Shown: one piece after another, positions 1 to 64,000 of the stretch
Numbering within the stretch: position 1 is the first letter of the stretch
Layout: each line of letters starts with the position of its first letter
Assembly: GCA_017642935.1 (NCBI GenBank)
Contig: JAEPOK010000002.1
Span: 1,299,501-1,363,500, forward strand
Length of the DNA stretch: 64,000 bases
Origin: Hyphomicrobiales bacterium
Lineage (GTDB): Bacteria > Pseudomonadota > Alphaproteobacteria > Rhizobiales > MH13
Direction of reading: 5' to 3'
Notes under the pieces: model-generated
What the model was told of the DNA's origin: nothing
Databases searched by the model: none
What the model saw: the letters and a program-made list of their open reading frames with translations, nothing else
Position numbers and translations under genes: made by a program

Positions 1-2
1 AA

Positions 3-632
3 CCAGAGCCTGAGCCGGTGGAAGCCGAGCCGGAACCCGCGCCTGCGCCCGAGCCAGAGGTGGCTGAGCCAGAACCTGCGCCTGCCGAAGAGCCGGCGCC
101 GGAACCAGAGCCAACGCAGAGCGCGCGGTTCTCAGCGCCCGCACCGTTGGCGCGGCCCGACATCGCGCCGCAGCCTGTGCAACGGCCCGAACCGGTGCAA
201 CAGCCGGATGACAGTCAGTTCAATCCCGATGAGATCGCGGCCCTTATCAACCGCGACGAAAATCAGGGCGGCGGCGGTGCTGCCGATCAGGCCCCAGCGA
301 CGCGTGGCGCCGCCGAAGGGCGCGATCAGACGCTGTCGGAAAGCGAAATGGATGCCTTGCGCCGCCAGATCGCACGCTGCTGGAACCCACCCGTCGGGGC
401 CGTTGGTGCCGACGATCTTGTCGTTCGCGTGCAAATGAACCTTGCTGAGGATGGATCGTTGAGAGGCGGGGCCTCAGTGATCAATTCCTCGGGCAACCCA
501 GCCTTCCAGGCGGCGGCTGATAGCGCTGTACGGGCAGTTCGACGGTGCGCGCCATATTCTCTGCCCTTTGAGAAGTATGCTGCCTGGCAGAATGTGATAG
601 TCAATTTCGACCCGCGCGAAATGTTGCGCTAA
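3..632 (+). CDS. tolA: TolA, C-terminal part (5' end outside window)
   Basis: TolA is the periplasm-spanning protein of the Tol-Pal system that links inner-membrane TolQ-TolR to TolB-Pal during constriction. The frame is open to the left edge, so the N-terminal membrane anchor is missing. What remains is a Pro/Glu/Ala-rich stretch (repeated PEPAPAPEPE-like units, roughly the first 60 residues), a low-complexity linker, and a compact C-terminal domain with a Cys pair (ARCWNPP and RRCAPY) and the ending VNFDPREMLR, typical of the TolA/TonB C-terminal fold. A GTG at 18 could be mistaken for a start, but the same Pro/Glu repeat continues upstream of it. tolB follows 30 bp downstream, supporting the identity. 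Confidence 0.88.
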   Translation, partial: PEPEPVEAEPEPAPAPEPEVAEPEPAPAEEPAPEPEPTQSARFSAPAPLARPDIAPQPVQRPEPVQQPDDSQFNPDEIAALINRDENQGGGGAADQAPATRGAAEGRDQTLSESEMDALRRQIARCWNPPVGAVGADDLVVRVQMNLAEDGSLRGGASVINSSGNPAFQAAADSAVRAVRRCAPYSLPFEKYAAWQNVIVNFDPREMLR

Positions 633-662
633 CAACGGCGTGCGGTTTTAGGAGTGAAGTGA

Positions 663-2012
663 ATGTCGATGCTGAAATCTGGTACAATCCGCAGCGTCCA
701 CCCCTTCGTGTTGGTTTTCGCCATGGCGATCATGGCCTTGTTGGTTTCTTTTAGGCCCGCCCATGCGGTGCTCGAGATCGACATCACGCAGGGCAATCTT
801 GAACCGCTGCCCATTGCTATCCCGGCCTTCACCTCGGCGACCGGCGATGGCGATATTGCGGCGCAGATGAGCCAGGTCATCTCCAACAACCTCAATCGTT
901 CGGGACTTTTTCGAACACTGGACCCGGCTTCGTTCATCGAGCAGGGCCTGACGGTCAGTGCTGGTCCGAATTTCGCCGAATGGCGGGTGATCAACGCGCA
1001 AGCCTTGGTTGTCGGCCAGGTGGAGCGCCAAGGTGATGGTCGGCTGCGGGTCGATTTTCGCCTCTGGGATGTGTTTGGCGCTGAATCCATGATCGGCCAG
1101 CAATATTTTACCACGCCGGACAATTGGCGCCGTGTCGCGCACATCATTTCCGATGCTATCTATCAGCGCTTGACCGGTGAGAGCGGCTACTTTGACACGC
1201 GCGTTGTGTTCGTTGACGAGACTGGCCCAAAAGAGAACCGCATCAAGCGGTTGGCGATCATGGATCAGGATGGCGCCAATGTGCGCTATCTGACCACCGG
1301 CAATGATCTCGTGCTCACGCCGCGCTTTTCGCCAGGTCGGCAAGAGATCACCTACATGTCCTATGATGGCGGGCAGCCGCAGGTCTATCTGCTCAACATC
1401 GAGACAGGTCAGCGGCGCATTGTCGGCAACTTTCCTGGCATGACCTTTGCCCCGCGCTTTTCGCCGGACGGCGGCAATCTGGTTTTCAGCCTGTTGCAGA
1501 ATGACGGCTATTCAGACGTCTATCGCTTCGACCTGCAGACGCAGACCACAACGCGCATGACCTCTTCACCGTCCATCGACACGTCGCCGAGCTTTGCGCC
1601 CGACGGCCGGCGCGTGACCTTTGCCTCGGATCGCTCAGGTTCGGGACAGATCTATGTGATGAACGCCGATGGTTCCGGCCAGGAGCGTATTTCGTTTGGG
1701 TCTGGCACCTATTCGACGCCGGTCTGGTCACCGCGCGGCGATCTGATCGCCTTCACCAAGCAGCAGGGTGGCCGCTTTCTGATCGGGGTAATGAATCCTG
1801 ATGGGTCAGGTGAGCGCATCCTGACCGAAGGCTTTCACAATGAGGGGCCAACCTGGGCACCCAATGGCCGCGTGTTGATGTTCTTCCGCGATACGCCGGG
1901 CGCCAATGGCGGCCCACAGCTTTGGACGATTGATCTCACCGGTTTCAACGAGTTGCGGGTCGATACGCCCTCCTTCGGGTCCGACCCGGCCTGGTCGCCG
2001 CTGCTCAATTAA
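663..2012 (+). CDS. tolB: Tol-Pal system beta-propeller protein TolB
   Basis: TolB is a periplasmic beta-propeller that binds Pal and TolA and helps recycle Pal to the division site. The 449-residue product has an N-terminal signal peptide ending in RPAHA (about residue 35), an N-terminal alpha/beta domain, and a C-terminal propeller with repeated TolB/WD40-like blades ([57 protein letters not shown]). Length is normal for the family. The ATG at 663 follows an AGGAG about 8 nt upstream. It lies directly behind tolA in the usual order. Confidence 0.97.
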
Positions 2013-2031
2013 GGCCGACTTGGTCGCCTTC

Positions 2032-2538
2032 ATGCGTGACGTTCTCATCCTCACCACCGGTGGCACAATCGAGAAGGTGCATGACTGGCAGACCGAAGGC
2101 TTGGGCTTTGAGATGGGTGGCAAGGCGCAGATCGCTGATCTGTTACACAATGCGCGCTGCTATCACGCCTCGCTGTTTGAGCTGATGATGAAGGACAGTC
2201 TGGACTTCACCGATGCTGACCGGCAGGCGATTCTCGATGCAGTTCTGGCCGCCGAGCAGGATGCCATCGTCGTCAGCCAAGGCACGGGCACGATGGAGCT
2301 GACCGCGCGTTTCCTCGATGGAGAAGTGGGCAAGAAGACCGTCGTGCTCACCGGCGCCATGCGCCCGCACTCCTTTGGCCGCTCGGATGCTTCGTTCAAC
2401 ATGGGCGGCGCGGTGATCGCGGCGCAGACCCTGCCTTCCGGCGTTTATGGCGTGATGAACGGACGGGCGTTTGCCGCCGCTGACCTTGCCAAAAACACCG
2501 GGCTTGGCCGCTTCGATGTGGCGCCCGACGCCATCTGA
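2032..2538 (+). CDS. single-domain L-asparaginase-like protein
   Basis: The 168-residue product matches only the N-terminal domain of the L-asparaginase/glutaminase family, whose full-length members have about 330 residues. The first catalytic Thr motif is present (TTGGTIEK, residues 8-15). The second motif, normally GTDTM, reads GTGTM here (in SQGTGTMELTA), so the catalytic Asp is replaced by Gly. VVLTGAMRP is also recognisable. The C-terminal domain is absent, ending at RFDVAPDAI. I start it at the ATG at 2032, 19 bp after the tolB stop, because the family pattern begins there. It sits between tolB and pal, normally adjacent genes. Its substrate and activity are unknown; loss of the Asp makes a classical asparaginase reaction doubtful. 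Confidence 0.8.
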   Translation: MRDVLILTTGGTIEKVHDWQTEGLGFEMGGKAQIADLLHNARCYHASLFELMMKDSLDFTDADRQAILDAVLAAEQDAIVVSQGTGTMELTARFLDGEVGKKTVVLTGAMRPHSFGRSDASFNMGGAVIAAQTLPSGVYGVMNGRAFAAADLAKNTGLGRFDVAPDAI

Positions 2539-2735
2539 CGGCCTGCGGCGTTTAGCCTTCGTTCACCATAGGTTCATCAAGCCTCGGCCTAGATGGCGCT
2601 TGCCACAAAAAAGCCCGCGTTTACCATGAACGACAACCCGCGCTTAACGTTGCTAATGTATGACCAGAATGCATCAATTGGTGCGCTGATGACTTTGGCG
2701 GGATCGCCCCGCGACCTTTGAGAAAGACCCTCTCC

Positions 2736-3233
2736 ATGACCCGCCTTTCGGCTCTGACCAATGTCAGCCTTTTCGCCCGCCTTTTCATGGCGACGTTTTT
2801 TGCCCTGTTTTTGGCCGCGTGCGCATCGACGACGCCGGATCAATTGCCGCTGTCGCAGCAGGCCGCGCCTCCGGGCAGCGCGCAGGACTTCACCGTCAAT
2901 GTTGGCGACCGGGTTTTCTTTGAAACCGACTCCACTGTGTTGACGGCGGAAGGTCGGCTGACGCTGGATCGCCAGGCGGCCTGGCTTGCGCAATATGCCC
3001 AGTATGCCGTGCAGGTTGAAGGTCACGCCGATGAGCGCGGCACCCGCGAGTACAATCTGGCGCTTGGCGCCCGCCGGGCTGCCACGACCCGCGACTATCT
3101 GATTTCGCGTGGTGTCTCGCCAGCTCGTCTTTCGACCGTCTCCTACGGTAAGGAGCGGCCCGTTGCGACCTGCAACGACATTACCTGCTGGTCGCAGAAC
3201 CGTCGCGCCGTCACGGTGCTGCAGGGCGGCTAA
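2736..3233 (+). CDS. pal: peptidoglycan-associated lipoprotein Pal
   Basis: Pal is an outer-membrane lipoprotein whose OmpA-like domain binds peptidoglycan; with TolB it tethers the outer membrane during constriction. The 165-residue product has a lipoprotein signal peptide with lipobox LAAC (acyl-Cys about residue 29), a short linker, then an OmpA_C domain with VFFETDSTVL, the signature VEGHADERGTREYNLALGARRA and SYGKERP. The ATG at 2736 is chosen because the signal peptide then has normal length; an in-frame TTG lies at 2718. A strong terminator follows the gene. Confidence 0.96.
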   Translation: MTRLSALTNVSLFARLFMATFFALFLAACASTTPDQLPLSQQAAPPGSAQDFTVNVGDRVFFETDSTVLTAEGRLTLDRQAAWLAQYAQYAVQVEGHADERGTREYNLALGARRAATTRDYLISRGVSPARLSTVSYGKERPVATCNDITCWSQNRRAVTVLQGG

Positions 3234-3255
3234 GGCCTCCGCCTTTTTGAGATTG

Positions 3256-3284
3256 AAAGCCGGGCCCTCGTGTCCGGCTTTTTG
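3256..3284 (+). terminator. rho-independent terminator after pal
   Basis: AAAGCCGG (3256-3263) pairs with CCGGCTTT (3274-3281) and is followed by a run of T. It closes the tol-pal transcript before cpoB. Confidence 0.75.
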
Positions 3285-3297
3285 TTGCGTGGTTTGA

Positions 3298-3378
3298 CGC
3301 GACTACACTTGCGTTCATCGCGACTAACCGGCCGTTTGTCGCGACTAAAACCAGACGGTCTGGCCTGAAGTCGCGACT
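3298..3378. repeat. phased direct repeats in front of cpoB
   Basis: CGCGACTA occurs at 3298-3305, 3319-3326 and 3340-3347, exactly 21 bp apart, and CGCGACT again at 3372-3378. The second to fourth copies are preceded by T (TCGCGACT); the fourth lies in the perfect 10-bp palindrome AGTCGCGACT. The block lies 100-180 bp before the cpoB start and after the pal terminator, so it may be an operator array. The repeats are seen directly; the operator role is inferred. Confidence 0.5.
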
Positions 3379-3479
3379 CTTTTGACCGTGTTCTTGTCCT
3401 CACATTTGCCGCCTTTGGGTGGAAACCAGAGCGGCAACACGCCAGATTGGCGCCACGATGTTTTGCGAAGGGTTTCTCT

Positions 3480-4523
3480 ATGACCTCCCTTTCCCGTTTG
3501 TTTTGCCTTTGTCTCCTGTCCGGATCGTTGGCCGCGCCTGCTTTGGCGCAAGTCGCGCCCGGCCAGCAGGTGCCCCTGCCGCCCGCGAATGTGCCGGGCA
3601 CCGTTGGTGGGGCAGGCATTCAGCCGGTCGCCCCTGGCACAGGGTCTACCGGTACGTTCCTTGCTCAGTCCAATCCGGCTGCCGATGCGCAAACCAATCT
3701 GCGGGTCGACAGGCTTGAGGGCGAGTTGCGCAATTTGGTCGGGCAGATGGAACAGCTCATGTTTCAGATGCGCCAGCTGCAGGATGAGCTGACACGGGCA
3801 CGTGAGGACACTGAGTTTCGGCTGCGGGAATTGGAAGGCAATGGCATCACCGATGGCTCAGGTTTTCCGATGGAGCGTGGCGCGAACGATGGCCTGCAAA
3901 CCAATGGTAATGTGACCGACGAGCAATTGCGCGACGTGCTGTTGGCGCGCGAGCGTGGAGAGCCGCCGCGCGATCTTGGCACTTTGAGTGTCGGCCAGGA
4001 TGGTCAGCCCGTAGGCGGGACCATCGCCGATCCGAACGGGCCGCTTGATCTTTCCTCGCTCACGCTGAACGCCGCGCCGGAAGTCCGGCCCCAGCAACCC
4101 TTGAGCGGTGCAGTGGCAAGCATTGATCCGCTGGAAAGCCTCAGCCCGTCCGACGTCTACGAACTTGGCTATGATCATGTTTTGCGTGGCGATTACGGCC
4201 AGGCGATTTCGACCTTCACCGATTTCATCGACATCTATCCAGAAGATCGCTTGCGCCCGAATGCCCATTTCTGGCTTGGGGAATCGCATTTCGCGATGGG
4301 ATCCTACACACCGGCAGCCGAGCAGTTCTTGGCGGTTTTCAACAACTACCCTGAAGACATCAAAGTGCCCGACGCGCTGTTGAAGCTCGGCATGAGCTTG
4401 GAGCGCCTGGGCGCGCAGCAGCAAGCCTGCGCGACCTTCACCAAGCTGTTGACCGACTATCCGCGGGCGCCGCAGATCGTGCTCGACACCGCTCGCACAG
4501 AGCAGGGCCTTGCTGGGTGCTAG
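3480..4523 (+). CDS. cpoB: cell division coordinator CpoB (YbgF)
   Basis: CpoB is a periplasmic TPR protein that links Tol-Pal activity to septal peptidoglycan synthesis. The 347-residue product has a signal peptide ending at about PALAQ (residues 20-24), a Gly/Pro-rich segment, a coiled coil (LRVDRLEGELRNLVGQMEQL onward) that trimerises in YbgF homologues, a disordered middle, and three C-terminal TPR units (YELGYDHVLRGDYGQAISTF, AHFWLGESHFAMGSYTPAAE, ALLKLGMSLERLGAQQQACA). The ATG at 3480 follows GAAGG and begins a normal signal peptide. Its stop overlaps the GTG start of tilS. Confidence 0.94.
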   Translation: MTSLSRLFCLCLLSGSLAAPALAQVAPGQQVPLPPANVPGTVGGAGIQPVAPGTGSTGTFLAQSNPAADAQTNLRVDRLEGELRNLVGQMEQLMFQMRQLQDELTRAREDTEFRLRELEGNGITDGSGFPMERGANDGLQTNGNVTDEQLRDVLLARERGEPPRDLGTLSVGQDGQPVGGTIADPNGPLDLSSLTLNAAPEVRPQQPLSGAVASIDPLESLSPSDVYELGYDHVLRGDYGQAISTFTDFIDIYPEDRLRPNAHFWLGESHFAMGSYTPAAEQFLAVFNNYPEDIKVPDALLKLGMSLERLGAQQQACATFTKLLTDYPRAPQIVLDTARTEQGLAGC

Positions 4524-5830
4524 ACCGTCCATCTGCCGCCATCAATGATGCCTGGCGGACGGTCGGCGCCAATCTTTCACGCCATTCCTCTCTCCTGTTG
4601 GCGGTTTCTGGCGGCCCGGATTCTCTGGCGATGCTGGTCGGACTGGCCAAACTGTGTGAGGCGGGTTTGCTTGACGCAACCCTGAGCGTCCAAACGATTG
4701 ATCATGGTTTGCGCCCAGAGTCCGCCGCTGATGCCAAGATGGTTGGCACAGTGTGTGGCGAGCTTGGTGTGAAGTTTCAGGCTACTAAACTCGGTCGCAA
4801 ACCGTTTGCCCGAAACGCTCAAGACTGGGCGCGGACCGAGCGCTACTGCGCGTTGGCCAAAACAGCCGAAGACACACAATCGGTCATCTTGACGGCCCAC
4901 ACGGCGGACGATCAGGCCGAAACCCTGCTGATGCGCGCTGCGCGTGGCACCGGCAGCGAAGGGCTTGCTGGCATCCGCACCGAAACATTTTTGCAGGGCG
5001 CCCGTGTTTTCCGACCGTTTTTGGATTGGTCACGTAGCGACCTTCACGCCGTTCTCGACGGTACGCCATGGCAGCCAGCGGACGATCCTTCCAACCAGGA
5101 TGAAAGTTACACGCGGGTGCGGTTTCGCCGCTGGCTTGCTGATGCCCCCATGCCCGACGGCGCGCGAAGCGTTGTCGATGGTCTGGCTGATACAGCGCGC
5201 ATCGCGGGTTTGGAAAACGCGGCGCTGGAACACTACGCCCTACATTTTTTCCAGCAGGTTGGCGGCGCAACTCACGGCTTTGTCGATGGCCGTCTGGCCC
5301 TGCGCGCCCAGCCTCTCGCGGTTCAGGCCCGGTTTTTCCGCCTGTCCCTCTCATCTGTCGCCCGCAGCCTAGGCGTACCAGCGAACGATCGTGCCTTGTC
5401 TTTCGACTTAGGCCGGATGGTTGCGCTGGCGCGGCGCATCGCTAACGAATCGAAGGGCCGTTGGGTCGGTGGCGGCGCGGTCATGGATTGGCAGCGCGAC
5501 CAAGACATGGAGCGCATTTCCGCCTTCGGCGAAGCGGGTCGATCAGGTTTCCCAGCGCTCGATTTGGGCCCTGGAGAGAGTGCGCGGTGGGACGATCGCT
5601 TTGAGATTTGCAATTGGACCAAACACCCGCTGGCCATTCGAGCATGGCAACCGGGCGATCCTGAGCCCCCACTGGATCGCGATGGTTTGAGTCACGCGAT
5701 CCTGGCAAGCCTGCCCGTCGCTGAGCATGAGGGCGAGGTCGTTGCCACGGTCGGTGGCCCGAGCCAGGAGGATTGCCGCAAGGCGGGTATGGCCTTCCTT
5801 GGCATTTTGCCATCTGAGCTTTTCACATAA
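4517..5830 (+). CDS. tilS: tRNA(Ile)-lysidine synthetase TilS
   Basis: TilS uses ATP and lysine to convert C34 of tRNA-Ile(CAU) to lysidine, changing its codon specificity from AUG to AUA. The 437-residue product has the PP-loop ATPase motif SGGPDS near residue 33, a TADDQAE segment that fits the family's HxxDDxxET region, and RVRFRRWL before the accessory domain. The GTG start at 4517 overlaps the cpoB stop codon, suggesting translational coupling. The order cpoB-tilS-ftsH-glmM is common in Rhizobiales. Confidence 0.94.
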   Translation: MLDRPSAAINDAWRTVGANLSRHSSLLLAVSGGPDSLAMLVGLAKLCEAGLLDATLSVQTIDHGLRPESAADAKMVGTVCGELGVKFQATKLGRKPFARNAQDWARTERYCALAKTAEDTQSVILTAHTADDQAETLLMRAARGTGSEGLAGIRTETFLQGARVFRPFLDWSRSDLHAVLDGTPWQPADDPSNQDESYTRVRFRRWLADAPMPDGARSVVDGLADTARIAGLENAALEHYALHFFQQVGGATHGFVDGRLALRAQPLAVQARFFRLSLSSVARSLGVPANDRALSFDLGRMVALARRIANESKGRWVGGGAVMDWQRDQDMERISAFGEAGRSGFPALDLGPGESARWDDRFEICNWTKHPLAIRAWQPGDPEPPLDRDGLSHAILASLPVAEHEGEVVATVGGPSQEDCRKAGMAFLGILPSELFT

Positions 5831-5904
5831 GGCGTGTTGGTGCCAAATGGCGACTACCCTTTAACCTCATCCTGCGGAATCTTGTCGCGATTCACCGCTC
5901 TTTC

Positions 5905-5933
5905 CTTGGCAACAGGGTGTTTGGAACCTATCT
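5905..5933 (+). promoter_or_regulatory. candidate sigma-32 or sigma-70 promoter of ftsH
   Basis: CTTGGC (5905-5910), a 17-bp spacer and CTATCT (5928-5933, preceded by C) lie about 75 bp before the ftsH ATG. The CCTATCT form of the -10 element resembles alphaproteobacterial RpoH promoters, and ftsH is a usual heat-shock gene. The factor assignment is inferred. Confidence 0.45.
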
Positions 5934-6008
5934 TCCCTATCAACGGGCTTGTACACGCCAATCTGCTGGCCAGCCCAAACCCTTTTCCTGTCGAGGATTG
6001 GACCTTTT

Positions 6009-7940
6009 ATGAACTCCAACTTCCGTAATTTCGCCCTGTGGGTGGTGATCGGCCTGCTGCTGGTGGCGCTGTTCAACATGTTCTCCGGCCCGACCCAGCA
6101 AGGCGGTGGATCGGACATTGCCTATTCGCAGTTCCTCTCAGAAGTGGACAATGGACGCATCCGTGACGTGACCATTATGGGCCAGCAGATCACCGGTGTT
6201 TACACCGATGGAAGTCAGTTCCAGACCTTTGCCCCGGATGATCCCAACCTTGTGCAGGATCTCACCAATGCTGGCGTGCGCATCAGTGCACGACCGCAGG
6301 ATGAAGGCTTCTCGCTGTTCTCGGTGCTGATTTCGTTCGGCCCGATGCTGCTGCTAATCGCCGTATGGATTTACTTCATGCGCCAGATGCAGGGCGGCGC
6401 GGGTGGCAAAGCAATGGGCTTTGGCAAGTCGAAGGCCAAGCTTCTAACCGAAGCGCATGGCAAGGTGACGTTTGACGACGTGGCCGGCATCGATGAAGCC
6501 AAAGAAGACTTGGAAGAGATTGTTGAGTTTCTGCGCGACCCGCAAAAGTTTCAGCGCCTTGGCGGTCGTATCCCACGTGGCGTGCTGCTTGTCGGCCCTC
6601 CGGGTACGGGTAAGACGCTGACCGCTCGTGCGGTTGCCGGCGAAGCCAATGTACCGTTCTTCACCATTTCCGGTTCGGACTTTGTGGAAATGTTCGTTGG
6701 TGTCGGTGCTTCTCGTGTGCGCGACATGTTTGAGCAGGCCAAAAAGAATTCACCTTGCATCATCTTCATCGATGAGATCGATGCAGTTGGTCGCCATCGT
6801 GGTGCCGGTCTTGGCGGCGGCAACGATGAGCGCGAGCAGACGCTGAACCAGTTGCTGGTTGAGATGGATGGCTTTGAAGCCAATGAAGGCGTGATCATAA
6901 TCGCGGCGACCAACCGCCCCGATGTTCTTGACCCTGCATTGTTGCGTCCTGGCCGTTTCGACCGTCAGATCGTTGTGCCGAACCCCGATATTGTCGGCCG
7001 CGAAAAGATCCTGAAAGTGCATGTGCGCAATGTGCCGCTTGCACCGGATGTGGACTTGAAAGTGCTGGCACGCGGAACGCCTGGGTTCTCTGGTGCTGAT
7101 CTGATGAACTTGGTCAATGAGGCTGCTCTGTTGGCCGCCCGCCGGTCCAAGCGTCTGGTCACGATGAGCGAGTTTGAGGACGCCAAGGACAAGGTGATGA
7201 TGGGTGCGGAGCGCCGTACGCTGGTCATGACCGAGGAAGAGAAAAAGCTGACGGCTTATCACGAGGCCGGCCACGCCTTGGTGGCGTTGCACATGCCAGC
7301 GTCTGATCCGATCCATAAGGCGACCATCATTCCGCGCGGTCGTGCGCTGGGTATGGTGATGCGCTTGCCGGAAAAGGATCAGGTCTCGCTGACACGCGCC
7401 AAATGCTACGCCGATTTGGCCGTGGCGATGGGTGGCCGCGTGGCGGAAGAAGAAATCTTTGGCTACGAGAAAGTGACCTCCGGGGCCTCGGGCGATATCC
7501 AGATGGCAACCAAACTCGCCAAAGCGATGGCCACGCAGTTTGGCATGTCCGACAAGCTGGGTCCGTTGCTCTATGGCGAGAACCAGCAGGAAGTGTTCTT
7601 GGGCCATTCGGTGGCGCAGAACCAGTCTGTGTCGGAAGCCACGCAGCAATTGGTGGATGAAGAGGTCAAAGCCTTTGTCGAGCAAGGCTACCAGACGGCC
7701 AAGAAGATCACGCTGGACAATATCGACCAGCTCCACACCATCGCCAATGGTCTGTTGGAGTATGAGACCCTGTCCGGTGATGAGATCAAGGCGTTGCTGG
7801 ATGGCAAGCCGCCTGTGCGCGAAGATATCGACGATACACCGACGCGCTCGCGTGGGTCGGCGGTACCAAGCGCCGGTCACAAGCCCAAAGACAAGGGCGG
7901 CGATGAAGGCGTTGGCGATATGGAGCCGCAGCCAAGCTAG
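6009..7940 (+). CDS. ftsH: ATP-dependent zinc metalloprotease FtsH
   Basis: FtsH is a membrane-anchored AAA+ protease that degrades misfolded membrane proteins and short-lived regulators such as sigma-32 and LpxC. The 643-residue product has two transmembrane segments (about residues 8-26 and 100-120) flanking a periplasmic domain, an AAA module with Walker A GPPGTGKT (196-203), Walker [13 protein letters not shown] and the SRH region [19 protein letters not shown], then the zinc protease motif HEAGH (418-422). The ATG at 6009 places the first TM segment right at the N terminus. A terminator follows. Confidence 0.98.
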
Positions 7941-7964
7941 GCGCCCAGTTTACCAAAACCGCAG

Positions 7965-7995
7965 AAAACCCCGGCAGCGATGCCGGGGTTTTGTT
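7965..7995 (+). terminator. rho-independent terminator after ftsH
   Basis: A perfect 12-bp stem (7965-7976 with 7981-7992) encloses a GCGA tetraloop and ends in a T-rich tract. Confidence 0.85.
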
Positions 7996-8114
7996 TGTAT
8001 TGTGTAAAGCTTGGTCACGATCTTTGATGGCGTTTGCGCTTGCGCTAACCGGGCCTTTGCGCGCACACGCTATGGTCTGGGTTTCAATGGTACTGGGTCG
8101 CTAGGGGTTTAGCA

Positions 8115-9458
8115 GTGGTACGGCGTTTTTTCGGGACTGACGGCATTCGCGGGCGAGCCAATGCGGGCAACATGACTGCGGGCGTTGCGATGCAGGTCGG
8201 TATGGCCGCCGGCAAACTGTTCACCAATGGTGGCCATCGTCACCGCGTGATCATCGGCAAGGATACGCGCCTTTCCGGATACATGATTGAAAACGCGCTG
8301 GTCGCAGGCTTTACCTCGGTGGGCATGGATGTGTTCCTGGTCGGGCCTATGCCGACGCCGGCGGTTGCCATGCTGACGCGCTCGCTGCGCTGCGACCTTG
8401 GCGTGATGATTTCCGCCTCGCACAACGCCTTTCACGACAATGGCATCAAGCTTTTTGGTCCGGACGGCTACAAGCTGTCCGATGAGATCGAGCTTGAGAT
8501 CGAAGCGCTGATGCAAGCGCCGGTTGAGCAGCTGTTGGCTGGCCCGGCACAGATTGGCCGCGCCAAGCGTCTTGATGGCGAGCAAGCGCGTTATATCGAA
8601 TTCGCCAAGCGCACACTGCCGCGATCAATGAGCCTGTCAGGCCTGCGTATCGTGCTCGATTGCGCCAACGGCGCTGCCTACAAGGTCGCGCCAGCCGTGC
8701 TGTGGGAACTTGGCGCCGAGGTGATTACAATCGGTGATGATCCGGACGGTACGAACATCAATGCCGGCTGTGGGTCCACCCAGCCGCAGGCGCTATGCGA
8801 CAAGGTTCGCGAGCTGCGCGCCGATGTTGGGATCGCGCTGGACGGCGATGCCGACCGCGTCGTTCTGGTCGATGAGCGCGGAAGCATCGTTCAGGGCGAT
8901 CAGCTGATGGCCGTTGTGGCCGACAGCTGGCGCGCCGATGATCGGCTGACGCAACCAGGTGTTGTGGCAACCGTGATGTCGAATCTTGGCCTGGAGCGCT
9001 ACCTGGAAAGTAAGGGCCTCGGGCTGGTGCGCACCCAAGTTGGTGACCGCTATGTGGTCGAGCATATGCGCGCCAATGGCTACAATGTTGGTGGCGAGCA
9101 GTCGGGGCACATTATTCTCTCTGATTTCGTGACCACCGGCGATGGGCTGGTCTCGGCGCTGCAAATTCTGTCGGTTGTGGCGCGCGAAGAGCGCAGCGTG
9201 TCGGAGATTTGCAGCCGCTTTGAGCCGGTGCCACAGATCCTTAAAAACGTGCAGTTTGAAGGCGACAGTCCGCTGGCGCGCGATGCCGTTCAAGAGGCGA
9301 TTGAGGCGGCCAAGCAACGTTTGGGCAATCAAGGACGGCTAGTTATTCGACCCTCTGGCACCGAACCGCTGATCCGCGTGATGGCTGAGGGTGACGATCC
9401 GGCGCTGGTTGAGACGCTGGTTGACGAGCTGTGCGAAACACTTCGCAAAGCCGCCTAA
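8115..9458 (+). CDS. glmM: phosphoglucosamine mutase GlmM
   Basis: GlmM interconverts glucosamine-6-phosphate and glucosamine-1-phosphate on the way to UDP-N-acetylglucosamine for peptidoglycan and LPS. The 447-residue product starts with the family signature [11 protein letters not shown], has the phosphorylated serine in MISASHN (Ser102), the metal loop LDGDADR, the sugar-binding GGEQSGH and the phosphate-binding [12 protein letters not shown]. Length is normal. The start is the GTG at 8115, the only candidate directly in front of the conserved N terminus. Confidence 0.98.
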
Positions 9459-9587
9459 CTTTCTGAAAAAACTGAAATTCTCGGCATGATCCTTCCCAAG
9501 GGGAAGGGCGGCTTGTCTCGTTTCAACACAAAGCTTCCTTTAAGTATTCACCTGGTGTTAACTTGCCTTAACGTGCCATTTACTTTA

Positions 9588-9605
9588 ATTTTTAACGTTA
9601 AAAAT
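9588..9605. repeat. 18-bp perfect AT-rich palindrome
   Basis: Positions 9588-9605 form a perfect palindrome centred on AACGTT with TTTTT/AAAAA arms, inside an AT-rich island between glmM and the outer-membrane protein gene. It lies 107 bp before that gene's ATG and may be an operator or a site for a nucleoid protein. Confidence 0.5.
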
Positions 9606-9610
9606 CAAGG

Positions 9611-9625
9611 TTAAGCCTGCTTTAA
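9611..9625. promoter_or_regulatory. candidate CtrA box (TTAA-N7-TTAA)
   Basis: TTAA (9611-9614) and TTAA (9622-9625) are separated by exactly 7 bp, the consensus binding site of the cell-cycle regulator CtrA. The site is also an inverted repeat, GGTTAA/TTAACC. It lies about 87 bp before the beta-barrel gene at 9712. ctrA itself is in this window at 51083. Binding is inferred from the motif only. Confidence 0.5.
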
Positions 9626-9711
9626 CCTCTGCCCGTCATAGTTGTTCTCGCAAACGGCCCATTGCCACCTTTGGCGTGAGCCCGTTCGACAGCGAAGAAG
9701 GAATTGATGTG

Positions 9712-10536
9712 ATGGGTACATCCAAATCTCTGTTCATCGGTGCGCTCGCCTCGACCCTGTTCTCAGGGGTGGCCTATGCAGCCGACTACATTCCACCGCC
9801 AATCGTCGATTTCGAGCCGGAATATGAGCTCGAGATCGGTGGCAACCTCTACCTGCGCGGCTATATCGGCTTCACCAACCAGGAAGTTGATGAGCTGGAT
9901 CCCTCGCGGCTTGGAACTGCCGCCGTGATCGACGTCTTGCACGCACAGTTCGAAGCGGGTGGTCTTGTTGGTGGCGCGGTCGGTTACAGGCTCAACGACT
10001 GGTTCCGCGGTGATATCAGTGCTGAGTATCGGATGCGCACGGCCTTTGATGGCCTGGATCGCTACGACACAACTGGCGATGGTACATGGGATGGGACCAA
10101 CGACTACACCGCTGATAAATCGGAAATCGTCCTGCTTGCGAATGCCTTCGTCGATATGGGCAGTTACCACGGCATCTCGCCCTACGTCGGCGCCGGTGTT
10201 GGTGCGTCGTACACGATGATTGACGACATGGTCGATGTGAACACGCCTACTGGCGGCGTTGCTTTTGCAGGTGACAACGGCGAATGGTCGTTGGCGTGGG
10301 CTCTCTATGCTGGTCTTGGATTCGAAGTGAACGATCAGCTGACCTTGGACCTTGGATACCGTTATCTTCACATTGGCGACGCTGAATCCGGCGATGTCGA
10401 TCCATTTACCGGCGGTGCAGTTGTCAGCCCAGTTCTGTTCAACGGCATTTCATCGCACGATGTAACACTCGGCTTCCGTTATGCCTTGGGCGGTTTCGGT
10501 GGCGGTGGTGGCGGACACCATTACAGCAGCTACTAA
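9712..10536 (+). CDS. outer-membrane beta-barrel protein (porin-like, Omp25/31 type)
   Basis: The 274-residue product has a cleavable signal peptide (cut after VAYA, about residue 23) and a mature part rich in alternating strands with Gly/Tyr turns (GNLYLRGYIGFTNQ, YVGAGVGASYTMI, ALYAGLGFEVNDQL, TLDLGYRYLHIGDAE, ISSHDVTLGFRYALGG), as in 8-stranded OmpA/Opa-type barrels of Rhizobiales. The C terminus is odd: a Gly run then HHYSSY rather than ending on the last strand. ATG 9712 is chosen because it gives a standard signal peptide; an in-frame GTG precedes it. The preceding island has a palindrome and a CtrA-box match. Probable role: surface structure or permeability; exact function unknown. Confidence 0.8.
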   Translation: MGTSKSLFIGALASTLFSGVAYAADYIPPPIVDFEPEYELEIGGNLYLRGYIGFTNQEVDELDPSRLGTAAVIDVLHAQFEAGGLVGGAVGYRLNDWFRGDISAEYRMRTAFDGLDRYDTTGDGTWDGTNDYTADKSEIVLLANAFVDMGSYHGISPYVGAGVGASYTMIDDMVDVNTPTGGVAFAGDNGEWSLAWALYAGLGFEVNDQLTLDLGYRYLHIGDAESGDVDPFTGGAVVSPVLFNGISSHDVTLGFRYALGGFGGGGGGHHYSSY

Positions 10537-10564
10537 GCTCCCTTTTCCTTACACACGACTTCAA

Positions 10565-10591
10565 GCCGCTGGTTCTGCCAGCGGCTTTTTT
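10565..10591 (+). terminator. rho-independent terminator after the beta-barrel gene
   Basis: GCCGCTGG (10565-10572) pairs with CCAGCGGC (10578-10585) around a 5-nt loop, followed by six T. Confidence 0.88.
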
Positions 10592-10717
10592 GCGCCAGCT
10601 CCAGCCAAAAGCTGGTTGGTAGATTTTCGCAATTGACGGCGCCTTCCTCTTCGCTTAGTGCCGGCGGTGGGACACCTCTCCCCAACGAGAGGCTTTCTAT
10701 CTGGAAGGATAGCCATC

Positions 10718-11887
10718 ATGAGCACTGCAATGCCCGGCACGCGGCCGGTTAATCCGCATTTTTCGTCCGGCCCCTGCGCAAAGCGCCCCGGCTGGACCCT
10801 CGACGGTCTGCAAGATGCAGCCCTCGGACGTTCTCACAGATCATCGGTCGGTAAGTCGAAGCTGAAAGAGGCGATCGACAAGACGCGTGCGATTCTGGAC
10901 GTGCCGGACGATTATCGCATCGGCATCGTGCCAGCGTCCGATACGGGCGCCGTTGAGATGGCGATGTGGAGCCTGCTTGGCGCCCGCCCGGTGACCATGG
11001 TTGCCTGGGAGAGTTTTGGCGCTGGCTGGGTGACTGACGTCGTCAAGCAGCTCAAACTCGACGCCACCAAGGTCGAAGCGGCCTACGGCGCGCTGCCAGA
11101 CATGGCAGCTATCGACTACAACACCGATGTCGTTTTCACTTGGAACGGCACGACCTCGGGCGTGCGCATGCCAAACGGCGATGCCATCGCCGCTGACCGC
11201 CAGGGCCTCACTATCTGCGATGCAACTTCGGCGGCATTTGCGCAGGATTTGCCATTCGACAAGCTCGATGCGGTGACCTTCTCCTGGCAGAAAGTGCTGG
11301 GTGGGGAAGCGGCCCACGGCGTTCTCATTCTCTCCCCCCGAGCGGTCGAACGTCTTGAGAGCCACACGCCGGCTTGGCCGCTGCCGAAGATCTTCCGGCT
11401 CACCAAAGGCGGGAAGCTGATCGAGGGCATCTTCAAAGGCGAGACCATCAACACGCCCTCCATGCTGTGCGTGGAAGACTATCTGGATGCGCTGAATTGG
11501 GCCGAGTCGATTGGTGGATTGAAGGGGCTCATCGCCCGCGCTGATGCCAATGCCGATGTCATCGACACCTTTGTGCAGGCAACGCCTTGGATCGACTATC
11601 TGGCAGAGGGTCGCGAAACACGCTCCAACACTTCGGTTTGCGTGAAAATCGTCGACCCGGACATTCTGGCACTCGATCATGCGGCCCAAGCGGCCTTCGC
11701 CAAGGCCATCGCCAAGCGCTTGGAAGCTGAGGGCGTGGCGCTCGATATTGCGGGCTACCGCGATGCGCCTGCTGGTCTTCGCATCTGGGCTGGAGGCACG
11801 ATTGAAGCCTCCGACATGGAGGCGTTGATGCCGTGGCTCGATTGGGCGTTCGCGCTTGAGAAAGCAGCGCTCCAGGCTGCCGCCTGA
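10718..11887 (+). CDS. serC: phosphoserine aminotransferase SerC
   Basis: SerC is a PLP enzyme that transfers an amino group from glutamate to 3-phosphohydroxypyruvate, giving O-phosphoserine; it also acts in pyridoxal phosphate synthesis. The 389-residue product has the N-terminal [14 protein letters not shown] segment of the alphaproteobacterial SerC type, SHRSSVGK, and the PLP lysine in [15 protein letters not shown]. The ATG at 10718 has a GGAAGGA ribosome site about 10 nt upstream. serA follows 111 bp downstream on the same strand, so both steps of phosphoserine formation are together. Confidence 0.95.
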
Positions 11888-11998
11888 TCGCCATTTCTCT
11901 CTTCTATGGTCGGCGCGGAAGCGCCGCCTAACCGTGTTTTGGTGCCAAGTCTGGCGACCATTTCCCCAACTCATTCATGACAATCAGGAGTGCCTCAG

Positions 11999-13585
11999 AT
12001 GGCCCCTCGCGTTCTTATTTCTGACAGCCTTTCACCCACGGCCGTGGACATCTTCAAGTCTCGCGGTATCGACGTCACCTTTGAGCCAGGCCTCGGCAAG
12101 GACAAGGAGAAGCTACTGTCCATGATCGGCGATTATGATGGTCTGGCAATCCGTTCGGCCACCAAAGCGACTGACAAACTGATTGCCGCTGCCGATAACC
12201 TGAAAGTGATCGGTCGAGCCGGTATCGGTGTCGATAATGTCGATATCGCAGCCGCGACCTCGCGCGGCATCATCGTGATGAACACGCCCTTCGGCAATTC
12301 CATCACGACCGCCGAGCATTCGATTTCGATGATGCTGGCCTGTGCCCGTCAGATCCCTGCCGCCGATAACTCGACGCAGGCTGGCAAGTGGGAGAAATCA
12401 AAATTCATGGGCGTGGAGGTCACTGGCAAGACGCTCGGTTTGATTGGCTGCGGCAATATCGGCTCCATTGTCGCGGATCGCGCGATTGGCCTTAAAATGC
12501 GTGTCGTGGCCTATGACCCCTTCCTCACCGAAGAGCGTGCCGTGGAGCTTGGCGTCGACAAGGTTGAGTTGGATGAGCTTCTGGCCCGTGCCGACTTCAT
12601 TACGCTGCACGTGCCAAAAACCGACAAAACGGCGAACATCCTTTCCGCCGATGCCATCAACAAGATGAAAAAAGGCGTGCGCATCATCAACTGTGCCCGC
12701 GGCGGCCTGGTCGATGAGAACGCGTTGCGCGCTGCGCTCGACTCCGGCCACGTGGCCGGTGCTGCCATGGACGTTTTTGCCGAAGAACCTGCCACCGACA
12801 ATGTGCTGTTTGGAGCGCCGAACCTTGTTTGCACGCCACATCTGGGCGCAGCCACCACCGAGGCGCAGGAGAATGTCGCGCTTCAGGTGGCCGAGCAGAT
12901 GGCCGATTACCTGACCACTGGTGCGGTCACCAATGCGCTCAACTCGCCGTCGATCTCTGCTGAAGAGGCGCCGCGCTTGGCACCGTTCGTCAAGCTTGCT
13001 GAGTTGGTTGGCTCGTTTGCCGGTCAGCTGACGGAAACCGCGATTGAAGGTATCACCATTGAGTACGCCGGGGACATTGCCGAGCTTAACACCCAAGCGC
13101 TTTCCTCGGCTGCGCTGGCTGGCGTTCTGCGTCCGCTGCTTTCCACCGTCAACGTGGTTTCGGCCCCAGCGATGGCCAAAGAGCGCGGCATCGCGCTGGA
13201 AGAAACCAAGCGTGGTCAGGAGGGCGCCTATGAGACCTATATGCGCCTGACAGTCACCACAGAGCGCCAGAAACGCTCGGTTGCCGGCACCGTGTTTGCC
13301 GACGGCAAGCCGCGACTCATCCAGATCAAAGGGATCAACATGGAAGGCGAGTTCGGCGAGCACATGCTTTACGTAACCAACAACGACAAGCCGGGCTTTA
13401 TCGGTCGCTTGGGCACGCTGTTGGGTGCGGAGAACATCAACATCGCGACGTTTAATCTCGGTCGTGCCGAAAAAGGCGATGATGCCATCGCGCTTGTCCA
13501 GGTCGATGAGCCGGTGAGTGATGATGTGCTCAAGAAAATCGAAGAGCTGGAAAATGTGGTTCAGGCCAAGCGGCTGAGTTTTTAA
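11999..13585 (+). CDS. serA: D-3-phosphoglycerate dehydrogenase SerA
   Basis: SerA oxidises 3-phosphoglycerate to 3-phosphohydroxypyruvate with NAD+, the first step of serine synthesis. The 528-residue product is the long form: substrate and NAD domains with GLIGCGNIGSIVADRA, NCARGGLVDENAL and catalytic TPHLGAATTEAQ, then an intervening ASB domain and a C-terminal ACT domain (LYVTNNDKPGFIGRLGTLLG) that usually gives serine feedback control. ATG 11999 has CAGGAG 8 nt upstream; the in-frame GTG at 11990 lies within that site and is less likely. Confidence 0.97.
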   Translation: MAPRVLISDSLSPTAVDIFKSRGIDVTFEPGLGKDKEKLLSMIGDYDGLAIRSATKATDKLIAAADNLKVIGRAGIGVDNVDIAAATSRGIIVMNTPFGNSITTAEHSISMMLACARQIPAADNSTQAGKWEKSKFMGVEVTGKTLGLIGCGNIGSIVADRAIGLKMRVVAYDPFLTEERAVELGVDKVELDELLARADFITLHVPKTDKTANILSADAINKMKKGVRIINCARGGLVDENALRAALDSGHVAGAAMDVFAEEPATDNVLFGAPNLVCTPHLGAATTEAQENVALQVAEQMADYLTTGAVTNALNSPSISAEEAPRLAPFVKLAELVGSFAGQLTETAIEGITIEYAGDIAELNTQALSSAALAGVLRPLLSTVNVVSAPAMAKERGIALEETKRGQEGAYETYMRLTVTTERQKRSVAGTVFADGKPRLIQIKGINMEGEFGEHMLYVTNNDKPGFIGRLGTLLGAENINIATFNLGRAEKGDDAIALVQVDEPVSDDVLKKIEELENVVQAKRLSF

Positions 13586-13603
13586 CCAGCGAAATTAGAT
13601 CCC

Positions 13604-13642
13604 AAAAGCCCCGGACGCCTGAGGCGATCCGAGGCTTTTTTT
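13604..13642 (+). terminator. terminator after serA, probably bidirectional
   Basis: AAAAGCC (13604-13610) pairs with GGCTTTT, enclosing further paired blocks (CGGA/TCCG, CGCC/GGCG), followed by a T run on + and T4 on -. It separates the convergent serA and permease genes. Confidence 0.75.
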
Positions 13643-13644
13643 GT

Positions 13645-14571
13645 TCAATCCCGCGCCAGGCGCTTGCGCACGTAGCGTAGGGGCCGCCCGTCCAGAACCA
13701 TCAGCCCAACGCCGATCACCGTTAGCCCAAGCAGTTTCAGCGCATCCATCGTATCGCCGAGAACCGGCACGGCGATGAGCACCGTGAACACCGGCACCAG
13801 CAGCGTTACAAGCGATGTGTTGGTTGCGCCGGCGGTCTTCAAAATCTGAAAAAACAGCATGTAGGCGAGTGCGGTGGAGACAATCGCCAGCGCCAGCACC
13901 GAAAACACGACCGGCGGGGAGGGCACGCCGATCTCAAGCGGGCTCTCGACGAGGAAGGCCAGCGGCACCATCATGACCGAGGCGGCGGTGAGCTGACCGG
14001 TCGCGGTTGCCATCGGGTTTTCGGCGGCAAAACGCCGTCCGAACACGCCGGACAATCCATAGGCGATCGATGCACCGATGATCGCCAGTTCGGCCAGCAA
14101 ATGATCGCCGAGGCCGAGCAAGTGGCGCGGTCCGATCACCAACACCACGCCAGCAAATCCGATCATGAGGCCGATGATTTTTGTCACCGTAAAGCGTTCG
14201 TCGGCCAGGACCAGCCCGGCGATCAGCACGGTGAAAAAGGGAGTGGCTGCGTTCAGGATCGACGAGAGCGAGGCCTCAATGAACTGCTGGCCCCAGAAGA
14301 TCAGCGAGAAGGCCAGCACATTGTTGAGCGCCCCCATCAGGAAATAGGCGCCCCAGGCCCTGCGCGTGGTCGCCAAGCGTACGCCCATGACCAGACAGGC
14401 AATGTGCAGCGTGGTCGCGGCCAAGGAGACGCGCAGCAGGACCAGTGTCAGCGGTGGGATTTCAGCGACGGCCACTTTGCTGAAGACGAAGGAACTGCCC
14501 CACAGGGAGGCAAGCAACAGCAGCAGCAGCCAGGCGGTCGTCGACATGGTTTTTTGGGTGGTAGCAGGCAT
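13645..14571 (-). CDS. EamA/DMT-family permease
   Basis: The 308-residue product is a ten-helix drug/metabolite transporter made of two EamA repeats. Hydrophobic segments run through the chain, beginning LLLLLLASLWGSSFVFSKVA and ending LKLLGLTVIGVGLMVL before a short basic cytoplasmic tail. Conserved EamA features include the early GSSF and PPLTLVLLRVSLA, and in the second half LAYMLFFQILKTAGATNTSLVTLLVPVFTVLIA. Substrate cannot be read from sequence; relatives export amino acids or metabolites. A second start (MSTTAW) lies 8 codons in. It is a single gene convergent with serA. Confidence 0.88.
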   Translation of the reverse strand: MPATTQKTMSTTAWLLLLLLASLWGSSFVFSKVAVAEIPPLTLVLLRVSLAATTLHIACLVMGVRLATTRRAWGAYFLMGALNNVLAFSLIFWGQQFIEASLSSILNAATPFFTVLIAGLVLADERFTVTKIIGLMIGFAGVVLVIGPRHLLGLGDHLLAELAIIGASIAYGLSGVFGRRFAAENPMATATGQLTAASVMMVPLAFLVESPLEIGVPSPPVVFSVLALAIVSTALAYMLFFQILKTAGATNTSLVTLLVPVFTVLIAVPVLGDTMDALKLLGLTVIGVGLMVLDGRPLRYVRKRLARD

Positions 14572-14872
14572 TGGCGTCCGGCAGTTGCAGAAGGTTGGCC
14601 GACCTCTAGTCGCCTTTCATCGCCGGTACCACCCGTTTTGCGCCGTTGCGGTCAATTGGCGCGAACGTTGTCTCACGCCATCTCGCTGGCCCGTTGCCTG
14701 CCATTTCTAACGCCGTCGTTGACAGAACACCCGCTAACAACCTGCCGCTGGGCTGAGAGCAGCGGCTAATAATCACTGACTAGGAAATGGGTGAATTAAG
14801 GTTACTAACTTCTTACTCTGCAATGCAATTCACACTCTGTTAGGTTTCGGCGCCTTTTGCGTAACCGAACCG
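14572..14872. other. intergenic stretch without a gene
   Basis: This 301-bp gap separates the divergent permease gene (-) and the small secreted protein gene (+), so it should hold both promoters. The right half (from about 14760) is AT-rich compared with its surroundings. I see no RNA gene, repeat or convincing CtrA box. Confidence 0.5.
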
Positions 14873-15286
14873 ATGGTTGAAATGACCGCTAGAAAGATCA
14901 CCAAAGGGTTGTCTGTGACCGCGCTTATGGTTGTCACTTTCGCCTCAGCGCATGCTCAGAACCTAGGTGTCTGTTCACGTACACTCGCCGATGCCGAGCT
15001 CGGTGCGCCTGTTTGCGCTGGAAACGCTGCCTATTGTGAGCGTTTTGCTTTCAATTGCCAGATTGCTGGCGGACAGGTTTTGAACCTGAGCGAACCCTAT
15101 CAATGCCGCAGCGCCTGCTACGTTTGTCAGGGCACACCTGACCCTGTGATCGATCTTTTCTCGGGCAACATCGCCCATACCTGGCTCACCTGCCAAGACG
15201 ACGATAACGAGGATTCTCCTGAGCCTTCTTCACCGGCGCCGCCCGAACCAAATATTGTTGAGGAAGAAGAAATCGAACCCCAGTAG
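14873..15286 (+). CDS. small secreted Cys-rich protein of unknown function
   Basis: I do not recognise a family. The 137-residue product has a signal peptide (ITKGLSVTALMVVTFASAHA, cut about residue 29) and a mature domain with eight cysteines, in LGVCSR, APVCAGNAAYCERF, FNCQIAG, YQCRSACYVCQG and WLTCQDD, suggesting a disulphide-stabilised periplasmic or secreted fold. The C-terminal 30 residues are acidic and Pro-rich (DDDNEDSPEPSSPAPPEPN, then EEEEIEP) and probably disordered. ATG 14873 or the ATG at 14882 could be the start. Neighbours give no hint of function. Confidence 0.65.
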   Translation: MVEMTARKITKGLSVTALMVVTFASAHAQNLGVCSRTLADAELGAPVCAGNAAYCERFAFNCQIAGGQVLNLSEPYQCRSACYVCQGTPDPVIDLFSGNIAHTWLTCQDDDNEDSPEPSSPAPPEPNIVEEEEIEPQ

Positions 15287-15426
15287 CCAACTGCATATCC
15301 GGCAGACTGGACAACCAGTCGGTTTCGCCCTTTTCGGCTTCGACCGGTCATATGGTGGTGCGCGGGAGATGTCATCAACCGCATTGGCCGTCCACAAGGC
15401 ATCCTGTTGGCCAAGTCACGGCAAGC

Positions 15427-16113
15427 CTAGCGCTGTGAGCTGTCTGGCTTGCCATCCTCGTCGTCGGGACGGAAGGTGCCGTGAACGGGGTCAATCGGCT
15501 TGATCGAACCGCCCTGGGCTTCATTGATCGCGTGGCGCCAATGCTTGCGGCAGAGCGAGATATAGCGGTCATTGCCGCCGATCTCGACCTGCGCGCCGCC
15601 GGTGACTGCTTTGCCGTCTTCGCCGACGCGCACAACCATGGTGGCCTTCGACCCGCACCAGCAAATGGTGCGCACTTCCCGCAGTTCGTCGGCAAGCGCC
15701 AGCAGGGCTTTTGAACCAGGGAAGAGTTGGCCGGCAAAGTCGACCCGCAGGCCATAGGCCATGACAGGAATTTTGATGTCGTCAACGATGCGGGCCAGCT
15801 GCCAAACCTGTTCCTCGGTCAGAAACTGGGCCTCATCTACCAGGATGCACGCGGGGCGTTCATCGCCGCTCTTGGCGAGGCTCGCCAGGTGACTGACGGT
15901 GAACTCGTAAAGGTCTGTTTCACGCGTGTAGGTGTCGGCCGAGGCCTTGATGCCGATGCGTGAGCCGATCACGCCTTCTCCAGCCCTTTGGTCGAGCTGT
16001 GCCGTCAGCAAGACCGTCGTCATGCCCCGTTCGGCATAGTTGTAGGCCGCCTGCAAGAGCATCGTCGACTTGCCAGCGTTCATCGTTGAATAGTGAAAGT
16101 AGAGCTTCGCCAT
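15427..16113 (-). CDS. tdk: thymidine kinase (type II)
   Basis: Thymidine kinase phosphorylates thymidine with ATP in pyrimidine salvage. The 228-residue product has the P-loop STMNAGKST near its N terminus, the Asp-Glu motif CILVDEAQFL, the GLRVDFAGQLFPGS lasso region and Cys positions of the zinc-binding part (TICWCGSKAT and CRKHW). The C-terminal tail of about 25 residues (IKPIDPVHGTFRPDDEDG) is an ordinary extension. The gene is 15 bp from the next permease gene on the same strand, so the two may be co-transcribed. Confidence 0.95.
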   Translation of the reverse strand: MAKLYFHYSTMNAGKSTMLLQAAYNYAERGMTTVLLTAQLDQRAGEGVIGSRIGIKASADTYTRETDLYEFTVSHLASLAKSGDERPACILVDEAQFLTEEQVWQLARIVDDIKIPVMAYGLRVDFAGQLFPGSKALLALADELREVRTICWCGSKATMVVRVGEDGKAVTGGAQVEIGGNDRYISLCRKHWRHAINEAQGGSIKPIDPVHGTFRPDDEDGKPDSSQR

Positions 16114-16128
16114 GGCGTGTTGGTGGCA

Positions 16129-17064
16129 CTATTTGGGAACGGACTCAGGCGTGGTTTGTGCAGCGATGCGGTCGGCACGGCGTTTGCCGGCCCACTCGGC
16201 CAGCATGACACCGCTGACCACAAACACAATGCCAGCCGCGTGATAGCTGGCAAAGGCCTCGCCGATGATGAGGACGGCAAGGCCCGATCCGAACACCGGC
16301 ACCAGATTGATGAACACGCTGGCGCGGCTTGGTCCGATCAGTTCCACGCCGCGCACCCAGAACACCTGGGACAGCAGTGAGGGAAAGATGACGATGTAGG
16401 CAAGCAAGGCCGGCACCTTCCAACTCGCCTGCGGGTAGACGCCTTGGGACACCTCCCAGACCGCCAAGGGGAATGCCGTGACCGTCGCGCCAATGGCCAT
16501 CAGAAGCATGAACACTTGCCAGGGCAGCTGCGGTTTGTAGCGCAACAGAATTGAGTAGAGCGAATAGACAAAGACGCCGATCATCATGATGACGTCGCCG
16601 ATGTTGAATTCCAGCGCCATCAACCGGCTAAGGCTGCCTTGGCTCACGGTGATCAGGATGCCGATCACGGAGAGCAAAACGCCCAACCCTTGAAGCGCAC
16701 TGATGCGCTCGCGGTAGATGATGAACATGAGCAGCATCACGACCGAAGGGAAGGCCGATTGTTCGATGGAGACGTTGAGCGCGCTGGTGAAGTTGAGCGC
16801 GCCGTAAAGCGCAAAGTTGAAAAAAGAAAACCCGAGCACGCCCAAAAACGCCACGAACAGACCGTGCTTGCGGATCGTGTCGCGGTGCGCAGCAAGGTGT
16901 GGGCGGGCGACCACATAGACAATGGAGACCACCAATGTCCAACGCACAAAGGTCAGCGTGAATGGGGGAATCACCCCGGCCGCCAACTTGCCGGCGATGG
17001 CGTTGCCAGCCCAAAACAGTGTGGTCAGTGTGAGCAACAGGTAGGGGCGGTCGAAGAATTTCAT
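16129..17064 (-). CDS. EamA/DMT-family permease
   Basis: This is a second drug/metabolite transporter with about ten hydrophobic segments (from YLLLTLTTLFWAGNAIAGKL to VFVVSGVMLAEWAGKR). EamA hallmarks are FWAGNAIAGKLA, PPFTLTFVRWTLV, and in the second half LLSQVFWVRGVELIGPSRASVFINLVPVFGSGLAVLI. I start it at 17064 (MKFFDRPY) because the first helix follows at once; in-frame ATGs at 17088 and 17145 would add short basic, Pro-rich leaders without clear ribosome sites. About 311 residues. The substrate is unknown. It lies just upstream of tdk and is divergent from purA. Confidence 0.85.
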   Translation of the reverse strand: MKFFDRPYLLLTLTTLFWAGNAIAGKLAAGVIPPFTLTFVRWTLVVSIVYVVARPHLAAHRDTIRKHGLFVAFLGVLGFSFFNFALYGALNFTSALNVSIEQSAFPSVVMLLMFIIYRERISALQGLGVLLSVIGILITVSQGSLSRLMALEFNIGDVIMMIGVFVYSLYSILLRYKPQLPWQVFMLLMAIGATVTAFPLAVWEVSQGVYPQASWKVPALLAYIVIFPSLLSQVFWVRGVELIGPSRASVFINLVPVFGSGLAVLIIGEAFASYHAAGIVFVVSGVMLAEWAGKRRADRIAAQTTPESVPK

Positions 17065-17267
17065 GCCCGCACCAACACGTTTTGGCATCGCGGCGCAAGG
17101 CGTCGGTGGACGCGGGCGTGCATTCGCCTTGGTAGGGGCTTGCATCCTCTGAAGATGTGCTAAGGGAAAGCGAACGCCCCGGTGGTCGGTTGAGCCTTCA
17201 ATCATCATGCGGGGCGCCTTTGTGTTTGGCACAAACAGACGTGCGCCAAAAACGGGAATGGATGAGA

Positions 17268-18566
17268 ATGGCAAATGTGGTGGTGGTCGGCTCGCAGTGG
17301 GGCGACGAGGGCAAGGGTAAGATCGTCGACTGGCTGTCGGAGCGTGCCGATGTGGTGGTGCGATACCAGGGCGGGCACAATGCCGGTCATACGCTTGTTG
17401 TTGGCGAGACCGTCTACAAGCTGTCGCTTTTGCCGTCAGGCATTGTGCGCAAGGGTACGTTGTCGCTGATCGGCAATGGTGTGGTCATCGATCCGCACCA
17501 TCTGGTCAAAGAAATCGCGACGCTTGAAGATCAGGGCGTTGCGATCACGCCAGAGCGGCTGCGCATCGCCGATAACGCCACACTAATCCTGTCGCTGCAT
17601 CGTGAGCTGGACGGCATGCGCGAAAGCGCTGCCACGCAAACCGGCACGAAGATCGGCACCACGGGGCGTGGCATCGGCCCCGCCTATGAGGACAAGGTTG
17701 GCCGTCGGGCGATCCGCGTGATGGATTTGGCCAATCCAGCTACGTTGCCGGCCAAGATCGACCGCCTGCTCGCCCACCACAACGCGCTGCGGCGCGGGCT
17801 GGAAGCGCCGGAGATTCAGGCGCAGGCTGTGCTCGATGAGTTGCTGCAGGTTGCCGACAAGATAACGCCTTTTATTGATCGGGTTTGGCAGGTGCTGGAT
17901 GAGCACCGTGCCAAAGGTTCACGCATCCTGTTCGAAGGCGCGCAGGGCGCGTTGCTAGACATCGACCACGGCACCTATCCGTTTGTCACCTCCTCCAACA
18001 CCGTGTCAGGCCAGGCCGCGACCGGCTCGGGCATTGGTCCAGGCGGGATTGACTATGTGCTTGGCATCACCAAGGCGTACACCACTCGGGTGGGCGAGGG
18101 GCCTTTCCCAACCGAGCAGCTCAACGAGATCGGCGAATTTCTTGGCACCAAGGGCCATGAGTTTGGTGTCGTGACCGGGCGCAAGCGTCGTTGCGGCTGG
18201 TTCGATGCCGTGCTGGTGCGCCAGACGGTTAAGACATCCGGCATTACCGGCATCGCGCTTACAAAACTCGATGTGCTCGACGGCATGGACGAGTTGATGA
18301 TCTGCACCGGCTATGAGGTGGACGGCGAGGTGATCAACTATCTGCCAGCCAGCCAGGGCCAACAGGCTCGGGCCAAGCCGGTTTACACGCGCATGGAAGG
18401 CTGGTCCGACACGACGGCAGGCGCGCGCAGCTGGGCTGATTTGCCGGCCCAGGCGGTGAAATATGTGCGTCTTGTCGAAGAGCTGATCGACGCGCCGGTG
18501 GCGCTGCTTTCGACCAGCCCACAGCGCGATGACACAATTTTGGTCCACGACCCTTTTAAGGATTAA
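17268..18566 (+). CDS. purA: adenylosuccinate synthetase PurA
   Basis: PurA joins IMP and aspartate using GTP to give adenylosuccinate, the committed step to AMP. The 432-residue product starts with the signature [18 protein letters not shown] (GTP-binding loop and catalytic Asp), has [49 protein letters not shown] and the C-terminal GTP site region. Length is normal. I start it at 17268 (MANVVVV); an ATG two codons earlier (17262) is also possible. Confidence 0.98.
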
Positions 18567-18752
18567 ACGGTATTGTGTCGGGCTGCGTCCTTAACAATGT
18601 GGTCGGCTTTGATGTGCTAAGCCATTGATCTGGCAGATTGTCCGCGTGCAAGCCATTGACCGGCACTGTGTTCATTGGGCATTACTGGCCGGGAGAGGTG
18701 CGCGTGACGGGTATTCGCGCAGGTGGCGGCACGCTTCTAGATTGGTGTGAGT

Positions 18753-20216
18753 ATGGCAGATTTTGATGCAATTCTGCGCAAGGCGCTGGCTTCACGGCCT
18801 GGTGCGCCGGGCGAAGAGCGTCGCAAGATTTATGAGCGTGCGCGGCAGGCGCTTGTCCGTCAGTTAACCGGCTTTGAACCGCCGCTTCCTCCGGAAGACA
18901 TTTCGCGCCAACGACTTGCGCTTGAATCGGCCATCCGCAAGGTTGAAGCTGATGTGGCTGCCAATGGTGGTATTTTACCAGGCGCCCCGGCTGCTGCACC
19001 GTCCGCACCCGCCACGCCGCCAGTGGCAACACCTGCCACGCCTGCGCCAACACCGCCGGCGCGGCCAGCACCGGTCTCGCGGGCAACACCGGTTGCGCCA
19101 CCGCCGACCACGCCAGGCATTGCGCCCACGCCAGCCAGACCGCCTGCTCGGCCTCCTGCGCAGCCTGCGCCAGTAACACCTGCAGCACCGGTCTCGCCGC
19201 CTACGGCTCCGTCGGCCGCCACACCAGCTGTTGCTGTGCCTGCGGCTGCCGAAGGACCACGGTTCGATCCGCCACCGACGTTTGACGATCCGCAGCCGGT
19301 GACTGTTGACGAACCGGCAGCGGCCGATCTGCCTGATTTTGAACCTGAGCGCAGCCAGCCTGAAACCAAGCCCGCCAAGAAACGCAGCGGCATGGCCGGC
19401 ATGCTGGTTGGCGTGATTGGTCTTTTGGTTGTTGCAGGCGGCGGCATTGCCGCCTGGCAGCTCGGCTTGCTCGACCCCTATTTGACGCAGGATGAACCTG
19501 GCGAGGAGGTTGCGGTCATCGCCGAAGAGCCGCTTGAAGAAGCGCCGGAGGTTCGCACCGTAGGGTCCGACCCAACGCGTTCCAGCGAACGCCTTTTGCC
19601 CGACAACCAGGGAACGGTTGAACAAGTGCCGGCGGAGACGCCGAGCACAACGCCTGAAGTGGCCAGCACCGAGCCGACTGGGTCAGGTCTACCAGTTGCG
19701 CAAACTGCGATCCTTTATGAGGAAGGTTTGACGCCTGATGCTGACGGCTTCACGGCGCCTGGCCGTGCCGTATGGCGCCTGGAAGAAGGTGACAATCCGG
19801 CAATCCTCGGCACGATCGAAGTGCCGGCGCGCGGCATTCTCATGAACATGCGCATCAGCCGCAATCTTGATGATGCCCTGCCTGCGACCCACTTGATCGA
19901 GTTTGATTTTGAACTGTCCGAAGCGTTCCCCGCGACAAGCATCGCCGAGTTGGTCGGTGTTGTCGTGAAGCCGCAGGAACAGTCTGGTGGCGATCCGCTT
20001 CGCGGCGCCATCGTCGATCTTGGCGAGGGTGTTTTCTGGCAGGCTCTGGCAGCCGGTGAAGCCGATCAAGCGGTCAATGTTCCACTGCTCCGCGATGGTC
20101 GCTGGTTCGATTTGCCGATCCTTTACGACGACAATCGCCGGGCCATCATCACCTTCGAAAAAGGCAATGACGGTGTGGCCGTGTTCCAGCAGGCGCTGAA
20201 CGCCTGGTCGAATTAG
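18753..20216 (+). CDS. Pro/Ala-rich single-pass membrane protein, unknown function
   Basis: The 487-residue product has a conserved-looking N-terminal helical region (MADFDAILRKALASRPGAPG, then EERRKIYERARQALVRQLTG, residues 1-75), a long low-complexity Ala/Pro/Thr linker (about 75-175), an acidic segment, one transmembrane helix (MAGMLVGVIGLLVVAGGGIAAW, about 216-237) and a periplasmic domain of about 250 residues whose last 170 look globular (AILYEEGLTPDADGFTAPGR onward). Topology is thus N-in, C-out. No enzyme motif is visible. Proteins of this shape often follow purA in Rhizobiales genomes as hypothetical proteins. A GTG two codons before the ATG is a possible start. Confidence 0.75.
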   Translation: MADFDAILRKALASRPGAPGEERRKIYERARQALVRQLTGFEPPLPPEDISRQRLALESAIRKVEADVAANGGILPGAPAAAPSAPATPPVATPATPAPTPPARPAPVSRATPVAPPPTTPGIAPTPARPPARPPAQPAPVTPAAPVSPPTAPSAATPAVAVPAAAEGPRFDPPPTFDDPQPVTVDEPAAADLPDFEPERSQPETKPAKKRSGMAGMLVGVIGLLVVAGGGIAAWQLGLLDPYLTQDEPGEEVAVIAEEPLEEAPEVRTVGSDPTRSSERLLPDNQGTVEQVPAETPSTTPEVASTEPTGSGLPVAQTAILYEEGLTPDADGFTAPGRAVWRLEEGDNPAILGTIEVPARGILMNMRISRNLDDALPATHLIEFDFELSEAFPATSIAELVGVVVKPQEQSGGDPLRGAIVDLGEGVFWQALAAGEADQAVNVPLLRDGRWFDLPILYDDNRRAIITFEKGNDGVAVFQQALNAWSN

Positions 20217-20219
20217 GGT

Positions 20220-22229
20220 TCATTGGTTCGCCATTTTGACGACGTGGACGGTGACTGGCTGACGGCGGCCTTTGACGAGGTGGTCACCTGCGCCTTCCAA
20301 CAAGTCGCCCAAGCTGGGATCGTACGACAAGGCGTCCTGCCGCGTTTGATCGGTGATCAGGATGGTGCGGTTGAGCGTGCCGGTGAGTGTTTCGACCCGG
20401 GCGGCGAGATTCACGCTGTCGCCGATGGCTGAATAGGCAAAGCGTCGCTTCGAGCCCATGTTACCGACAAAAGCTTCGCCGGTGTGGATGCCAACGCCCA
20501 TAGCGAGTGGCTCGGCTCCTTGCGCCTGACTGGCATTGTAATGCTGGATTGCGTCGACCATCGCGAGGCCTGCGCGCACGGCGCGTGCGGCGTGGTCGTC
20601 CTGATCAAGTGGGGCGTTCCAAAATGCCATCATCCCATCGCCCATGAACTTGTCGATCGTGCCTTCCTCGGCAAGCACCGCTTCGGACAAGGGTTCCAGC
20701 AAGCTGTTGAGCAGATCAACGGCCTGGGTGGGTTCCATGGTTTCGGAGCGCGAAGTAAAGCCGCGAATGTCCATAAAGAGCACGGTGACGGTGCGCCGTT
20801 CGCCGTCGAGTTTCAGGGCGCTCGGATCGCTCTCCAGACGCGCCAAGACCGGTTCAGCGAGATAGTGGGCAAAGGCGTTGCGTATGAACCGTTGGCGTTG
20901 ATCGGTCCCGATCAGAACGGGCACGGTGACCGCACCAAAGGTCAACAAAGTCAGCGCGATGGGGAAGCTGGCGTCGACAAGCATCAGCCTAGCGGAGAAC
21001 GCCCACCAGGAGCCGGCGCCAAGTGCGATGAGCGTTAGGACGGCGATCAGGGCAGCGCCGATCGGGCGAAGTGCCAGGGCCGCGGCGATCACGATCAATC
21101 CTGCGATGGCCATCAAAGTGAGTTCCAGGCCCACGGTCCAATCCGGCCGGGCAAGATGGGTACCAGCAACGACATTGGCGATGGCCTGCGCGTGCATGGT
21201 GACGCCAGGTACAATGGTGCCAAGTGGGGTGGCACGCAGATCAAACAGGCCGGGCGCGGAGGTCCCGACAAGCACAATGGTGCCGCCCAAGCGCGAGGCA
21301 AGTTCTGATGGATCGGATCGAGCGGCGAGCACTTCGGCGGCTGGAAGGGTGAGGGTGGGATCGAGGGTGCCATAGCGGATGCGATAGGTGCCATCGGCGG
21401 TCAGCGGTGCCGTCAAAGCGCCGACCCGCAAGTCTTGAGGAATGCCGATTTCCGGCGCGGTGGGTGAAGGATTGGTGCGCACAAGCAGGCTCTGAGCGCC
21501 TTGCGCAACCCGCAGCGCTTCGATGAACAAGCTGGGTAGCATTGATTGCTCATCGCCATCGCCCACCCTTGTCAGCGCGGGGATGCGGCGGACGACAGCA
21601 TCATCATCGCGTGCCGAGACATGGATGCCACCAAGGCCTTGGACGGCTCTTTCCAGGATTGCCAAGTTGCCGACGACCGCGTTGGTTCCGGTAAGGGCGT
21701 CAGCGGGCGTCGGGCCCACCATTGCCAGGCCGGCAATCGGCTGGAACTCAGATCCTGTTTGCGCCGTCGCGACACCCATTACGCTTGGTGAGGCCTGCAA
21801 CGCGCCTGCAAAAACCTCATCATTGGTGGGCAGGCCCGTAAGCGCAGACCGCAACTCGTTTGCCAGTTCACCCGGTAGTGCCAGGCCTTCGACAGCGCGC
21901 AAAGGACTTGTGCGATCGGGCTCGGGAAACAGCATGTCGAAGGCGATCACGGCTGCACCGGCATCGCGCAACGTGTCCACCATGTCGGCTAGGAGGGTCC
22001 GCGGCCACGGCCATTGGCCGAGCGCAGCCAAAGACGCGTCATCGACGTCGATAATCCGCACCGGCACCTCGGCGCCGAGTGTCGGCGGATCGACGCGTTG
22101 GTAGAGATCGAAGACGCGCTCGCGAACAATTTGGACAAAGCCAGGGTCTGCCGCCCGGATCACAAGGCCTCCGCTGAGACAGCCCAATCCAAGAATGATG
22201 GGGACGAGAAGGCGGGCAAGGCGCTGCAT
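20220..22229 (-). CDS. CHASE2-domain adenylate cyclase
   Basis: The 669-residue product is a membrane signalling enzyme making cyclic AMP. It has an N-terminal helix (LLVPIILGLGCLSGGLVI), a large extracytoplasmic CHASE2 sensor domain (about 40-340, with VRIIDVDDASLAALGQWPWP and VLVGTSAPGLFDLRATPL), about three further TM helices (about 345-430), and a C-terminal class III cyclase domain (about 475-640). The catalytic parts are intact: metal Asp in VLFMDIRGFTSR, Lys and second Asp in TIDKFMGDGMMAFWNAP, and AIGDSVNLAARVE with the transition-state Arg. The Lys favours ATP over GTP. It diverges from a TPR/beta-barrel gene and a FecR gene, a likely signalling partnership (inferred). Confidence 0.93.
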   Translation of the reverse strand: MQRLARLLVPIILGLGCLSGGLVIRAADPGFVQIVRERVFDLYQRVDPPTLGAEVPVRIIDVDDASLAALGQWPWPRTLLADMVDTLRDAGAAVIAFDMLFPEPDRTSPLRAVEGLALPGELANELRSALTGLPTNDEVFAGALQASPSVMGVATAQTGSEFQPIAGLAMVGPTPADALTGTNAVVGNLAILERAVQGLGGIHVSARDDDAVVRRIPALTRVGDGDEQSMLPSLFIEALRVAQGAQSLLVRTNPSPTAPEIGIPQDLRVGALTAPLTADGTYRIRYGTLDPTLTLPAAEVLAARSDPSELASRLGGTIVLVGTSAPGLFDLRATPLGTIVPGVTMHAQAIANVVAGTHLARPDWTVGLELTLMAIAGLIVIAAALALRPIGAALIAVLTLIALGAGSWWAFSARLMLVDASFPIALTLLTFGAVTVPVLIGTDQRQRFIRNAFAHYLAEPVLARLESDPSALKLDGERRTVTVLFMDIRGFTSRSETMEPTQAVDLLNSLLEPLSEAVLAEEGTIDKFMGDGMMAFWNAPLDQDDHAARAVRAGLAMVDAIQHYNASQAQGAEPLAMGVGIHTGEAFVGNMGSKRRFAYSAIGDSVNLAARVETLTGTLNRTILITDQTRQDALSYDPSLGDLLEGAGDHLVKGRRQPVTVHVVKMANQ

Positions 22230-22404
22230 GGCCTATCGTTAGCGGCCAAACGCGCGTTTCGTCCAGCCGATTGTCCGAGCGGCACAATTGCCTGGCTTTT
22301 CGCCTTCGGGCCCTTGCTGTGCGCTGAATCGGCAACAGTCCTGCGGTTTTCCGAGCAGAGAACGGGTCAACTGGCTACCGGGTACTTGCCCGTACGTCCA
22401 TTTC

Positions 22405-22419
22405 TTACCAAAAGGTTAA
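22405..22419. promoter_or_regulatory. weak CtrA-box match in the cyclase/TPR divergent region
   Basis: TTAC (22405-22408), 7 bp, TTAA (22416-22419): one mismatch from TTAA-N7-TTAA. It lies about 70 bp before the TPR gene start. Such one-mismatch hits occur by chance, so this is a weak call. Confidence 0.25.
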
Positions 22420-22488
22420 ATCAGGGCTTGCGACACGTTACGGTGGTGGGGCGCGCGTCATTGGCCTGGCCTTTTCGGGGTGAGATGG

Positions 22489-23823
22489 ATGCGTATCGTG
22501 GGTGGAGTGCTCGACCGTTTGGTGCTGGCGTGTTGCTTGGCTATCGGCCTTGCCATGCTTCTGCCCGCCGATGGTTTTGCGTCCAGTGCGCGCGTGCAAG
22601 CGGCCTATGATGCTGTGCTTGCCAACCCCGACGATCTGCAGCGAAATGTTGATCTGCTAGAGGCGCAGCTAGCCGAGAGCGACTTCGAAGCGGCCTCCGT
22701 CACGCTGCAGCGCATTCTTCTGCAAAACCCGAACTTCGACGAAGCGCGGCTGGTCCGCGCGGCAGTTTTCCTGCGGTTGGGTGATCATGCTGGCGCAGCC
22801 AGTGACTTGGCCTATCTGGAAAACCGGCCGCTCTCGCCAGATGATCGGGCTGAGGCGGCGCGTTTGGCGGCCGAGGTTCGCGCCGATCCATCGGCGGCGA
22901 CACTGGACGGGGTTATCCGGTTCGGCGCGGTCTATGACAGCAACCCGGGACAACGACCCGGCACCTTCACCCTCGGCGGCCAAAATTTTGCCTTTCCGGC
23001 GGAAGGCGCCTTTGGTGGGTTCGGCGAACTGCAGTTCGTCGGCGAACTTCCGCTGGGCGGCGAAGGCCACAGTTTGCGCGTCGAAGGCCATGGCTTTGCT
23101 CGCGCGCATGTCGATGACTCGCGTGGCCATTCCTATGCGCGCCTTGCGGCCGGTCCGCGCATCGATCTGGGTTTTGCTTTTTTTGATCTGATGGCCTTGG
23201 CGCAGGCTGAGTTCGTCGGCGGTCACTTTTATGGCAGCCGGTTGGGCGGACGTGCGCAGCTCATCGTTGATGTGTCCGATCGCGTGTCGGCGAGCGTGCG
23301 GGTGGAAGCGGCGCATGACCGCGCTGATGTGAACCTCTTCTCGACCACCAATGTCGGTGATGGCGATGGCTGGGAGTTCTCCGGCACGCCTTCGATCACC
23401 TATCGCATCACTGATAGTTGGGACGTCACGGCCCACGCGCTTTACGCCACCAAGGATGCGGGAAGCGCCTGGTTCAGTTACGATGCTTATGGCGGCGGAC
23501 TTTCGGTGCGGTACCGCAATGCATCGGGCTACCAAGTACGATTGGGCGGGTCGGTGCGGGACGTCTCCTACGATGCGATCAACCCCAATGTGATCCCCGC
23601 CACAGTGGCGCGCGATGAACGGCGCTACACTTTCGATGTGGCCGTTGCTGCGCCGTTTAATTTGATCTTCGATCATCTCGGCGTTGATGGCGACCGCAGG
23701 TGGGCGAGCGGATGGTCGTTGGAGACCTTTGGCCGCTACGAAATCAATGACTCGAACATCCCTGTCTATGACAGTGATAACTGGACCGTAGGGCTTTCCT
23801 TCGCCCGCCGGTTCTCCCTATGA
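22489..23823 (+). CDS. TPR plus outer-membrane beta-barrel protein (Slam-like architecture)
   Basis: The 444-residue product has a signal peptide (cut near ADGFASS, about residue 30), TPR-like helices (about 30-130: VQAAYDAVLANPDDLQRNVD, FEAASVTLQRILLQNPNFDE, AVFLRLGDHAGAASDL) and a C-terminal part of about 300 residues made of amphipathic strands (VIRFGAVYDSNPGQRPGTF, HSLRVEGHGFARAHV, GGRAQLIVDVSDRVSASVRV, WDVTAHALYATKDAG, WTVGLSFARRFSL). TPR followed by a barrel is the layout of surface lipoprotein assembly modifiers (DUF560), so a role in moving or displaying a surface protein is possible but unproven. Its stop overlaps the ATG of the FecR gene (ATGA). ATG 22489 is chosen over GTG 22480. 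Confidence 0.72.
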   Translation: MRIVGGVLDRLVLACCLAIGLAMLLPADGFASSARVQAAYDAVLANPDDLQRNVDLLEAQLAESDFEAASVTLQRILLQNPNFDEARLVRAAVFLRLGDHAGAASDLAYLENRPLSPDDRAEAARLAAEVRADPSAATLDGVIRFGAVYDSNPGQRPGTFTLGGQNFAFPAEGAFGGFGELQFVGELPLGGEGHSLRVEGHGFARAHVDDSRGHSYARLAAGPRIDLGFAFFDLMALAQAEFVGGHFYGSRLGGRAQLIVDVSDRVSASVRVEAAHDRADVNLFSTTNVGDGDGWEFSGTPSITYRITDSWDVTAHALYATKDAGSAWFSYDAYGGGLSVRYRNASGYQVRLGGSVRDVSYDAINPNVIPATVARDERRYTFDVAVAAPFNLIFDHLGVDGDRRWASGWSLETFGRYEINDSNIPVYDSDNWTVGLSFARRFSL

Positions 23824-24815
23824 CGAGGCGCAAAACGATGACGCGCAGAACGATCACTGAGGCGATCCAGCATCCCATGACGCTGTTTGCGTTCATCGGT
23901 CTTGTCGGCGCTTTGCTGATTGCCGTCGTCGCGCCGGTGCAGTCGCAACAGTCGCAGGTTGGCGTGGCTGCCGCCGTCCGCGGTTCAGTCCAGGTGCAGT
24001 CAGGCGGCGCGGCGCGCGCGCCGTCGGGTGGCGAGGCGATGCTTCTGGGCGATCGCGTCGTGACGCAACGCCAATCGGGAATGCAGGTGCTGTTGCTCGA
24101 CGAGAGCGTGTTCACGATCGGCGAGAGCAACGATCTGGTGATCGATCGATTTGTCTATGACCCTGATCGCTCGGTTGGTGAGATTGCAGCCCGATCAACT
24201 CAAGGTTTTTTGCGGTTTGTCTCCGGTGGTGTCGGCGCCATTGCACCGCAGAACGTGTCCATTGAAACGCCCTCGGCGACCATTGGATCACGAGGGACAA
24301 CGTTTGATGTGGTCGTCGGGGCGGAGGCCGTCGCGTTGGCACAGGCGGCTGGTATGATCCCGCCGGGAACGGTGGTTGATCCTGCGATCGCCGTCTTCGT
24401 CGTCTTGCGCGGACCCTCGACAAGCTATGGTGGGATTACGCAGCGTGGACGGGTAATTGTTCAAACGGCTGGCGGATCGGTGGAAATTCGGCGCCAAGGG
24501 TTTGGCGTGTTTGTCCCGGCCCGTGGTGCACCGCCGATCGGTCCTGCGCCTGTGCCTGGGGCAGTCCAATCGCAGATCATCGCATCGATTGAGCTGCCTT
24601 CTGTCGGCACCACCCGCACGGTCAACGGAGTCACACTGACGGAGCTGCCAAGCATCGACACGCTGCCATCTGACTTACTCCCTGGCCCCAATGGCAACAA
24701 CCCAGACGTGACAGGGCCAGGATTTGACTACCCTTGCAACAAGATGAAGGGCGGTGCATCGGCCAAGCAGTTGAGCACCTACGATCCTGTCACTACACCG
24801 TCATCGCCATGCTGA
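23820..24815 (+). CDS. FecR-domain exported protein
   Basis: The 331-residue product has an N-terminal hydrophobic segment (TLFAFIGLVGALLIAVVAPV, about 21-40) acting as signal peptide or anchor, then a FecR-like beta-rich domain (about 45-215: VAAAVRGSVQVQSG, GDRVVTQRQSGMQVLLLDES, FTIGESNDLVIDRFVYDP, IETPSATIGSRGTTFDV). The C-terminal 110 residues are Pro-rich. Classical FecR proteins are sigma regulators with a cytoplasmic part; this one has none and no ECF sigma gene is adjacent, so it is more likely a periplasmic partner of the TPR-barrel protein (translationally coupled) and perhaps of the CHASE2 cyclase. That link is inferred. Confidence 0.82.
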   Translation: MTRRKTMTRRTITEAIQHPMTLFAFIGLVGALLIAVVAPVQSQQSQVGVAAAVRGSVQVQSGGAARAPSGGEAMLLGDRVVTQRQSGMQVLLLDESVFTIGESNDLVIDRFVYDPDRSVGEIAARSTQGFLRFVSGGVGAIAPQNVSIETPSATIGSRGTTFDVVVGAEAVALAQAAGMIPPGTVVDPAIAVFVVLRGPSTSYGGITQRGRVIVQTAGGSVEIRRQGFGVFVPARGAPPIGPAPVPGAVQSQIIASIELPSVGTTRTVNGVTLTELPSIDTLPSDLLPGPNGNNPDVTGPGFDYPCNKMKGGASAKQLSTYDPVTTPSSPC

Positions 24816-24827
24816 ACCGATAGCGCG

Positions 24828-24867
24828 AAAAAAAGGCCGCCCGATATTCCAAGGAATGTCGAGCGGC
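24828..24867 (-). terminator. rho-independent terminator of rpoH
   Basis: On the - strand a long interrupted stem, GCCGC...ATTCC with GGAAT...GCGGC, has a 2-nt loop and ends in seven T (A run at 24828-24834). It lies between the convergent FecR and rpoH genes. Confidence 0.82.
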
Positions 24868-24899
24868 ATTTGAGGGTGCGGTTATTGCTGGGTTGGGCG

Positions 24900-25793
24900 C
24901 TACCGTGCGTCCATGCCGCCTTCTTCCAGCATGGCTGAGGCGGCGACAACGGCTTCCTGAACCTTCTCGAACGCTCGCACTTCGATCTGACGTACGCGCT
25001 CGCGGCTGACACCGAACTCCTGAGACAGTTCCTCAAGCGTCATCGGATCATCCGACAGGCGGCGCATTTCAAAGATGCGGCGTTCGCGATCGTTGAGCAC
25101 GTCCAGGGACTCACGCAGCATCGCGCGGCGGTTGTCCTTTTCTTCGCTGTCGATCAGCATGACTTCCTGGCTGTCGGAGTCATCCACCAACCAGTCTTGC
25201 CATTCCAGGCTCTCGGAGTCCTGCCGCACCGTGGCGTTGAGCGAGGTGTCGCCGCCGAGCCGACGGTTCATCGAAATCACCTCATCTTCCGACACGTTCA
25301 GTCGGTTGGCGATTTCTGCCACCTGCTCGGGCTTCAGATCGCCCTCTTCAAGCGCAGAGATTTTGCCCTTCACCTTGCGCAGGTTGAAGAACAGCCGTTT
25401 CTGATTGGCTGTGGTTCCCATTTTGACAAGGCTCCAAGAGCGCAGAATGTACTCTTGGATCGAGGCTTTGATCCACCACATGGCATAGGTCGCCAAGCGG
25501 AAGCCCTTGTCCGGGTCAAACCGTTTGACCGCCTGCATGAGGCCGACATTGCCCTCCGACACGACTTCGCCGATCGGCAAGCCGTATCCGCGATAGCCCA
25601 TGGCGATCTTGGCGACGAGCCGCAGATGGCTGGTCACCAGCTTGTGGGCGGCGTTGGCGTCTTGGTGTTCGACAAAGCGCTTGGCCAGCATGAACTCTTG
25701 GTCCGGCTCAAGCATTGGAAATTTACGGATTTCGGTGAGGTAGCCGGAAAGACCACCATCAATGGACGGTAGGGTGGAAACTGATTGTGCCAT
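24900..25793 (-). CDS. rpoH: RNA polymerase sigma-32 factor RpoH
   Basis: RpoH directs RNA polymerase to heat-shock promoters. The 297-residue product has region 2 (HLRLVAKIAMGYRGYGLPIG, DPDKGFRLATYAMWWIKASI), the RpoH box QKRLFFNLRKVK that tells it apart from other sigma-70 factors, and region 4 with a helix-turn-helix (TLEELSQEFGVSRERVRQIE). ATG 25793 begins MAQSV as in relatives; a GTG four codons upstream lies closer to a GGGAG. A candidate promoter for ftsH, a typical RpoH target, is at 5905-5933. Confidence 0.96.
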   Translation of the reverse strand: MAQSVSTLPSIDGGLSGYLTEIRKFPMLEPDQEFMLAKRFVEHQDANAAHKLVTSHLRLVAKIAMGYRGYGLPIGEVVSEGNVGLMQAVKRFDPDKGFRLATYAMWWIKASIQEYILRSWSLVKMGTTANQKRLFFNLRKVKGKISALEEGDLKPEQVAEIANRLNVSEDEVISMNRRLGGDTSLNATVRQDSESLEWQDWLVDDSDSQEVMLIDSEEKDNRRAMLRESLDVLNDRERRIFEMRRLSDDPMTLEELSQEFGVSRERVRQIEVRAFEKVQEAVVAASAMLEEGGMDAR

Positions 25794-25818
25794 GTTTGAC
25801 TGCACGCTCCCTTTTTAG

Positions 25819-25841
25819 TCTCTCCCGATAGAGGCGAGAGA
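25819..25841 (-). promoter_or_regulatory. possible hairpin in the rpoH leader
   Basis: TCTCTC and GAGAGA (25819-25824 and 25836-25841) can pair around an 11-nt loop, just upstream of the GGGAG ribosome site of rpoH. A temperature-sensitive leader is conceivable, but the short stem is weak evidence. Confidence 0.25.
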
Positions 25842-25935
25842 AAAGCGGGCCCTTTTTGATAAAGCGACCCCATTTTGAACGTTGGATATAGGTATTGATT
25901 TGGCCAAAACAGGGGCTGGTTGCATTACAGTTTGT

Positions 25936-26961
25936 TCACGGTGCGGTGAGCAAAGCCTCAAGTTCTTGTAATTGCTTGTCTAATTCCACTTCGAAGCGCA
26001 TGATTTCACCGCTTGTCGGGTGGGTGAACTGCAGTGTTTTGGCCTGCAGAGCCTGCCTGGGGAAGGCCAATATCGCCTGTCTGACGGGTTCTTCGAAGCG
26101 GTTGGCGCGCGTGCGACCGCCGCGTCCATAGTCCGGGTCGCCAACCACACCATGGCCGATATGCGCCATGTGCACCCGGATTTGGTGGGTACGACCGGTT
26201 TCCAGGCGGCAGGCGATCTTGGTGATGGCGGGATTGTCTGAATCGCCAAAGCTCGCCAGTCTCTGACCATGAGTGATGGCTTCGCGGGCGTCTGGACGTT
26301 TGGAGACGGCCATTTTCAGCCGGTTGGCCCGGTCCCGACCGATTGGCGCATCGATGGTGAACTGCGCTTTGGTGCCGCCCCAGACAAAGGCGGTGTAAAT
26401 CCGTTCCAGATCGTTGGTGCGGCCATGGTCGGCGAACTGCGCTGAAAGGTGTTGGTGCGCCTGGTCGGTCTTGGCCACGACCATGACGCCAGAGGTATCC
26501 TTGTCCAGGCGATGGACAAGCCCCGGTCGCTTGACGCCGCCAATGCCTGACAGGCTATCACCGCAATGATGCAGCAACGCGTTGACCAGAGTACCGGATG
26601 GATTGCCGGCACCGGGATGGACGACCAGACCTGCTGGTTTGTTGATCACGATGAGCGTGTCATCTTCAAACAAAATATCCAGCGGGATCGCTTCGGGTTG
26701 CGGGTTCGGATCTTCGGCCTCGGGAACGGTTAGGACGATGGTTTCGCCGCCTCGCAGTTTGACGGCGGGGTTAGTGTGTGGCGCACCGTTGAGAACGCAG
26801 TGACCGTCCTTGATCAGTGCCGTGATGCGGCTGCGCGACAGGCCTGTTCCCTCGGATATGGCGGCCAACGCGGCGTCGAGCCGCTTGCCCCGGTGCTCGT
26901 CAGATGCTTGAAGGCGCAGCACATCGCCTTCCTTACCTTTTTCCAGGATTTCATCGCTCAT
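25936..26961 (-). CDS. rluD: 23S rRNA pseudouridine synthase, RluD type
   Basis: RluA-family enzymes isomerise uridine to pseudouridine; RluD modifies helix 69 of 23S rRNA. The 341-residue product has an N-terminal S4 RNA-binding domain (about 20-80, RGKRLDAALAAISEGTGLSR) and a catalytic domain with VINKPAGLVVHPGAGNPSGT, the catalytic Asp in GLVHRLDKDTSGVMVVAKT, and LETGRTHQIRVHM. The start codon overlaps that of the divergent gene at 26960 within a CATG. RluD is the closest assignment; RluC or RluA specificity cannot be wholly excluded. Confidence 0.92.
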   Translation of the reverse strand: MSDEILEKGKEGDVLRLQASDEHRGKRLDAALAAISEGTGLSRSRITALIKDGHCVLNGAPHTNPAVKLRGGETIVLTVPEAEDPNPQPEAIPLDILFEDDTLIVINKPAGLVVHPGAGNPSGTLVNALLHHCGDSLSGIGGVKRPGLVHRLDKDTSGVMVVAKTDQAHQHLSAQFADHGRTNDLERIYTAFVWGGTKAQFTIDAPIGRDRANRLKMAVSKRPDAREAITHGQRLASFGDSDNPAITKIACRLETGRTHQIRVHMAHIGHGVVGDPDYGRGGRTRANRFEEPVRQAILAFPRQALQAKTLQFTHPTSGEIMRFEVELDKQLQELEALLTAP

Positions 26962-27352
26962 GGCGTCTCAAAACCCCAATGTTTCCCAGTCTCCCGACGA
27001 GGAAGAACCGCTCGACCCGCGGCTTGAGGCGGTCGCGCACAAGATGCGGCGTCTGTCGTTGGTCTCATCAGGGATCATGTTTCTGGGTGTTTTTGCGGTG
27101 CTTGGGGTCATCCTCTACCGCTCCCTTGCCGATCCGTCGAGCGATGGGCAGGTGTCTGCCTATCCTCCCAATCTGACCGCTGGCGACGTGCGCACAGTCG
27201 TTGTGGAAAATGTGCCCGGTGCCATTGTCGATGGCATGAGCGTGGACAACCGCTCGCTGTTTGTCAGCGCGCGTGGTGAGGACGGTCCGGTGATCCTAGA
27301 GATCGACCGGGCGACCTGGCAGATTGTCTCGACGGTGCGGTTCAGCGACTAA
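26960..27352 (+). CDS. small single-pass membrane protein (DUF6476-like)
   Basis: The 130-residue product has a charged cytoplasmic N terminus ([20 protein letters not shown]), one transmembrane helix ([22 protein letters not shown], about 36-57) and a small extracytoplasmic beta-rich domain ([35 protein letters not shown]). It resembles a family commonly found beside rluD in alphaproteobacteria (DUF6476, from memory). Function unknown. Its ATG overlaps the rluD start on the other strand, and its stop overlaps the glpK stop, so the gene fills exactly the space between two opposing genes. Confidence 0.72.
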
Positions 27353-28833
27353 TTCGTGGAAAGAGTGCGCTTCACCGCATCGTGCCAACGGTCCATGTGG
27401 AACTGCCGGGTTTCGGCGTCGAGATGCGGCGTGAACTCCGCGTCCCTCTTCCAGGTGGAGGCGAAAGTCTCAAGGTCCGGGCAAAGCCCGGCTTTGAGTC
27501 CGGCCAGATAGGCCGCGCCTTTTACCGTAGTTTCCAGATCGTCAGGGCGTTCAACCGGGGCGTCGAGAATGTCGGCAAGCAATTGCAATGTCAGGTCCGA
27601 TTGCGTCATGCCGCCATCGACGCGCAGCACCGAGCGTTCGCCTTCGGGCCAGTCGCGGGCCATGGCGTCGAGCAGATCGCGCGTTTGGAAGGCAACACTT
27701 TCCAGCACCGCGTGGGCGAAGTCTTCCGGCCCGGTATCGCGGGTGATGCCGTAGATCGCACCGCGCGCATCGGGGTCCCAATATGGCGCGCCGAGCCCGA
27801 CAAAGGCCGGAACCAGCGTGATCGCGCCACGAACGCCTTTGTTGGCCAAATCGTTCACCTGCGGCGCGTTCTCGATCAGTTTCAATCCGTCGCGAAGCCA
27901 CTGCACAGCCGCCCCAGCGATGAACACTGATCCTTCCAGCGCGTAGGTGGGTTTTCCATCAAGGCGATAGGCGAGGGTGGTGAGCAGGCGGTTTTTTGAC
28001 TGAATGCGCTCGCTACCCGTGTTGAGCACGGCAAAGAGGCCCGTGCCATAAGTGGCTTTGACCATGCCGGGTTTGAAACAGGCCTGGCCAATCGTCGCGG
28101 CGTGCTGGTCGCCGGCGCAGCCTAGGATCGGAACGGATGCCCCGAACACGGACGGATCGGTCGTGCCAAATTCATCAGCGCAGTCGAGCACCTCCGGCAG
28201 AAGGGCGGATGGAATGTTGAAGAGTTTCAACAGATCATCCGACCACTCTTGTGTTCCGATATCAAAGAGGAGCGTGCGGCAGGCGTTGCTGGCATCGGTC
28301 ACATGGCGCTTACCGCCGGTGAGCCGATAGATGAGAAAACTGTCGATAGTGCCAAAGGCCAGTTCACCATTGCTCGCCCGGGTGCGCAGGCCTCGATCCT
28401 GATCAAGCATCCAGGCGAGTTTAGAGCCAGAGAAATACGGGTCGAGAAGCAGGCCGGTTTGCGCTTGAACCATTGGCTCAGCGCCATCGGCTTTCAGGCG
28501 GCGACAGGTTTCGGCGGTCCGTCGGTCCTGCCAAACGATGGCGTTGCCGATGGGTTTGCCGGTCGTGCGATCCCAGAGCACAACCGTCTCGCGCTGATTG
28601 GTGATGCCGATGGCGGCGATGTCAGAGGGTGTCTTGCCGGCCTTGTCGAGCGCGCTTTTGACCGTTGACTGCACCAACGACCAGATGACCTCGGCATCGT
28701 GTTCCACCCAGCCATCGGCCGGATAGATCTGCGGCAGCTCTTCTTGGGCGCTGGCGAGCACCTGCAGGGAGGCGTCGTAGACGAGCGCGCGGGCGGACGT
28801 GGTGCCTTGGTCGATGGCGAGGATGAGGCTCAT
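27349..28833 (-). CDS. glpK: glycerol kinase GlpK
   Basis: GlpK phosphorylates glycerol with ATP to sn-glycerol-3-phosphate, trapping it in the cell. The 494-residue product has the FGGY kinase start [35 protein letters not shown], the substrate region [29 protein letters not shown] with YGTGLF, and the C-terminal [20 protein letters not shown]. Length is normal. It lies 70 bp downstream of glpD on the same strand, probably one operon for glycerol use. Confidence 0.97.
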
Positions 28834-28903
28834 GGTGGGTCTCCCGATCAGGTTGTCGGCGCTCTAACGGCGCCGTTGGTCAGTGCATGCTTGTGTCTGG
28901 GTG

Positions 28904-30460
28904 TTACGCGGCGGCGCGCCTTGCAATCAAGGTATCAATCGCGGCCTGCACCTCGTCAAACGCCTCTTGGGGTCGGTCGATTCCAAGTTTGCAGCGGCGG
29001 AAAAGGACATCCTCGGCCGTGCGTGCCCATTCCTCCTCCACCATGTGAGCAATCTCGCTTGGAAAGAGGCCGCATGTCAGTGGCGTCTCTTTGCCCGCGC
29101 CGATGATGCCAGCGATTGACTGTGCCGAGCGTCCATAGAGCCGCACCAGCCGTTCGGCCTGGGCGCCTGCATCGACGACGCCGAGTGCCTGCGAGAGCTG
29201 GGCTTGAACCTGTTCCAAAACGTGACCGCGTGCCACATCGTCAACAAAGGCATCATCGAAGGCGGTGTATCCGGTCCAACCGCTTTCCAGGCCGTTTGAC
29301 GACGGGCTGGTGACCGTTGCCAGATCGTCCACGACCTTTTGGGAGAGCGTGCGGAAGGTGGTCAGCTTGCCGCCAAACACATGGGTAAGACCGGCTTTGA
29401 GATGCTTGGCCGTGATGATCTTGTAGTCGCGCGTGACTTCCTGAGCATTTTGCGACCCATCGTCGAGCAGCGGGCGTACGCCGGCAAAGGTCCAGGCGAT
29501 GTCGTCGTGGGTGAGCGGTGTATTCAGATAGAGATTGGCGGCTTTCAAAAGATAGTCGGTCTCTTCCTCGGATATGTGGACCTCTCCGGGATCAAGATGA
29601 TCGGCGTCCGTCGTTCCGATCAGCGCAAATTCACCTTGATAGGGAATGATGAAAACCACGCGCTCGTCAGGCTGTTGGAAGAGGTAGGCATCATTGAGGC
29701 CAGCCGGTCGGCGCACCACAATGTGCGAACCGCGCACCAAACGAAGTCCGATAGGTGAGTTCGATCCGGTGAGCAGATGCGCGACTTTGTCGGCCCATGG
29801 GCCGGCCGTATTGACCACATGACGGGCGTGGATCTGATATCGGGCGCCGTCGCTCTGGCGCTCCATGGTGAGTTTCCAAAGGCCGTCGCTGGGGGTTGCC
29901 TCGACCAGTTTTGTGCGCGGCTGAATGGTGGCGCCGCGCTCAGCCGCATCAGTGAGGTTGGCAAGCGTCAGGCGCACATCATCCACCTGGCAGTCATAAT
30001 AGGTGAAGCCGCGCGTGCGCAGGTCGGGTTTCAGGACATCGCCTGCCGGATCAGCGGCAAGATTGATGCCCTTCGAACCAGGCACCTTCCGCGTCATCGA
30101 CAGATTGTCATAGAGAAACAAGCCAAGCCTGATCAGCCAGGCCGGGCGCATGCCCGACCCGTGCGGCAGCACGAACCGCAGCGGCTCAACCAGGTGCGAA
30201 GCCACCGAAAGAAGCCTGGCGCGTTCAATGAGCGAGGCGCGTACGAGGTTGAACTCGTTGTGCTCCAGATAGCGCAGGCCGCCATGGATGAGCTTGGTCG
30301 ACCAACTCGATGTGGCGCTAGCAATGTCGCCCATCTCGACCAACAGGACCGAGTAGCCGCGTCCGACAGCATCGCGCGCAACGCCGGCACCGTTGATGCC
30401 GCCGCCGATCACGCACACATCGACCGCTTTTGGGTTTCGCTCGCTTTGCGACTGGCTCAT
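28904..30460 (-). CDS. glpD: aerobic glycerol-3-phosphate dehydrogenase GlpD
   Basis: GlpD is a membrane-associated FAD enzyme oxidising glycerol-3-phosphate to dihydroxyacetone phosphate and feeding electrons to quinone. The 518-residue product has the FAD-binding VCVIGGGINGAGVARDAVGR, TSSWSTKLIHGGLRYLE, VNTAGPWADKV, GTTDADHLDPGEV and FGGKLTTFRTLSQ, with a C-terminal helical domain. ATG 30460 (MSQSQS) is chosen because the FAD motif follows shortly. Upstream lies a divergent promoter region shared with the coiled-coil gene at 30631. Confidence 0.96.
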   Translation of the reverse strand: MSQSQSERNPKAVDVCVIGGGINGAGVARDAVGRGYSVLLVEMGDIASATSSWSTKLIHGGLRYLEHNEFNLVRASLIERARLLSVASHLVEPLRFVLPHGSGMRPAWLIRLGLFLYDNLSMTRKVPGSKGINLAADPAGDVLKPDLRTRGFTYYDCQVDDVRLTLANLTDAAERGATIQPRTKLVEATPSDGLWKLTMERQSDGARYQIHARHVVNTAGPWADKVAHLLTGSNSPIGLRLVRGSHIVVRRPAGLNDAYLFQQPDERVVFIIPYQGEFALIGTTDADHLDPGEVHISEEETDYLLKAANLYLNTPLTHDDIAWTFAGVRPLLDDGSQNAQEVTRDYKIITAKHLKAGLTHVFGGKLTTFRTLSQKVVDDLATVTSPSSNGLESGWTGYTAFDDAFVDDVARGHVLEQVQAQLSQALGVVDAGAQAERLVRLYGRSAQSIAGIIGAGKETPLTCGLFPSEIAHMVEEEWARTAEDVLFRRCKLGIDRPQEAFDEVQAAIDTLIARRAAA

Positions 30461-30630
30461 GGAGGCGGGTCCTGAACGTTGCTGGTGGGCCACAGTTGCC
30501 ACGCGCGAAGGTCTAGCATGTGGCTCAACTTTGGTCTTAAGTCGCAAGGACGTCGGTGAAAACCGGCAAATCGTCACCAATTATGATTTACCACACCGCA
30601 GCGAGCGGACTTACGAGGGAATGAAAGAGC

Positions 30631-31716
30631 ATGGCACGCGCAAAGTTTGATGAGTTGGAGCGCGGCATCGCGCAAACGCGGGCCCAAGTGCAGGAGATCA
30701 ATTCCACGCAAGAGAAGATCGATGAGCGTCTTGGCACGGTGCTCGGCGACAGCCAGATGCAAACGATCGACGTCAACATCGATGATCAGGACTTCAAGGC
30801 TGTGGTGGAGAACGAAGACAAGTTGCAGGGCAACATTGCCTCGCTTGTCTACGGCCTGGACGAAATCACCCAGACGTTTGGTTCTGAGTTCAAGTCGATG
30901 AGCGAGTCGACATTCATGGAAAAGCTGACGGGCATTTTCTCGCGCCGCCGCGCTGAAGAGATGAAAACGAGCCGTATCCGCAACGCGGACATTCGCTCCA
31001 ACCTCAACAATCTGATCGAAAAGTCCGAAGTGATCCGCGGTCTGCTGGAAGAGCAGTTGGCGGTGATCGATGACCGGCTGGACAAATCCAAGACGGCCCA
31101 GGCCGATGTGCTGGACCGCGCGCAGACGACCGCCCGCCAGATCGAGGAAACCGATGCACAGCTTGACGAGTTGGCGCCGCAGATTTCGGCCATTGATGCC
31201 AAGATTGCTGATGCGACCGGCGAAGAGTTGAAAGCCCTCCAGGCCGACCGGGCGGAGCTTGCCAACACCTACAATGAGGCGACGGCCAAGAAGCAGGAGC
31301 TTGTGGCCACGCAGCAGTCTTTCGAGCGTTACGGCTCGATCTACGCCAACTATGTGGAAAGCTTGGCCAAGCAGAAGGCTGCACAGCAGACTCTGATCTC
31401 CAAGCTCAACATCGACACCGAACAGCGCACGATCATGTACGATGCGCTGGTGGAATCGCTGCGCACGTCGGCTCAGCAGAACATTGGTCACCGAATTGAT
31501 GATGTGGGCCGGGAAACTGATGCGCAGGCCGAGGCCATGATCACGCAGATTGGCATTTCTTCTGAAAACCGCATCGTTTCCATGATGGAAGCGCATGAGA
31601 TTTACATGAAGCGGACTGCTGACATTCGTCAGAAGGCGGACCTTGCCAACGCGGAGTTTGCACGCCGCTTTGGCAAGATCGTCGATCAGGTCGAATCCGG
31701 CAAATATGTCGAATAG
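30631..31716 (+). CDS. coiled-coil protein of unknown function, first gene of AAA-ATPase operon
   Basis: The 361-residue product is almost wholly charged helix with no signal peptide or TM segment. It starts with a short coiled coil (ARAKFDELERGIAQTRAQVQ), has a central LTGIFSRRRAEEMKTSRIRN segment, and heptad-rich helices at about 120-240 (LEEQLAVIDDRLDKSKTAQ, TARQIEETDAQLDELAPQIS). The C-terminal third (ISKLNIDTEQRTIMYDALVE onward) is better ordered and probably conserved. I recall such proteins labelled DUF6384 next to AAA and DUF2333 genes, but cannot confirm it. The next gene starts 12 bp after its stop. It may be a cytosolic scaffold or adaptor for the ATPase (inferred). Confidence 0.72.
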   Translation: MARAKFDELERGIAQTRAQVQEINSTQEKIDERLGTVLGDSQMQTIDVNIDDQDFKAVVENEDKLQGNIASLVYGLDEITQTFGSEFKSMSESTFMEKLTGIFSRRRAEEMKTSRIRNADIRSNLNNLIEKSEVIRGLLEEQLAVIDDRLDKSKTAQADVLDRAQTTARQIEETDAQLDELAPQISAIDAKIADATGEELKALQADRAELANTYNEATAKKQELVATQQSFERYGSIYANYVESLAKQKAAQQTLISKLNIDTEQRTIMYDALVESLRTSAQQNIGHRIDDVGRETDAQAEAMITQIGISSENRIVSMMEAHEIYMKRTADIRQKADLANAEFARRFGKIVDQVESGKYVE

Positions 31717-31728
31717 GTCTGCGCAGCT

Positions 31729-32748
31729 TTGAATGCGATCCACCAAACAACCCCCGATGTTCGGCGGGTCTATTTCCAGACACTGGCGCGGGTAACCGCT
31801 GGGCTTCTGCAATCCTCCGACACGGTGTTGGTGGATTTGGCCGCGCGCCTTGATGCGCTGTTTGGCTTGCTCGACAAGCGTGATGCTGGCGGCCTGCCGG
31901 CGCGGGTTGACCGCAATGATAGCGGCTTGCCGATCCTTGCCGATGTGATCGCGCTGGCGCGGGACGTGAAAGAGCGCAAAGAGCCGGAGCAAAGTTCTGC
32001 AAGCCTGCGCGAACGCCTGCTCGATCAGATGATGGAGCGACGTCGCGTGCCACGCGCCTTGCAATTGCAGGAGATTGGCCGGGTCATCTATCAGGAGGCG
32101 GTGCGTGGCGCGTTGCCGATATTCTGGCCGGAGGGGCGTTCGCTGAACCCCCAGGATGAGGGGCGGTTGAAGCAGATTTCCTGGGATCATTGGGACGGTG
32201 GCACCAACCGGCCTGTGTTCACCCAGGCGTGGCTCGAATATCGCCAGCCCCAAGCCTTCCCTCATACCGAGATGCAAGCTTTGGCGCGCAAGTTCTCCGG
32301 TACCGGATTTACGCCTTTGGCCAGTGCTATTGAGTTCGATGATGCGTTCGACACGATAGCGCTGAAACGCCTGAAACGGTGGACGCTGGGGCCGTTTTAT
32401 TCGCCCATCTTCATGGATGTTCCGCCAGCATTTGAGCCCTTGTTTGCCGATCTGCCCATCGAGGATGCCTGGATGTTTGTTTGGCACGTCGATGAGGTGA
32501 TGTCTGTGGGCACCGAAGAGACCAAAAGCTGGTTTTTGGCGCCGACCCGGTACCGCGAAACCTATGCGGTGGACACTACCGATGGGCTGGCCACAGAGCG
32601 TGGCGCCAGCGCCTCGCGCGCCCATGCACTGCTGCCGCACCGCGCTCATCAAAAACTGGCTGGCTATGATGGTGGGATCGACACGCTGATGCGCGGCATG
32701 CGCGTGCACTCGCTTTCGCCGGGCGGTGAGCTGTTTGAGGATATCTGA
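31729..32748 (+). CDS. unknown protein in AAA-ATPase operon
   Basis: No family recognised. The 339-residue product has no signal peptide or TM helix. The N-terminal half is helical (VRRVYFQTLARVTAGLLQSS, LVDLAARLDALFGLLDKRD, REVPRAL-like segment around residue 105); the C-terminal half is richer in aromatics (PIFWPEGRSLNPQDEGRL, WDHWDGGTNRPVFTQAWLEY, GPFYSPIFMDVPPAFEPLF, DAWMFVWHVDEVMSVGTEET). The start is probably the TTG at 31729; no ATG precedes the conserved-looking N terminus in frame, so the start is uncertain. It lies 12 bp after the coiled-coil gene and is followed by a nested hairpin before the ATPase gene. Confidence 0.68.
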   Translation: MNAIHQTTPDVRRVYFQTLARVTAGLLQSSDTVLVDLAARLDALFGLLDKRDAGGLPARVDRNDSGLPILADVIALARDVKERKEPEQSSASLRERLLDQMMERRRVPRALQLQEIGRVIYQEAVRGALPIFWPEGRSLNPQDEGRLKQISWDHWDGGTNRPVFTQAWLEYRQPQAFPHTEMQALARKFSGTGFTPLASAIEFDDAFDTIALKRLKRWTLGPFYSPIFMDVPPAFEPLFADLPIEDAWMFVWHVDEVMSVGTEETKSWFLAPTRYRETYAVDTTDGLATERGASASRAHALLPHRAHQKLAGYDGGIDTLMRGMRVHSLSPGGELFEDI

Positions 32749-32792
32749 GCAATGTCAGTAAAAGTTGCAGACTTTTACGCCCGCGACATTGC
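32749..32792 (+). promoter_or_regulatory. nested double-stem hairpin before the AAA-ATPase gene
   Basis: Two perfect 8-bp stems are nested: GCAATGTC (32749-32756) with GACATTGC (32785-32792), and inside it GTAAAAGT (32758-32765) with ACTTTTAC (32771-32778) around a TGCAG loop. It begins right after the TGA of the previous gene and ends 18 nt before the ATPase ATG, next to its ribosome site. No T run follows, so it is not a simple terminator. A role in mRNA processing, stability or translation is inferred. Confidence 0.6.
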
Positions 32793-32810
32793 GGCAAGGG
32801 GAAGTGTTCT

Positions 32811-34709
32811 ATGATCGAAGCGAGTTCGGTTCGCATTCCCGAAGCGCGGATTGTCGAAGCCTATCCGGCAGCGCTTGGCCTGATGGAAAACGCGCAAGTT
32901 GAGGAGGCTCTGCCGCGTCCCGCCGATGCGCCGGGCAGAACGCGCTTTGTCTCGCCTATCGCCGGTGCTTCGGCGCCACGCCGTATGGTACGCGCGAACT
33001 TGGAGGTGGCGCTTCGTAAGTCCGGCGGCGATGATCCACTGCTTTCGACGCGTGAGCACGGCATTTTGGTGTCGCTGCGTCGGGCGCTGGCTGTCGGGAT
33101 GACGGTTTCAGAGTTTTTCATCGAGCCGCTGGGGTATCTTGATCTCGGTGAAAAAAAACGCTCGTCCGGTCTCTCAGCCGCGGATGAAAGCCAATTTCGT
33201 TCGCTTGTGCGGGCACGGGCTCTGGTGGCGGCGTTTGTGACCGCTTCGCACTTCCTGCACGCGTTAGGCGACAGTCCGGCAGGCGACCCTACGGCGCTTG
33301 ATGAGCCAGGCTATGACACGGCCAACGACGCGTTGAGTTTTGTGGTGGCGCAGGTTGCTAAGGCTGCGACCGATGCGGTGGATGATGAAGATCTAGGGCC
33401 GCGTATCGCGCGTGCCATGGCCGACGTGATCGACCGTGTTGAAGGCGATGCGCACCGGATTATGGGCGACAGCTTGGCGGCGTTTCTGGCGCGCACCTAT
33501 GCAGTGGAAGCCGATGACTTCCATGTGCGTGGGTTCGAACGGTCAGCCTCGACGAAAGGCCGCAAGCCGCTGGTCATGCAGTTCAAGCAGGTGCACGAGG
33601 TTGTCGGCAACCACATCGCCAAGGCGCAGGCGATCAAGCTCGCCAAGATGCTTGTCGCCTACGACTTCGAACGGCAGAAAAACCCATTTGTCGAGCTGGG
33701 AGGGTTTCTTTTCACCTTTGTCGGCGATGGCTTTCCGGGCACTGGCAAAACGACGCTGATCCAGATGACTGCAGGTCTTGTGAAAGAATATTGCGATCTA
33801 GCCGGATACCCCTTCGTTTACGAGAATTTCGGCATCGATCAGATCAGCGAGTACCAGGGAAAATCAGGTCAGAACTGCCGGGCGTTCATTGACCGGGTTT
33901 TGGACCCGCAAGCCATCGGCTTTGGCACGATTGACGACATCGATCAGGTGGCCGGCAAGCGCGATGATCGGCAAAGTTCCTCGGGACAACAAGAGGTTAC
34001 CGGTGTCCTGATGGCCGCATTCTCCGGCGCGGAAACCGTTGTGCGTGGTAACGCCAGTTTCGGGATGTTTTCCAATTATCCAGAGAAGGTGGACGATGCT
34101 TTGCGCCAGCGCGCAGGCGCGCGTTGGCTGGTGGATGGGCCGCAAACCGAGAACGACTATATCGATATCTTCCACCTGCTTCTCGGCAACAAACATGACG
34201 TACCGCTCGGCCAGGATGACTTCTTTGCTGACCAGGCTTTGAAACAGGCGGTGGCGAAATCCTACGCGCAGCATAACCGCCCACAAGAGGATGGTTTGCT
34301 GGCGGTGTGGGAGCGCTTTGTGGATGAGCATGGGGAGCCGAAGACGATCCGTGATGTCGGGCTTTATCTCCATGCGATCAAAGAGGCCGAGCCACGTTTC
34401 ACTGGACGTGCGATTAAGAACGTGACGGATGCCATCAAATACCGTGCGATGGATGTCGAACTGCCGGATGAGTGGTTCGAGAATCCTGAGGCGTTCTTGC
34501 AGAAGGGGTATGACGACAAGCTGGCGATGATTGAGGACCTGCAAAAACCGATCTCGATGGACTTCATCTTGCAGGAGATCAACCGGTACGCGGACTCGGA
34601 GTTCCGCTACTCCGACAAGTCCGATGAGGCGGCGATTCAAGCGCTGCTGCGCGACCATCGCGTGCGCCAGAAAGCGTCTGAACGCCTCGACGACTTAGAG
34701 GACGACTAG
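32811..34709 (+). CDS. AAA-family ATPase of uncharacterised operon
   Basis: The 632-residue product has a helical N-terminal region (about 1-290) and one AAA module: Walker A VGDGFPGTGKTTL (Lys313), Walker B-like IGFGTIDDIDQV (about 369-380) and FGMFSNYPEKVDDALRQRAG, which fits the second region of homology with arginine-finger residues. The C-terminal 200 residues are helical (AIKEAEPRFTGRAIKNVTDA; ending LDDLEDD). No protease, nuclease or TM segment is seen. The N-terminal half has EEALPRPADAPGRTRFVSPI and two further helical blocks of unknown role. It is translationally coupled to the next gene (TAGTG overlap) and is the likely motor of the operon. Confidence 0.82.
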   Translation: MIEASSVRIPEARIVEAYPAALGLMENAQVEEALPRPADAPGRTRFVSPIAGASAPRRMVRANLEVALRKSGGDDPLLSTREHGILVSLRRALAVGMTVSEFFIEPLGYLDLGEKKRSSGLSAADESQFRSLVRARALVAAFVTASHFLHALGDSPAGDPTALDEPGYDTANDALSFVVAQVAKAATDAVDDEDLGPRIARAMADVIDRVEGDAHRIMGDSLAAFLARTYAVEADDFHVRGFERSASTKGRKPLVMQFKQVHEVVGNHIAKAQAIKLAKMLVAYDFERQKNPFVELGGFLFTFVGDGFPGTGKTTLIQMTAGLVKEYCDLAGYPFVYENFGIDQISEYQGKSGQNCRAFIDRVLDPQAIGFGTIDDIDQVAGKRDDRQSSSGQQEVTGVLMAAFSGAETVVRGNASFGMFSNYPEKVDDALRQRAGARWLVDGPQTENDYIDIFHLLLGNKHDVPLGQDDFFADQALKQAVAKSYAQHNRPQEDGLLAVWERFVDEHGEPKTIRDVGLYLHAIKEAEPRFTGRAIKNVTDAIKYRAMDVELPDEWFENPEAFLQKGYDDKLAMIEDLQKPISMDFILQEINRYADSEFRYSDKSDEAAIQALLRDHRVRQKASERLDDLEDD

Positions 34710-36016
34710 TGCAACGTCTCATTGAAGAGGGTCTGCGCTTTGGTGGGCTTTTGCATGTCGATCACGCCCATTTGGTGGCGCGCTACAACGCGGCGCTGAA
34801 GGCGCTCGGGCTGCCGGAAACGGAACTGACCGACTTTTACATCGATGCGTCGGGCTATTCCTACGAAGTGGCGCTGGAGATGCAGAACGCCAGCTATCTC
34901 GATCCGGAAGGCATCAACCGGCGCTTCATTATCCTGTCGCCTGACCAGGCCGATCTGCCGCTGATCCGCACCTCGTTCTCCGCCGATGGGCAGGTGATCC
35001 GTGCCTTCTTTGCGGCCAATGACCGGATGATCCGCGCGGTGACGCTAAAAGACGCGCTCTATGGCGAGATCGAGAACCTTGTGTTCGATGTCGAACGCCC
35101 TGCCGATGTGCTCGGCATCCGCGATGTGCGCTTTTTGGTGCGAACGCCAACCGGCCTGCTTGAAGAAGCACAGACGCTGAAGGTACAGATGGACCGGTTC
35201 CTGAAGGAGCCGAATGCTTGGGCGGACCAAAAACTGCTCGATGCCATCGTGTCCGGTGCCAGCCGTGTTGGCGATGTACGCCGCAACGGATTCCTGCCGC
35301 AAAAGCTCTCCTTCCAGTGGCCGAACGTCTTTTGGACCAGCCATTTCGGTGGCGCCTATGTGATCAGTAAGGACGATGGTGCTGTTATGATCGGCGATCC
35401 CGATCAGCTTCAGCCCAAGCCCTTTGGTGCGTCGATCATCGCGTTGCACGAAACGCCGGTGCTCTTTTCCTATCTTGAGGAAGAACGCCTGCTGGAGCCA
35501 TTCAATCCAAGATGGCTGAAAGAGTCCGGTATTTTGGAGCATCGCCTGCGCCTGCTGGTGGCGGAGCTTTTGATGCTGGGTGACCATGAGTTTGATGCCA
35601 CGCCGATGATTGACGACGCGTATCTGTCGCGCTGGATCGCCGACAACATGGCCAAGCTCAATCCCGATCGCAGGTTCCGCGTGGTCAGCCAGATGCGCGG
35701 GCTGCTCGATACACCGGCAGAAGCATCGGCCTATGAGCGGCGCTTAACCGCCGAGCAGCGCTTTTACTTCCGCCGCGCGGTGCCCGATGCGCCGGGTGCT
35801 GGCGACATCAATCGCATCATTGTCGAGCATCTGCCGTTCGATCTGCTCTCGACGTTTATTCTCAACAAACGCCGTTTTTATGCGATCTATGAAACCTACA
35901 CTGAGCGGCAGAAGGCGTTTGCGGTGGACTATCTGACCACCCATTATGCGCCCAACACCCATGACCGCTGGCGCATGCGCGCCAAAGTGCGCGAAGCGTT
36001 TTTCGGGCTTCATTAG
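34709..36016 (+). CDS. unknown protein, DUF6638-like
   Basis: The 435-residue product begins MQRLIEEGLRFGGLLHVDHA and has no signal peptide or TM helix. Segments include DFYIDASGYSYEVALEMQNA, RFIILSPDQADLPLIRTSFS, a central SFQWPNVFWTSHFGGAYVIS, and a C-terminal DLLSTFILNKRRFYAIYETY with YAPNTHDRWRMRAKVREAFF. I recall this kind of protein as DUF6638 beside AAA and DUF2333 genes, without certainty. The GTG start overlaps the stop of the ATPase gene by 1 bp, so the two are very likely made in a fixed ratio and may form a complex (inferred). Confidence 0.72.
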   Translation: MQRLIEEGLRFGGLLHVDHAHLVARYNAALKALGLPETELTDFYIDASGYSYEVALEMQNASYLDPEGINRRFIILSPDQADLPLIRTSFSADGQVIRAFFAANDRMIRAVTLKDALYGEIENLVFDVERPADVLGIRDVRFLVRTPTGLLEEAQTLKVQMDRFLKEPNAWADQKLLDAIVSGASRVGDVRRNGFLPQKLSFQWPNVFWTSHFGGAYVISKDDGAVMIGDPDQLQPKPFGASIIALHETPVLFSYLEEERLLEPFNPRWLKESGILEHRLRLLVAELLMLGDHEFDATPMIDDAYLSRWIADNMAKLNPDRRFRVVSQMRGLLDTPAEASAYERRLTAEQRFYFRRAVPDAPGAGDINRIIVEHLPFDLLSTFILNKRRFYAIYETYTERQKAFAVDYLTTHYAPNTHDRWRMRAKVREAFFGLH

Positions 36017-36040
36017 GCCCGCGCAAGAAGGACGAGAGAC

Positions 36041-37228
36041 ATGCTCGACCCCCTAATTGACTGGATCAAAGCCATGTGGCGCGGGTTTATCGCGCTGTTC
36101 CGCCTGCGCTTGCCAAAGCCTGAAGAGGGCGGGCCGGAGAAGATGCGCGGCGTTCGCGCCACGGGCCGTATCTTTTGGCGCGGCGGGCTGCTGATCTTCA
36201 TCATCCTGTTCCTTATCTGGAACATCACGTTTTTCTGGAATGTGCTTTGGACGCGCGGCGATACGCTGACCTATCCGCAAGAGGTGCTGCGCGCCAACGC
36301 GATGATTGCCACTGAAGAGACCGCGACGGTCGATGGCTCGCCAAGTGATGCGCGCACCTGCGACCGCTCACAGATCGTCGATATGCAGGTCTACCTGCTC
36401 GACTTGATGGTGAACCGCAACGCTTGGGTTCCGTCGATGCCGCAGTATAAGGTGGGTATTTTGGGGCTTATTGAGTGGGAGGCGACGCCCTATTTCGACA
36501 ACAAGGCTGCTTTTCAGACCGGCGTGTTGATCGCGTTGCGCCGCACCGCCGTTGAGCTGGTGGATGTGCTTGGTCGTGAGCGCGGAACCTCGGGCGCCGA
36601 TAGCGATTTGGAAACCGCCCGTGGTCGCTTGCAAACCGACGAGCAGACCTGGTGGTTCAACCCGTTTGACGATCAGCGTCCCTTTGGGCCGGTCCAGCCG
36701 TCCTCCCGGCTCTACGCCAACGCCATCCCGCTTTACGAGCGCTACAATGACCGGCTGGAAGCGTGCGATGCGCTGTTCGATGCGCGTGCCGACAATCTCA
36801 TTCAGTTCCTGGATCGTGTTGCCCGCGATATTGGCTCGTCAGTCGATCAGCTGTCGCGTCGCTCCACGGGCCGCCAGTATGACGCTGAGCTCGATACATT
36901 TGTGCGTGGCGAGGGCAATGATCGCGGCTGGTTCGACTTCCGGGCCGACAATCTTTTCATGGAAGCCTCGGGCCAAATGTTCGCCTATCACGGTCTGCTC
37001 CAGGCGGCGCGGGAGGACTTTGCCGATGTTGTGGCTTCTCGTAATCTTGGCGGCGTCTGGGACCGCATGGAGCAGCATATCGCTGAGGCGGCAGCGCTCG
37101 ACCCGCTGGTCATCTCCAATGGCCGCGAGGATGGCGTGCTGATGCCCGATCATCTCTCGATCATGAGCGAGAACATCTTGAGGGCTCGCACGAATATGAG
37201 CGAAATCCGGGGCATTCTAGAGCGGTAG
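36041..37228 (+). CDS. DUF2333-like single-pass membrane protein
   Basis: The 395-residue product has a basic amphipathic N terminus (MLDPLIDWIKAMWRGFIALF), one TM helix (GGLLIFIILFLIWNITFFW, about 48-67) and a large extracytoplasmic helical domain. Recognisable parts are MVNRNAWVPSMPQYKVGILG, LETARGRLQTDEQTWWFNPF and PSSRLYANAIPLYERYNDRL, which agree with my memory of DUF2333 (COG5345). It is the only membrane protein of the five-gene operon and could anchor the ATPase complex to the inner membrane (inferred). It starts 24 bp after the previous gene with a GAAGGA ribosome site. Confidence 0.78.
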   Translation: MLDPLIDWIKAMWRGFIALFRLRLPKPEEGGPEKMRGVRATGRIFWRGGLLIFIILFLIWNITFFWNVLWTRGDTLTYPQEVLRANAMIATEETATVDGSPSDARTCDRSQIVDMQVYLLDLMVNRNAWVPSMPQYKVGILGLIEWEATPYFDNKAAFQTGVLIALRRTAVELVDVLGRERGTSGADSDLETARGRLQTDEQTWWFNPFDDQRPFGPVQPSSRLYANAIPLYERYNDRLEACDALFDARADNLIQFLDRVARDIGSSVDQLSRRSTGRQYDAELDTFVRGEGNDRGWFDFRADNLFMEASGQMFAYHGLLQAAREDFADVVASRNLGGVWDRMEQHIAEAAALDPLVISNGREDGVLMPDHLSIMSENILRARTNMSEIRGILER

Positions 37229-37238
37229 TAATCTCACT

Positions 37239-37325
37239 CACCGTCGTTGTCCCTGTGCCTATCACATGGATCCATTTCTCAATCGCTGCCGACTGGACCC
37301 TCGGACTAGCCCGAGGGTGACGGGG
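37239..37325. repeat. RIME-like intergenic palindromic element
   Basis: Two palindromes sit side by side: CCCTGTG with CACATGG, and GACCCTCGG with CCGAGGGTG, flanked by CCGTC and GACGG. The consensus-like wording resembles the mosaic palindromes spread between genes in Rhizobiales. It separates the DUF2333-like and DUF1622-like genes. Confidence 0.5.
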
Positions 37326-37375
37326 CCGGCCCGTCGTGCTTTTCCGAAGTGACGATCCATCACCGAGGGGCACCC

Positions 37376-37726
37376 ATGATCGAACACGCGCTTGATATTA
37401 TCGTTCTAGCGATTGAGATCGCGGGCATTGGTGCCATCGTGATTGGTGCGGTGGTGTCGCTTGGCATTTATCTGCGCGGCTGGCTTGGCAAGGCGCCGCA
37501 CGAAGAATGCTTCAAAGCGCTGCGGGCCAATCTTGGGCGTTCGATCCTGCTTGGGCTGGAGTTTTTGGTGGCCGCTGACATCATCAAGACCGTGGCGTTT
37601 GAGCTGACATTGGAGAACGTGCTGCTGCTCGGAGGGATCGTGCTCATCCGCACGTTCCTCAGCTTCGCCCTTCAGGTGGAGATCGAGGGGCGCCTGCCTT
37701 GGAGCGGCAAAAGCGAGACGGTTTAG
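37376..37726 (+). CDS. DUF1622-like small membrane protein
   Basis: The 116-residue product has three hydrophobic segments: DIIVLAIEIAGIGAIVIGAV (about 7-26), SILLGLEFLVAADIIKTVAF (about 54-73) and NVLLLGGIVLIRTFLSFALQ (about 80-100), with a short basic loop WLGKAPHEECFKALRANLGR between the first two. The pattern fits DUF1622, inner-membrane proteins of unknown function. ATG 37376 follows GAGGGGC. A palindromic element separates it from the operon before it, so co-transcription is uncertain. Confidence 0.78.
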   Translation: MIEHALDIIVLAIEIAGIGAIVIGAVVSLGIYLRGWLGKAPHEECFKALRANLGRSILLGLEFLVAADIIKTVAFELTLENVLLLGGIVLIRTFLSFALQVEIEGRLPWSGKSETV

Positions 37727-37737
37727 GCCCATCTTCG

Positions 37738-37771
37738 GTGATCCCTGTTGCGTCACAGGGTCGAGATGACG
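37738..37771. repeat. short RIME-like palindrome fragment
   Basis: ATCCCTGT and ACAGGG flank a short loop, followed by TCGAGATGACG; it looks like a shortened copy of the palindrome at 37239-37325. Confidence 0.35.
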
Positions 37772-37891
37772 ATCTAGCATGAGGGTCGGTTGATGCGATC
37801 GGGCGGCAGCGTGTTGCGTGCCGTTGATCCAACCCCACTATCCGTTTTTGACGAGCAGGCTTCGGTGCAGTTCGTTGCTGTTTAAAGTTGA

Positions 37892-37927
37892 ATGGCCGGG
37901 TCACACGCTTGCGTGTCGCCCGGCCAT
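37892..37927. repeat. palindromic element downstream of malate synthase
   Basis: ATGGCCGGG (37892-37900) pairs with CCCGGCCAT (37919-37927), and ACACGC (37903-37908) with GCGTGT (37911-37916), giving a 17-position arm with two imperfect positions and a TT loop. It lies 16 bp beyond the malate synthase stop and could also end that transcript, though no strong T run follows. Confidence 0.5.
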
Positions 37928-37942
37928 GACAACCATGAAGGG

Positions 37943-40123
37943 CTAGGCTGTCGCCTTCAATTCCAAACGTGCCTGGTGCAGCAAGGGCTCGGTGTAGCCC
38001 GACGGCTGCTCGCGGCCCTTGAAGACCAGATCGCAGGCCGCTCTGAAAGCCACACCGTCATAGCCGGGCGCCATCGGCGTATACGTCGGGTCGTCGGTGT
38101 TCTGCTGATCGACCACTTTGGCCATGCGCTTCATGACGTCCATCACCTCGTCCTCGCTGACGACGCCATGATGCAACCAGTTGGCCATGTGCTGGGAAGA
38201 AATGCGCAGCGTCGCGCGATCTTCCATCAAGCCGACATCATGGATGTCGGGTACCTTGGAACAGCCGACACCCTGGTTCACCCAGCGCACAACGTAACCC
38301 AGGATCCCCTGAGCGTTGTTTTCAAGCTCATCTTTAACTTCGTCCGGCTGCCAGTTGGGTCGGTCGGCCAAGGGAATGGTGAGCACATCATCAAGGCCTG
38401 CGGTGGCGCGCGAACGCAACTCTGCCTGTCGGGCTTTCACATCGACCTCATGATAGTGCGTCGCGTGAAGCGTCGCGGCGGTCGGGGACGGCACCCAAGC
38501 GCAGGTTGCGCCGGCTTTCGGGTGGCCGATCTTCTGTTCCAGCATGGCGTGCATCCGATCAGGCATCGCCCACATGCCTTTGCCGATTTGCGCTTTGCCG
38601 GGCAGACCACAGGCCAGGCCCACATCGACGTTGCGATCCTCATAGGCAGCGATCCAAGGCGTCGCCTTCATGTCGCCTTTGCGGATCATCGCGCCAGCTT
38701 CCATGGAGGTGTGCATTTCATCGCCCGTCCGATCGAGGAAGCCGGTGTTGATGAAGACCACACGGTTCTTTGCGGCACGGATACACTCCTTCAGGTTCAC
38801 CGTGGTGCGGCGCTCCTCATCCATGATCCCCATTTTGAGCGTGAACTCCGGTAATCCAAGATGGCCTTCGATGGCCCCGAACAAATCGTTGGCGAAGGCA
38901 ACTTCGTCTGGTCCATGCATTTTCGGTTTGACGATGTAGACCGAGCCTTGCGTGGAGTTGCGCTTTTTGTGGCTGCCGTCCTTGTTGAGGTCGTGCATTG
39001 CGATCATCGCGGTGCAAAGACCATCCAAGATGCCTTCAGGGATTTCGTTGCCGTCAGCGTCAAGAACGGCAGGCGTCGTCATCAGATGCCCCACATTGCG
39101 CACGAGCATCAGCGAGCGCGTCTTGACCATGAACGGCTCACCGTTTGGCGCTTTGTATTCAAAATCGCCATAGAGCTTGCGGGTGATTGCCTTGCCGTTT
39201 TTCTCCAGCTTCTCTTCCAGATCGCCTTTCATCAGGCCGAGCCAATTGCGATATGCGAGCGCCTTGTCGGGTCCATCGACAGCGGCAACCGAATCCTCGC
39301 AATCCATGATCGTGGAAACGGCGGCTTCCAGATTGATGCCTGCAATGTTGGCCTTGTCGGTCTTGCCGATCGGGTTTTCGGCGTCGAACCACATCTCGAA
39401 ATAAAGGCTGTTGTTCTGGAAGAGCAGCATGGACGGCGCCATTGGGTCACCATGAAAGCCCTTGAACTTCTCCGGGTCCTTCAACTCGGTGATCGTACCG
39501 TCTTCGAGCGTCGGCACCAGGCGGTCATGGGCGACAACATAGGTGACCACATCAGCATGGCTGCCGACTTCCAGCGGGATGGTTTTGTCGAGAAAGGCTC
39601 GTCCCCACGCGATGACGCGCGCGCCACGCTGCGGATCATAATCTTTGCCCTCTGGCAGATCGCCCAAGGCGTCGGTTCCGTAAAGGGCATCGTAAAGTGA
39701 TCCCCAGCGAGCGTTGGCAGCGTTCAGCGCATAGCGGGCGTTCATTATCGGAACGACAAGCTGCGGCCCAGGGATCGAGGCGATTTCCGGATCGACATGG
39801 GTGGTTTCGACGGTGAAATCGGGGCCTTCGGGTACCAAATAGCCGATGTCGCTAAGGAAGGCTTTGTAAGCGGACAGGTCAATTGGCTGACCTTTGCGTT
39901 CGCGGTGCCAGGTATCGATCTTGGCTTGCAGTTCCTCGCGTTTTTCCAAAAGTGCGCGGTTACGTGGTGCGAAATCGCGCACGAGCGCGTCAAGCGCTTG
40001 CCAGAAGGCAACGGCGGTGACCTCAAGGCCCGCCAGGGCGTCCTCTTCGATCAACGCGCACAGGTTGGTTTCCACCTGCAGGCCGACTCGCGAAACGTAG
40101 GAATAGGTAGGCAAATGAGCCAT
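37943..40123 (-). CDS. glcB: malate synthase G
   Basis: Malate synthase condenses glyoxylate and acetyl-CoA to malate in the glyoxylate shunt or glycolate use. The 726-residue product is the long monomeric G isoform: [27 protein letters not shown], the catalytic region [80 protein letters not shown], and the C-terminal [18 protein letters not shown] 40123 has GGAG 7 nt upstream; a start four codons earlier is less likely. Isocitrate lyase is not in the window. Confidence 0.97.
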
Positions 40124-40324
40124 CGTGATCTCCATGGGCGTTTAATCGCTGGGGACGTTACTTATCCGAACATGCGGGTCAATGCGGTGCAGCATAGATG
40201 GTGTTTTTCTTTTGCGATTAGGGCCGTAGAGCGTCTTCTCAGTTTGCGTTTTTTCTAAAAAACGTTTGTTCGGGCCACCTTTCGTTTACCGTTGGTTTAA
40301 TGCGCGTCGTTTAGTTTGGCGCCT

Positions 40325-40840
40325 ATGTACATCGACGTCGCGCCTCTCGACATCATGGTAATCGACGATTCGGCTTATATGCGCCGGATCGTATCGGCCA
40401 TGCTGCGCGGGTTTGGCGCCCGGCGTATTCATGAAGCCGAGGACGGTGCCGATGCGCTCGAAAAAATCGAGATGCAGCCGCCCGACATGATCATTGTCGA
40501 CTGGGTGATGCCGGTGTTGGACGGTGCGGAGCTGGTCAAGCTGATCCGTCAGCCGAACTTTGTGTGCGCGTATGTGCCAATCATCATGCTGTCAGGGCAC
40601 ACCGAGCGCAGCCGCGTGCTGGCCTCGTCGAAACTAGGCGTCAATCACTTCCTGTCCAAACCAGTGTCCGCCAAGGCTCTCTACAACAGGATGGCCGACT
40701 GCATCCTCTATCCGCGCCGCTTCGTCAGTACCGATGAGTATTTCGGGCCGGAACCGCGCAGTCAGAACGAAGGCCAATTGCGCACGCAAATTGGTGTGGC
40801 GCTGGACGAAAACGGGATGCCGGTGGAACAGACCGGCTGA
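40325..40840 (+). CDS. single-domain response regulator (CheY-like)
   Basis: The 171-residue product is a receiver domain (about 8-130) with acidic residues VIDDSAYMRR, phosphoacceptor Asp in MIIVDWVMPVLDG, Ser/Thr in IIMLSGHTE and Lys in NHFLSKPVS, plus a 35-residue tail (RRFVSTDEYFGPEPRSQNEG) without an output domain. It may act through a protein partner. No kinase gene is adjacent, so its pathway is unknown. ATG 40325 is chosen; an in-frame TTG lies just before it. Confidence 0.88.
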   Translation: MYIDVAPLDIMVIDDSAYMRRIVSAMLRGFGARRIHEAEDGADALEKIEMQPPDMIIVDWVMPVLDGAELVKLIRQPNFVCAYVPIIMLSGHTERSRVLASSKLGVNHFLSKPVSAKALYNRMADCILYPRRFVSTDEYFGPEPRSQNEGQLRTQIGVALDENGMPVEQTG

Positions 40841-40892
40841 TCGATAGTCCAGGCCCGGATCGCGCTCATCCTGCGCCAGCCCTCCAATCGCC

Positions 40893-40917
40893 AAAAAAAA
40901 GGTGCCTTGCGGCACCT
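40893..40917 (-). terminator. strong intrinsic terminator on - strand
   Basis: A perfect 7-bp GC-rich stem with a 4-nt loop, followed on the - strand by eight T. Confidence 0.85.
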
Positions 40918-41036
40918 GGAGGAGATTCAAGGGAGGATGGATGCCGAGGCACCCATTGGCAAATCACAGGATCGCCAATGGTCAGAGCATCTCACGCAAT
41001 CCAAACCTTTGGAAGTCGGACGAACCCCGTTCGTGC
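40893..41036 (-). ncRNA. candidate small RNA with intrinsic terminator
   Basis: The gap between two convergent genes holds, read on the - strand, a promoter-like pair (CTTGGC at 41066-41071 and CGCTAA at 41043-41048, 17 bp apart), a 6-bp hairpin (ATTGGC/GCCAAT, about 40957-40981), a single-stranded CU-rich stretch with ATCCTCCC and ATCTCCTCC, which could pair with Shine-Dalgarno sequences, and a strong terminator (AGGTGCC/GGCACCT, eight T, 40893-40917). This is the plan of trans-acting alphaproteobacterial small RNAs. Ends are approximate and expression is unproven; the terminator may simply serve the coiled-coil gene at 41135. Confidence 0.35.
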
Positions 41037-41134
41037 AGTTGCTTAGCGGCGTTAGTCTAAGAAGGGCCAAGCAAAGCCGAAGTATAGGCCGAGGGATTGG
41101 GTGTGGCAGTTACCTACCCGGAAGGCCTTGAAAG

Positions 41135-42433
41135 CTAGATGACCTTAAGGTCGTTTTCGCTGGCGCGGGGCATGCTGGTCGACTTCTCGGCTGTAGCGCC
41201 CGACGCCGTCGCAGCGACGATCTTCGATCCGGACGTGTCTTTCGACTTGCCGGCTGTGGATTTTGCCGACTTTCGGCTGCCGGTCGTTTTGGCAGGCGCC
41301 TTGGTCGAGGCCTTGCTGCTGCCACTACGGGCGGGGCCCTTCTTCTTCGAACGCAGGCGGTCGCGTGCTTCAACCAGTGAGGTCACCAGATTGCTGTCGG
41401 CGCCATCCTGTTCGGCTTCGTCGAGCAGCGCGTTGATGCGATCCTGACCATCAAGCTCAATGGCAGCGTTTGCTGTTAGCGACGCGGTCATCTCATCAAT
41501 CGAGGCGCGCAAGCTGTCGAGATCTGTCGGTGGTGTATCGGTGTTGGCTGCAGGTGACACAAGTGGCGGGACGGGAAGTTCTTCGCCGTCAACGCTCACC
41601 AGCTGCGGACCGGGGCGGGGCGCGTTGCGCAGCTCTGTTTCGAGCTCTGAAATTTTCGCCATCAGGCTGTCACGCTCAGCATCGAAATCGGCTTTGGCAG
41701 CAGCGAGCGCCTGATTGTCGTCGCGGGCATCGAGCAACAGTCGAGCACGGGCAGCTGACGCTTCGGCAGCATTCTTTTCAGACCGCAAGCTGCGTACGGT
41801 CTCCCGCAGGTTTTCAATTTGGGTGCGTGCCATCGCGGCTGCATCGCCGGTTTCGGCCAGTTGTGAGACGGTGCTGGGATCGGCGTCGCCGGCCAGATGG
41901 GCGGCCAACTCAGCACGGAGGCTTTCGGCCTCTTGCGTCAGGCGGCCAATATCATCGTCGCGCATCGCCAGTTCCTGACGCACATCGGACAGGTCGCGGC
42001 GCAGGTCGGCGAGTTCGGAATTGCGGCGCATGAGGGTCTCTTCATGTTCGCGCAGACGTTCCCGGGTCGTGTTCAGCGTGTCGCTCAAATTCACCAGCGA
42101 AGATTGCGTGTCGTCGCGCTCGGCCAACGCCAGAGCTGAGGACGAGGTCATCTGGTCGGCCATCAGGCGAGCTTGGGCTGACATTTGCCGCTCTCGGTCG
42201 AGCGCCCGTTCCAATTCGCGGATGCTGATGGCGGCGCGTGCTTGGGCGCCAGCGATGCGCGCTTCGAAGGCTCGCAACGTCTCCGGTCGGTCGCGTTCGA
42301 GGCGTGCGCGTGTGAGGCGAACGGCGCGAACCCAGATCAACCTACAGGCTATGAGGCCTAAGAGGCACGCGCTGAAAAACCCGAGCAAAAAGACGACGAT
42401 ATCGGCTACTGTCACTGGATTACCACCTGCCAA
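41135..42433 (-). CDS. membrane-anchored coiled-coil protein with basic histone-like tail
   Basis: No family recognised. The 432-residue product has one N-terminal TM helix (VADIVVFLLGFFSACLLGLI, about 8-28), a long coiled coil (about 40-260, many Arg/Glu/Ala heptads such as TRERLREHEETLMRRNSELA and LRRDLSDVRQELAMRDDDIG), a Pro/Thr linker, a short helical part (INALLDEAEQDGADSNLVTS, VEARDRLRSKKK) and a Lys/Ser/Ala/Thr-rich tail (SSKASTKAPAKTTGSRKSAK) resembling histone H1-type tails. The cytoplasmic tail could bind nucleic acid or polyanions near the membrane (inferred). Confidence 0.72.
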   Translation of the reverse strand: MAGGNPVTVADIVVFLLGFFSACLLGLIACRLIWVRAVRLTRARLERDRPETLRAFEARIAGAQARAAISIRELERALDRERQMSAQARLMADQMTSSSALALAERDDTQSSLVNLSDTLNTTRERLREHEETLMRRNSELADLRRDLSDVRQELAMRDDDIGRLTQEAESLRAELAAHLAGDADPSTVSQLAETGDAAAMARTQIENLRETVRSLRSEKNAAEASAARARLLLDARDDNQALAAAKADFDAERDSLMAKISELETELRNAPRPGPQLVSVDGEELPVPPLVSPAANTDTPPTDLDSLRASIDEMTASLTANAAIELDGQDRINALLDEAEQDGADSNLVTSLVEARDRLRSKKKGPARSGSSKASTKAPAKTTGSRKSAKSTAGKSKDTSGSKIVAATASGATAEKSTSMPRASENDLKVI

Positions 42434-42617
42434 AACGCTGTTAATCTACTGTCAACCATGGGCGATTTTTACGCAAGGCCCGACTGGCCAACAGGCTTAA
42501 CAAAACAGCCTGACGGTCCCGTGACGGTGGTCACAATTTGTTGGTTTTGGCGCCGATGCTTTCCCTAACGACAGGCAAACCGGTATGACGGTGCGCCGTT
42601 TCAGTAGTTAAAGCGCG

Positions 42618-43250
42618 TTAAAACGGGTTCCAGGTCGGCTGGCGAGTGAACTTCAGATAGCCAACATTGATGCCAAGGCGGGCGCCTATGCCTGCGCGAA
42701 TGGGCGCAACCACGACCTGCGCGGATTGGTTGGCTGATGCTGACAAGCCGCCGACGAGAAACGCCGATCCGCTGACGCCTGGAAAGCGCTGATACATCGT
42801 GTCGACCGACGGCAGATTGTAGACCAGGATCATGGTGCGGGTGCCATCGCCGCCCATATCGAAGCCGATCGATGGACCTTGCCAATACACGCGGTGGTTG
42901 CCAGCGTTGCGCGTGTAGAGCACGCCTTCGCCATAACGCAGACCGCCGAAGAAAGCCGCGCTGGCTTCCTCGCCCAGAATGTAGCCGTTTGGCTGGCCAT
43001 ATTGGGCGGTCAGGCTTTCAACCACGTCAGCCATGCCGCGGGCCATATTGCCGAAGAAGACGTGCCCGGAATCCACCAGTTCCTGAGAGGAGAATGTGTT
43101 CCCCGCGCCTGATTGTTGTTGCGCATGAACCATCAGCGGCGAAATGAGCGTCAGAACACCAGCTAACACAACGGCAAGCAGCGTGCCTTGAACGCGGCGC
43201 CAGCTTGCAGTGGCGATGGCGGATGGCGAGAGGGCAAAGGCGAGGGACAT
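42618..43250 (-). CDS. DUF1134-family exported protein
   Basis: The 210-residue product has a signal peptide (VQGTLLAVVLAGVLTLISPL, cut after VHA, about residue 45) and a mature domain with YILGEEASAAFFGGLRYGEG, VYWQGPSIGFDMGGDGTRTM, FPGVSGSAFLVGGLSASANQ and IRAGIGARLGINVGYLKFT. This Gly-rich pattern fits DUF1134 (COG5400), periplasmic proteins of unknown function in alphaproteobacteria. ATG 43250 has GGAAGGA 8 nt upstream. Divergent from the YHS-like gene. Confidence 0.85.
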   Translation of the reverse strand: MSLAFALSPSAIATASWRRVQGTLLAVVLAGVLTLISPLMVHAQQQSGAGNTFSSQELVDSGHVFFGNMARGMADVVESLTAQYGQPNGYILGEEASAAFFGGLRYGEGVLYTRNAGNHRVYWQGPSIGFDMGGDGTRTMILVYNLPSVDTMYQRFPGVSGSAFLVGGLSASANQSAQVVVAPIRAGIGARLGINVGYLKFTRQPTWNPF

Positions 43251-43465
43251 GATCGGTTCCTTCCAAAATCTATCCCGGGGACGTGCGCTCTCATGCTGCA
43301 CGCGTGGGGCTAACTCAGCTGCCGGCGGTTTTCTGGTTTGGCTTAACGGACCGCTTAACGATCAGCGCTAAGATTTGACCATTGTAAGGCCGCGGCCGGC
43401 TTTGGGACGGGCAACGGCCCGTTCGTTCGCGTTCCGTTTAAGAATACAGGCAACATGGTGAACAA

Positions 43466-43978
43466 ATGGTTCAAAAGGCGATGACTGGTTTGCAAACGAT
43501 CGTTGCGCGCTGCCTCGCCCTGCGAAGCCTGATGGTCGCGTTGCTGGTGGGAGCGCTTGTTGCGCCGGTACCAGTCGCCATGGCCAATGAGCGGATCATC
43601 TCCGATCCTTCCGATCGCGTCGCCCTGTTTGGCTTTGACCCAGTTGCCTACCTCGCCGATGGGGAAGCACGTGAAGGCCTTCCCGAATTTGAGCTTGTCC
43701 GCGATCGATTGGTTTGGCGTTTTGCTAACGCAGGTAACCTTGAGGCTTTCGTCCAGGACCCGGAACGGTTCGTTCCCGCTTATGGCGGACATGGTGCGCT
43801 GATGGTTTCTCGTGGCGCTGTTGCCATCGGGCACCCGGCCGTCTGGCTGGCCCTTGGCGGGCGGGTGTTTTTGTTCCGTGATCAAGCCTCGCGCTATGCG
43901 TTCCTATTAGAAGCCGCTGCCTTGATTGATCAAGCTGACGCCGCTTGGCCCGTTGTGCGCGATACGCTGGCGCCCTGA
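43466..43978 (+). CDS. YHS-domain-like exported protein
   Basis: The 170-residue product has a signal peptide (LMVALLVGALVAPVPVAMA, cut about residue 40) followed by a YHS-type domain: ALFGFDPVAYLADGEAREG, FELVRDRLVWRFANAGNLEA, FVQDPERFVPAYGGHGALMV. In typical members the last motif reads YGGYCA; here Cys is replaced by Gly, so a metal-binding role of that Cys is lost. The C-terminal 50 residues are alpha-helical. Function unknown. Confidence 0.78.
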   Translation: MVQKAMTGLQTIVARCLALRSLMVALLVGALVAPVPVAMANERIISDPSDRVALFGFDPVAYLADGEAREGLPEFELVRDRLVWRFANAGNLEAFVQDPERFVPAYGGHGALMVSRGAVAIGHPAVWLALGGRVFLFRDQASRYAFLLEAAALIDQADAAWPVVRDTLAP

Positions 43979-44151
43979 CGGGCGTTCCTACGCAAAAGAA
44001 CACGGCTAAGCGTTTCGCAGCGGCCTTGGACTGCTAAACTGGCGCCGATTCGATCTCTAAGGAGAGCGTCTGGAACTGGTTCGAGCGGGGGTGATGCCCG
44101 TTTCGTGTCCGGCCTAATATTCAGGTGCGCCGTCACAAAGGAATATCCGCG

Positions 44152-44793
44152 ATGTCTGCCTTTCCCGAACCAACCCCGATGGAGTTGGCCTCATTGATTG
44201 TGAGCAAGACGTGCCACGACATCATCTCGCCGGTTGGCGCATCCTCCAGCGCGATGGAAATGTGGACGACCGCGAACGATGACTCAACGCGGGAAGTGGC
44301 GCAGACGCTGATGCAAAAATCGGCGGCGCAAGCGGTTCACAAACTCAGTTTCGTGCGCCTTGCCTATGGCGCCTATGGCGATGTCGGCGGCGACGTTGAT
44401 CTGGGCGAAGCGAAAGACGCGACCGTGCCTTACATCACTGATGATCGGACCATCTTGTCCTGGAATTTGGAGCGGGTGATTGCGCCAAAGGCTGTGGCCA
44501 AATTGGCAATGGGTCTGTTGGCGCTCACCAAAGATGCGGTTCCGCGCGGCGGCGAAATCACGATCGACGGCACCGACCTGACCGGCAAGGCCCAGTTTGT
44601 CGTGCGCGGCGAAGCAAAGAAGGTCATCATCCCTCAAGGCGCCGAAGACGCATTATCGCGCCGGTTTGCTGATGGCGTGCACGCGCGCAACGTGCATCTT
44701 TTCCATCTTATTCGGATCGCCGACGAGGTTGGCGTGCGCATCGAGCCGGATATGGATGAGACATCCATCACCTTCAAAACGGTGCCAATCTAG
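44152..44793 (+). CDS. chpT: histidine phosphotransferase ChpT
   Basis: ChpT relays phosphate from the hybrid kinase CckA to CtrA and CpdR, linking cell-cycle cues to CtrA activity. The 213-residue product has the phosphoacceptor His22 in SLIVSKTCHDIISPVGASS, a helical dimerisation hairpin (ALEMW-like, about 25-70), and a degenerate Bergerat-type C-terminal domain without ATP-binding motifs, as known for ChpT. ATG 44152 has AAAGGA 9 nt upstream. It lies 246 bp before cheA, and its target gene ctrA is 6.3 kb away. Confidence 0.92.
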   Translation: MSAFPEPTPMELASLIVSKTCHDIISPVGASSSAMEMWTTANDDSTREVAQTLMQKSAAQAVHKLSFVRLAYGAYGDVGGDVDLGEAKDATVPYITDDRTILSWNLERVIAPKAVAKLAMGLLALTKDAVPRGGEITIDGTDLTGKAQFVVRGEAKKVIIPQGAEDALSRRFADGVHARNVHLFHLIRIADEVGVRIEPDMDETSITFKTVPI

Positions 44794-45039
44794 GCGAAAC
44801 TGAGCCCAGCGCGCTAAGGAAATTCTGGCGTCGCGCGTGCGCGGCTGACCAACAAATATACCAAGTGCTGGCGACTGCTTCCGAGGCGATACAATCTCGG
44901 CGAGTGGTTTCAGTTTAAATTAACCGTTCCCACTCACAATCCTACGTGAAAGTGCTTGGCTCGAGACGTTGCAGGCTCAGTCCAGGCGCAGACACAAGTC
45001 CGCCTTTCGCTTGTCGAGGCGCCTAACAGGGGTGTGAGT

Positions 45040-47862
45040 ATGGATGACCTGCTTCTAGAATTTTTGACGGAAACCAATGAGAGCCTCGACGTTGTCGACG
45101 TGGAGTTGGTGAAGTTTGAGCAAGATCCCAACAACGCTCAGATTTTGGATAACATCTTCCGTCTGGTTCATACGATCAAAGGAACTTGTGGCTTCCTTGG
45201 TTTGCCGAGACTGGAAAGCCTGGCGCATGCCGCCGAAACCCTGATGGGCAAATATCGTGACGGTTGCCCGGTCACGACAGATGGCGTCAGCCTTATCCTG
45301 CTTTCCATTGATCGTTTGAAAGCAATTCTGGCAGATCTGGAAGCAAGCGGAAGCGAGCCGGCTGGCGACGATCAGGATTTGATCAGCGAACTTGAGCGCA
45401 TGGCGCTGGCCGCTGACGAGACTGATGCCGCGGCCGCCGAGGACGTGGTCGCCGAAGAGCCCGAGCCCGCACCGGAACCTGAGCCTGAAGAAGAGCGCGA
45501 AGTGCGCGTTGGCGAAGTTCCGCTGGACGAGCTTGATCGGATCTTCAATGAAACCGAAAGCGATTATGACGCCGAAGCCGCTGCCAAACAGCAGATGGAA
45601 GAAGCGCTGGCCGAAGTGAAAGCCAAGGCTGGTGACGCAGAAGCTGACACTGAGGCACCTGAGGCTGACGCTGCACCTGAACCGGTGAAAGCGGAAGCAC
45701 CCAAAGCGGAAGCCAAACCGGCACCGGCCAAGAAGGCTGATGCCAAAGGTGACCAGAAGGCTGCGCCGGGGGCATCTGGTGAGGCCAAGCCAAATGGCGA
45801 GAAGTCACTGGCATCGCAATCTATCCGTGTTTCGGTCGATACGCTTGAAAACCTGATGACGATGGTCTCCGAGCTGGTGCTGACCCGCAACCAGCTGTTG
45901 GAAATTGTCCGTCGCCACGAAGATTCTGAATTCAAAGTGCCGCTGCAGCGCCTGTCCAATGTGACGGCGGAACTGCAGGAAGGCGTTATGAAGACGCGCA
46001 TGCAGCCGATCGGCAATGCGTGGCAGAAGCTGCCGCGTATTGTGCGTGATCTCGCCGGTGAACTTGGTAAGGACATCGACCTTGAGATGGTCGGTGCCGA
46101 GACCGAATTGGATCGTCAGGTTCTTGATCTCATCAAAGATCCATTGACTCACATGGTCCGCAACTCGGCCGATCACGGTCTTGAATTGCCGTCTGACCGC
46201 GCCGCCGTCGGAAAGCCGGAAAAGGGCACGATCAAACTTTCAGCCTATCATGAAGGTGGGCACATCATCATCGAGATCGCCGATGATGGTAAGGGCCTGC
46301 CGACGGAGCTTCTCAAGAAGAAGGCAATCGATAACGAGCTTTACACCGAAGCCGAAATCGAGCGCATGTCCGAAACGCAAATTCATAAGCTGATCTTCCA
46401 TCCGGGCCTTTCGACGGCTGCCAAGGTGACGAACGTCTCGGGCCGAGGTGTCGGCATGGATGTGGTGCGCACCAACATTGAAGCTATTGGCGGTACGATC
46501 GACCTTAAGAGTAAGGAAGGTCACGGCACTGTCGTGATGATTAAGATCCCGCTGACACTGGCCATCGTCTCGACGCTCATCGTGGAGTCTTCAGGTGAGC
46601 GTTTCGCGATTCCGCAGCTGGCTGTGGTCGAACTGGTCCGGGCTCAAAAAGACTCCGAACACAAGATCGAGACGATCCGCAACACGCCGGTACTGCGTCT
46701 GCGCGACAAGTTGCTGCCGCTTTCACCGCTTTCGCATCTGCTTGGCGCCGAACCCGCCAACGAGCCTGGCGACATCGGTGAAGAGGGCTTCATCGTGGTT
46801 ATGCAGGTCGGTAACCAGACCTTTGGCCTGGTGGTCGATGCGGTGTTCCACACCGAAGAAATCGTCGTCAAACCGATGTCGTCAATGTTGCGTCATTTGG
46901 CAATGTTCTCCGGTAATACCATTCTCGGTGACGGCTCGGTGATCATGATCCTCGACCCGAACGGCATCGCCAATGCCATTGGCTCGGCAATCGACAGCGA
47001 AGTGGCCGAGCAGGCGCAGACCGAAGAGAAGGTGATGACCTCCGATGAAGCCCAGTCGGTTTCACTTCTGGTCTTCCGTGCTGGAGGCGAGGAACCCAAA
47101 GCCGTCATGTTGTCCTTGGTCACGCGGCTTGAAGAGATTCAGACCGAGGCCATCGAGCACGCCAATGATCGTGATCTGGTCCAGTACCGTGGCAATCTGA
47201 TGCCGTTGGTGAAAGTCACCGACAACATGCAGCTACGCGATAAAGGCACGCAGCCAATGCTGGTCTTTGCCGATGAGCATCGCTCGATGGGTTTGATGGT
47301 CGATGAGATCGTCGATATCGTTGATGAGGTTCTCGACATCGAAGTTACCTCCGAAAAGCCCGGTGTGCTCGGGTCTGCCGTCATCAAAGGCAAGGCAACC
47401 GAAGTCATCGATGTCGGCTACTTCATGCCGCTGGCATTCGACGACTGGTTCATGATGAAGGATGTCGGTTCGGCGCAGGAGAAATTTGATGTTCTGCTGG
47501 TCGATGACTCAACCTTCTTCCGCAACATGCTCGGCCCGGTTCTTAGGTCCGCCGGTTACAGCGTGACCACTTGCGAAGATGCGCAAGAAGCACTGGAACT
47601 GCTCGAAGAGGGACGTCAGTTCGACGCCATCGTCTCCGATATCGAGATGCCAGGTCTATCCGGTTACGAATTCACAACCCAAGTGCGCAAGGATGCGCGT
47701 TACGCGGACACGCCAATCATTGCCATGTCGGCGCATGCAACCCCTGCGGCCATCCAAAAGGGTCGTGACGCAGGCTTTTCCGACTATGTCGCGAAATTCG
47801 ACCGCACCGGTCTGATTGCCGCGATCAAAGAGCAAACCAGTGAAGTGGAGTTGGCGGCATGA
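45040..47862 (+). CDS. cheA: chemotaxis histidine kinase CheA with second CheW domain and receiver domain
   Basis: CheA autophosphorylates in response to chemoreceptors and passes phosphate to CheY and CheB. The 940-residue product is an extended form: Hpt domain with His44 (LVHTIKGTCGFLGLPRLE), an acidic Pro/Glu/Ala linker (about 135-270), dimerisation and HATPase parts (LTHMVRNSADHGLE, IEIADDGKGLP, VSGRGVGMDVVRTNIE), a first CheW-like domain (about 510-650), a second CheW-like domain (about 670-810: VSLLVFRAGGEEPKAVMLSL, YRGNLMPLVKV) and a C-terminal receiver (about 820-940, VLLVDDSTFFRN, IVSDIEMPGLSG). Start ATG 45040 has AGGGG upstream. The cheW start overlaps the cheA stop (ATGA). Confidence 0.96.
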   Translation: MDDLLLEFLTETNESLDVVDVELVKFEQDPNNAQILDNIFRLVHTIKGTCGFLGLPRLESLAHAAETLMGKYRDGCPVTTDGVSLILLSIDRLKAILADLEASGSEPAGDDQDLISELERMALAADETDAAAAEDVVAEEPEPAPEPEPEEEREVRVGEVPLDELDRIFNETESDYDAEAAAKQQMEEALAEVKAKAGDAEADTEAPEADAAPEPVKAEAPKAEAKPAPAKKADAKGDQKAAPGASGEAKPNGEKSLASQSIRVSVDTLENLMTMVSELVLTRNQLLEIVRRHEDSEFKVPLQRLSNVTAELQEGVMKTRMQPIGNAWQKLPRIVRDLAGELGKDIDLEMVGAETELDRQVLDLIKDPLTHMVRNSADHGLELPSDRAAVGKPEKGTIKLSAYHEGGHIIIEIADDGKGLPTELLKKKAIDNELYTEAEIERMSETQIHKLIFHPGLSTAAKVTNVSGRGVGMDVVRTNIEAIGGTIDLKSKEGHGTVVMIKIPLTLAIVSTLIVESSGERFAIPQLAVVELVRAQKDSEHKIETIRNTPVLRLRDKLLPLSPLSHLLGAEPANEPGDIGEEGFIVVMQVGNQTFGLVVDAVFHTEEIVVKPMSSMLRHLAMFSGNTILGDGSVIMILDPNGIANAIGSAIDSEVAEQAQTEEKVMTSDEAQSVSLLVFRAGGEEPKAVMLSLVTRLEEIQTEAIEHANDRDLVQYRGNLMPLVKVTDNMQLRDKGTQPMLVFADEHRSMGLMVDEIVDIVDEVLDIEVTSEKPGVLGSAVIKGKATEVIDVGYFMPLAFDDWFMMKDVGSAQEKFDVLLVDDSTFFRNMLGPVLRSAGYSVTTCEDAQEALELLEEGRQFDAIVSDIEMPGLSGYEFTTQVRKDARYADTPIIAMSAHATPAAIQKGRDAGFSDYVAKFDRTGLIAAIKEQTSEVELAA

Positions 47863-48368
47863 GCGCCATTCGTGATGCAAACAATGATGACAGCCGTATC
47901 GCCTCCGGGCTCGACGTGTTGTCGAAAGATGTCACCCAGTATGTGACCGTTTACATTGCCGATCAGCTGTTCGGCCTGCCGATCAGCCGCGTGCACGATG
48001 TGTTCATGCCGGACGCAATGACGCCCGTGCCGCTGTCGAATAAAGAGATCGCCGGCGTGCTCAATTTGCGCGGCCGGATCGTCACCGCGATCGATATGCG
48101 CTGGAAACTGGATCTGCCGATGGCGGACGAGGGTGTGAAGCGCATGGCCGTGGGTATCGACTATAAGGGCGAAAGCTACGGCCTGATCATCGACCGTGTC
48201 GGCGAGGTCTTGAACCTGCCGATCGGCGAGCGTGAACCGAATCCGGTCAATCTCGATCCACGATGGGCGGCGATTTCAGCCGGCGTTCATCGTTTGGAAG
48301 GGACCCTGATGGTAATTCTGGACGTCGATAGCGTGCTGCAATCATTGAATGTCGGCGTCGCTGCCTAA
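47859..48368 (+). CDS. cheW: chemotaxis coupling protein CheW
   Basis: CheW couples chemoreceptors to CheA. The 169-residue product has YVTVYIADQLFGLPISRVHD, NKEIAGVLNLRGRIVTAIDM (the conserved NLRG motif) and LIIDRVGEVLNLP. Its start overlaps the cheA stop, and cheY follows 49 bp later. No chemoreceptor gene is in the window. Confidence 0.96.
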   Translation: MSAIRDANNDDSRIASGLDVLSKDVTQYVTVYIADQLFGLPISRVHDVFMPDAMTPVPLSNKEIAGVLNLRGRIVTAIDMRWKLDLPMADEGVKRMAVGIDYKGESYGLIIDRVGEVLNLPIGEREPNPVNLDPRWAAISAGVHRLEGTLMVILDVDSVLQSLNVGVAA

Positions 48369-48417
48369 ATGATCTCTGCCTCGCGGCTCTGACCGGTTCT
48401 TGAAAGGACACAGCGCA

Positions 48418-48783
48418 ATGAAAACCTGCCTGGTTGTTGATGATTCCAGCGTCATTCGAAAAGTCGCGCGGCGCATCCTCGAGGACCTGGAGTTTCAGGT
48501 CGAAGAGGCCGCAGACGGTCAGGAAGCGCTGGAGATTTGCCGCCAGTCGATGCCCGATTCCATCTTTCTGGATTGGAATATGCCGGTCATGGACGGTCTG
48601 GAGTTTTTGAAGACGCTCCGCGCTGAAGACGGTGGCAACGTGCCCAAAGTGGTGTTCTGCACCACAGAGAATGATGTTGCACACATCGCTAAGGCGATGC
48701 GTGCCGGCGCCAACGAATACATCATGAAACCGTTCGATCGCGAGATCGTCGAGGCCAAATTCGCCGAAGTTGGACTTGCCTAG
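48418..48783 (+). CDS. cheY: chemotaxis response regulator CheY
   Basis: CheY-phosphate acts on the flagellar switch (FliM/FliN). The 121-residue product is a lone receiver with Asp8/Asp9, phosphoacceptor Asp52 (SIFLDWNMPVMDG), Thr in VVFCTTEN and Lys in EYIMKPF. ATG 48418 has AAAGGA upstream. cheB follows about 97 bp downstream. Confidence 0.95.
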   Translation: MKTCLVVDDSSVIRKVARRILEDLEFQVEEAADGQEALEICRQSMPDSIFLDWNMPVMDGLEFLKTLRAEDGGNVPKVVFCTTENDVAHIAKAMRAGANEYIMKPFDREIVEAKFAEVGLA

Positions 48784-48879
48784 TCTAGCGCTCCTTGCGC
48801 CTGGCCGAACCGCTTTCGTTGAATTTCGTGCTGCCCCTCCGCGCCATCGTGTGTGGCTCCTCTTTCTAGGTTAACGTTC

Positions 48880-50037
48880 ATGTCCGCAGTCGCCGCTCGC
48901 CAACCAAGACCTGTTACCGACCCGGTTCGTGTGATGGTTGTCGATGATTCCGTCGTTGCCCGCGGACTGATGGCGCGGTGGATCGACGAAGATCCCTCGC
49001 TTGCGGTCGTCGGTACGTTGCGGACCGGTAAACTGGCAGTTGAGCAGATAACGGCGCTTGAGCCAGACGTCGTGGTTCTGGACATCGAAATGCCGGAGAT
49101 GGACGGCCTGACGGCGCTGCCGCTGCTCCTGAAGGCGCGGCCTGGCATCCAAGTCGTCATGGCATCGACACTGACCCGTCGCAATGCTGAAATTTCGCTC
49201 AAGGCCTTGTCGCTCGGGGCGGCAGACTACGTCCCGAAACCGGAGAGCAATTCCGGAGTTTCGACAAGCCCAGAGTTCCGGCGCGATCTTGTCGCTAAAG
49301 TTCGCGCGCTTGGTGCACGCGGAAAGACGACTGCACGTTCGCCACACATTTCGCGACCGGATGCTCCGGTCAAGATTGAGCGCTCGGCGGCCTCACCTTT
49401 GGTGCACAAGTCGGAAGTGTCGCTGGCCAATATGCGCCGCTGGTCTTCCAGCGTGCCGCGCATCCTGGCGATCGGTTCATCGACTGGCGGACCGCAGGCC
49501 CTGGCAAAATTCTTTTCAACCGTCGGTCCGGCTGCCAAGCGCGTGCCGATCGTTGTCACCCAGCACATGCCGGCGACATTCACCGCGATCCTTGCTGAGA
49601 ATCTCGGCAAGGCTGCCGGTCTTCCTTCGGCTGAAGGTCGAGACGGCGAGGTTCTAAAACCGGGTCAGATTTATGTCGCCCCTGGCGGCAAGCACATGAT
49701 CGTCAAGAACAGCCCCGATGGCATGAAGATCGCTTTGACGGATGGTCCACCTGTGAATTTCTGTAAGCCTGCTGTTGATCCTCTGTTTGACTCGCTTGCC
49801 GAGGCCTACGGGTCGGCGGTCCTGGCGACGGTGCTGACCGGCATGGGCAATGATGGTGGCAAGGGTGCGGTGCGCATCAGCGACGCCGGCGGCAGCGTGA
49901 TTGCCCAGGATGAAGCGACATCGGTGGTGTGGGGTATGCCTCAAGCCGTGGTGCAGAACAAAGCCTGTTGCGCGGTTCTTCCGCTCGATCAGTTGGCCAG
50001 CAAGGTCGCCCAGCTTTTGAAAGGGGAGCGCCCATGA
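48880..50037 (+). CDS. cheB: protein-glutamate methylesterase CheB
   Basis: CheB removes methyl groups from chemoreceptors for adaptation, activated by CheA. The 385-residue product has a receiver (about 15-135: VMVVDDSVVARGLM, VVVLDIEMPEMDGL, YVPKPE), a variable linker, and a catalytic domain with Ser in AIGSSTGGPQALAK, His in TQHMPATFTA, and Asp in LTGMGNDGGKGAV. ATG 48880 is chosen; an earlier GTG at 48853 would add a Leu/Thr-rich leader. Its stop overlaps the cheR start. Confidence 0.95.
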   Translation: MSAVAARQPRPVTDPVRVMVVDDSVVARGLMARWIDEDPSLAVVGTLRTGKLAVEQITALEPDVVVLDIEMPEMDGLTALPLLLKARPGIQVVMASTLTRRNAEISLKALSLGAADYVPKPESNSGVSTSPEFRRDLVAKVRALGARGKTTARSPHISRPDAPVKIERSAASPLVHKSEVSLANMRRWSSSVPRILAIGSSTGGPQALAKFFSTVGPAAKRVPIVVTQHMPATFTAILAENLGKAAGLPSAEGRDGEVLKPGQIYVAPGGKHMIVKNSPDGMKIALTDGPPVNFCKPAVDPLFDSLAEAYGSAVLATVLTGMGNDGGKGAVRISDAGGSVIAQDEATSVVWGMPQAVVQNKACCAVLPLDQLASKVAQLLKGERP

Positions 50038-50894
50038 CACCGGCAGATTACGATTTTCTGCGGTCTTTTTTGAAAGAGCGCTCCGGCCTCATCTTGTCCA
50101 ATGACAAGCAGTATTTGATTGAGAGCCGCTTGATGCCGGTGGCCCGGCAAGAAGGTCTGGATACGATCTCGGCTCTGGTTGCCAAATTGAAGACACCGCT
50201 TGGCCGCTCGGCTGGCGAAAAGGTCGTCGAAGCGATGACGACCAATGAAAGCTTTTTCTTTCGCGATAAGACGCCGTTCGATCATTTTTCCGATGTGATG
50301 CTTCCGCAGATGATGGAGGCACGCAAATCCCAGCGGAAAATTCGGATCTGGTGTGCTGCCGCGTCGACCGGCCAGGAACCTTACTCGCTGGCCATGATCA
50401 TCAAGGATCAGGGCCTAAAGGCCTCGGCGTTCCGCTTTGACATCATCGGCACCGATATCTCCCGCGACGTTTTGGATCGCGCGAAAGCTGGGTCTTATTC
50501 GCAATTTGAGGTCCAGCGCGGATTGCCCATCCAAATGCTTCTCAATCATTTCACTCAGAAAGGTGAAACTTGGGAAATCTCGCCCGCAATCAAGCAGATG
50601 GTTCAGTTCCGCCCGCTCAATCTGTTCGACAGTTTTTCGTCGCTCGGCACGTTCGATGTTGTGTTCATCCGCAACGTCCTTATCTATTTCGAGCAGGCTG
50701 CGAAGATCGAAATCCTGGAGCGCGTTGCAAAACAGATGGCTCCGGATGGTTTCATGGTACTTGGCGCGGCTGAAACCGTGGTCGGATTAACCGATGCCTT
50801 CAAGGCTGTTCCGGGCAGCCGCGGGTTGTATCAGCCCAATCCGGACTTTGTCGCCGGTTCTTCGTCAACCTTCCCGGTTCGTCGCACGGCCTAA
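50034..50894 (+). CDS. cheR: chemotaxis methyltransferase CheR
   Basis: CheR methylates glutamates of chemoreceptors using S-adenosylmethionine. The 286-residue product has an N-terminal helical domain (FLRSFLKERSGLILSNDKQY), TTNESFFFRDKTPFDHF, the SAM site IWCAAASTGQEPYSLAMI, and FDVVFIRNVLIYFE. ATG 50034 overlaps the cheB stop (ATGA). A strong terminator ends the che operon. Confidence 0.96.
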   Translation: MTPADYDFLRSFLKERSGLILSNDKQYLIESRLMPVARQEGLDTISALVAKLKTPLGRSAGEKVVEAMTTNESFFFRDKTPFDHFSDVMLPQMMEARKSQRKIRIWCAAASTGQEPYSLAMIIKDQGLKASAFRFDIIGTDISRDVLDRAKAGSYSQFEVQRGLPIQMLLNHFTQKGETWEISPAIKQMVQFRPLNLFDSFSSLGTFDVVFIRNVLIYFEQAAKIEILERVAKQMAPDGFMVLGAAETVVGLTDAFKAVPGSRGLYQPNPDFVAGSSSTFPVRRTA

Positions 50895-50936
50895 AAAGCC
50901 AATTCGAAATTCGGCGGCGTATATGACTGCCATCGA

Positions 50937-50962
50937 AAACCCGGCCTCGCGGCCGGGTTTTT
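50937..50962 (+). terminator. terminator of the che operon
   Basis: A 10-bp stem (AAACCCGGCC with GGCCGGGTTT) and a TCGC loop are followed by T residues. Confidence 0.88.
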
Positions 50963-51014
50963 GTTTGTGACATGGGCCCGGCGGGTGACGACCTACATTG
51001 ACCAAGGCCGCAAC

Positions 51015-51041
51015 AAAAAAGCCGCCCCAAGATGGGGCGGC
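51015..51041 (-). terminator. terminator of ctrA
   Basis: On the - strand GCCGCCCC pairs with GGGGCGGC around a 5-nt loop and is followed by six T (A run at 51015-51020). Confidence 0.88.
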
Positions 51042-51082
51042 AATTTCAGTGTCTGGATAGGGATTTGGTTGAAACGACGCTC

Positions 51083-51784
51083 TTAAGCGCTTTGCTTCAT
51101 TGTCGACTCGTCAGGATCGCGCAACACATAGCCGCGGCCCCAAACGGTTTCGATGTAATTGGAACCGCCGGTTGCAGCCGCCAGCTTCTTGCGAAGCTTA
51201 CAGATGAACACGTCGATGATCTTCAATTCAGGCTCATCCATGCCACCATAGAGGTGGTTGAGGAACATTTCCTTGGTGAGCGTGGTGCCTTTGCGCAGCG
51301 AGAGCAGCTCCAGCATCTGGTATTCTTTGCCGGTCAGATGGACGCGCTGGCCGTCGACTTCGACGGTTTTGGTGTCCAGATTGACCGTGACATCACCGGT
51401 GGTGATGACCGATTGAGCATGACCCTTGGACCGACGCACAATGGCGTGGATGCGGGCAACAAGCTCATCTTTATGGAATGGTTTGGTCAGATAGTCATCG
51501 GCACCAAAGCCGAGACCGCGAACCTTGTCCTCGATACCTGCAAGACCGGAGAGGATTAAGATCGGTGTCTTAACTTTCGACAGGCGCAGCGTGCGAAGCA
51601 CTTCGTAGCCTGACATGTCCGGGAGGTTCAAATCGAGAAGAATGATATCGTAATCGTACAGTTTTCCGAGGTCGACGCCTTCTTCACCAAGGTCCGTCGT
51701 GTAGACATTAAACGCTTCGGATTTCAGCATCAGTTCGATGCTTTCTGCCGTTGCGATGTCATCCTCGATTAGCAATACACGCAT
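51083..51784 (-). CDS. ctrA: cell-cycle master regulator CtrA
   Basis: CtrA is an OmpR-type response regulator controlling replication, division and motility genes in alphaproteobacteria. The 233-residue product has a receiver with Asp8/Asp9, phosphoacceptor Asp51 ([20 protein letters not shown]) and Lys in [15 protein letters not shown], and a winged-helix DNA-binding domain ([56 protein letters not shown]), nearly identical to the known CtrA pattern. Some members end in a hydrophobic degradation tag such as AA; this one ends QSA. Genes for its phosphotransferase (chpT) and inhibitor (sciP) are in the same window. Confidence 0.98.
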
Positions 51785-51882
51785 GCCAATCCCCTTTGCC
51801 CTATCCTAGGTTTTCGCCGCTCGAAAACGCGAAACAACGAAGGGCTTCGTTCTGCCCCGTCGTTAACGCTACCCTTCAGTGG

Positions 51883-51897
51883 TAAGCGAAAGGTTAA
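51883..51897. promoter_or_regulatory. candidate CtrA box between ctrA and fliI
   Basis: TAAG (51883-51886), 7 bp, TTAA (51894-51897) within GGTAAGCGAAAGGTTAA. It shares the GGTAA...GTTAA frame with the boxes before fliF and near flhA. It could serve ctrA autoregulation or fliI. One mismatch to consensus. Confidence 0.4.
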
Positions 51898-51949
51898 GAC
51901 AACCTTCCACAGGACTGATTTACGCAACACTTTGGAAAGCATGCGGGGT

Positions 51950-51990
51950 GATTCGCCCGCTTTGCGTTAAGATTTATCAGACAGCGAATC
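51950..51990. promoter_or_regulatory. two GANTC (CcrM) sites in the ctrA-fliI region
   Basis: GATTC (51950-51954) and GAATC (51986-51990) are CcrM methylation sites, which take part in cell-cycle control of promoters such as ctrA P1 in Caulobacter. Presence is seen; a regulatory role here is inferred. Confidence 0.3.
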
Positions 51991-52058
51991 AGCGGTGCAA
52001 CCGTTTTCAGGGCGAAGAGATAGGCGATTGGGTAGATGACGTTGCGGAAAGTCCGGCC

Positions 52059-53384
52059 ATGCACGACCTAGCCGACCAGATCGATGATCTGCTTGACCGC
52101 GAGGTGTTTGGACGCGTCACCGGCATTCAGGGCTTGCTTGTGGAGGTTGCTGGTCCTTTGCATCTGTTGGCGGTTGGCTCGCGCCTGGCGGTGGAGATCA
52201 GCGAGAGCCGCTCGGTTTTGGTCGAGATCGTTGGCTTCAAACCCGAACGCGCCCTCTGCCTGCCCTATGATCCGCTCGATGGCATGCGTCTTGGCTGCCG
52301 CGCGGTTTTGGTGGCGTCCGAAGCGCTGACCAAACCGTCGCCGGCATGGCTCGGCCGTGTCATCGATGCACTGGGCCGCCCAATTGACGGAAAAGGTCTA
52401 CTGCCGACCGGGGCAGACGCTTATGATTTGCGGGCTGCGCCGCCGCCGCCGGCCAATCGCGCCAGGGTCGGTGGTCCGCTGGATCTGGGCGTGCGTGCGC
52501 TCAACACGTTCGTGACCTGCTGCGAGGGCCAGCGCCTGGGCATCTTTGCTGGGTCTGGCGTCGGTAAGTCGGTATTGATGTCGATGTTGGCGACCAACAC
52601 CAAGGCTGATGTGGCGGTCATTGGCCTGATCGGTGAACGCGGCCGCGAGCTACAGGAGTTCATCGAGGACGATCTTGGTCCGGCGGGCATGAAGCGCGCG
52701 GTGGTTATCGTTGCAACGTCGGATGAAAGCGCTTTGATGCGCCGACAGGCCGCTTACATGGCGATGACGGTGTCTGAGTTCTTCCGCGCGCAAGGAAAGA
52801 ATGTCCTTTTGATGATGGATAGCGTCACGCGATTTGCCATGGCGCAGCGTGAGATCGGCTTGGCCGGCGGTGAGCCGCCGACCACGAAAGGCTACACACC
52901 GACCGTGTTCACCGAATTGCCGCGCCTGTTAGAGCGCGCAGGACCCGGTCTTAAAGGCGAGGGAACGACAACTGGCCTCTTTACCGTGCTTGTTGAAGGG
53001 GATGATCACAATGAGCCGGTGGCCGATGCGGTGCGCTCCATCTTGGATGGCCACATCGTCATGGAGCGTGCCATTGCGGAACGCGGCCGTTATCCCGCCA
53101 TCAACATTCTTAAATCAGTTTCGCGCACTATGCCTGGGTGTGTGCCAGAAAGTGCGCGCGATACGGTCCGCCGTGCTCGCGCTTTGTTAAGCTCTTTCGG
53201 CGATATGGAAGAATTGATCCGTCTGGGCGCGTACCGCCGAGGATCGGACAGCGATGTTGACGAGGCCATTCGCCTCAACCCCCAGCTGGAGGCGTTTTTG
53301 AGCCAGCAAAAAGGGGAATCGACGTCGCTTGCCGAAGGATATGAGGCGCTCGCCGGCATTCTGGACGAGGCGCCTGACGCGTGA
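52059..53384 (+). CDS. fliI: flagellar export ATPase FliI
   Basis: FliI is the hexameric ATPase that powers delivery of flagellar subunits to the export gate, related to F1 beta subunits. The 441-residue product has an N-terminal beta-barrel, Walker [26 protein letters not shown], Walker [39 protein letters not shown] and the C-terminal [16 protein letters not shown] 52059 (MHDLADQI) gives a normal length; the reading frame is open further upstream with no good ribosome site. fliJ follows 16 bp downstream. Confidence 0.95.
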
Positions 53385-53400
53385 TTGGGAGTATTGAGTC

Positions 53401-53823
53401 ATGAAGTCGCGTGAAAGCCTGATCCGCCTGAAGCGGTATCAAGTCGACGAGAAGCGCCGCCAGGTGACGCAGATTGAAGCCATGATGGCCGATTTCGAGC
53501 GTATGGCGAGCGAGCTGGATCGAGAGGTTTCGATCGAGCAGGAAAAGGCCGGTATCACCGATATGGGTCACTACGCCTATCCGACCTACGCCAAGGCCGC
53601 TGCGCAGCGCCGTGATAATCTGCGTGAGTCCGCTGATAATCTGCGTGGTCAGTTGGAGGCTGCTCAAGACGAGTTGGCCGAGGCGGTCGAAGATCTCAAG
53701 AAGGTTGAGTTGCTCGAAGAGCGCGATCAGGAAGCGCAACGCGCAACCATGGCAAGCCGCGAGCAGGCTGAATTAGAAGAGCTCAGCCAGTCGCGCCGCT
53801 CGCGTGGCGGTATGATCGGCTGA
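53401..53823 (+). CDS. fliJ: flagellar export chaperone FliJ
   Basis: FliJ is a small coiled-coil stalk protein that works with the FliI ring and FlhA and escorts export chaperones. The 140-residue product is one long helical hairpin (RLKRYQVDEKRRQVTQIEAM, ADNLRGQLEAAQDELAEAVE, EERDQEAQRATMASREQAEL) with a basic tail, as usual. It directly follows fliI and ends with a strong terminator. Confidence 0.92.
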   Translation: MKSRESLIRLKRYQVDEKRRQVTQIEAMMADFERMASELDREVSIEQEKAGITDMGHYAYPTYAKAAAQRRDNLRESADNLRGQLEAAQDELAEAVEDLKKVELLEERDQEAQRATMASREQAELEELSQSRRSRGGMIG

Positions 53824-53852
53824 TCGACGTCTAACAGCGATTGTTTGAAATC

Positions 53853-53881
53853 AAGCCCGGCAGGTTGCCGGGCTTTTTTTG
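53853..53881 (+). terminator. terminator of fliI-fliJ
   Basis: AGCCCGGCA and TGCCGGGCT form a 9-bp stem with a GGT loop, followed by a run of T. Confidence 0.9.
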
Positions 53882-53891
53882 CACTCGGCAG

Positions 53892-54194
53892 CTAGTTCAA
53901 CACGTCCTGCCACTCCTTGTGGCGTTGGAGTTGCGCCTTGGCGAAGGGGCAAAGCGGCATGATCTTGGTGCCTGACGCACGCGCATCCATGACCGCACGC
54001 TCGACCAACTTCACGCCGACGCCCATGCCACGCAGTTCGTCCGGCACACCGGTGTGATCAATTATGATCAGCGTATCGCTGGCGCGCGAGTAGGTGAGCT
54101 CCGCATTGGGTTTGCCTTCGATGTGGGACGTGTATGTGCCCTTCGACCCCTCCTCATGATGCGTGATGGTCAGGTCAGGGGTCGGTTTTTCCAT
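53892..54194 (-). CDS. YjdJ-type GNAT acetyltransferase-like protein
   Basis: The 100-residue product is a minimal GNAT domain of the YjdJ/GCN5-related short type: SHIEGKPNAELTYSRASDTL, LIIIDHTGVPDELRGMGVGV (acetyl-CoA pyrophosphate loop), KLVERAVMDARASGTKIMPL and CPFAKAQLQRHKEW near the end. These small proteins are thought to act on uncharacterised substrates. It lies 11 bp downstream of another GNAT gene and, through it, of flhA, so it is probably the last gene of that operon. Confidence 0.88.
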   Translation of the reverse strand: MEKPTPDLTITHHEEGSKGTYTSHIEGKPNAELTYSRASDTLIIIDHTGVPDELRGMGVGVKLVERAVMDARASGTKIMPLCPFAKAQLQRHKEWQDVLN

Positions 54195-54205
54195 GCTGTG
54201 TTTTC

Positions 54206-54844
54206 CTAAGGGTCTGAGAAATCCGCCAACGGAATTTGCGGTGCTGTCTGACGTGGTAGAACGCCAGTCAAGCGGGGATCGGGACTGAGTTCAAGGCGTT
54301 GTCGGAAGGGTCTGAACCCTTGCCGCCGATAAAAGGACAGGGCACCAGGGGAATCGAAGGTGCAGGTGTGCAGCCATGCGCGTTTGGTCTGCGGTGTCCA
54401 AGCCGCCGCTAGGCCATGCTCCATGAGAACCGAACCGAGTTTTTTGCCGGTCGCTTCGGGGACCAGTCCGAAATAGGTCACCTCCAGGGTTTCTGTCTCT
54501 TGCTGCTCGACCTCGAACAGTCCGATGGGCAAACCGGATGGGTCGAGAAGATAGCGCAGCGTTGTCGTAGGCGCGGTGAGGATAGAACGAATAACCTCAT
54601 CGCTTTTCTGCAAGCGACCGAACCAGAGCCAGGGGTCGCCCACGGCACGGTACAGCTTTTTGAAGTCGTCAAGGTTCACCGGGTCCGGTTGAACGAATTG
54701 AAACCCGGCGGGCAGGGGATAGGCGTCACTGTTCGGTGGCGTGGTCCTTTCTAGGCTGGTTTCGATGGTTGCCAGCAGGCCCGCCGGAACGACGGCGAAC
54801 CCATTCTCCAGGGCAAGAGAGGTTGGCATGGGGGTGTCTGACAT
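54206..54844 (-). CDS. GNAT acetyltransferase coupled to flhA
   Basis: The 212-residue product has a GNAT fold in its middle and C-terminal part: LYRAVGDPWLWFGRLQKSDE, LDPSGLPIGLFEVEQQETET, LEVTYFGLVPEATGKKLGSV (acetyl-CoA loop QxxGxG-like), LMEHGLAAAW, and LHTCTFDSPGALSFYRRQGF. The first 50 residues are unrelated. Its ATG overlaps the flhA stop codon (TAATG), so translation of the two is very likely coupled. Substrate unknown; acetylation of a flagellar or other co-expressed protein is only an inference. Confidence 0.88.
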   Translation of the reverse strand: MSDTPMPTSLALENGFAVVPAGLLATIETSLERTTPPNSDAYPLPAGFQFVQPDPVNLDDFKKLYRAVGDPWLWFGRLQKSDEVIRSILTAPTTTLRYLLDPSGLPIGLFEVEQQETETLEVTYFGLVPEATGKKLGSVLMEHGLAAAWTPQTKRAWLHTCTFDSPGALSFYRRQGFRPFRQRLELSPDPRLTGVLPRQTAPQIPLADFSDP

Positions 54845-56994
54845 TAGGCGATCTGTCCGAACGTCTTCAGTTTGGCGCGTGGGTGCACTTCGGCTTGACT
54901 GAGGATGGCAGTTTGCGGGCGGAAGCGCTCAATGATCGCGCGAATATGGCGGCGGATGCCTGGCGAAACGAGCATCACCGGGACTTCGCCTTGCTCGGCG
55001 GCGGCGTTGAAGGCGGTGTTCACCGAGGCGATGAACTCCTGCAGTTTGGTCGGCGCCATGGCCAAGTGCTTGTCGTCGCCTTCGCCAACCAGCGCATCGG
55101 CAAAGGCCTGCTCCCAAGTCGGGGACAAAGGCAAGAGCGGCAGATACCCAGCTGGCGACTGGTGCGCGGCGCAGATCTGCAGCGCTAGGCGCGTGCGCAC
55201 ATGCTCGGTGATCGCCTGCGGTGTACGGGCAAAGGCACTGGCCTCGGCGATGCCCTCCAGAATGGTCGGAAGATCGCGGATCGAAATGCGTTCAGCGAGC
55301 AGACTTTGCAGAACGCGTTGGATGCCTGAAACCGAAATTTGGCCCGGTACGATGTCATCGACCAGTTTCTGCTGGGCGGCGGGAAGCTCGTTGATGAGGT
55401 TCTGCGTGTCCGCGTAGGAGAGCAGGTCGGCGGTCGAACCCTTGATGATCTCGGTCAGGTGGGTGGAGATCACGGTAGCCGGATCAACAACCGTGTAGCC
55501 TTTGATTTCGGCTTGGTCGCGGAACTTGCCCTCGATCCAGGTGGCTGGCAGGCCGAAGGTTGGTTCGGTGGTTTCGCGGCCTGGCAGTTCCACCGGTCCG
55601 CCGGTCGGGTTCATGGTCATGAACTGGCCGGAGAAGACCTCACCGGTGCCGGCCTCAACCTCTTTGACTTTGACCACATAGGTGTTTGCGCCAATTTGCA
55701 TGTTGTCGAGCAGGCGCACCGAGGGCATGACGAAGCCAAGCTCGCCGGCAAGCGAACGGCGCAGGGCTTTGATCTGCTCGGTCAGGCGGTCCGCCCCTTC
55801 GCCATCGTCGATCAAGCCAAGCAAACCATAGCCGAGTTCAATGCGAAGATCGTCGATGCGTAGCGATTTGGAGATCGGCTCTTCGGCCGGCGGTGCTTCG
55901 GCAGTCGCCTTGGCCAGCACCTCCTGGGCCTTGGCCTCGGTGACCGCATCCTTGGCTTTCCTAGCCGATCGCCAGGCGAGATAACCCGCGCCTCCTGCCA
56001 GTCCGAGGAAAGGGAGCACCGGAATACCCGGCAGCATGGCGAGGACCACCATGACGAAGGACGACATGCCGAGCGCTTTGGGATAGCCGGACAGTTGGGT
56101 CATTAGTGCTTTGTCGGCAGCGCCGGTGACGCCGGCCTTGGAGACCAGCAGGCCAGCAGCGGTGGAGACGATGAGCGCTGGGATTTGGCTGACCAGTCCA
56201 TCACCGACTGTCAGCAGCGTGTAGGCCCGGCCAGCATCGCCAAACGACATATCCATCTGGGCAACGCCGATCACGATTCCACCGATGATATTGATGAAGG
56301 TGATCATCAGGCCGGCAATGGCATCGCCGCGCACAAACTTTGAGGCACCGTCCATGGCGCCGAAGAAAGAGCTTTCGTCTTCCAGTTCTTTGCGGCGAGT
56401 CTTGGCTGTTTCTTCGTCGATCAGACCGGCAGATAGATCGGCATCGATGGCCATTTGCTTGCCAGGCATCGCGTCAAGAGTGAAGCGCGCAGCCACTTCG
56501 GCGATGCGGCCAGAACCCTTGGTGATGACGACAAAATTCACGATCACCAGGATGCCAAAGACGATCAGGCCGATGATGAAGTTGCCGCCCATCACAAAGG
56601 AGCCGAACGCTTCGATCACTTCGCCGGCCGCGTCTCCGCCGGTGTGTCCTTCGGCAAGGATAAGGCGGGTTGAGGCAAGGTTCAGCGCCAGGCGCATCAT
56701 GGTGGCGATCAGCAGCACCGTCGGGAAAGCAGAAAACTCCAGCGGCTTGTGGATGAACAGCGACGTCATCAGGACGAGGACGGAAAAGATGATCGAGACC
56801 GCCAGGAACAGGTCGAGCATGAAAGGCGGCATCGGCATGATGAGAACGACGAGGATCGTCATCACACCGAAGGCAAGCGCCAGATCACCGCGGATCAGCG
56901 CGCCTTTGAGCTGCTCCAAGCTTGGAAGCGGGAAGGGCAGGCCGGATTTGGCGGAGCCGGAAGTGCTTGTGTCAGTTACCGACGTGTCGGCCAT
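54844..56994 (-). CDS. flhA: flagellar export gate protein FlhA
   Basis: FlhA forms the nonameric export gate ring in the flagellar type III system. The 716-residue product has about eight TM helices in the first 330 residues (MTILVVLIMPMPPFMLDLFL, FVVITKGSGRIAEVAARF with the FHIPEP-family pattern, LDAMPGKQMAIDADLSAG, DGASKFVRGDAIAGLMI) and a cytosolic domain to the end (RIELGYGLLGLIDDGEG, LLAERISIRDLPTILEGIA). I choose ATG 56994 (MADTSV), which has GAGG 8 nt upstream; an in-frame ATG at 57015 has its purine stretch right against the start. A gene of opposite strand lies upstream, with a CtrA-box match between. Confidence 0.95.
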   Translation of the reverse strand: MADTSVTDTSTSGSAKSGLPFPLPSLEQLKGALIRGDLALAFGVMTILVVLIMPMPPFMLDLFLAVSIIFSVLVLMTSLFIHKPLEFSAFPTVLLIATMMRLALNLASTRLILAEGHTGGDAAGEVIEAFGSFVMGGNFIIGLIVFGILVIVNFVVITKGSGRIAEVAARFTLDAMPGKQMAIDADLSAGLIDEETAKTRRKELEDESSFFGAMDGASKFVRGDAIAGLMITFINIIGGIVIGVAQMDMSFGDAGRAYTLLTVGDGLVSQIPALIVSTAAGLLVSKAGVTGAADKALMTQLSGYPKALGMSSFVMVVLAMLPGIPVLPFLGLAGGAGYLAWRSARKAKDAVTEAKAQEVLAKATAEAPPAEEPISKSLRIDDLRIELGYGLLGLIDDGEGADRLTEQIKALRRSLAGELGFVMPSVRLLDNMQIGANTYVVKVKEVEAGTGEVFSGQFMTMNPTGGPVELPGRETTEPTFGLPATWIEGKFRDQAEIKGYTVVDPATVISTHLTEIIKGSTADLLSYADTQNLINELPAAQQKLVDDIVPGQISVSGIQRVLQSLLAERISIRDLPTILEGIAEASAFARTPQAITEHVRTRLALQICAAHQSPAGYLPLLPLSPTWEQAFADALVGEGDDKHLAMAPTKLQEFIASVNTAFNAAAEQGEVPVMLVSPGIRRHIRAIIERFRPQTAILSQAEVHPRAKLKTFGQIA

Positions 56995-57062
56995 GCGCGG
57001 TGCCTCGCTCGGCATCTTCCGGTTGGGAAAATGCGACTAGGCAGTTTTTGCCGCTTTTAGGG

Positions 57063-57077
57063 TAAACAGATGGTTAA
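57063..57077. promoter_or_regulatory. candidate CtrA box between flhA and divergent gene
   Basis: TAAA (57063-57066), 7 bp, TTAA (57074-57077) inside GGTAAACAGATGGTTAA. This 17-mer shares 14 positions with the one before fliF. It lies about 70 bp before the flhA start and 35 bp before the + strand gene. Confidence 0.5.
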
Positions 57078-57111
57078 TGGTTTTGCTCAGCCGGAGTGAA
57101 AAGGGGGGAAA

Positions 57112-57507
57112 GTGACCGATGCCATGACGCTCATGGCCAGCATTGCCCTGGTGGGCTTTATCTGGCTGACTCTGTTTCAGGTGCTGCTTGCTCTTGGCTT
57201 TCCGATGGGGCGCCTTGCATGGGGCGGTAGTCACCGCGTGCTTTCGCCAAGCCTTCGCGTTGCAAGTGGCGTCAGTGCCTGTTTGGCGGCATTTGGCGCA
57301 ATCTGTGTGGCGCAGGCGCTGGGCCTTTTGGACTGGGTGCCTGCTTTGGTTCTGCGCCCAGCCCTGTTGGTCTTGGCAGGACTGTTTGGACTCAGCTTGA
57401 TTGCCAACGCTCTGTCAAAGAGCCGCGTGGAGCAGGTCCACGGGGTCGTCCTTACAACACTTCTTTGTGTTGGCTCACTGGCCGCAGCCTTTCAGGTTTC
57501 TGCCTAA
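57112..57507 (+). CDS. small polytopic membrane protein, unknown
   Basis: The 131-residue product has four hydrophobic segments: MTLMASIALVGFIWLTLFQV (about 5-30), VASGVSACLAAFGAICVAQA (about 46-66), WVPALVLRPALLVLAGLFGL (about 70-95) and VHGVVLTTLLCVGSLAAAFQ (about 106-126). No motif is recognised. The start is the GTG at 57112, with a G-rich ribosome site upstream; an ATG lies 4 codons in. It diverges from flhA and shares the CtrA-box region, so it may be motility-linked (inferred). Confidence 0.65.
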   Translation: MTDAMTLMASIALVGFIWLTLFQVLLALGFPMGRLAWGGSHRVLSPSLRVASGVSACLAAFGAICVAQALGLLDWVPALVLRPALLVLAGLFGLSLIANALSKSRVEQVHGVVLTTLLCVGSLAAAFQVSA

Positions 57508-57508
57508 C

Positions 57509-57814
57509 CTAAACATCAAGGTCATAGACGACGATCCCATCGGTGCCGCCGACACAGGATGCGCACAAACGAGCACCCAGCGCTTGATGGGTGGGATGGT
57601 CAGCATAGCGCTCCAAAGCCTCTTTGGAGGCAAAGCGAATGACAAACCCGAACTTGTGGTCTGGTGATTTGCCTTCGAAGTCGAGGTTTGGGCCGTAGTG
57701 GAATGCCTCGACGCCCTCCAAGGTCTCGCTGAAGGTTGCCAGCTCGCTCATGGTTTGCAGCAGCGCATCAGCCGCGCCATCCGAGGGATGGCAGAACACG
57801 CAGTGGAGGATCAT
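57509..57814 (-). CDS. Dabb-family (stress-responsive A/B barrel) protein
   Basis: The 101-residue product fits the dimeric ferredoxin-like Dabb family: MILHCVFCHPSDGAADALLQ, VEAFHYGPNLDFEGKSPDHK, FGFVIRFASKEALERYADHP, THQALGARLCASCVGGTDGI, VVYDLDV. Function is unclear in the family; some members bind small molecules. The ATG lies 4 bp after the flbD stop, whose own sequence supplies the ribosome site, so this is the last gene of the fliF-flbD operon. Two Cys pairs (CVFC, CASC) are an odd feature. Confidence 0.85.
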   Translation of the reverse strand: MILHCVFCHPSDGAADALLQTMSELATFSETLEGVEAFHYGPNLDFEGKSPDHKFGFVIRFASKEALERYADHPTHQALGARLCASCVGGTDGIVVYDLDV

Positions 57815-57818
57815 GATC

Positions 57819-59195
57819 CTAACCTGCCATTTGCGTGCGGGCTTGGCCCGGTTGCGGCACGGCAACGCCTTGGGCGTTGTAGTCGTTGAGCTTGTTGCGC
57901 AGCGTGCGAATGGAAATGCCAAGAATGTTGGCGGCATGGGTACGGTTGCCGAGACAATGGTCGAGTGTATCGAGAATCAATTCCTGCTCGACCTCCGCGA
58001 CTGTGCGTCCGACAAGCGCGCGGGTAACCGCTTCGGCCGTCATCGCTACCTTTTGGACCGCACCTGATGGCGGTGTGGATTGGGCAGCAAAGTCTGATCC
58101 GTCGGGCGTGATGAGTGCTTCGGGGCCGATTTCAGGACCAGACGCCAAAAGCACAGCGCGGTGGATGGTGTTTTCGAGTTCGCGCACATTGCCCTGCCAA
58201 TGGGCCGACATCAAGCGCGTGCGCGCAGGCTCTGAGATCGGGCGCAGCGGGAAACCGTTGGCCTTGGCGTATTTTTTCGCAAAATGGTCCGACAAAGCGA
58301 GAATATCGGCGGGTCGTTCGCGCAGCGCCGGTAGTGCCAGGTTGACCACGTTAAGGCGGAACAACAGATCTTCGCGGAACGAACCTTCTTTGACCGCCTC
58401 AGCAAGGTTACGGTTGGACGTTGCGATGATGCGCAGGTCAACGGGCACCGGCTTGGAGCCGCCGACGCGGTCGATCACCCGCTCTTGCAGGGCACGCAGG
58501 AGTTTTGCCTGCAGGCGTACATCCATTTCGGAGATTTCATCGAGCAGCAGCGTGCCGCCGGAGGCTTCCTCGAATTTGCCGATACGGCGGGCCAGCGCGC
58601 CGGTGAAGGCGCCTTTTTCATGGCCAAAAAGCTCGGACTCAAGCAGGTTTTCTGGGATAGCAGCGCAGTTGACCGACACGAACGGCATCGTCGCTCGGTT
58701 CGACTTGGCGTGAACGTAGCGCGCCATCACCTCTTTACCGGTGCCGGATTCGCCGGTGATCAGGATCGAGGCGTCCGACGGCGCGATCTGTTCGGCAAGG
58801 CGAACCACCTTCATCATCGCCGGATCGGTGGACACCATGTCCAACTCTTCGGTTGTAACCGCAGCCAGCACCGCGGCGATGAGAGCGGGATCCGGCGGCA
58901 AAGGAATGTACTCGCGCGCGCCGTCCTTGATGGCTTTGACGGCGGCGTCGGCATCGTTCTTTACGCCGCACGCGATTACCGGCGCAGAAATGTGCTCGCG
59001 CTCCATGGCCTGGATCAGCGCTTTGATGTTTTCAGCGACGTCAACCATCACCAGATCGATGGCTTGACCACCCCGCAACGCATCGAGCGCCGTCGCCTGA
59101 TCGTCGGCATGAATAACTTTGGCGCCGCGCTCCATCGCCATGCGCGTCGCGCTGGCCATTTGTCCGCCGAGATTGCCGAAGATGAGAAGTCGCAT
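57819..59195 (-). CDS. flbD: sigma-54-dependent flagellar regulator FlbD
   Basis: FlbD activates late flagellar genes with sigma-54 and represses fliF in Caulobacter. The 458-residue product has a degenerate receiver-like N terminus (about 1-115; the Asp pair near the start and the conserved Lys are lost, with REYIPLPPDP instead of KP), an AAA+ domain with Walker A ILITGESGTGKE, sigma-54 contact motif GAFTGA, Walker B GGTLLLDEISEM, and an HTH DNA-binding end (ILDTLDHCLGNRTHAANILG, ISIRTLRNKL). It follows fliN, as in the Caulobacter operon. Confidence 0.95.
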   Translation of the reverse strand: MRLLIFGNLGGQMASATRMAMERGAKVIHADDQATALDALRGGQAIDLVMVDVAENIKALIQAMEREHISAPVIACGVKNDADAAVKAIKDGAREYIPLPPDPALIAAVLAAVTTEELDMVSTDPAMMKVVRLAEQIAPSDASILITGESGTGKEVMARYVHAKSNRATMPFVSVNCAAIPENLLESELFGHEKGAFTGALARRIGKFEEASGGTLLLDEISEMDVRLQAKLLRALQERVIDRVGGSKPVPVDLRIIATSNRNLAEAVKEGSFREDLLFRLNVVNLALPALRERPADILALSDHFAKKYAKANGFPLRPISEPARTRLMSAHWQGNVRELENTIHRAVLLASGPEIGPEALITPDGSDFAAQSTPPSGAVQKVAMTAEAVTRALVGRTVAEVEQELILDTLDHCLGNRTHAANILGISIRTLRNKLNDYNAQGVAVPQPGQARTQMAG

Positions 59196-59217
59196 GGGTT
59201 GATCCTGCCGCTAGGTC

Positions 59218-59577
59218 TTATTTGTCGCTTTTGATGATTTCAGTCATGGTCACGCCGAGCTTGTCTTCGACGAGAACCACCTCGCCACGCGCGACCAGAC
59301 GGTCGTTGACGAAGATGTCGATGGCCTCACCTACTCGCCTGTCGAGTTCGACCACCGTGCCGGGTCCGAGATTGAGCAGTTCAGAAACCTGCATGCCTGA
59401 TCGTCCAAGAATGGCCGATACACGCACCGGCACGTCGAACACCGCTTCAAGGTCGCTGGCATCCTTGGCGCTGTTCGGATCGTAATCCTCGTCGGTTTCG
59501 GTGCTTGGCGGCCCTTCCAACTGGTCGAGCTCGACGCCTTGTTTGCCCGCTAGCTGATCGTCGTCGGTGTCACTCAT
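59218..59577 (-). CDS. fliN: flagellar switch protein FliN
   Basis: FliN forms the C-ring with FliM and FliG. The 119-residue product has an acidic leader (about 40 residues) and a SpoA domain (VFDVPVRVSAILGRSGMQVS, LLNLGPGTVVELDRRVGEAI, IFVNDRLVARGEVVLVEDKL). It overlaps fliH by 8 bp. FliM is not in the window. Confidence 0.95.
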   Translation of the reverse strand: MSDTDDDQLAGKQGVELDQLEGPPSTETDEDYDPNSAKDASDLEAVFDVPVRVSAILGRSGMQVSELLNLGPGTVVELDRRVGEAIDIFVNDRLVARGEVVLVEDKLGVTMTEIIKSDK

Positions 59578-60295
59578 CGAGAGAGCCCTCCATTGAGGCT
59601 TTCATCTGTGAGGCCTGGTCTGCCTCAGATGGGGTTGGGGGAGAGGCGTGGGGTTTTACGCCTCGGGCCGACAGATAGTCGCCAATTAAATCGTCAATGG
59701 CCTTTTCGATGTCGTCTTGACTGCGCGCCAATCCTCCATCGGCCCATTCAATACGCGTGTCGCTGGGGGCGAAGTCCTCTTCGCCCATGAAGATCAGCCT
59801 GCCTTCAAACCCTTGGGATTGGGCGATGGATTCAAGGCGTTCGCGCACGGCGTCGACATGGTCGGCGTTCATGCGCACGACCAAATGGGAGGCGTCGAAC
59901 ATGGGCGCGAGGCAGGAACGGAATAGTGCTTCGACTTCGCCGATCGGCTGGGCGTCTAAGAGCCGGCGGGCAAGCTTTTTCGATGCCGAGATGGCGATGC
60001 GAACCGCGCGCTCCTCGCGCATCGCGATTTCCTTGTCGAGCCGGGAGAGCAGGGTTTGAACAACGCCGGTCAGGCGCTGCGTTTCTTCAGCCAAAGCCTT
60101 GGAACCTTCTTCGAGTGCTTCCTGGCGTCCGGCCTCATGGGCTTCGGTGCGCACCCGCCGCTCCAGCGCGGCCATCTGCGCTTCGTGCTCGTAGAGGCTG
60201 ATTGTTGGCTCAACCTCGACCTCTTCCTTGGCGCGGTTTTCCGCGTCGAAATCGAGATCGAACAGGTAGCGTGGAGCGGTGGTTGATGCGGCCAT
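59570..60295 (-). CDS. fliH: flagellar assembly protein FliH (FlbE)
   Basis: FliH is the stator-like partner that holds FliI at the export gate. The 241-residue product has a long N-terminal helix (SLYEHEAQMAALERRVRTEA, EAGRQEALEEGSKALAEETQ) and a C-terminal globular domain (LARRLLDAQPIGEVEALFRS, IEWADGGLARSQDDIEKAID). In Caulobacter the same place is filled by flbE. The ATG at 60295 overlaps the fliG stop (TGATG). Confidence 0.88.
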   Translation of the reverse strand: MAASTTAPRYLFDLDFDAENRAKEEVEVEPTISLYEHEAQMAALERRVRTEAHEAGRQEALEEGSKALAEETQRLTGVVQTLLSRLDKEIAMREERAVRIAISASKKLARRLLDAQPIGEVEALFRSCLAPMFDASHLVVRMNADHVDAVRERLESIAQSQGFEGRLIFMGEEDFAPSDTRIEWADGGLARSQDDIEKAIDDLIGDYLSARGVKPHASPPTPSEADQASQMKASMEGSLDE

Positions 60296-61416
60296 CAATA
60301 GATCACCTCATCATCACCGGAGTTTTTCGAGATCACCATCTCGCCCTTGGCGGCGAGGTCCTTGGCCAGATTGACGAGCGACATCTGCGCTTCGTCGACG
60401 TCACGCAAGCGCACCGGCCCGAGAATTTCCATCTCCTCGCGGATGGTGGTCGCCTGGCGGGTCGACATGTTGCCGAGGAAGAAGTCGCGCAGCGTATCGT
60501 TGGCGCCTTTGAGCGCGATCGGTAGCTTGGTCATATCGGCGCTGCGCAGCAGGATCTGGATCGAGGAGGCGTCGACTTTGCCGAGATCCTCGAAGGTAAA
60601 CATCAGTGCTTTGATCTTCTCGGCCGACTCGCGGTTGTCTTCTTCCAGCGTTGCGAGGAACTTGGCCTCCGTTTGGCGGTCGAAATTGTTGAAGATCTCG
60701 GCCATCGTCTCATGGCTATCGCGGCGGCGCGTGGTCGATAGGTTCGACATAAACTCAACGCGCAGTGTCTCTTCGACTTTGTCGAGAATTTCCTTCTGCA
60801 CGCTTTGCATTTTCAGCATGCGCTGGATGACTTCCAGGGAAAGTTCCTCTGGCAGTAGCGACAGCACTTTGGCGGCGTGATCGGAACGAATTTTCGACAG
60901 AACCACGGCGGTCGTTTGCGGGTATTCGTTCTTCAAATAGCTGGCCAGAACGTTTTCCTGAACGTTGGAAAGTTTCTCCCACATGTTGCGTCCGGCCGGG
61001 CCGCGTATCTCTTCCATGATCGCCGCGACCTTGTCGGTCTCCATGAAGGAGGCGAGCAAGCGTTCGGTGGCTTCATAGCCGCCGGTGAGCGCCTTGTTGG
61101 TCGTCACATTGTCGATGAACTCGATCATGACGCCTTCAATGACGTCCGTCGAAAGGCGTCCGACCACGGCCATGGACTGCGAGACTTCACGCAACTCCAG
61201 TTCGTCCAAACCGCGCCATAAGGGTTCGCCATGTTTATCGCCGAGCGCGAGCAACAGAACCGCGGCTTTCTCCGCGCCGGAGAGATCACCAAGTTTGACC
61301 GAGGATTGGTCGCCACCGGCGGTTTGTTGCGCCAGCGTTAGCTGCTGACCAGGCTTAGCAGTCGGTGGACCAGCGGCGGCTGCGGCGGCTTCGGCAAGGG
61401 CGTTGGCTGCGGACAT
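60295..61416 (-). CDS. fliG: flagellar motor switch protein FliG
   Basis: FliG joins the MS ring to the C-ring and bears torque. The 373-residue product has an Ala-rich leader, then the three armadillo-type domains: [60 protein letters not shown], and the C-terminal torque helix region [20 protein letters not shown]. It lies 4 bp after fliF and overlaps fliH. Confidence 0.96.
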
Positions 61417-61419
61417 TGG

Positions 61420-63060
61420 TTACGCCTTCGCCGGTTCGGACAGCCAGGCGCGCAAGACGCCGACAGCATCGTCAGGACGCTCTTTGATCAGGTCGCCAAC
61501 CTGTTCCAATGATTTCTTCTGCAGCGCGCCCAGCGCAACAGCATTTTCAAAGGCCTTAACTGTCGTGCTTTCCAGCGCGATCGCAGGAACGTTCGGCATT
61601 GGCGACTGCAACACCTCACCGTTCGGCCCGATCACCGTGCCTTCCGCGTCTGGCCCACCGGCCGGCAGGGCTTCCGGTGCGGCGCTTTCATCCTCGAAGA
61701 CGCGGGCGAGCAGAGGGCGCACGACGAAGAACAGCACGATCAGCGTCAGGACGGCGATGATGGCAAGTTCTGCTGCGCGGTAAATATCGTCGCGGGTGAA
61801 CGAGAACAAACCTTCTTCGTCAGGCAGGGTAAGATCGGGGCGAGCAGCGAATTGAAGGTTCACGACCTCGACGACATCGCCGCGTGTTTGATCAAATCCG
61901 ACGGCCGAGCGGACCAGCATGGCGATCTGATCGAGCTGCTCTTGCGTGCGCGGTGCATAAACAGGCGCGCCGTTCTCATCCTGGGTGTAGAGGCCATCGA
62001 CGAGCACGGCGACGGAGAGCCGCTCCAGCCGGCCGGCTTCCAGAATTTCGGTCCGATTGGTGGAGGAAATTTCGAAGTTCGTGACCTCTTCAAGCGTTTC
62101 GCGCGCTTCCTGGATGCCGCCAGCCGTCGCGCCGGCGTCGGCGCCTGGCAACTCATTACCGACCGTAACTTCGCCCGCGGTGGTGTCGTTGGTGGAGCCG
62201 TTTTCTTCGCGAACCTGCGTTGAACGAACGACCTGACCATCCGGATCAAAGACTTCGGAGGTTTCAGAAATGCGATTGTGATTGAGCTCGACGGCGACGT
62301 TGACCCGGGCGCGACCTGGACCGACGACTTCGGACAGGATGTCTTCGATCTGGGTGCGGATGCGGTTTTCCATCGCGATCGAGCGCTCGTCCAGCGAGGC
62401 GGCCATCATGGCTTCCTCATTGTCTCCGGCGCCGGATGCAAGCAGTTGCCCGGCCTCATCGACAATCGAAACCCGGTTGGCCGACAGCCCATCGACGGCT
62501 GATGCTGCCAGATGTTGAATGGCGCGGATTTGCCCCGGGTCCAGGTCGCCGCGAACGCGCAGCACGATCGACGCAGTCGCCTCACGCTGATTGCGTTGGA
62601 AGAGTTCGCGCTCGGGCAGCACAAGGTGGACCCGTGCGGCCGAAACCCGATTGATGGACTGGATCGTGCGGGCAAGCTCGCCTTCCAGCGCACGCAGCTG
62701 GTTGACGTTCTGAACGAAGCTGGTGGCGCCGAGTGTGCTTGATTGATCGAAAATCTCGTAACCGACGGTGCCGCCCGATGGCAGACCCTGCTCGGCCATG
62801 TCCATACGCAGACGAAGAACGCGCTCCTGCGGCACAAGAATGGTGGTGCCATCATTGCGCAACTCGTAGGTGACTCCGTTCGCGTCGAGCTGGCGAATGA
62901 CTTCTGAGGAATCCTCGAACGTCATCTCGGTGAACAATGGCACCATGACCGGCGCGGTGACGCGCATCGTGATAAAGGCGAAGAATCCGATGAGCAGCGC
63001 TGCGACGATGCCCATCGCGCCCAAACGGGCAGGACCCAAGTTCTGAAAGAAAGCAACCAT
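61420..63060 (-). CDS. fliF: flagellar MS-ring protein FliF
   Basis: FliF builds the membrane-embedded MS ring on which the basal body assembles. The 546-residue product has TM helices near residues 17-35 (GIVAALLIGFFAFITMRV) and about 440-465 (AAELAIIAVLTLIVLFFVV), between them the YscJ-like ring-building domains (MDMAEQGLPSGGTVGYEIFD, LEGELARTIQSINRVSAARV, VHLVLPERELFQRNQREATA) and a C-terminal FliG-binding tail (VGDLIKERPDDAVGVLRAWL). A CtrA-box match lies about 90 bp upstream. Confidence 0.96.
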   Translation of the reverse strand: MVAFFQNLGPARLGAMGIVAALLIGFFAFITMRVTAPVMVPLFTEMTFEDSSEVIRQLDANGVTYELRNDGTTILVPQERVLRLRMDMAEQGLPSGGTVGYEIFDQSSTLGATSFVQNVNQLRALEGELARTIQSINRVSAARVHLVLPERELFQRNQREATASIVLRVRGDLDPGQIRAIQHLAASAVDGLSANRVSIVDEAGQLLASGAGDNEEAMMAASLDERSIAMENRIRTQIEDILSEVVGPGRARVNVAVELNHNRISETSEVFDPDGQVVRSTQVREENGSTNDTTAGEVTVGNELPGADAGATAGGIQEARETLEEVTNFEISSTNRTEILEAGRLERLSVAVLVDGLYTQDENGAPVYAPRTQEQLDQIAMLVRSAVGFDQTRGDVVEVVNLQFAARPDLTLPDEEGLFSFTRDDIYRAAELAIIAVLTLIVLFFVVRPLLARVFEDESAAPEALPAGGPDAEGTVIGPNGEVLQSPMPNVPAIALESTTVKAFENAVALGALQKKSLEQVGDLIKERPDDAVGVLRAWLSEPAKA

Positions 63061-63149
63061 GAATGCCCGTTAGCCCATCTCGATCGCTTCCCTTGCCCAC
63101 CTGTCGGCGCGCTATCGAAGCAGATAGGCAAGAATTGCCCGGTAGATGG

Positions 63150-63164
63150 TAAACAGGTCGTTAA
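63150..63164. promoter_or_regulatory. candidate CtrA box before fliF
   Basis: TAAA (63150-63153), 7 bp, TTAA (63161-63164) in GGTAAACAGGTCGTTAA, read on the gene strand as TTAA-N7-TTTACC. fliF of Caulobacter is a CtrA target, which supports the call. Confidence 0.55.
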
Positions 63165-63210
63165 CTCTTGGGTCGAAGCTGCATCGAACGGCGAAAAAAG
63201 ACATAAACGC

Positions 63211-63244
63211 AAAAAGCCGGCCCATGGTTTGAACCCGGCCGGCT
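63211..63244 (-). terminator. terminator of sciP
   Basis: On the - strand AGCCGGCC pairs with GGCCGGCT (8 bp, 14-nt loop), followed by five T. It separates sciP from the fliF operon. Confidence 0.82.
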
Positions 63245-63316
63245 GTTTGGTTTCGATGTTACGGTTTGTGAAGAACGCGGCGCGGAAGGCCTCGCTTTCG
63301 ATGAACCGGTTGGGCG

Positions 63317-63592
63317 TTAGGCCCGGTACTGTTGGATGCGCGTTGTGCGAAGTCCTGCCAGCCCATGCTGATCAATCGACATTTGCCAGGACAGGAATTC
63401 TTCCACCGTCAGACGATAGCGCTCACACGCTTCCTCCAACGACAGCAAACCACCGCGAACGGCGGCAACAACTTCTGCCTTGCGACGGATAACCCATCGC
63501 CGGGTAGATGTTGGCGGTAAATCCGCAATGGTCAGCGGGCTACCGTCGGGCCCAATGACATATTTAACGCGCGGACGCTTGAACTCGGTCAT
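63317..63592 (-). CDS. sciP: CtrA inhibitor SciP (DUF1153)
   Basis: SciP is a small helix-turn-helix protein that binds CtrA on DNA and blocks recruitment of RNA polymerase in the swarmer-cell phase. The 91-residue product matches: VKYVIGPDGSPLTIADLPPT, TRRWVIRRKAEVVAAVRGGL, LSLEEACERYRLTVEEFLSW, QMSIDQHGLAGLRTTRIQQY. Length is usual for the family (about 90). It lies upstream of fliF on the same strand but has its own terminator. Confidence 0.95.
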   Translation of the reverse strand: MTEFKRPRVKYVIGPDGSPLTIADLPPTSTRRWVIRRKAEVVAAVRGGLLSLEEACERYRLTVEEFLSWQMSIDQHGLAGLRTTRIQQYRA

Positions 63593-63801
63593 CGTACTCT
63601 CACTAAAACACTCGATAACGCGAGAGTGAGACTAGTCGATGGTCCTTAAAAACACCCTAAGGGCCTGGTCATGCTTCGTTAGGACTTTGCGGCGGTTGTG
63701 TGACAGCAATACCAGAGTGTCTGCGCACCTTAGCGGTAGCTTCTAAATCACTGAAGTAGAGGGATAAAGTCTATCGGCTTGCGACCGGTTTAGACTAACC
63801 G

Positions 63802-63831
63802 GCGCGCCCAAACTGTTGATTTCGGGCGCGC
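63802..63831 (-). terminator. GC-rich hairpin after the flgD-like gene
   Basis: GCGCGCCC (63802-63809) pairs with GGGCGCGC (63824-63831). It is just downstream of the - strand gene ending at 63848. No T run follows, so a terminator role is only likely. Confidence 0.45.
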
Positions 63832-63847
63832 GCAGGATCGCTGGATA

Positions 63848-64000
63848 TCAGGACGTCGGGGCCTGAATCTCCATTACCGAGCTAAGGTTGGCACGCACAT
63901 CACCAATCTGCAGGACTGGCTCGCTTCCGGTGAAATCAACGCCGGTCACCTTGCCGGTGACGGCCGCATAGACATTCACCGCCTGGCCATCACTGGTGTT
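63848..64000 (-). CDS. flgD: probable flagellar hook-assembly protein FlgD, C-terminal end
   Basis: Only the last 50 codons lie in the window, on the - strand. They read DGQAVNVYAAVTGKVTGVDF, TGSEPVLQIGDVRANLSSVM, EIQAPTS, which matches the usual C terminus of alphaproteobacterial FlgD (a V.G.VTGVDF..GEPVL..GD pattern ending with a strand and EI). FlgD caps the growing hook. The call rests on a short stretch and on flagellar context; most of the gene is beyond the right edge. Confidence 0.6.
   Translation of the reverse strand, partial: NTSDGQAVNVYAAVTGKVTGVDFTGSEPVLQIGDVRANLSSVMEIQAPTS

Follow-up and report, generated by a model that had tools for sequence, protein, structure and literature searches.

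A conserved four-gene core around an AAA ATPase, usually followed by an exchangeable membrane-protein gene, in Alphaproteobacteria and Vibrio

Gene content of the locus

The window under study, a stretch of 64,000 nucleotides from a Hyphomicrobiales bacterium with a genome of 3.74 Mb, carries five genes on the + strand (A to E), the coordinates and spacing of which are exact in the initial annotation according to the positions of the open reading frames.

Gene A, 30631-31716, + strand: 361-aa coiled-coil protein, first core gene
Gene B, 31729-32748, + strand: 339-aa protein of no known family; predicted helical N-terminal part and C-terminal part with the order of a T-fold
Gene C, 32811-34709, + strand: 632-aa AAA ATPase (PF00004 match)
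Gene D, 34709-36016, + strand: 435-aa DUF6638 protein (PF20343 match)
Gene E, 36041-37228, + strand: 395-aa DUF2333 protein (PF10095 match); exchangeable fifth gene, not part of the core

The gaps A-B, B-C, C-D and D-E measure 12, 62, -1 and 24 bp, the negative value being a 1 bp overlap in which the G of TAGTG is common to the TAG stop codon of C and the GTG start codon of D. The family names DUF6638 for D and DUF2333 for E, given in the initial annotation, are both right. More specifically, D matches PF20343 (E 4.4e-69, whole-protein score 233.9 bits versus a gathering cut-off of 27), and residues 151-395 of E match PF10095 (E 1.1e-22, 80.9 bits versus a cut-off of 22). With the AAA match of C, these are the families returned by the Pfam profile search of each protein that had been proposed as a check; A and B, described at the outset as a coiled-coil protein and an unknown protein, have no credible Pfam family. 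Searches of the operon proteins against NCBIfam, PADLOC and PHROGs added no convincing family. Hydropathy gives no membrane segment in A-D and one in E, starting near residue 40, in agreement with the single-pass topology first described. Because a basic segment precedes this helix, the remainder of E (about 300 residues) is probably periplasmic.

The nearest named relative of the host is a Devosiaceae MAG with 87% identity in C. A DUF1622 gene at 37349-37726 was considered as a further member of the operon; the nearest relative (L078/L079) is the only other locus with such a gene after the operon, and the gene is therefore counted outside it.

The AAA ATPase

Gene C encodes a region of about 250 residues at its N-terminus followed by one AAA module, and is by its sequence a classical-type AAA ATPase. 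The PF00004 match (E 1.3e-10, 42.2 bits versus a cut-off of 21.2) is accompanied by all of the motifs that had been claimed for it: a Walker A of the form GDGxPGTGKTT, invariant in 15 aligned homologues and including Lys313, the Walker B segment FGTIDDID, of the form FGT(I/V)DDID, and a second region of homology (SRH) in which the sensor-1 Asn of FSN422 and the segment ALRQRAxAR, with the finger arginines Arg432, Arg434 and Arg438, are found in nearly all of 113 sequences. Pore loop 1 (Tyr348-Gln349-Gly350), with a tyrosine of the Cdc48/FtsH type, reads YQGKS in 113 of 113 C sequences and, with the Vibrio protein as query, is aligned to YYGQS of VCP-like ATPases. The window protein itself aligns with Yme1 (an i-AAA protease), such that Yme1 and VCP-like ATPases are the nearest solved relatives; a profile search of the PDB returned nothing at 1e-5, whereas queries with single sequences matched. 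No MIT domain was matched by Pfam in the window protein. Phage records gave no match to C, and viral contigs gave one only (27%, in the AAA module).

These motifs and alignments make a ring-forming, protein-threading motor the natural reading of the sequence of C. Its Walker B departs from the usual form: Asp375-Asp376 is present in 15 of 15 aligned sequences, with Asp where the catalytic Glu is usual, and the form GFGT-x-DD-x-D occurs in 109 of 113 C sequences, in none of which is Glu seen at that position. The Walker B of C thus does not end in Asp-Glu, and the assignment to the AAA family rests on the Pfam score. Since the Asp-Asp pair is conserved between bacterial classes, it characterises the family and does not mark the window copy as defective. 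The substitution suggests slow or switch-like hydrolysis; because it is found in all sequences read, ATP hydrolysis by C is not assured.

The partner proteins A, B and D

Protein A is conserved in length, is helical by sequence pattern, and has two helical stretches separated at Pro183, which is invariant. No credible relatives were found in Pfam, NCBIfam, PADLOC or the PDB beyond generic coiled coils. A relationship to TelA (PF05816) was considered, as both proteins are helical coiled coils of similar size with a short common motif, TFxEKLxG, and was rejected: profile comparison gave E 0.007-0.013, a larger TelA alignment left 14 columns with E 0.013, and TelA is absent among the Pfam matches listed for any A. 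Homology to PspA/ESCRT-III found no support at the level of sequence, a profile against a single PspA giving a probability of 0.3% and the Pfam matches listed for 23 members of A including no PspA/Snf7. In a single genome, a gene of the PspA/IM30 family (L075:4402-5115) lies just past the operon, with a TetR-like gene between.

The single-chain model of B (mean pLDDT 90.2) displays in its C-terminal half the bb-aa-bb order of strands and helices that is characteristic of the T-fold. In a VIA-align comparison of residues 143-323 that covered only the candidates of Foldseek itself, the 50 rows listed are essentially all T-fold proteins, including urate oxidase, 6-pyruvoyl tetrahydropterin synthase, dihydroneopterin aldolase, GTP cyclohydrolase I and QueF-like proteins, with Z from 8.3 down to 5.2; the best match (Z 8.3, rmsd 3.6, 118 residues aligned) is at a borderline level. 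Foldseek itself returned no match under E 0.2, a PDB profile search returned only E above 1, and no relation of B to T-fold families was found by sequence. The consistency of the rows, rather than the level of Z alone, is therefore suggestive of a T-fold, to which B would add a helical N-terminal part that the T-fold enzymes do not have. Asp204, Arg217, Gly221-Pro222 and Gln308 are invariant in B. One copy (L107:4503-5677, from a low-coverage MAG) is broken into two open reading frames, probably by a frameshift or an assembly error.

A possible T-fold in B raises the alternative of a ligand-controlled activase, modelled on CbbX and Rubisco activase, which remodel an enzyme. The T-fold half of B would bind a small planar compound resembling a purine or pterin, and C would remodel B or D in response, with A and E only positioning the complex. 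This reading draws on the predominance of T-fold enzymes in the comparison, the order of secondary structure elements and the invariant residues; however, a Z near 8 is reached by unrelated models, neither Foldseek nor sequence comparison connects B to a T-fold family, and T-folds bind their ligands at subunit interfaces, which single-chain models do not display. An activase is thus considered fairly unlikely.

The model of D (mean pLDDT 93.8) found no match in fold searches of the PDB and viral libraries, the best VIA Z being 4.4 for a helical pair, and a PDB profile search with D returned nothing. The lack of matches is no proof that the fold is new, since a model of 435 residues may hide matches of its individual domains.

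The 1 bp overlap between C and D, which had been taken as a sign of coupling, is not conserved; roughly half of the loci have unrelated genes separating C from D. The interval reaches at least 250 bp in 51 of 108 loci, and is a hot spot for insertion behind which D is intact. The inserts include Phd/PIN and RelE-like/HTH toxin-antitoxin pairs, HicB, a DUF559 endonuclease-like gene, an AbiJ_NTD4 protein and an IS element (examples are L106:11962-12626, L137:11930-12676, L144:11838-12290, L114:11813-12253, L044:9459-10481 and L208:10983-12728).

Conservation, distribution and transfer of the core

The conserved unit at this locus is the core A-D. All four genes follow one order on one strand in each of the 103 loci that hold them, far beyond chance, as recorded in the gene-neighbourhood survey across genomes that had been set as a check. 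The loci read comprise 87 with ABCDE, 15 with ABCD and a DUF1523 gene, one in which the contig ends after ABCD, and 8 that are partial; the latter are short or cut by contig ends, and their gene order and strand are still uniform. Of 289 genomes of the class, five have a DUF6638 match that scores above the cut-off, and the same five, with no others, have C. The chance of this co-occurrence is about 1 in 1.6e10 if genomes are independent, a figure that exaggerates its rarity as three of the five share a family. Gene B was found only in genomes with C (just 2 hits of 142). The original proposal of one unit around the ATPase has strong support for A-D, from their fixed order, their joint occurrence and their movement as a block, but not for E, which is not a fixed member.

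The core is present beyond the immediate relatives of the host, among which C occurs in 14 of 61. A scan of named genomes revealed 80 loci, mostly in Rhizobiaceae and related Hyphomicrobiales, and 26 of 398 genomes in a sample of the phylum possess the locus. One of these 26 (G385) lies outside the class and is taken from its gene content to be a putative gammaproteobacterium; family f24 is taken on the same basis to be putatively the Rhodobacteraceae (Rhodobacterales-like). In two named gammaproteobacteria, Vibrio parahaemolyticus and V. vulnificus, A-D lie on records of about 880-940 kb that are filed as plasmids, and two Vibrio records keep the same gene order and single strand. The pairwise divergences of A, B, C and D correlate at r 0.87-0.95. 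A locus from a genome of the same order as the window (L075) and that of G385 (L192) both nest inside the f24-type clade, which makes transfer of A-D as a whole block likely, including between classes.

The patchy occurrence of the core within the class (the five genomes noted above), its transfer between classes, and the toxin-antitoxin, AbiJ-like and DUF559 endonuclease-like genes that many loci carry between C and D could be read as signs of an anti-phage defence system built around the AAA ATPase, with DUF2333 or DUF1523 as membrane effector. However, PADLOC gave no convincing hit (best E 4e-4, with short or generic AAA and coiled-coil matches), and the inserts vary while A-D stay constant, so that they look like passengers. 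In Mesorhizobium, C is single-copy in 41 of 43 genomes (40 of 41 at high quality) and behaves as a core gene, often beside genes for thymidine kinase and formate-THF ligase; this near-universal presence makes defence or mobile cargo unlikely. Further, DUF2333 is widespread as a stand-alone gene in a housekeeping neighbourhood. A role in defence is thus regarded as very improbable. Thymidine kinase upstream and formate-THF ligase downstream are the recurrent flanks (annotated or recognised by eye), and flanks differ between families.

Passage of the core between bacterial classes as a block, and its retention by nearly every Mesorhizobium species, imply that A-D must do something selectable.

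The exchangeable fifth gene

A gene for a membrane protein follows D in all 102 of the A-D loci whose contig continues, 87 of which have DUF2333 and 15 DUF1523. These are unrelated families, the second identified as DUF1523 by Pfam, each occupying the fifth slot in its own clade; by hydropathy the proteins of the two families have one or two membrane segments overall, DUF1523 proteins mostly two. In a tree of concatenated A-D, a quick tree with a long branch to Vibrio, a well supported branch (SH-aLRT 99) has the DUF2333 loci together on a single side, and a weak branch (SH-aLRT 68) does the same for the DUF1523 loci; the three states of the fifth slot require a minimum of two changes. Neither family is found beside the Vibrio copies of A-D, where mfd (transcription-repair coupling factor) directly follows D (L206:12088-15549 and L207:12088-15549).

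Both families also occur apart from the core. DUF2333 is present in 82 of 289 genomes of the class, only two of which (G000 and G211) also have C, and DUF1523 in 8 of 278 genomes, in four of the eight within an A-D operon. DUF2333 as a fixed part of the set, as first proposed, does not hold given its substitution by DUF1523 in the second clade, the absence of both beside the Vibrio core and its frequent occurrence alone without C. Stand-alone DUF2333 genes (L049-L053) often adjoin trpS (tryptophanyl-tRNA synthetase), murJ-like and glnD-like genes, read by eye, a neighbourhood that may hint at what the family does.

With an anchor gene that can be swapped, and with none next to A-D in Vibrio, placement at the membrane may be dispensable. 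The fifth gene might even be a mere co-transcribed neighbour and A-D a soluble cytoplasmic machine with no role at the membrane, as would suit a slot held by two unrelated families, one of them (DUF2333) occurring alone in many genomes, and empty beside the Vibrio A-D. Yet the unbroken presence of a membrane-protein gene after D in the loci with continuing contigs stands against a soluble machine, and two unrelated membrane families in a single slot argue for a shared need; the soluble alternative is accordingly rated as distinctly unlikely, and membrane tethering of the A-D assembly is likely, though inferred.

A putative remodelling machine at the membrane

The reading preferred here, held tentatively and with a little less than even confidence, is that the products of the locus make up a single machine, driven by ATP, that remodels proteins at the inner face of the cytoplasmic membrane. 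C would form a ring (hexamer), grip a protein with its Tyr348-Gln349-Gly350 pore loop and pull it through the ring. Its natural substrate would be the coiled-coil scaffold A, which would be disassembled or rearranged in the manner of ESCRT-III by Vps4 or of the type VI sheath by ClpV, while B and D would be adaptor or platform subunits linking C to A. The product of the fifth gene, whether DUF2333 or DUF1523, would anchor the assembly at the membrane and place a domain in the periplasm. A housekeeping task in the envelope or in cell organisation fits best as the output. The choice of A as the substrate follows from the pairing of the genes; gene neighbours need not touch, and because A has no sequence relationship to ESCRT-III/PspA, this role is a guess.

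The closest known systems are Vps4/ESCRT-III and archaeal Cdv, in which, as at this locus, a classical AAA ATPase is paired in an operon with a coiled-coil protein and sometimes with a membrane protein, and in which the ATPase shares with C an aromatic-x-Gly pore loop for threading. The present locus differs from them in that A has no detectable relationship to PspA/Snf7, B, D and E have no counterpart, and Asp takes the place of the Walker B Glu. Operons that pair AAA ATPases with PspA have been described, and the A-D set is not recognisable in the available portion of that account (PMC11237479). Unlike such pairs, the present locus has a PspA gene nearby in a single genome (L075) only. A classical AAA ring that acted at the inner membrane on a coiled-coil scaffold unlike ESCRT-III, by way of a T-fold adaptor and DUF6638 and with a membrane anchor swapped between unrelated families, would be a bacterial machine of an undescribed kind; this fuller proposition is put forward as a speculative one that is much more likely to be wrong than right in its entirety.

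The unfoldases Cdc48/VAT, PAN and FtsH/Yme1 can be aligned with C over the P-loop, pore loop 1, Walker B, sensor 1 and SRH. C differs from them in its one AAA module, its lack of a recognised N-terminal domain and of a protease domain, and its conserved Asp-Asp Walker B. Because its nearest solved relatives thread substrates, C might alternatively unfold A or membrane clients for a general protease encoded elsewhere. However, none of the lineages examined has a protease gene in the set of five, and the stable co-inheritance of A-D suits a complex better than a list of substrates; an unfoldase of this kind is therefore judged quite improbable.

The conserved core places A, B and DUF6638 in a shared context, and it suggests that DUF2333 and DUF1523 may have a role in common. 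Laboratory strains of Sinorhizobium, Mesorhizobium or Rhodobacterales offer a simple genetic system in which to ask whether bacteria possess an AAA-scaffold machine other than PspA/ESCRT-III.

Regulation and earlier literature

The initial annotation had guessed at a role in stress or envelope remodelling, for which no backing was obtained from regulatory sites or from a phenotype in the literature searched. No EcfG site was found upstream of A in 106 loci, and RpoH-like sites, present in 9 of 106 upstream regions versus 3 in one shuffle, are not convincing. Scans for promoters and terminators did not exceed the level of shuffled sequences. The open literature searched yielded no paper on DUF6638 or on the A-D set and no experiment on the set, and none of the literature found gives a function for DUF2333 or DUF1523; the only DUF2333 paper found concerns a T6SS-linked locus of Pseudomonas and assigns no function. 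A ChvI-binding fragment has been located inside S. meliloti SMc02733 (PMC3687685), a locus tag that is putatively matched to the genes of the operon.
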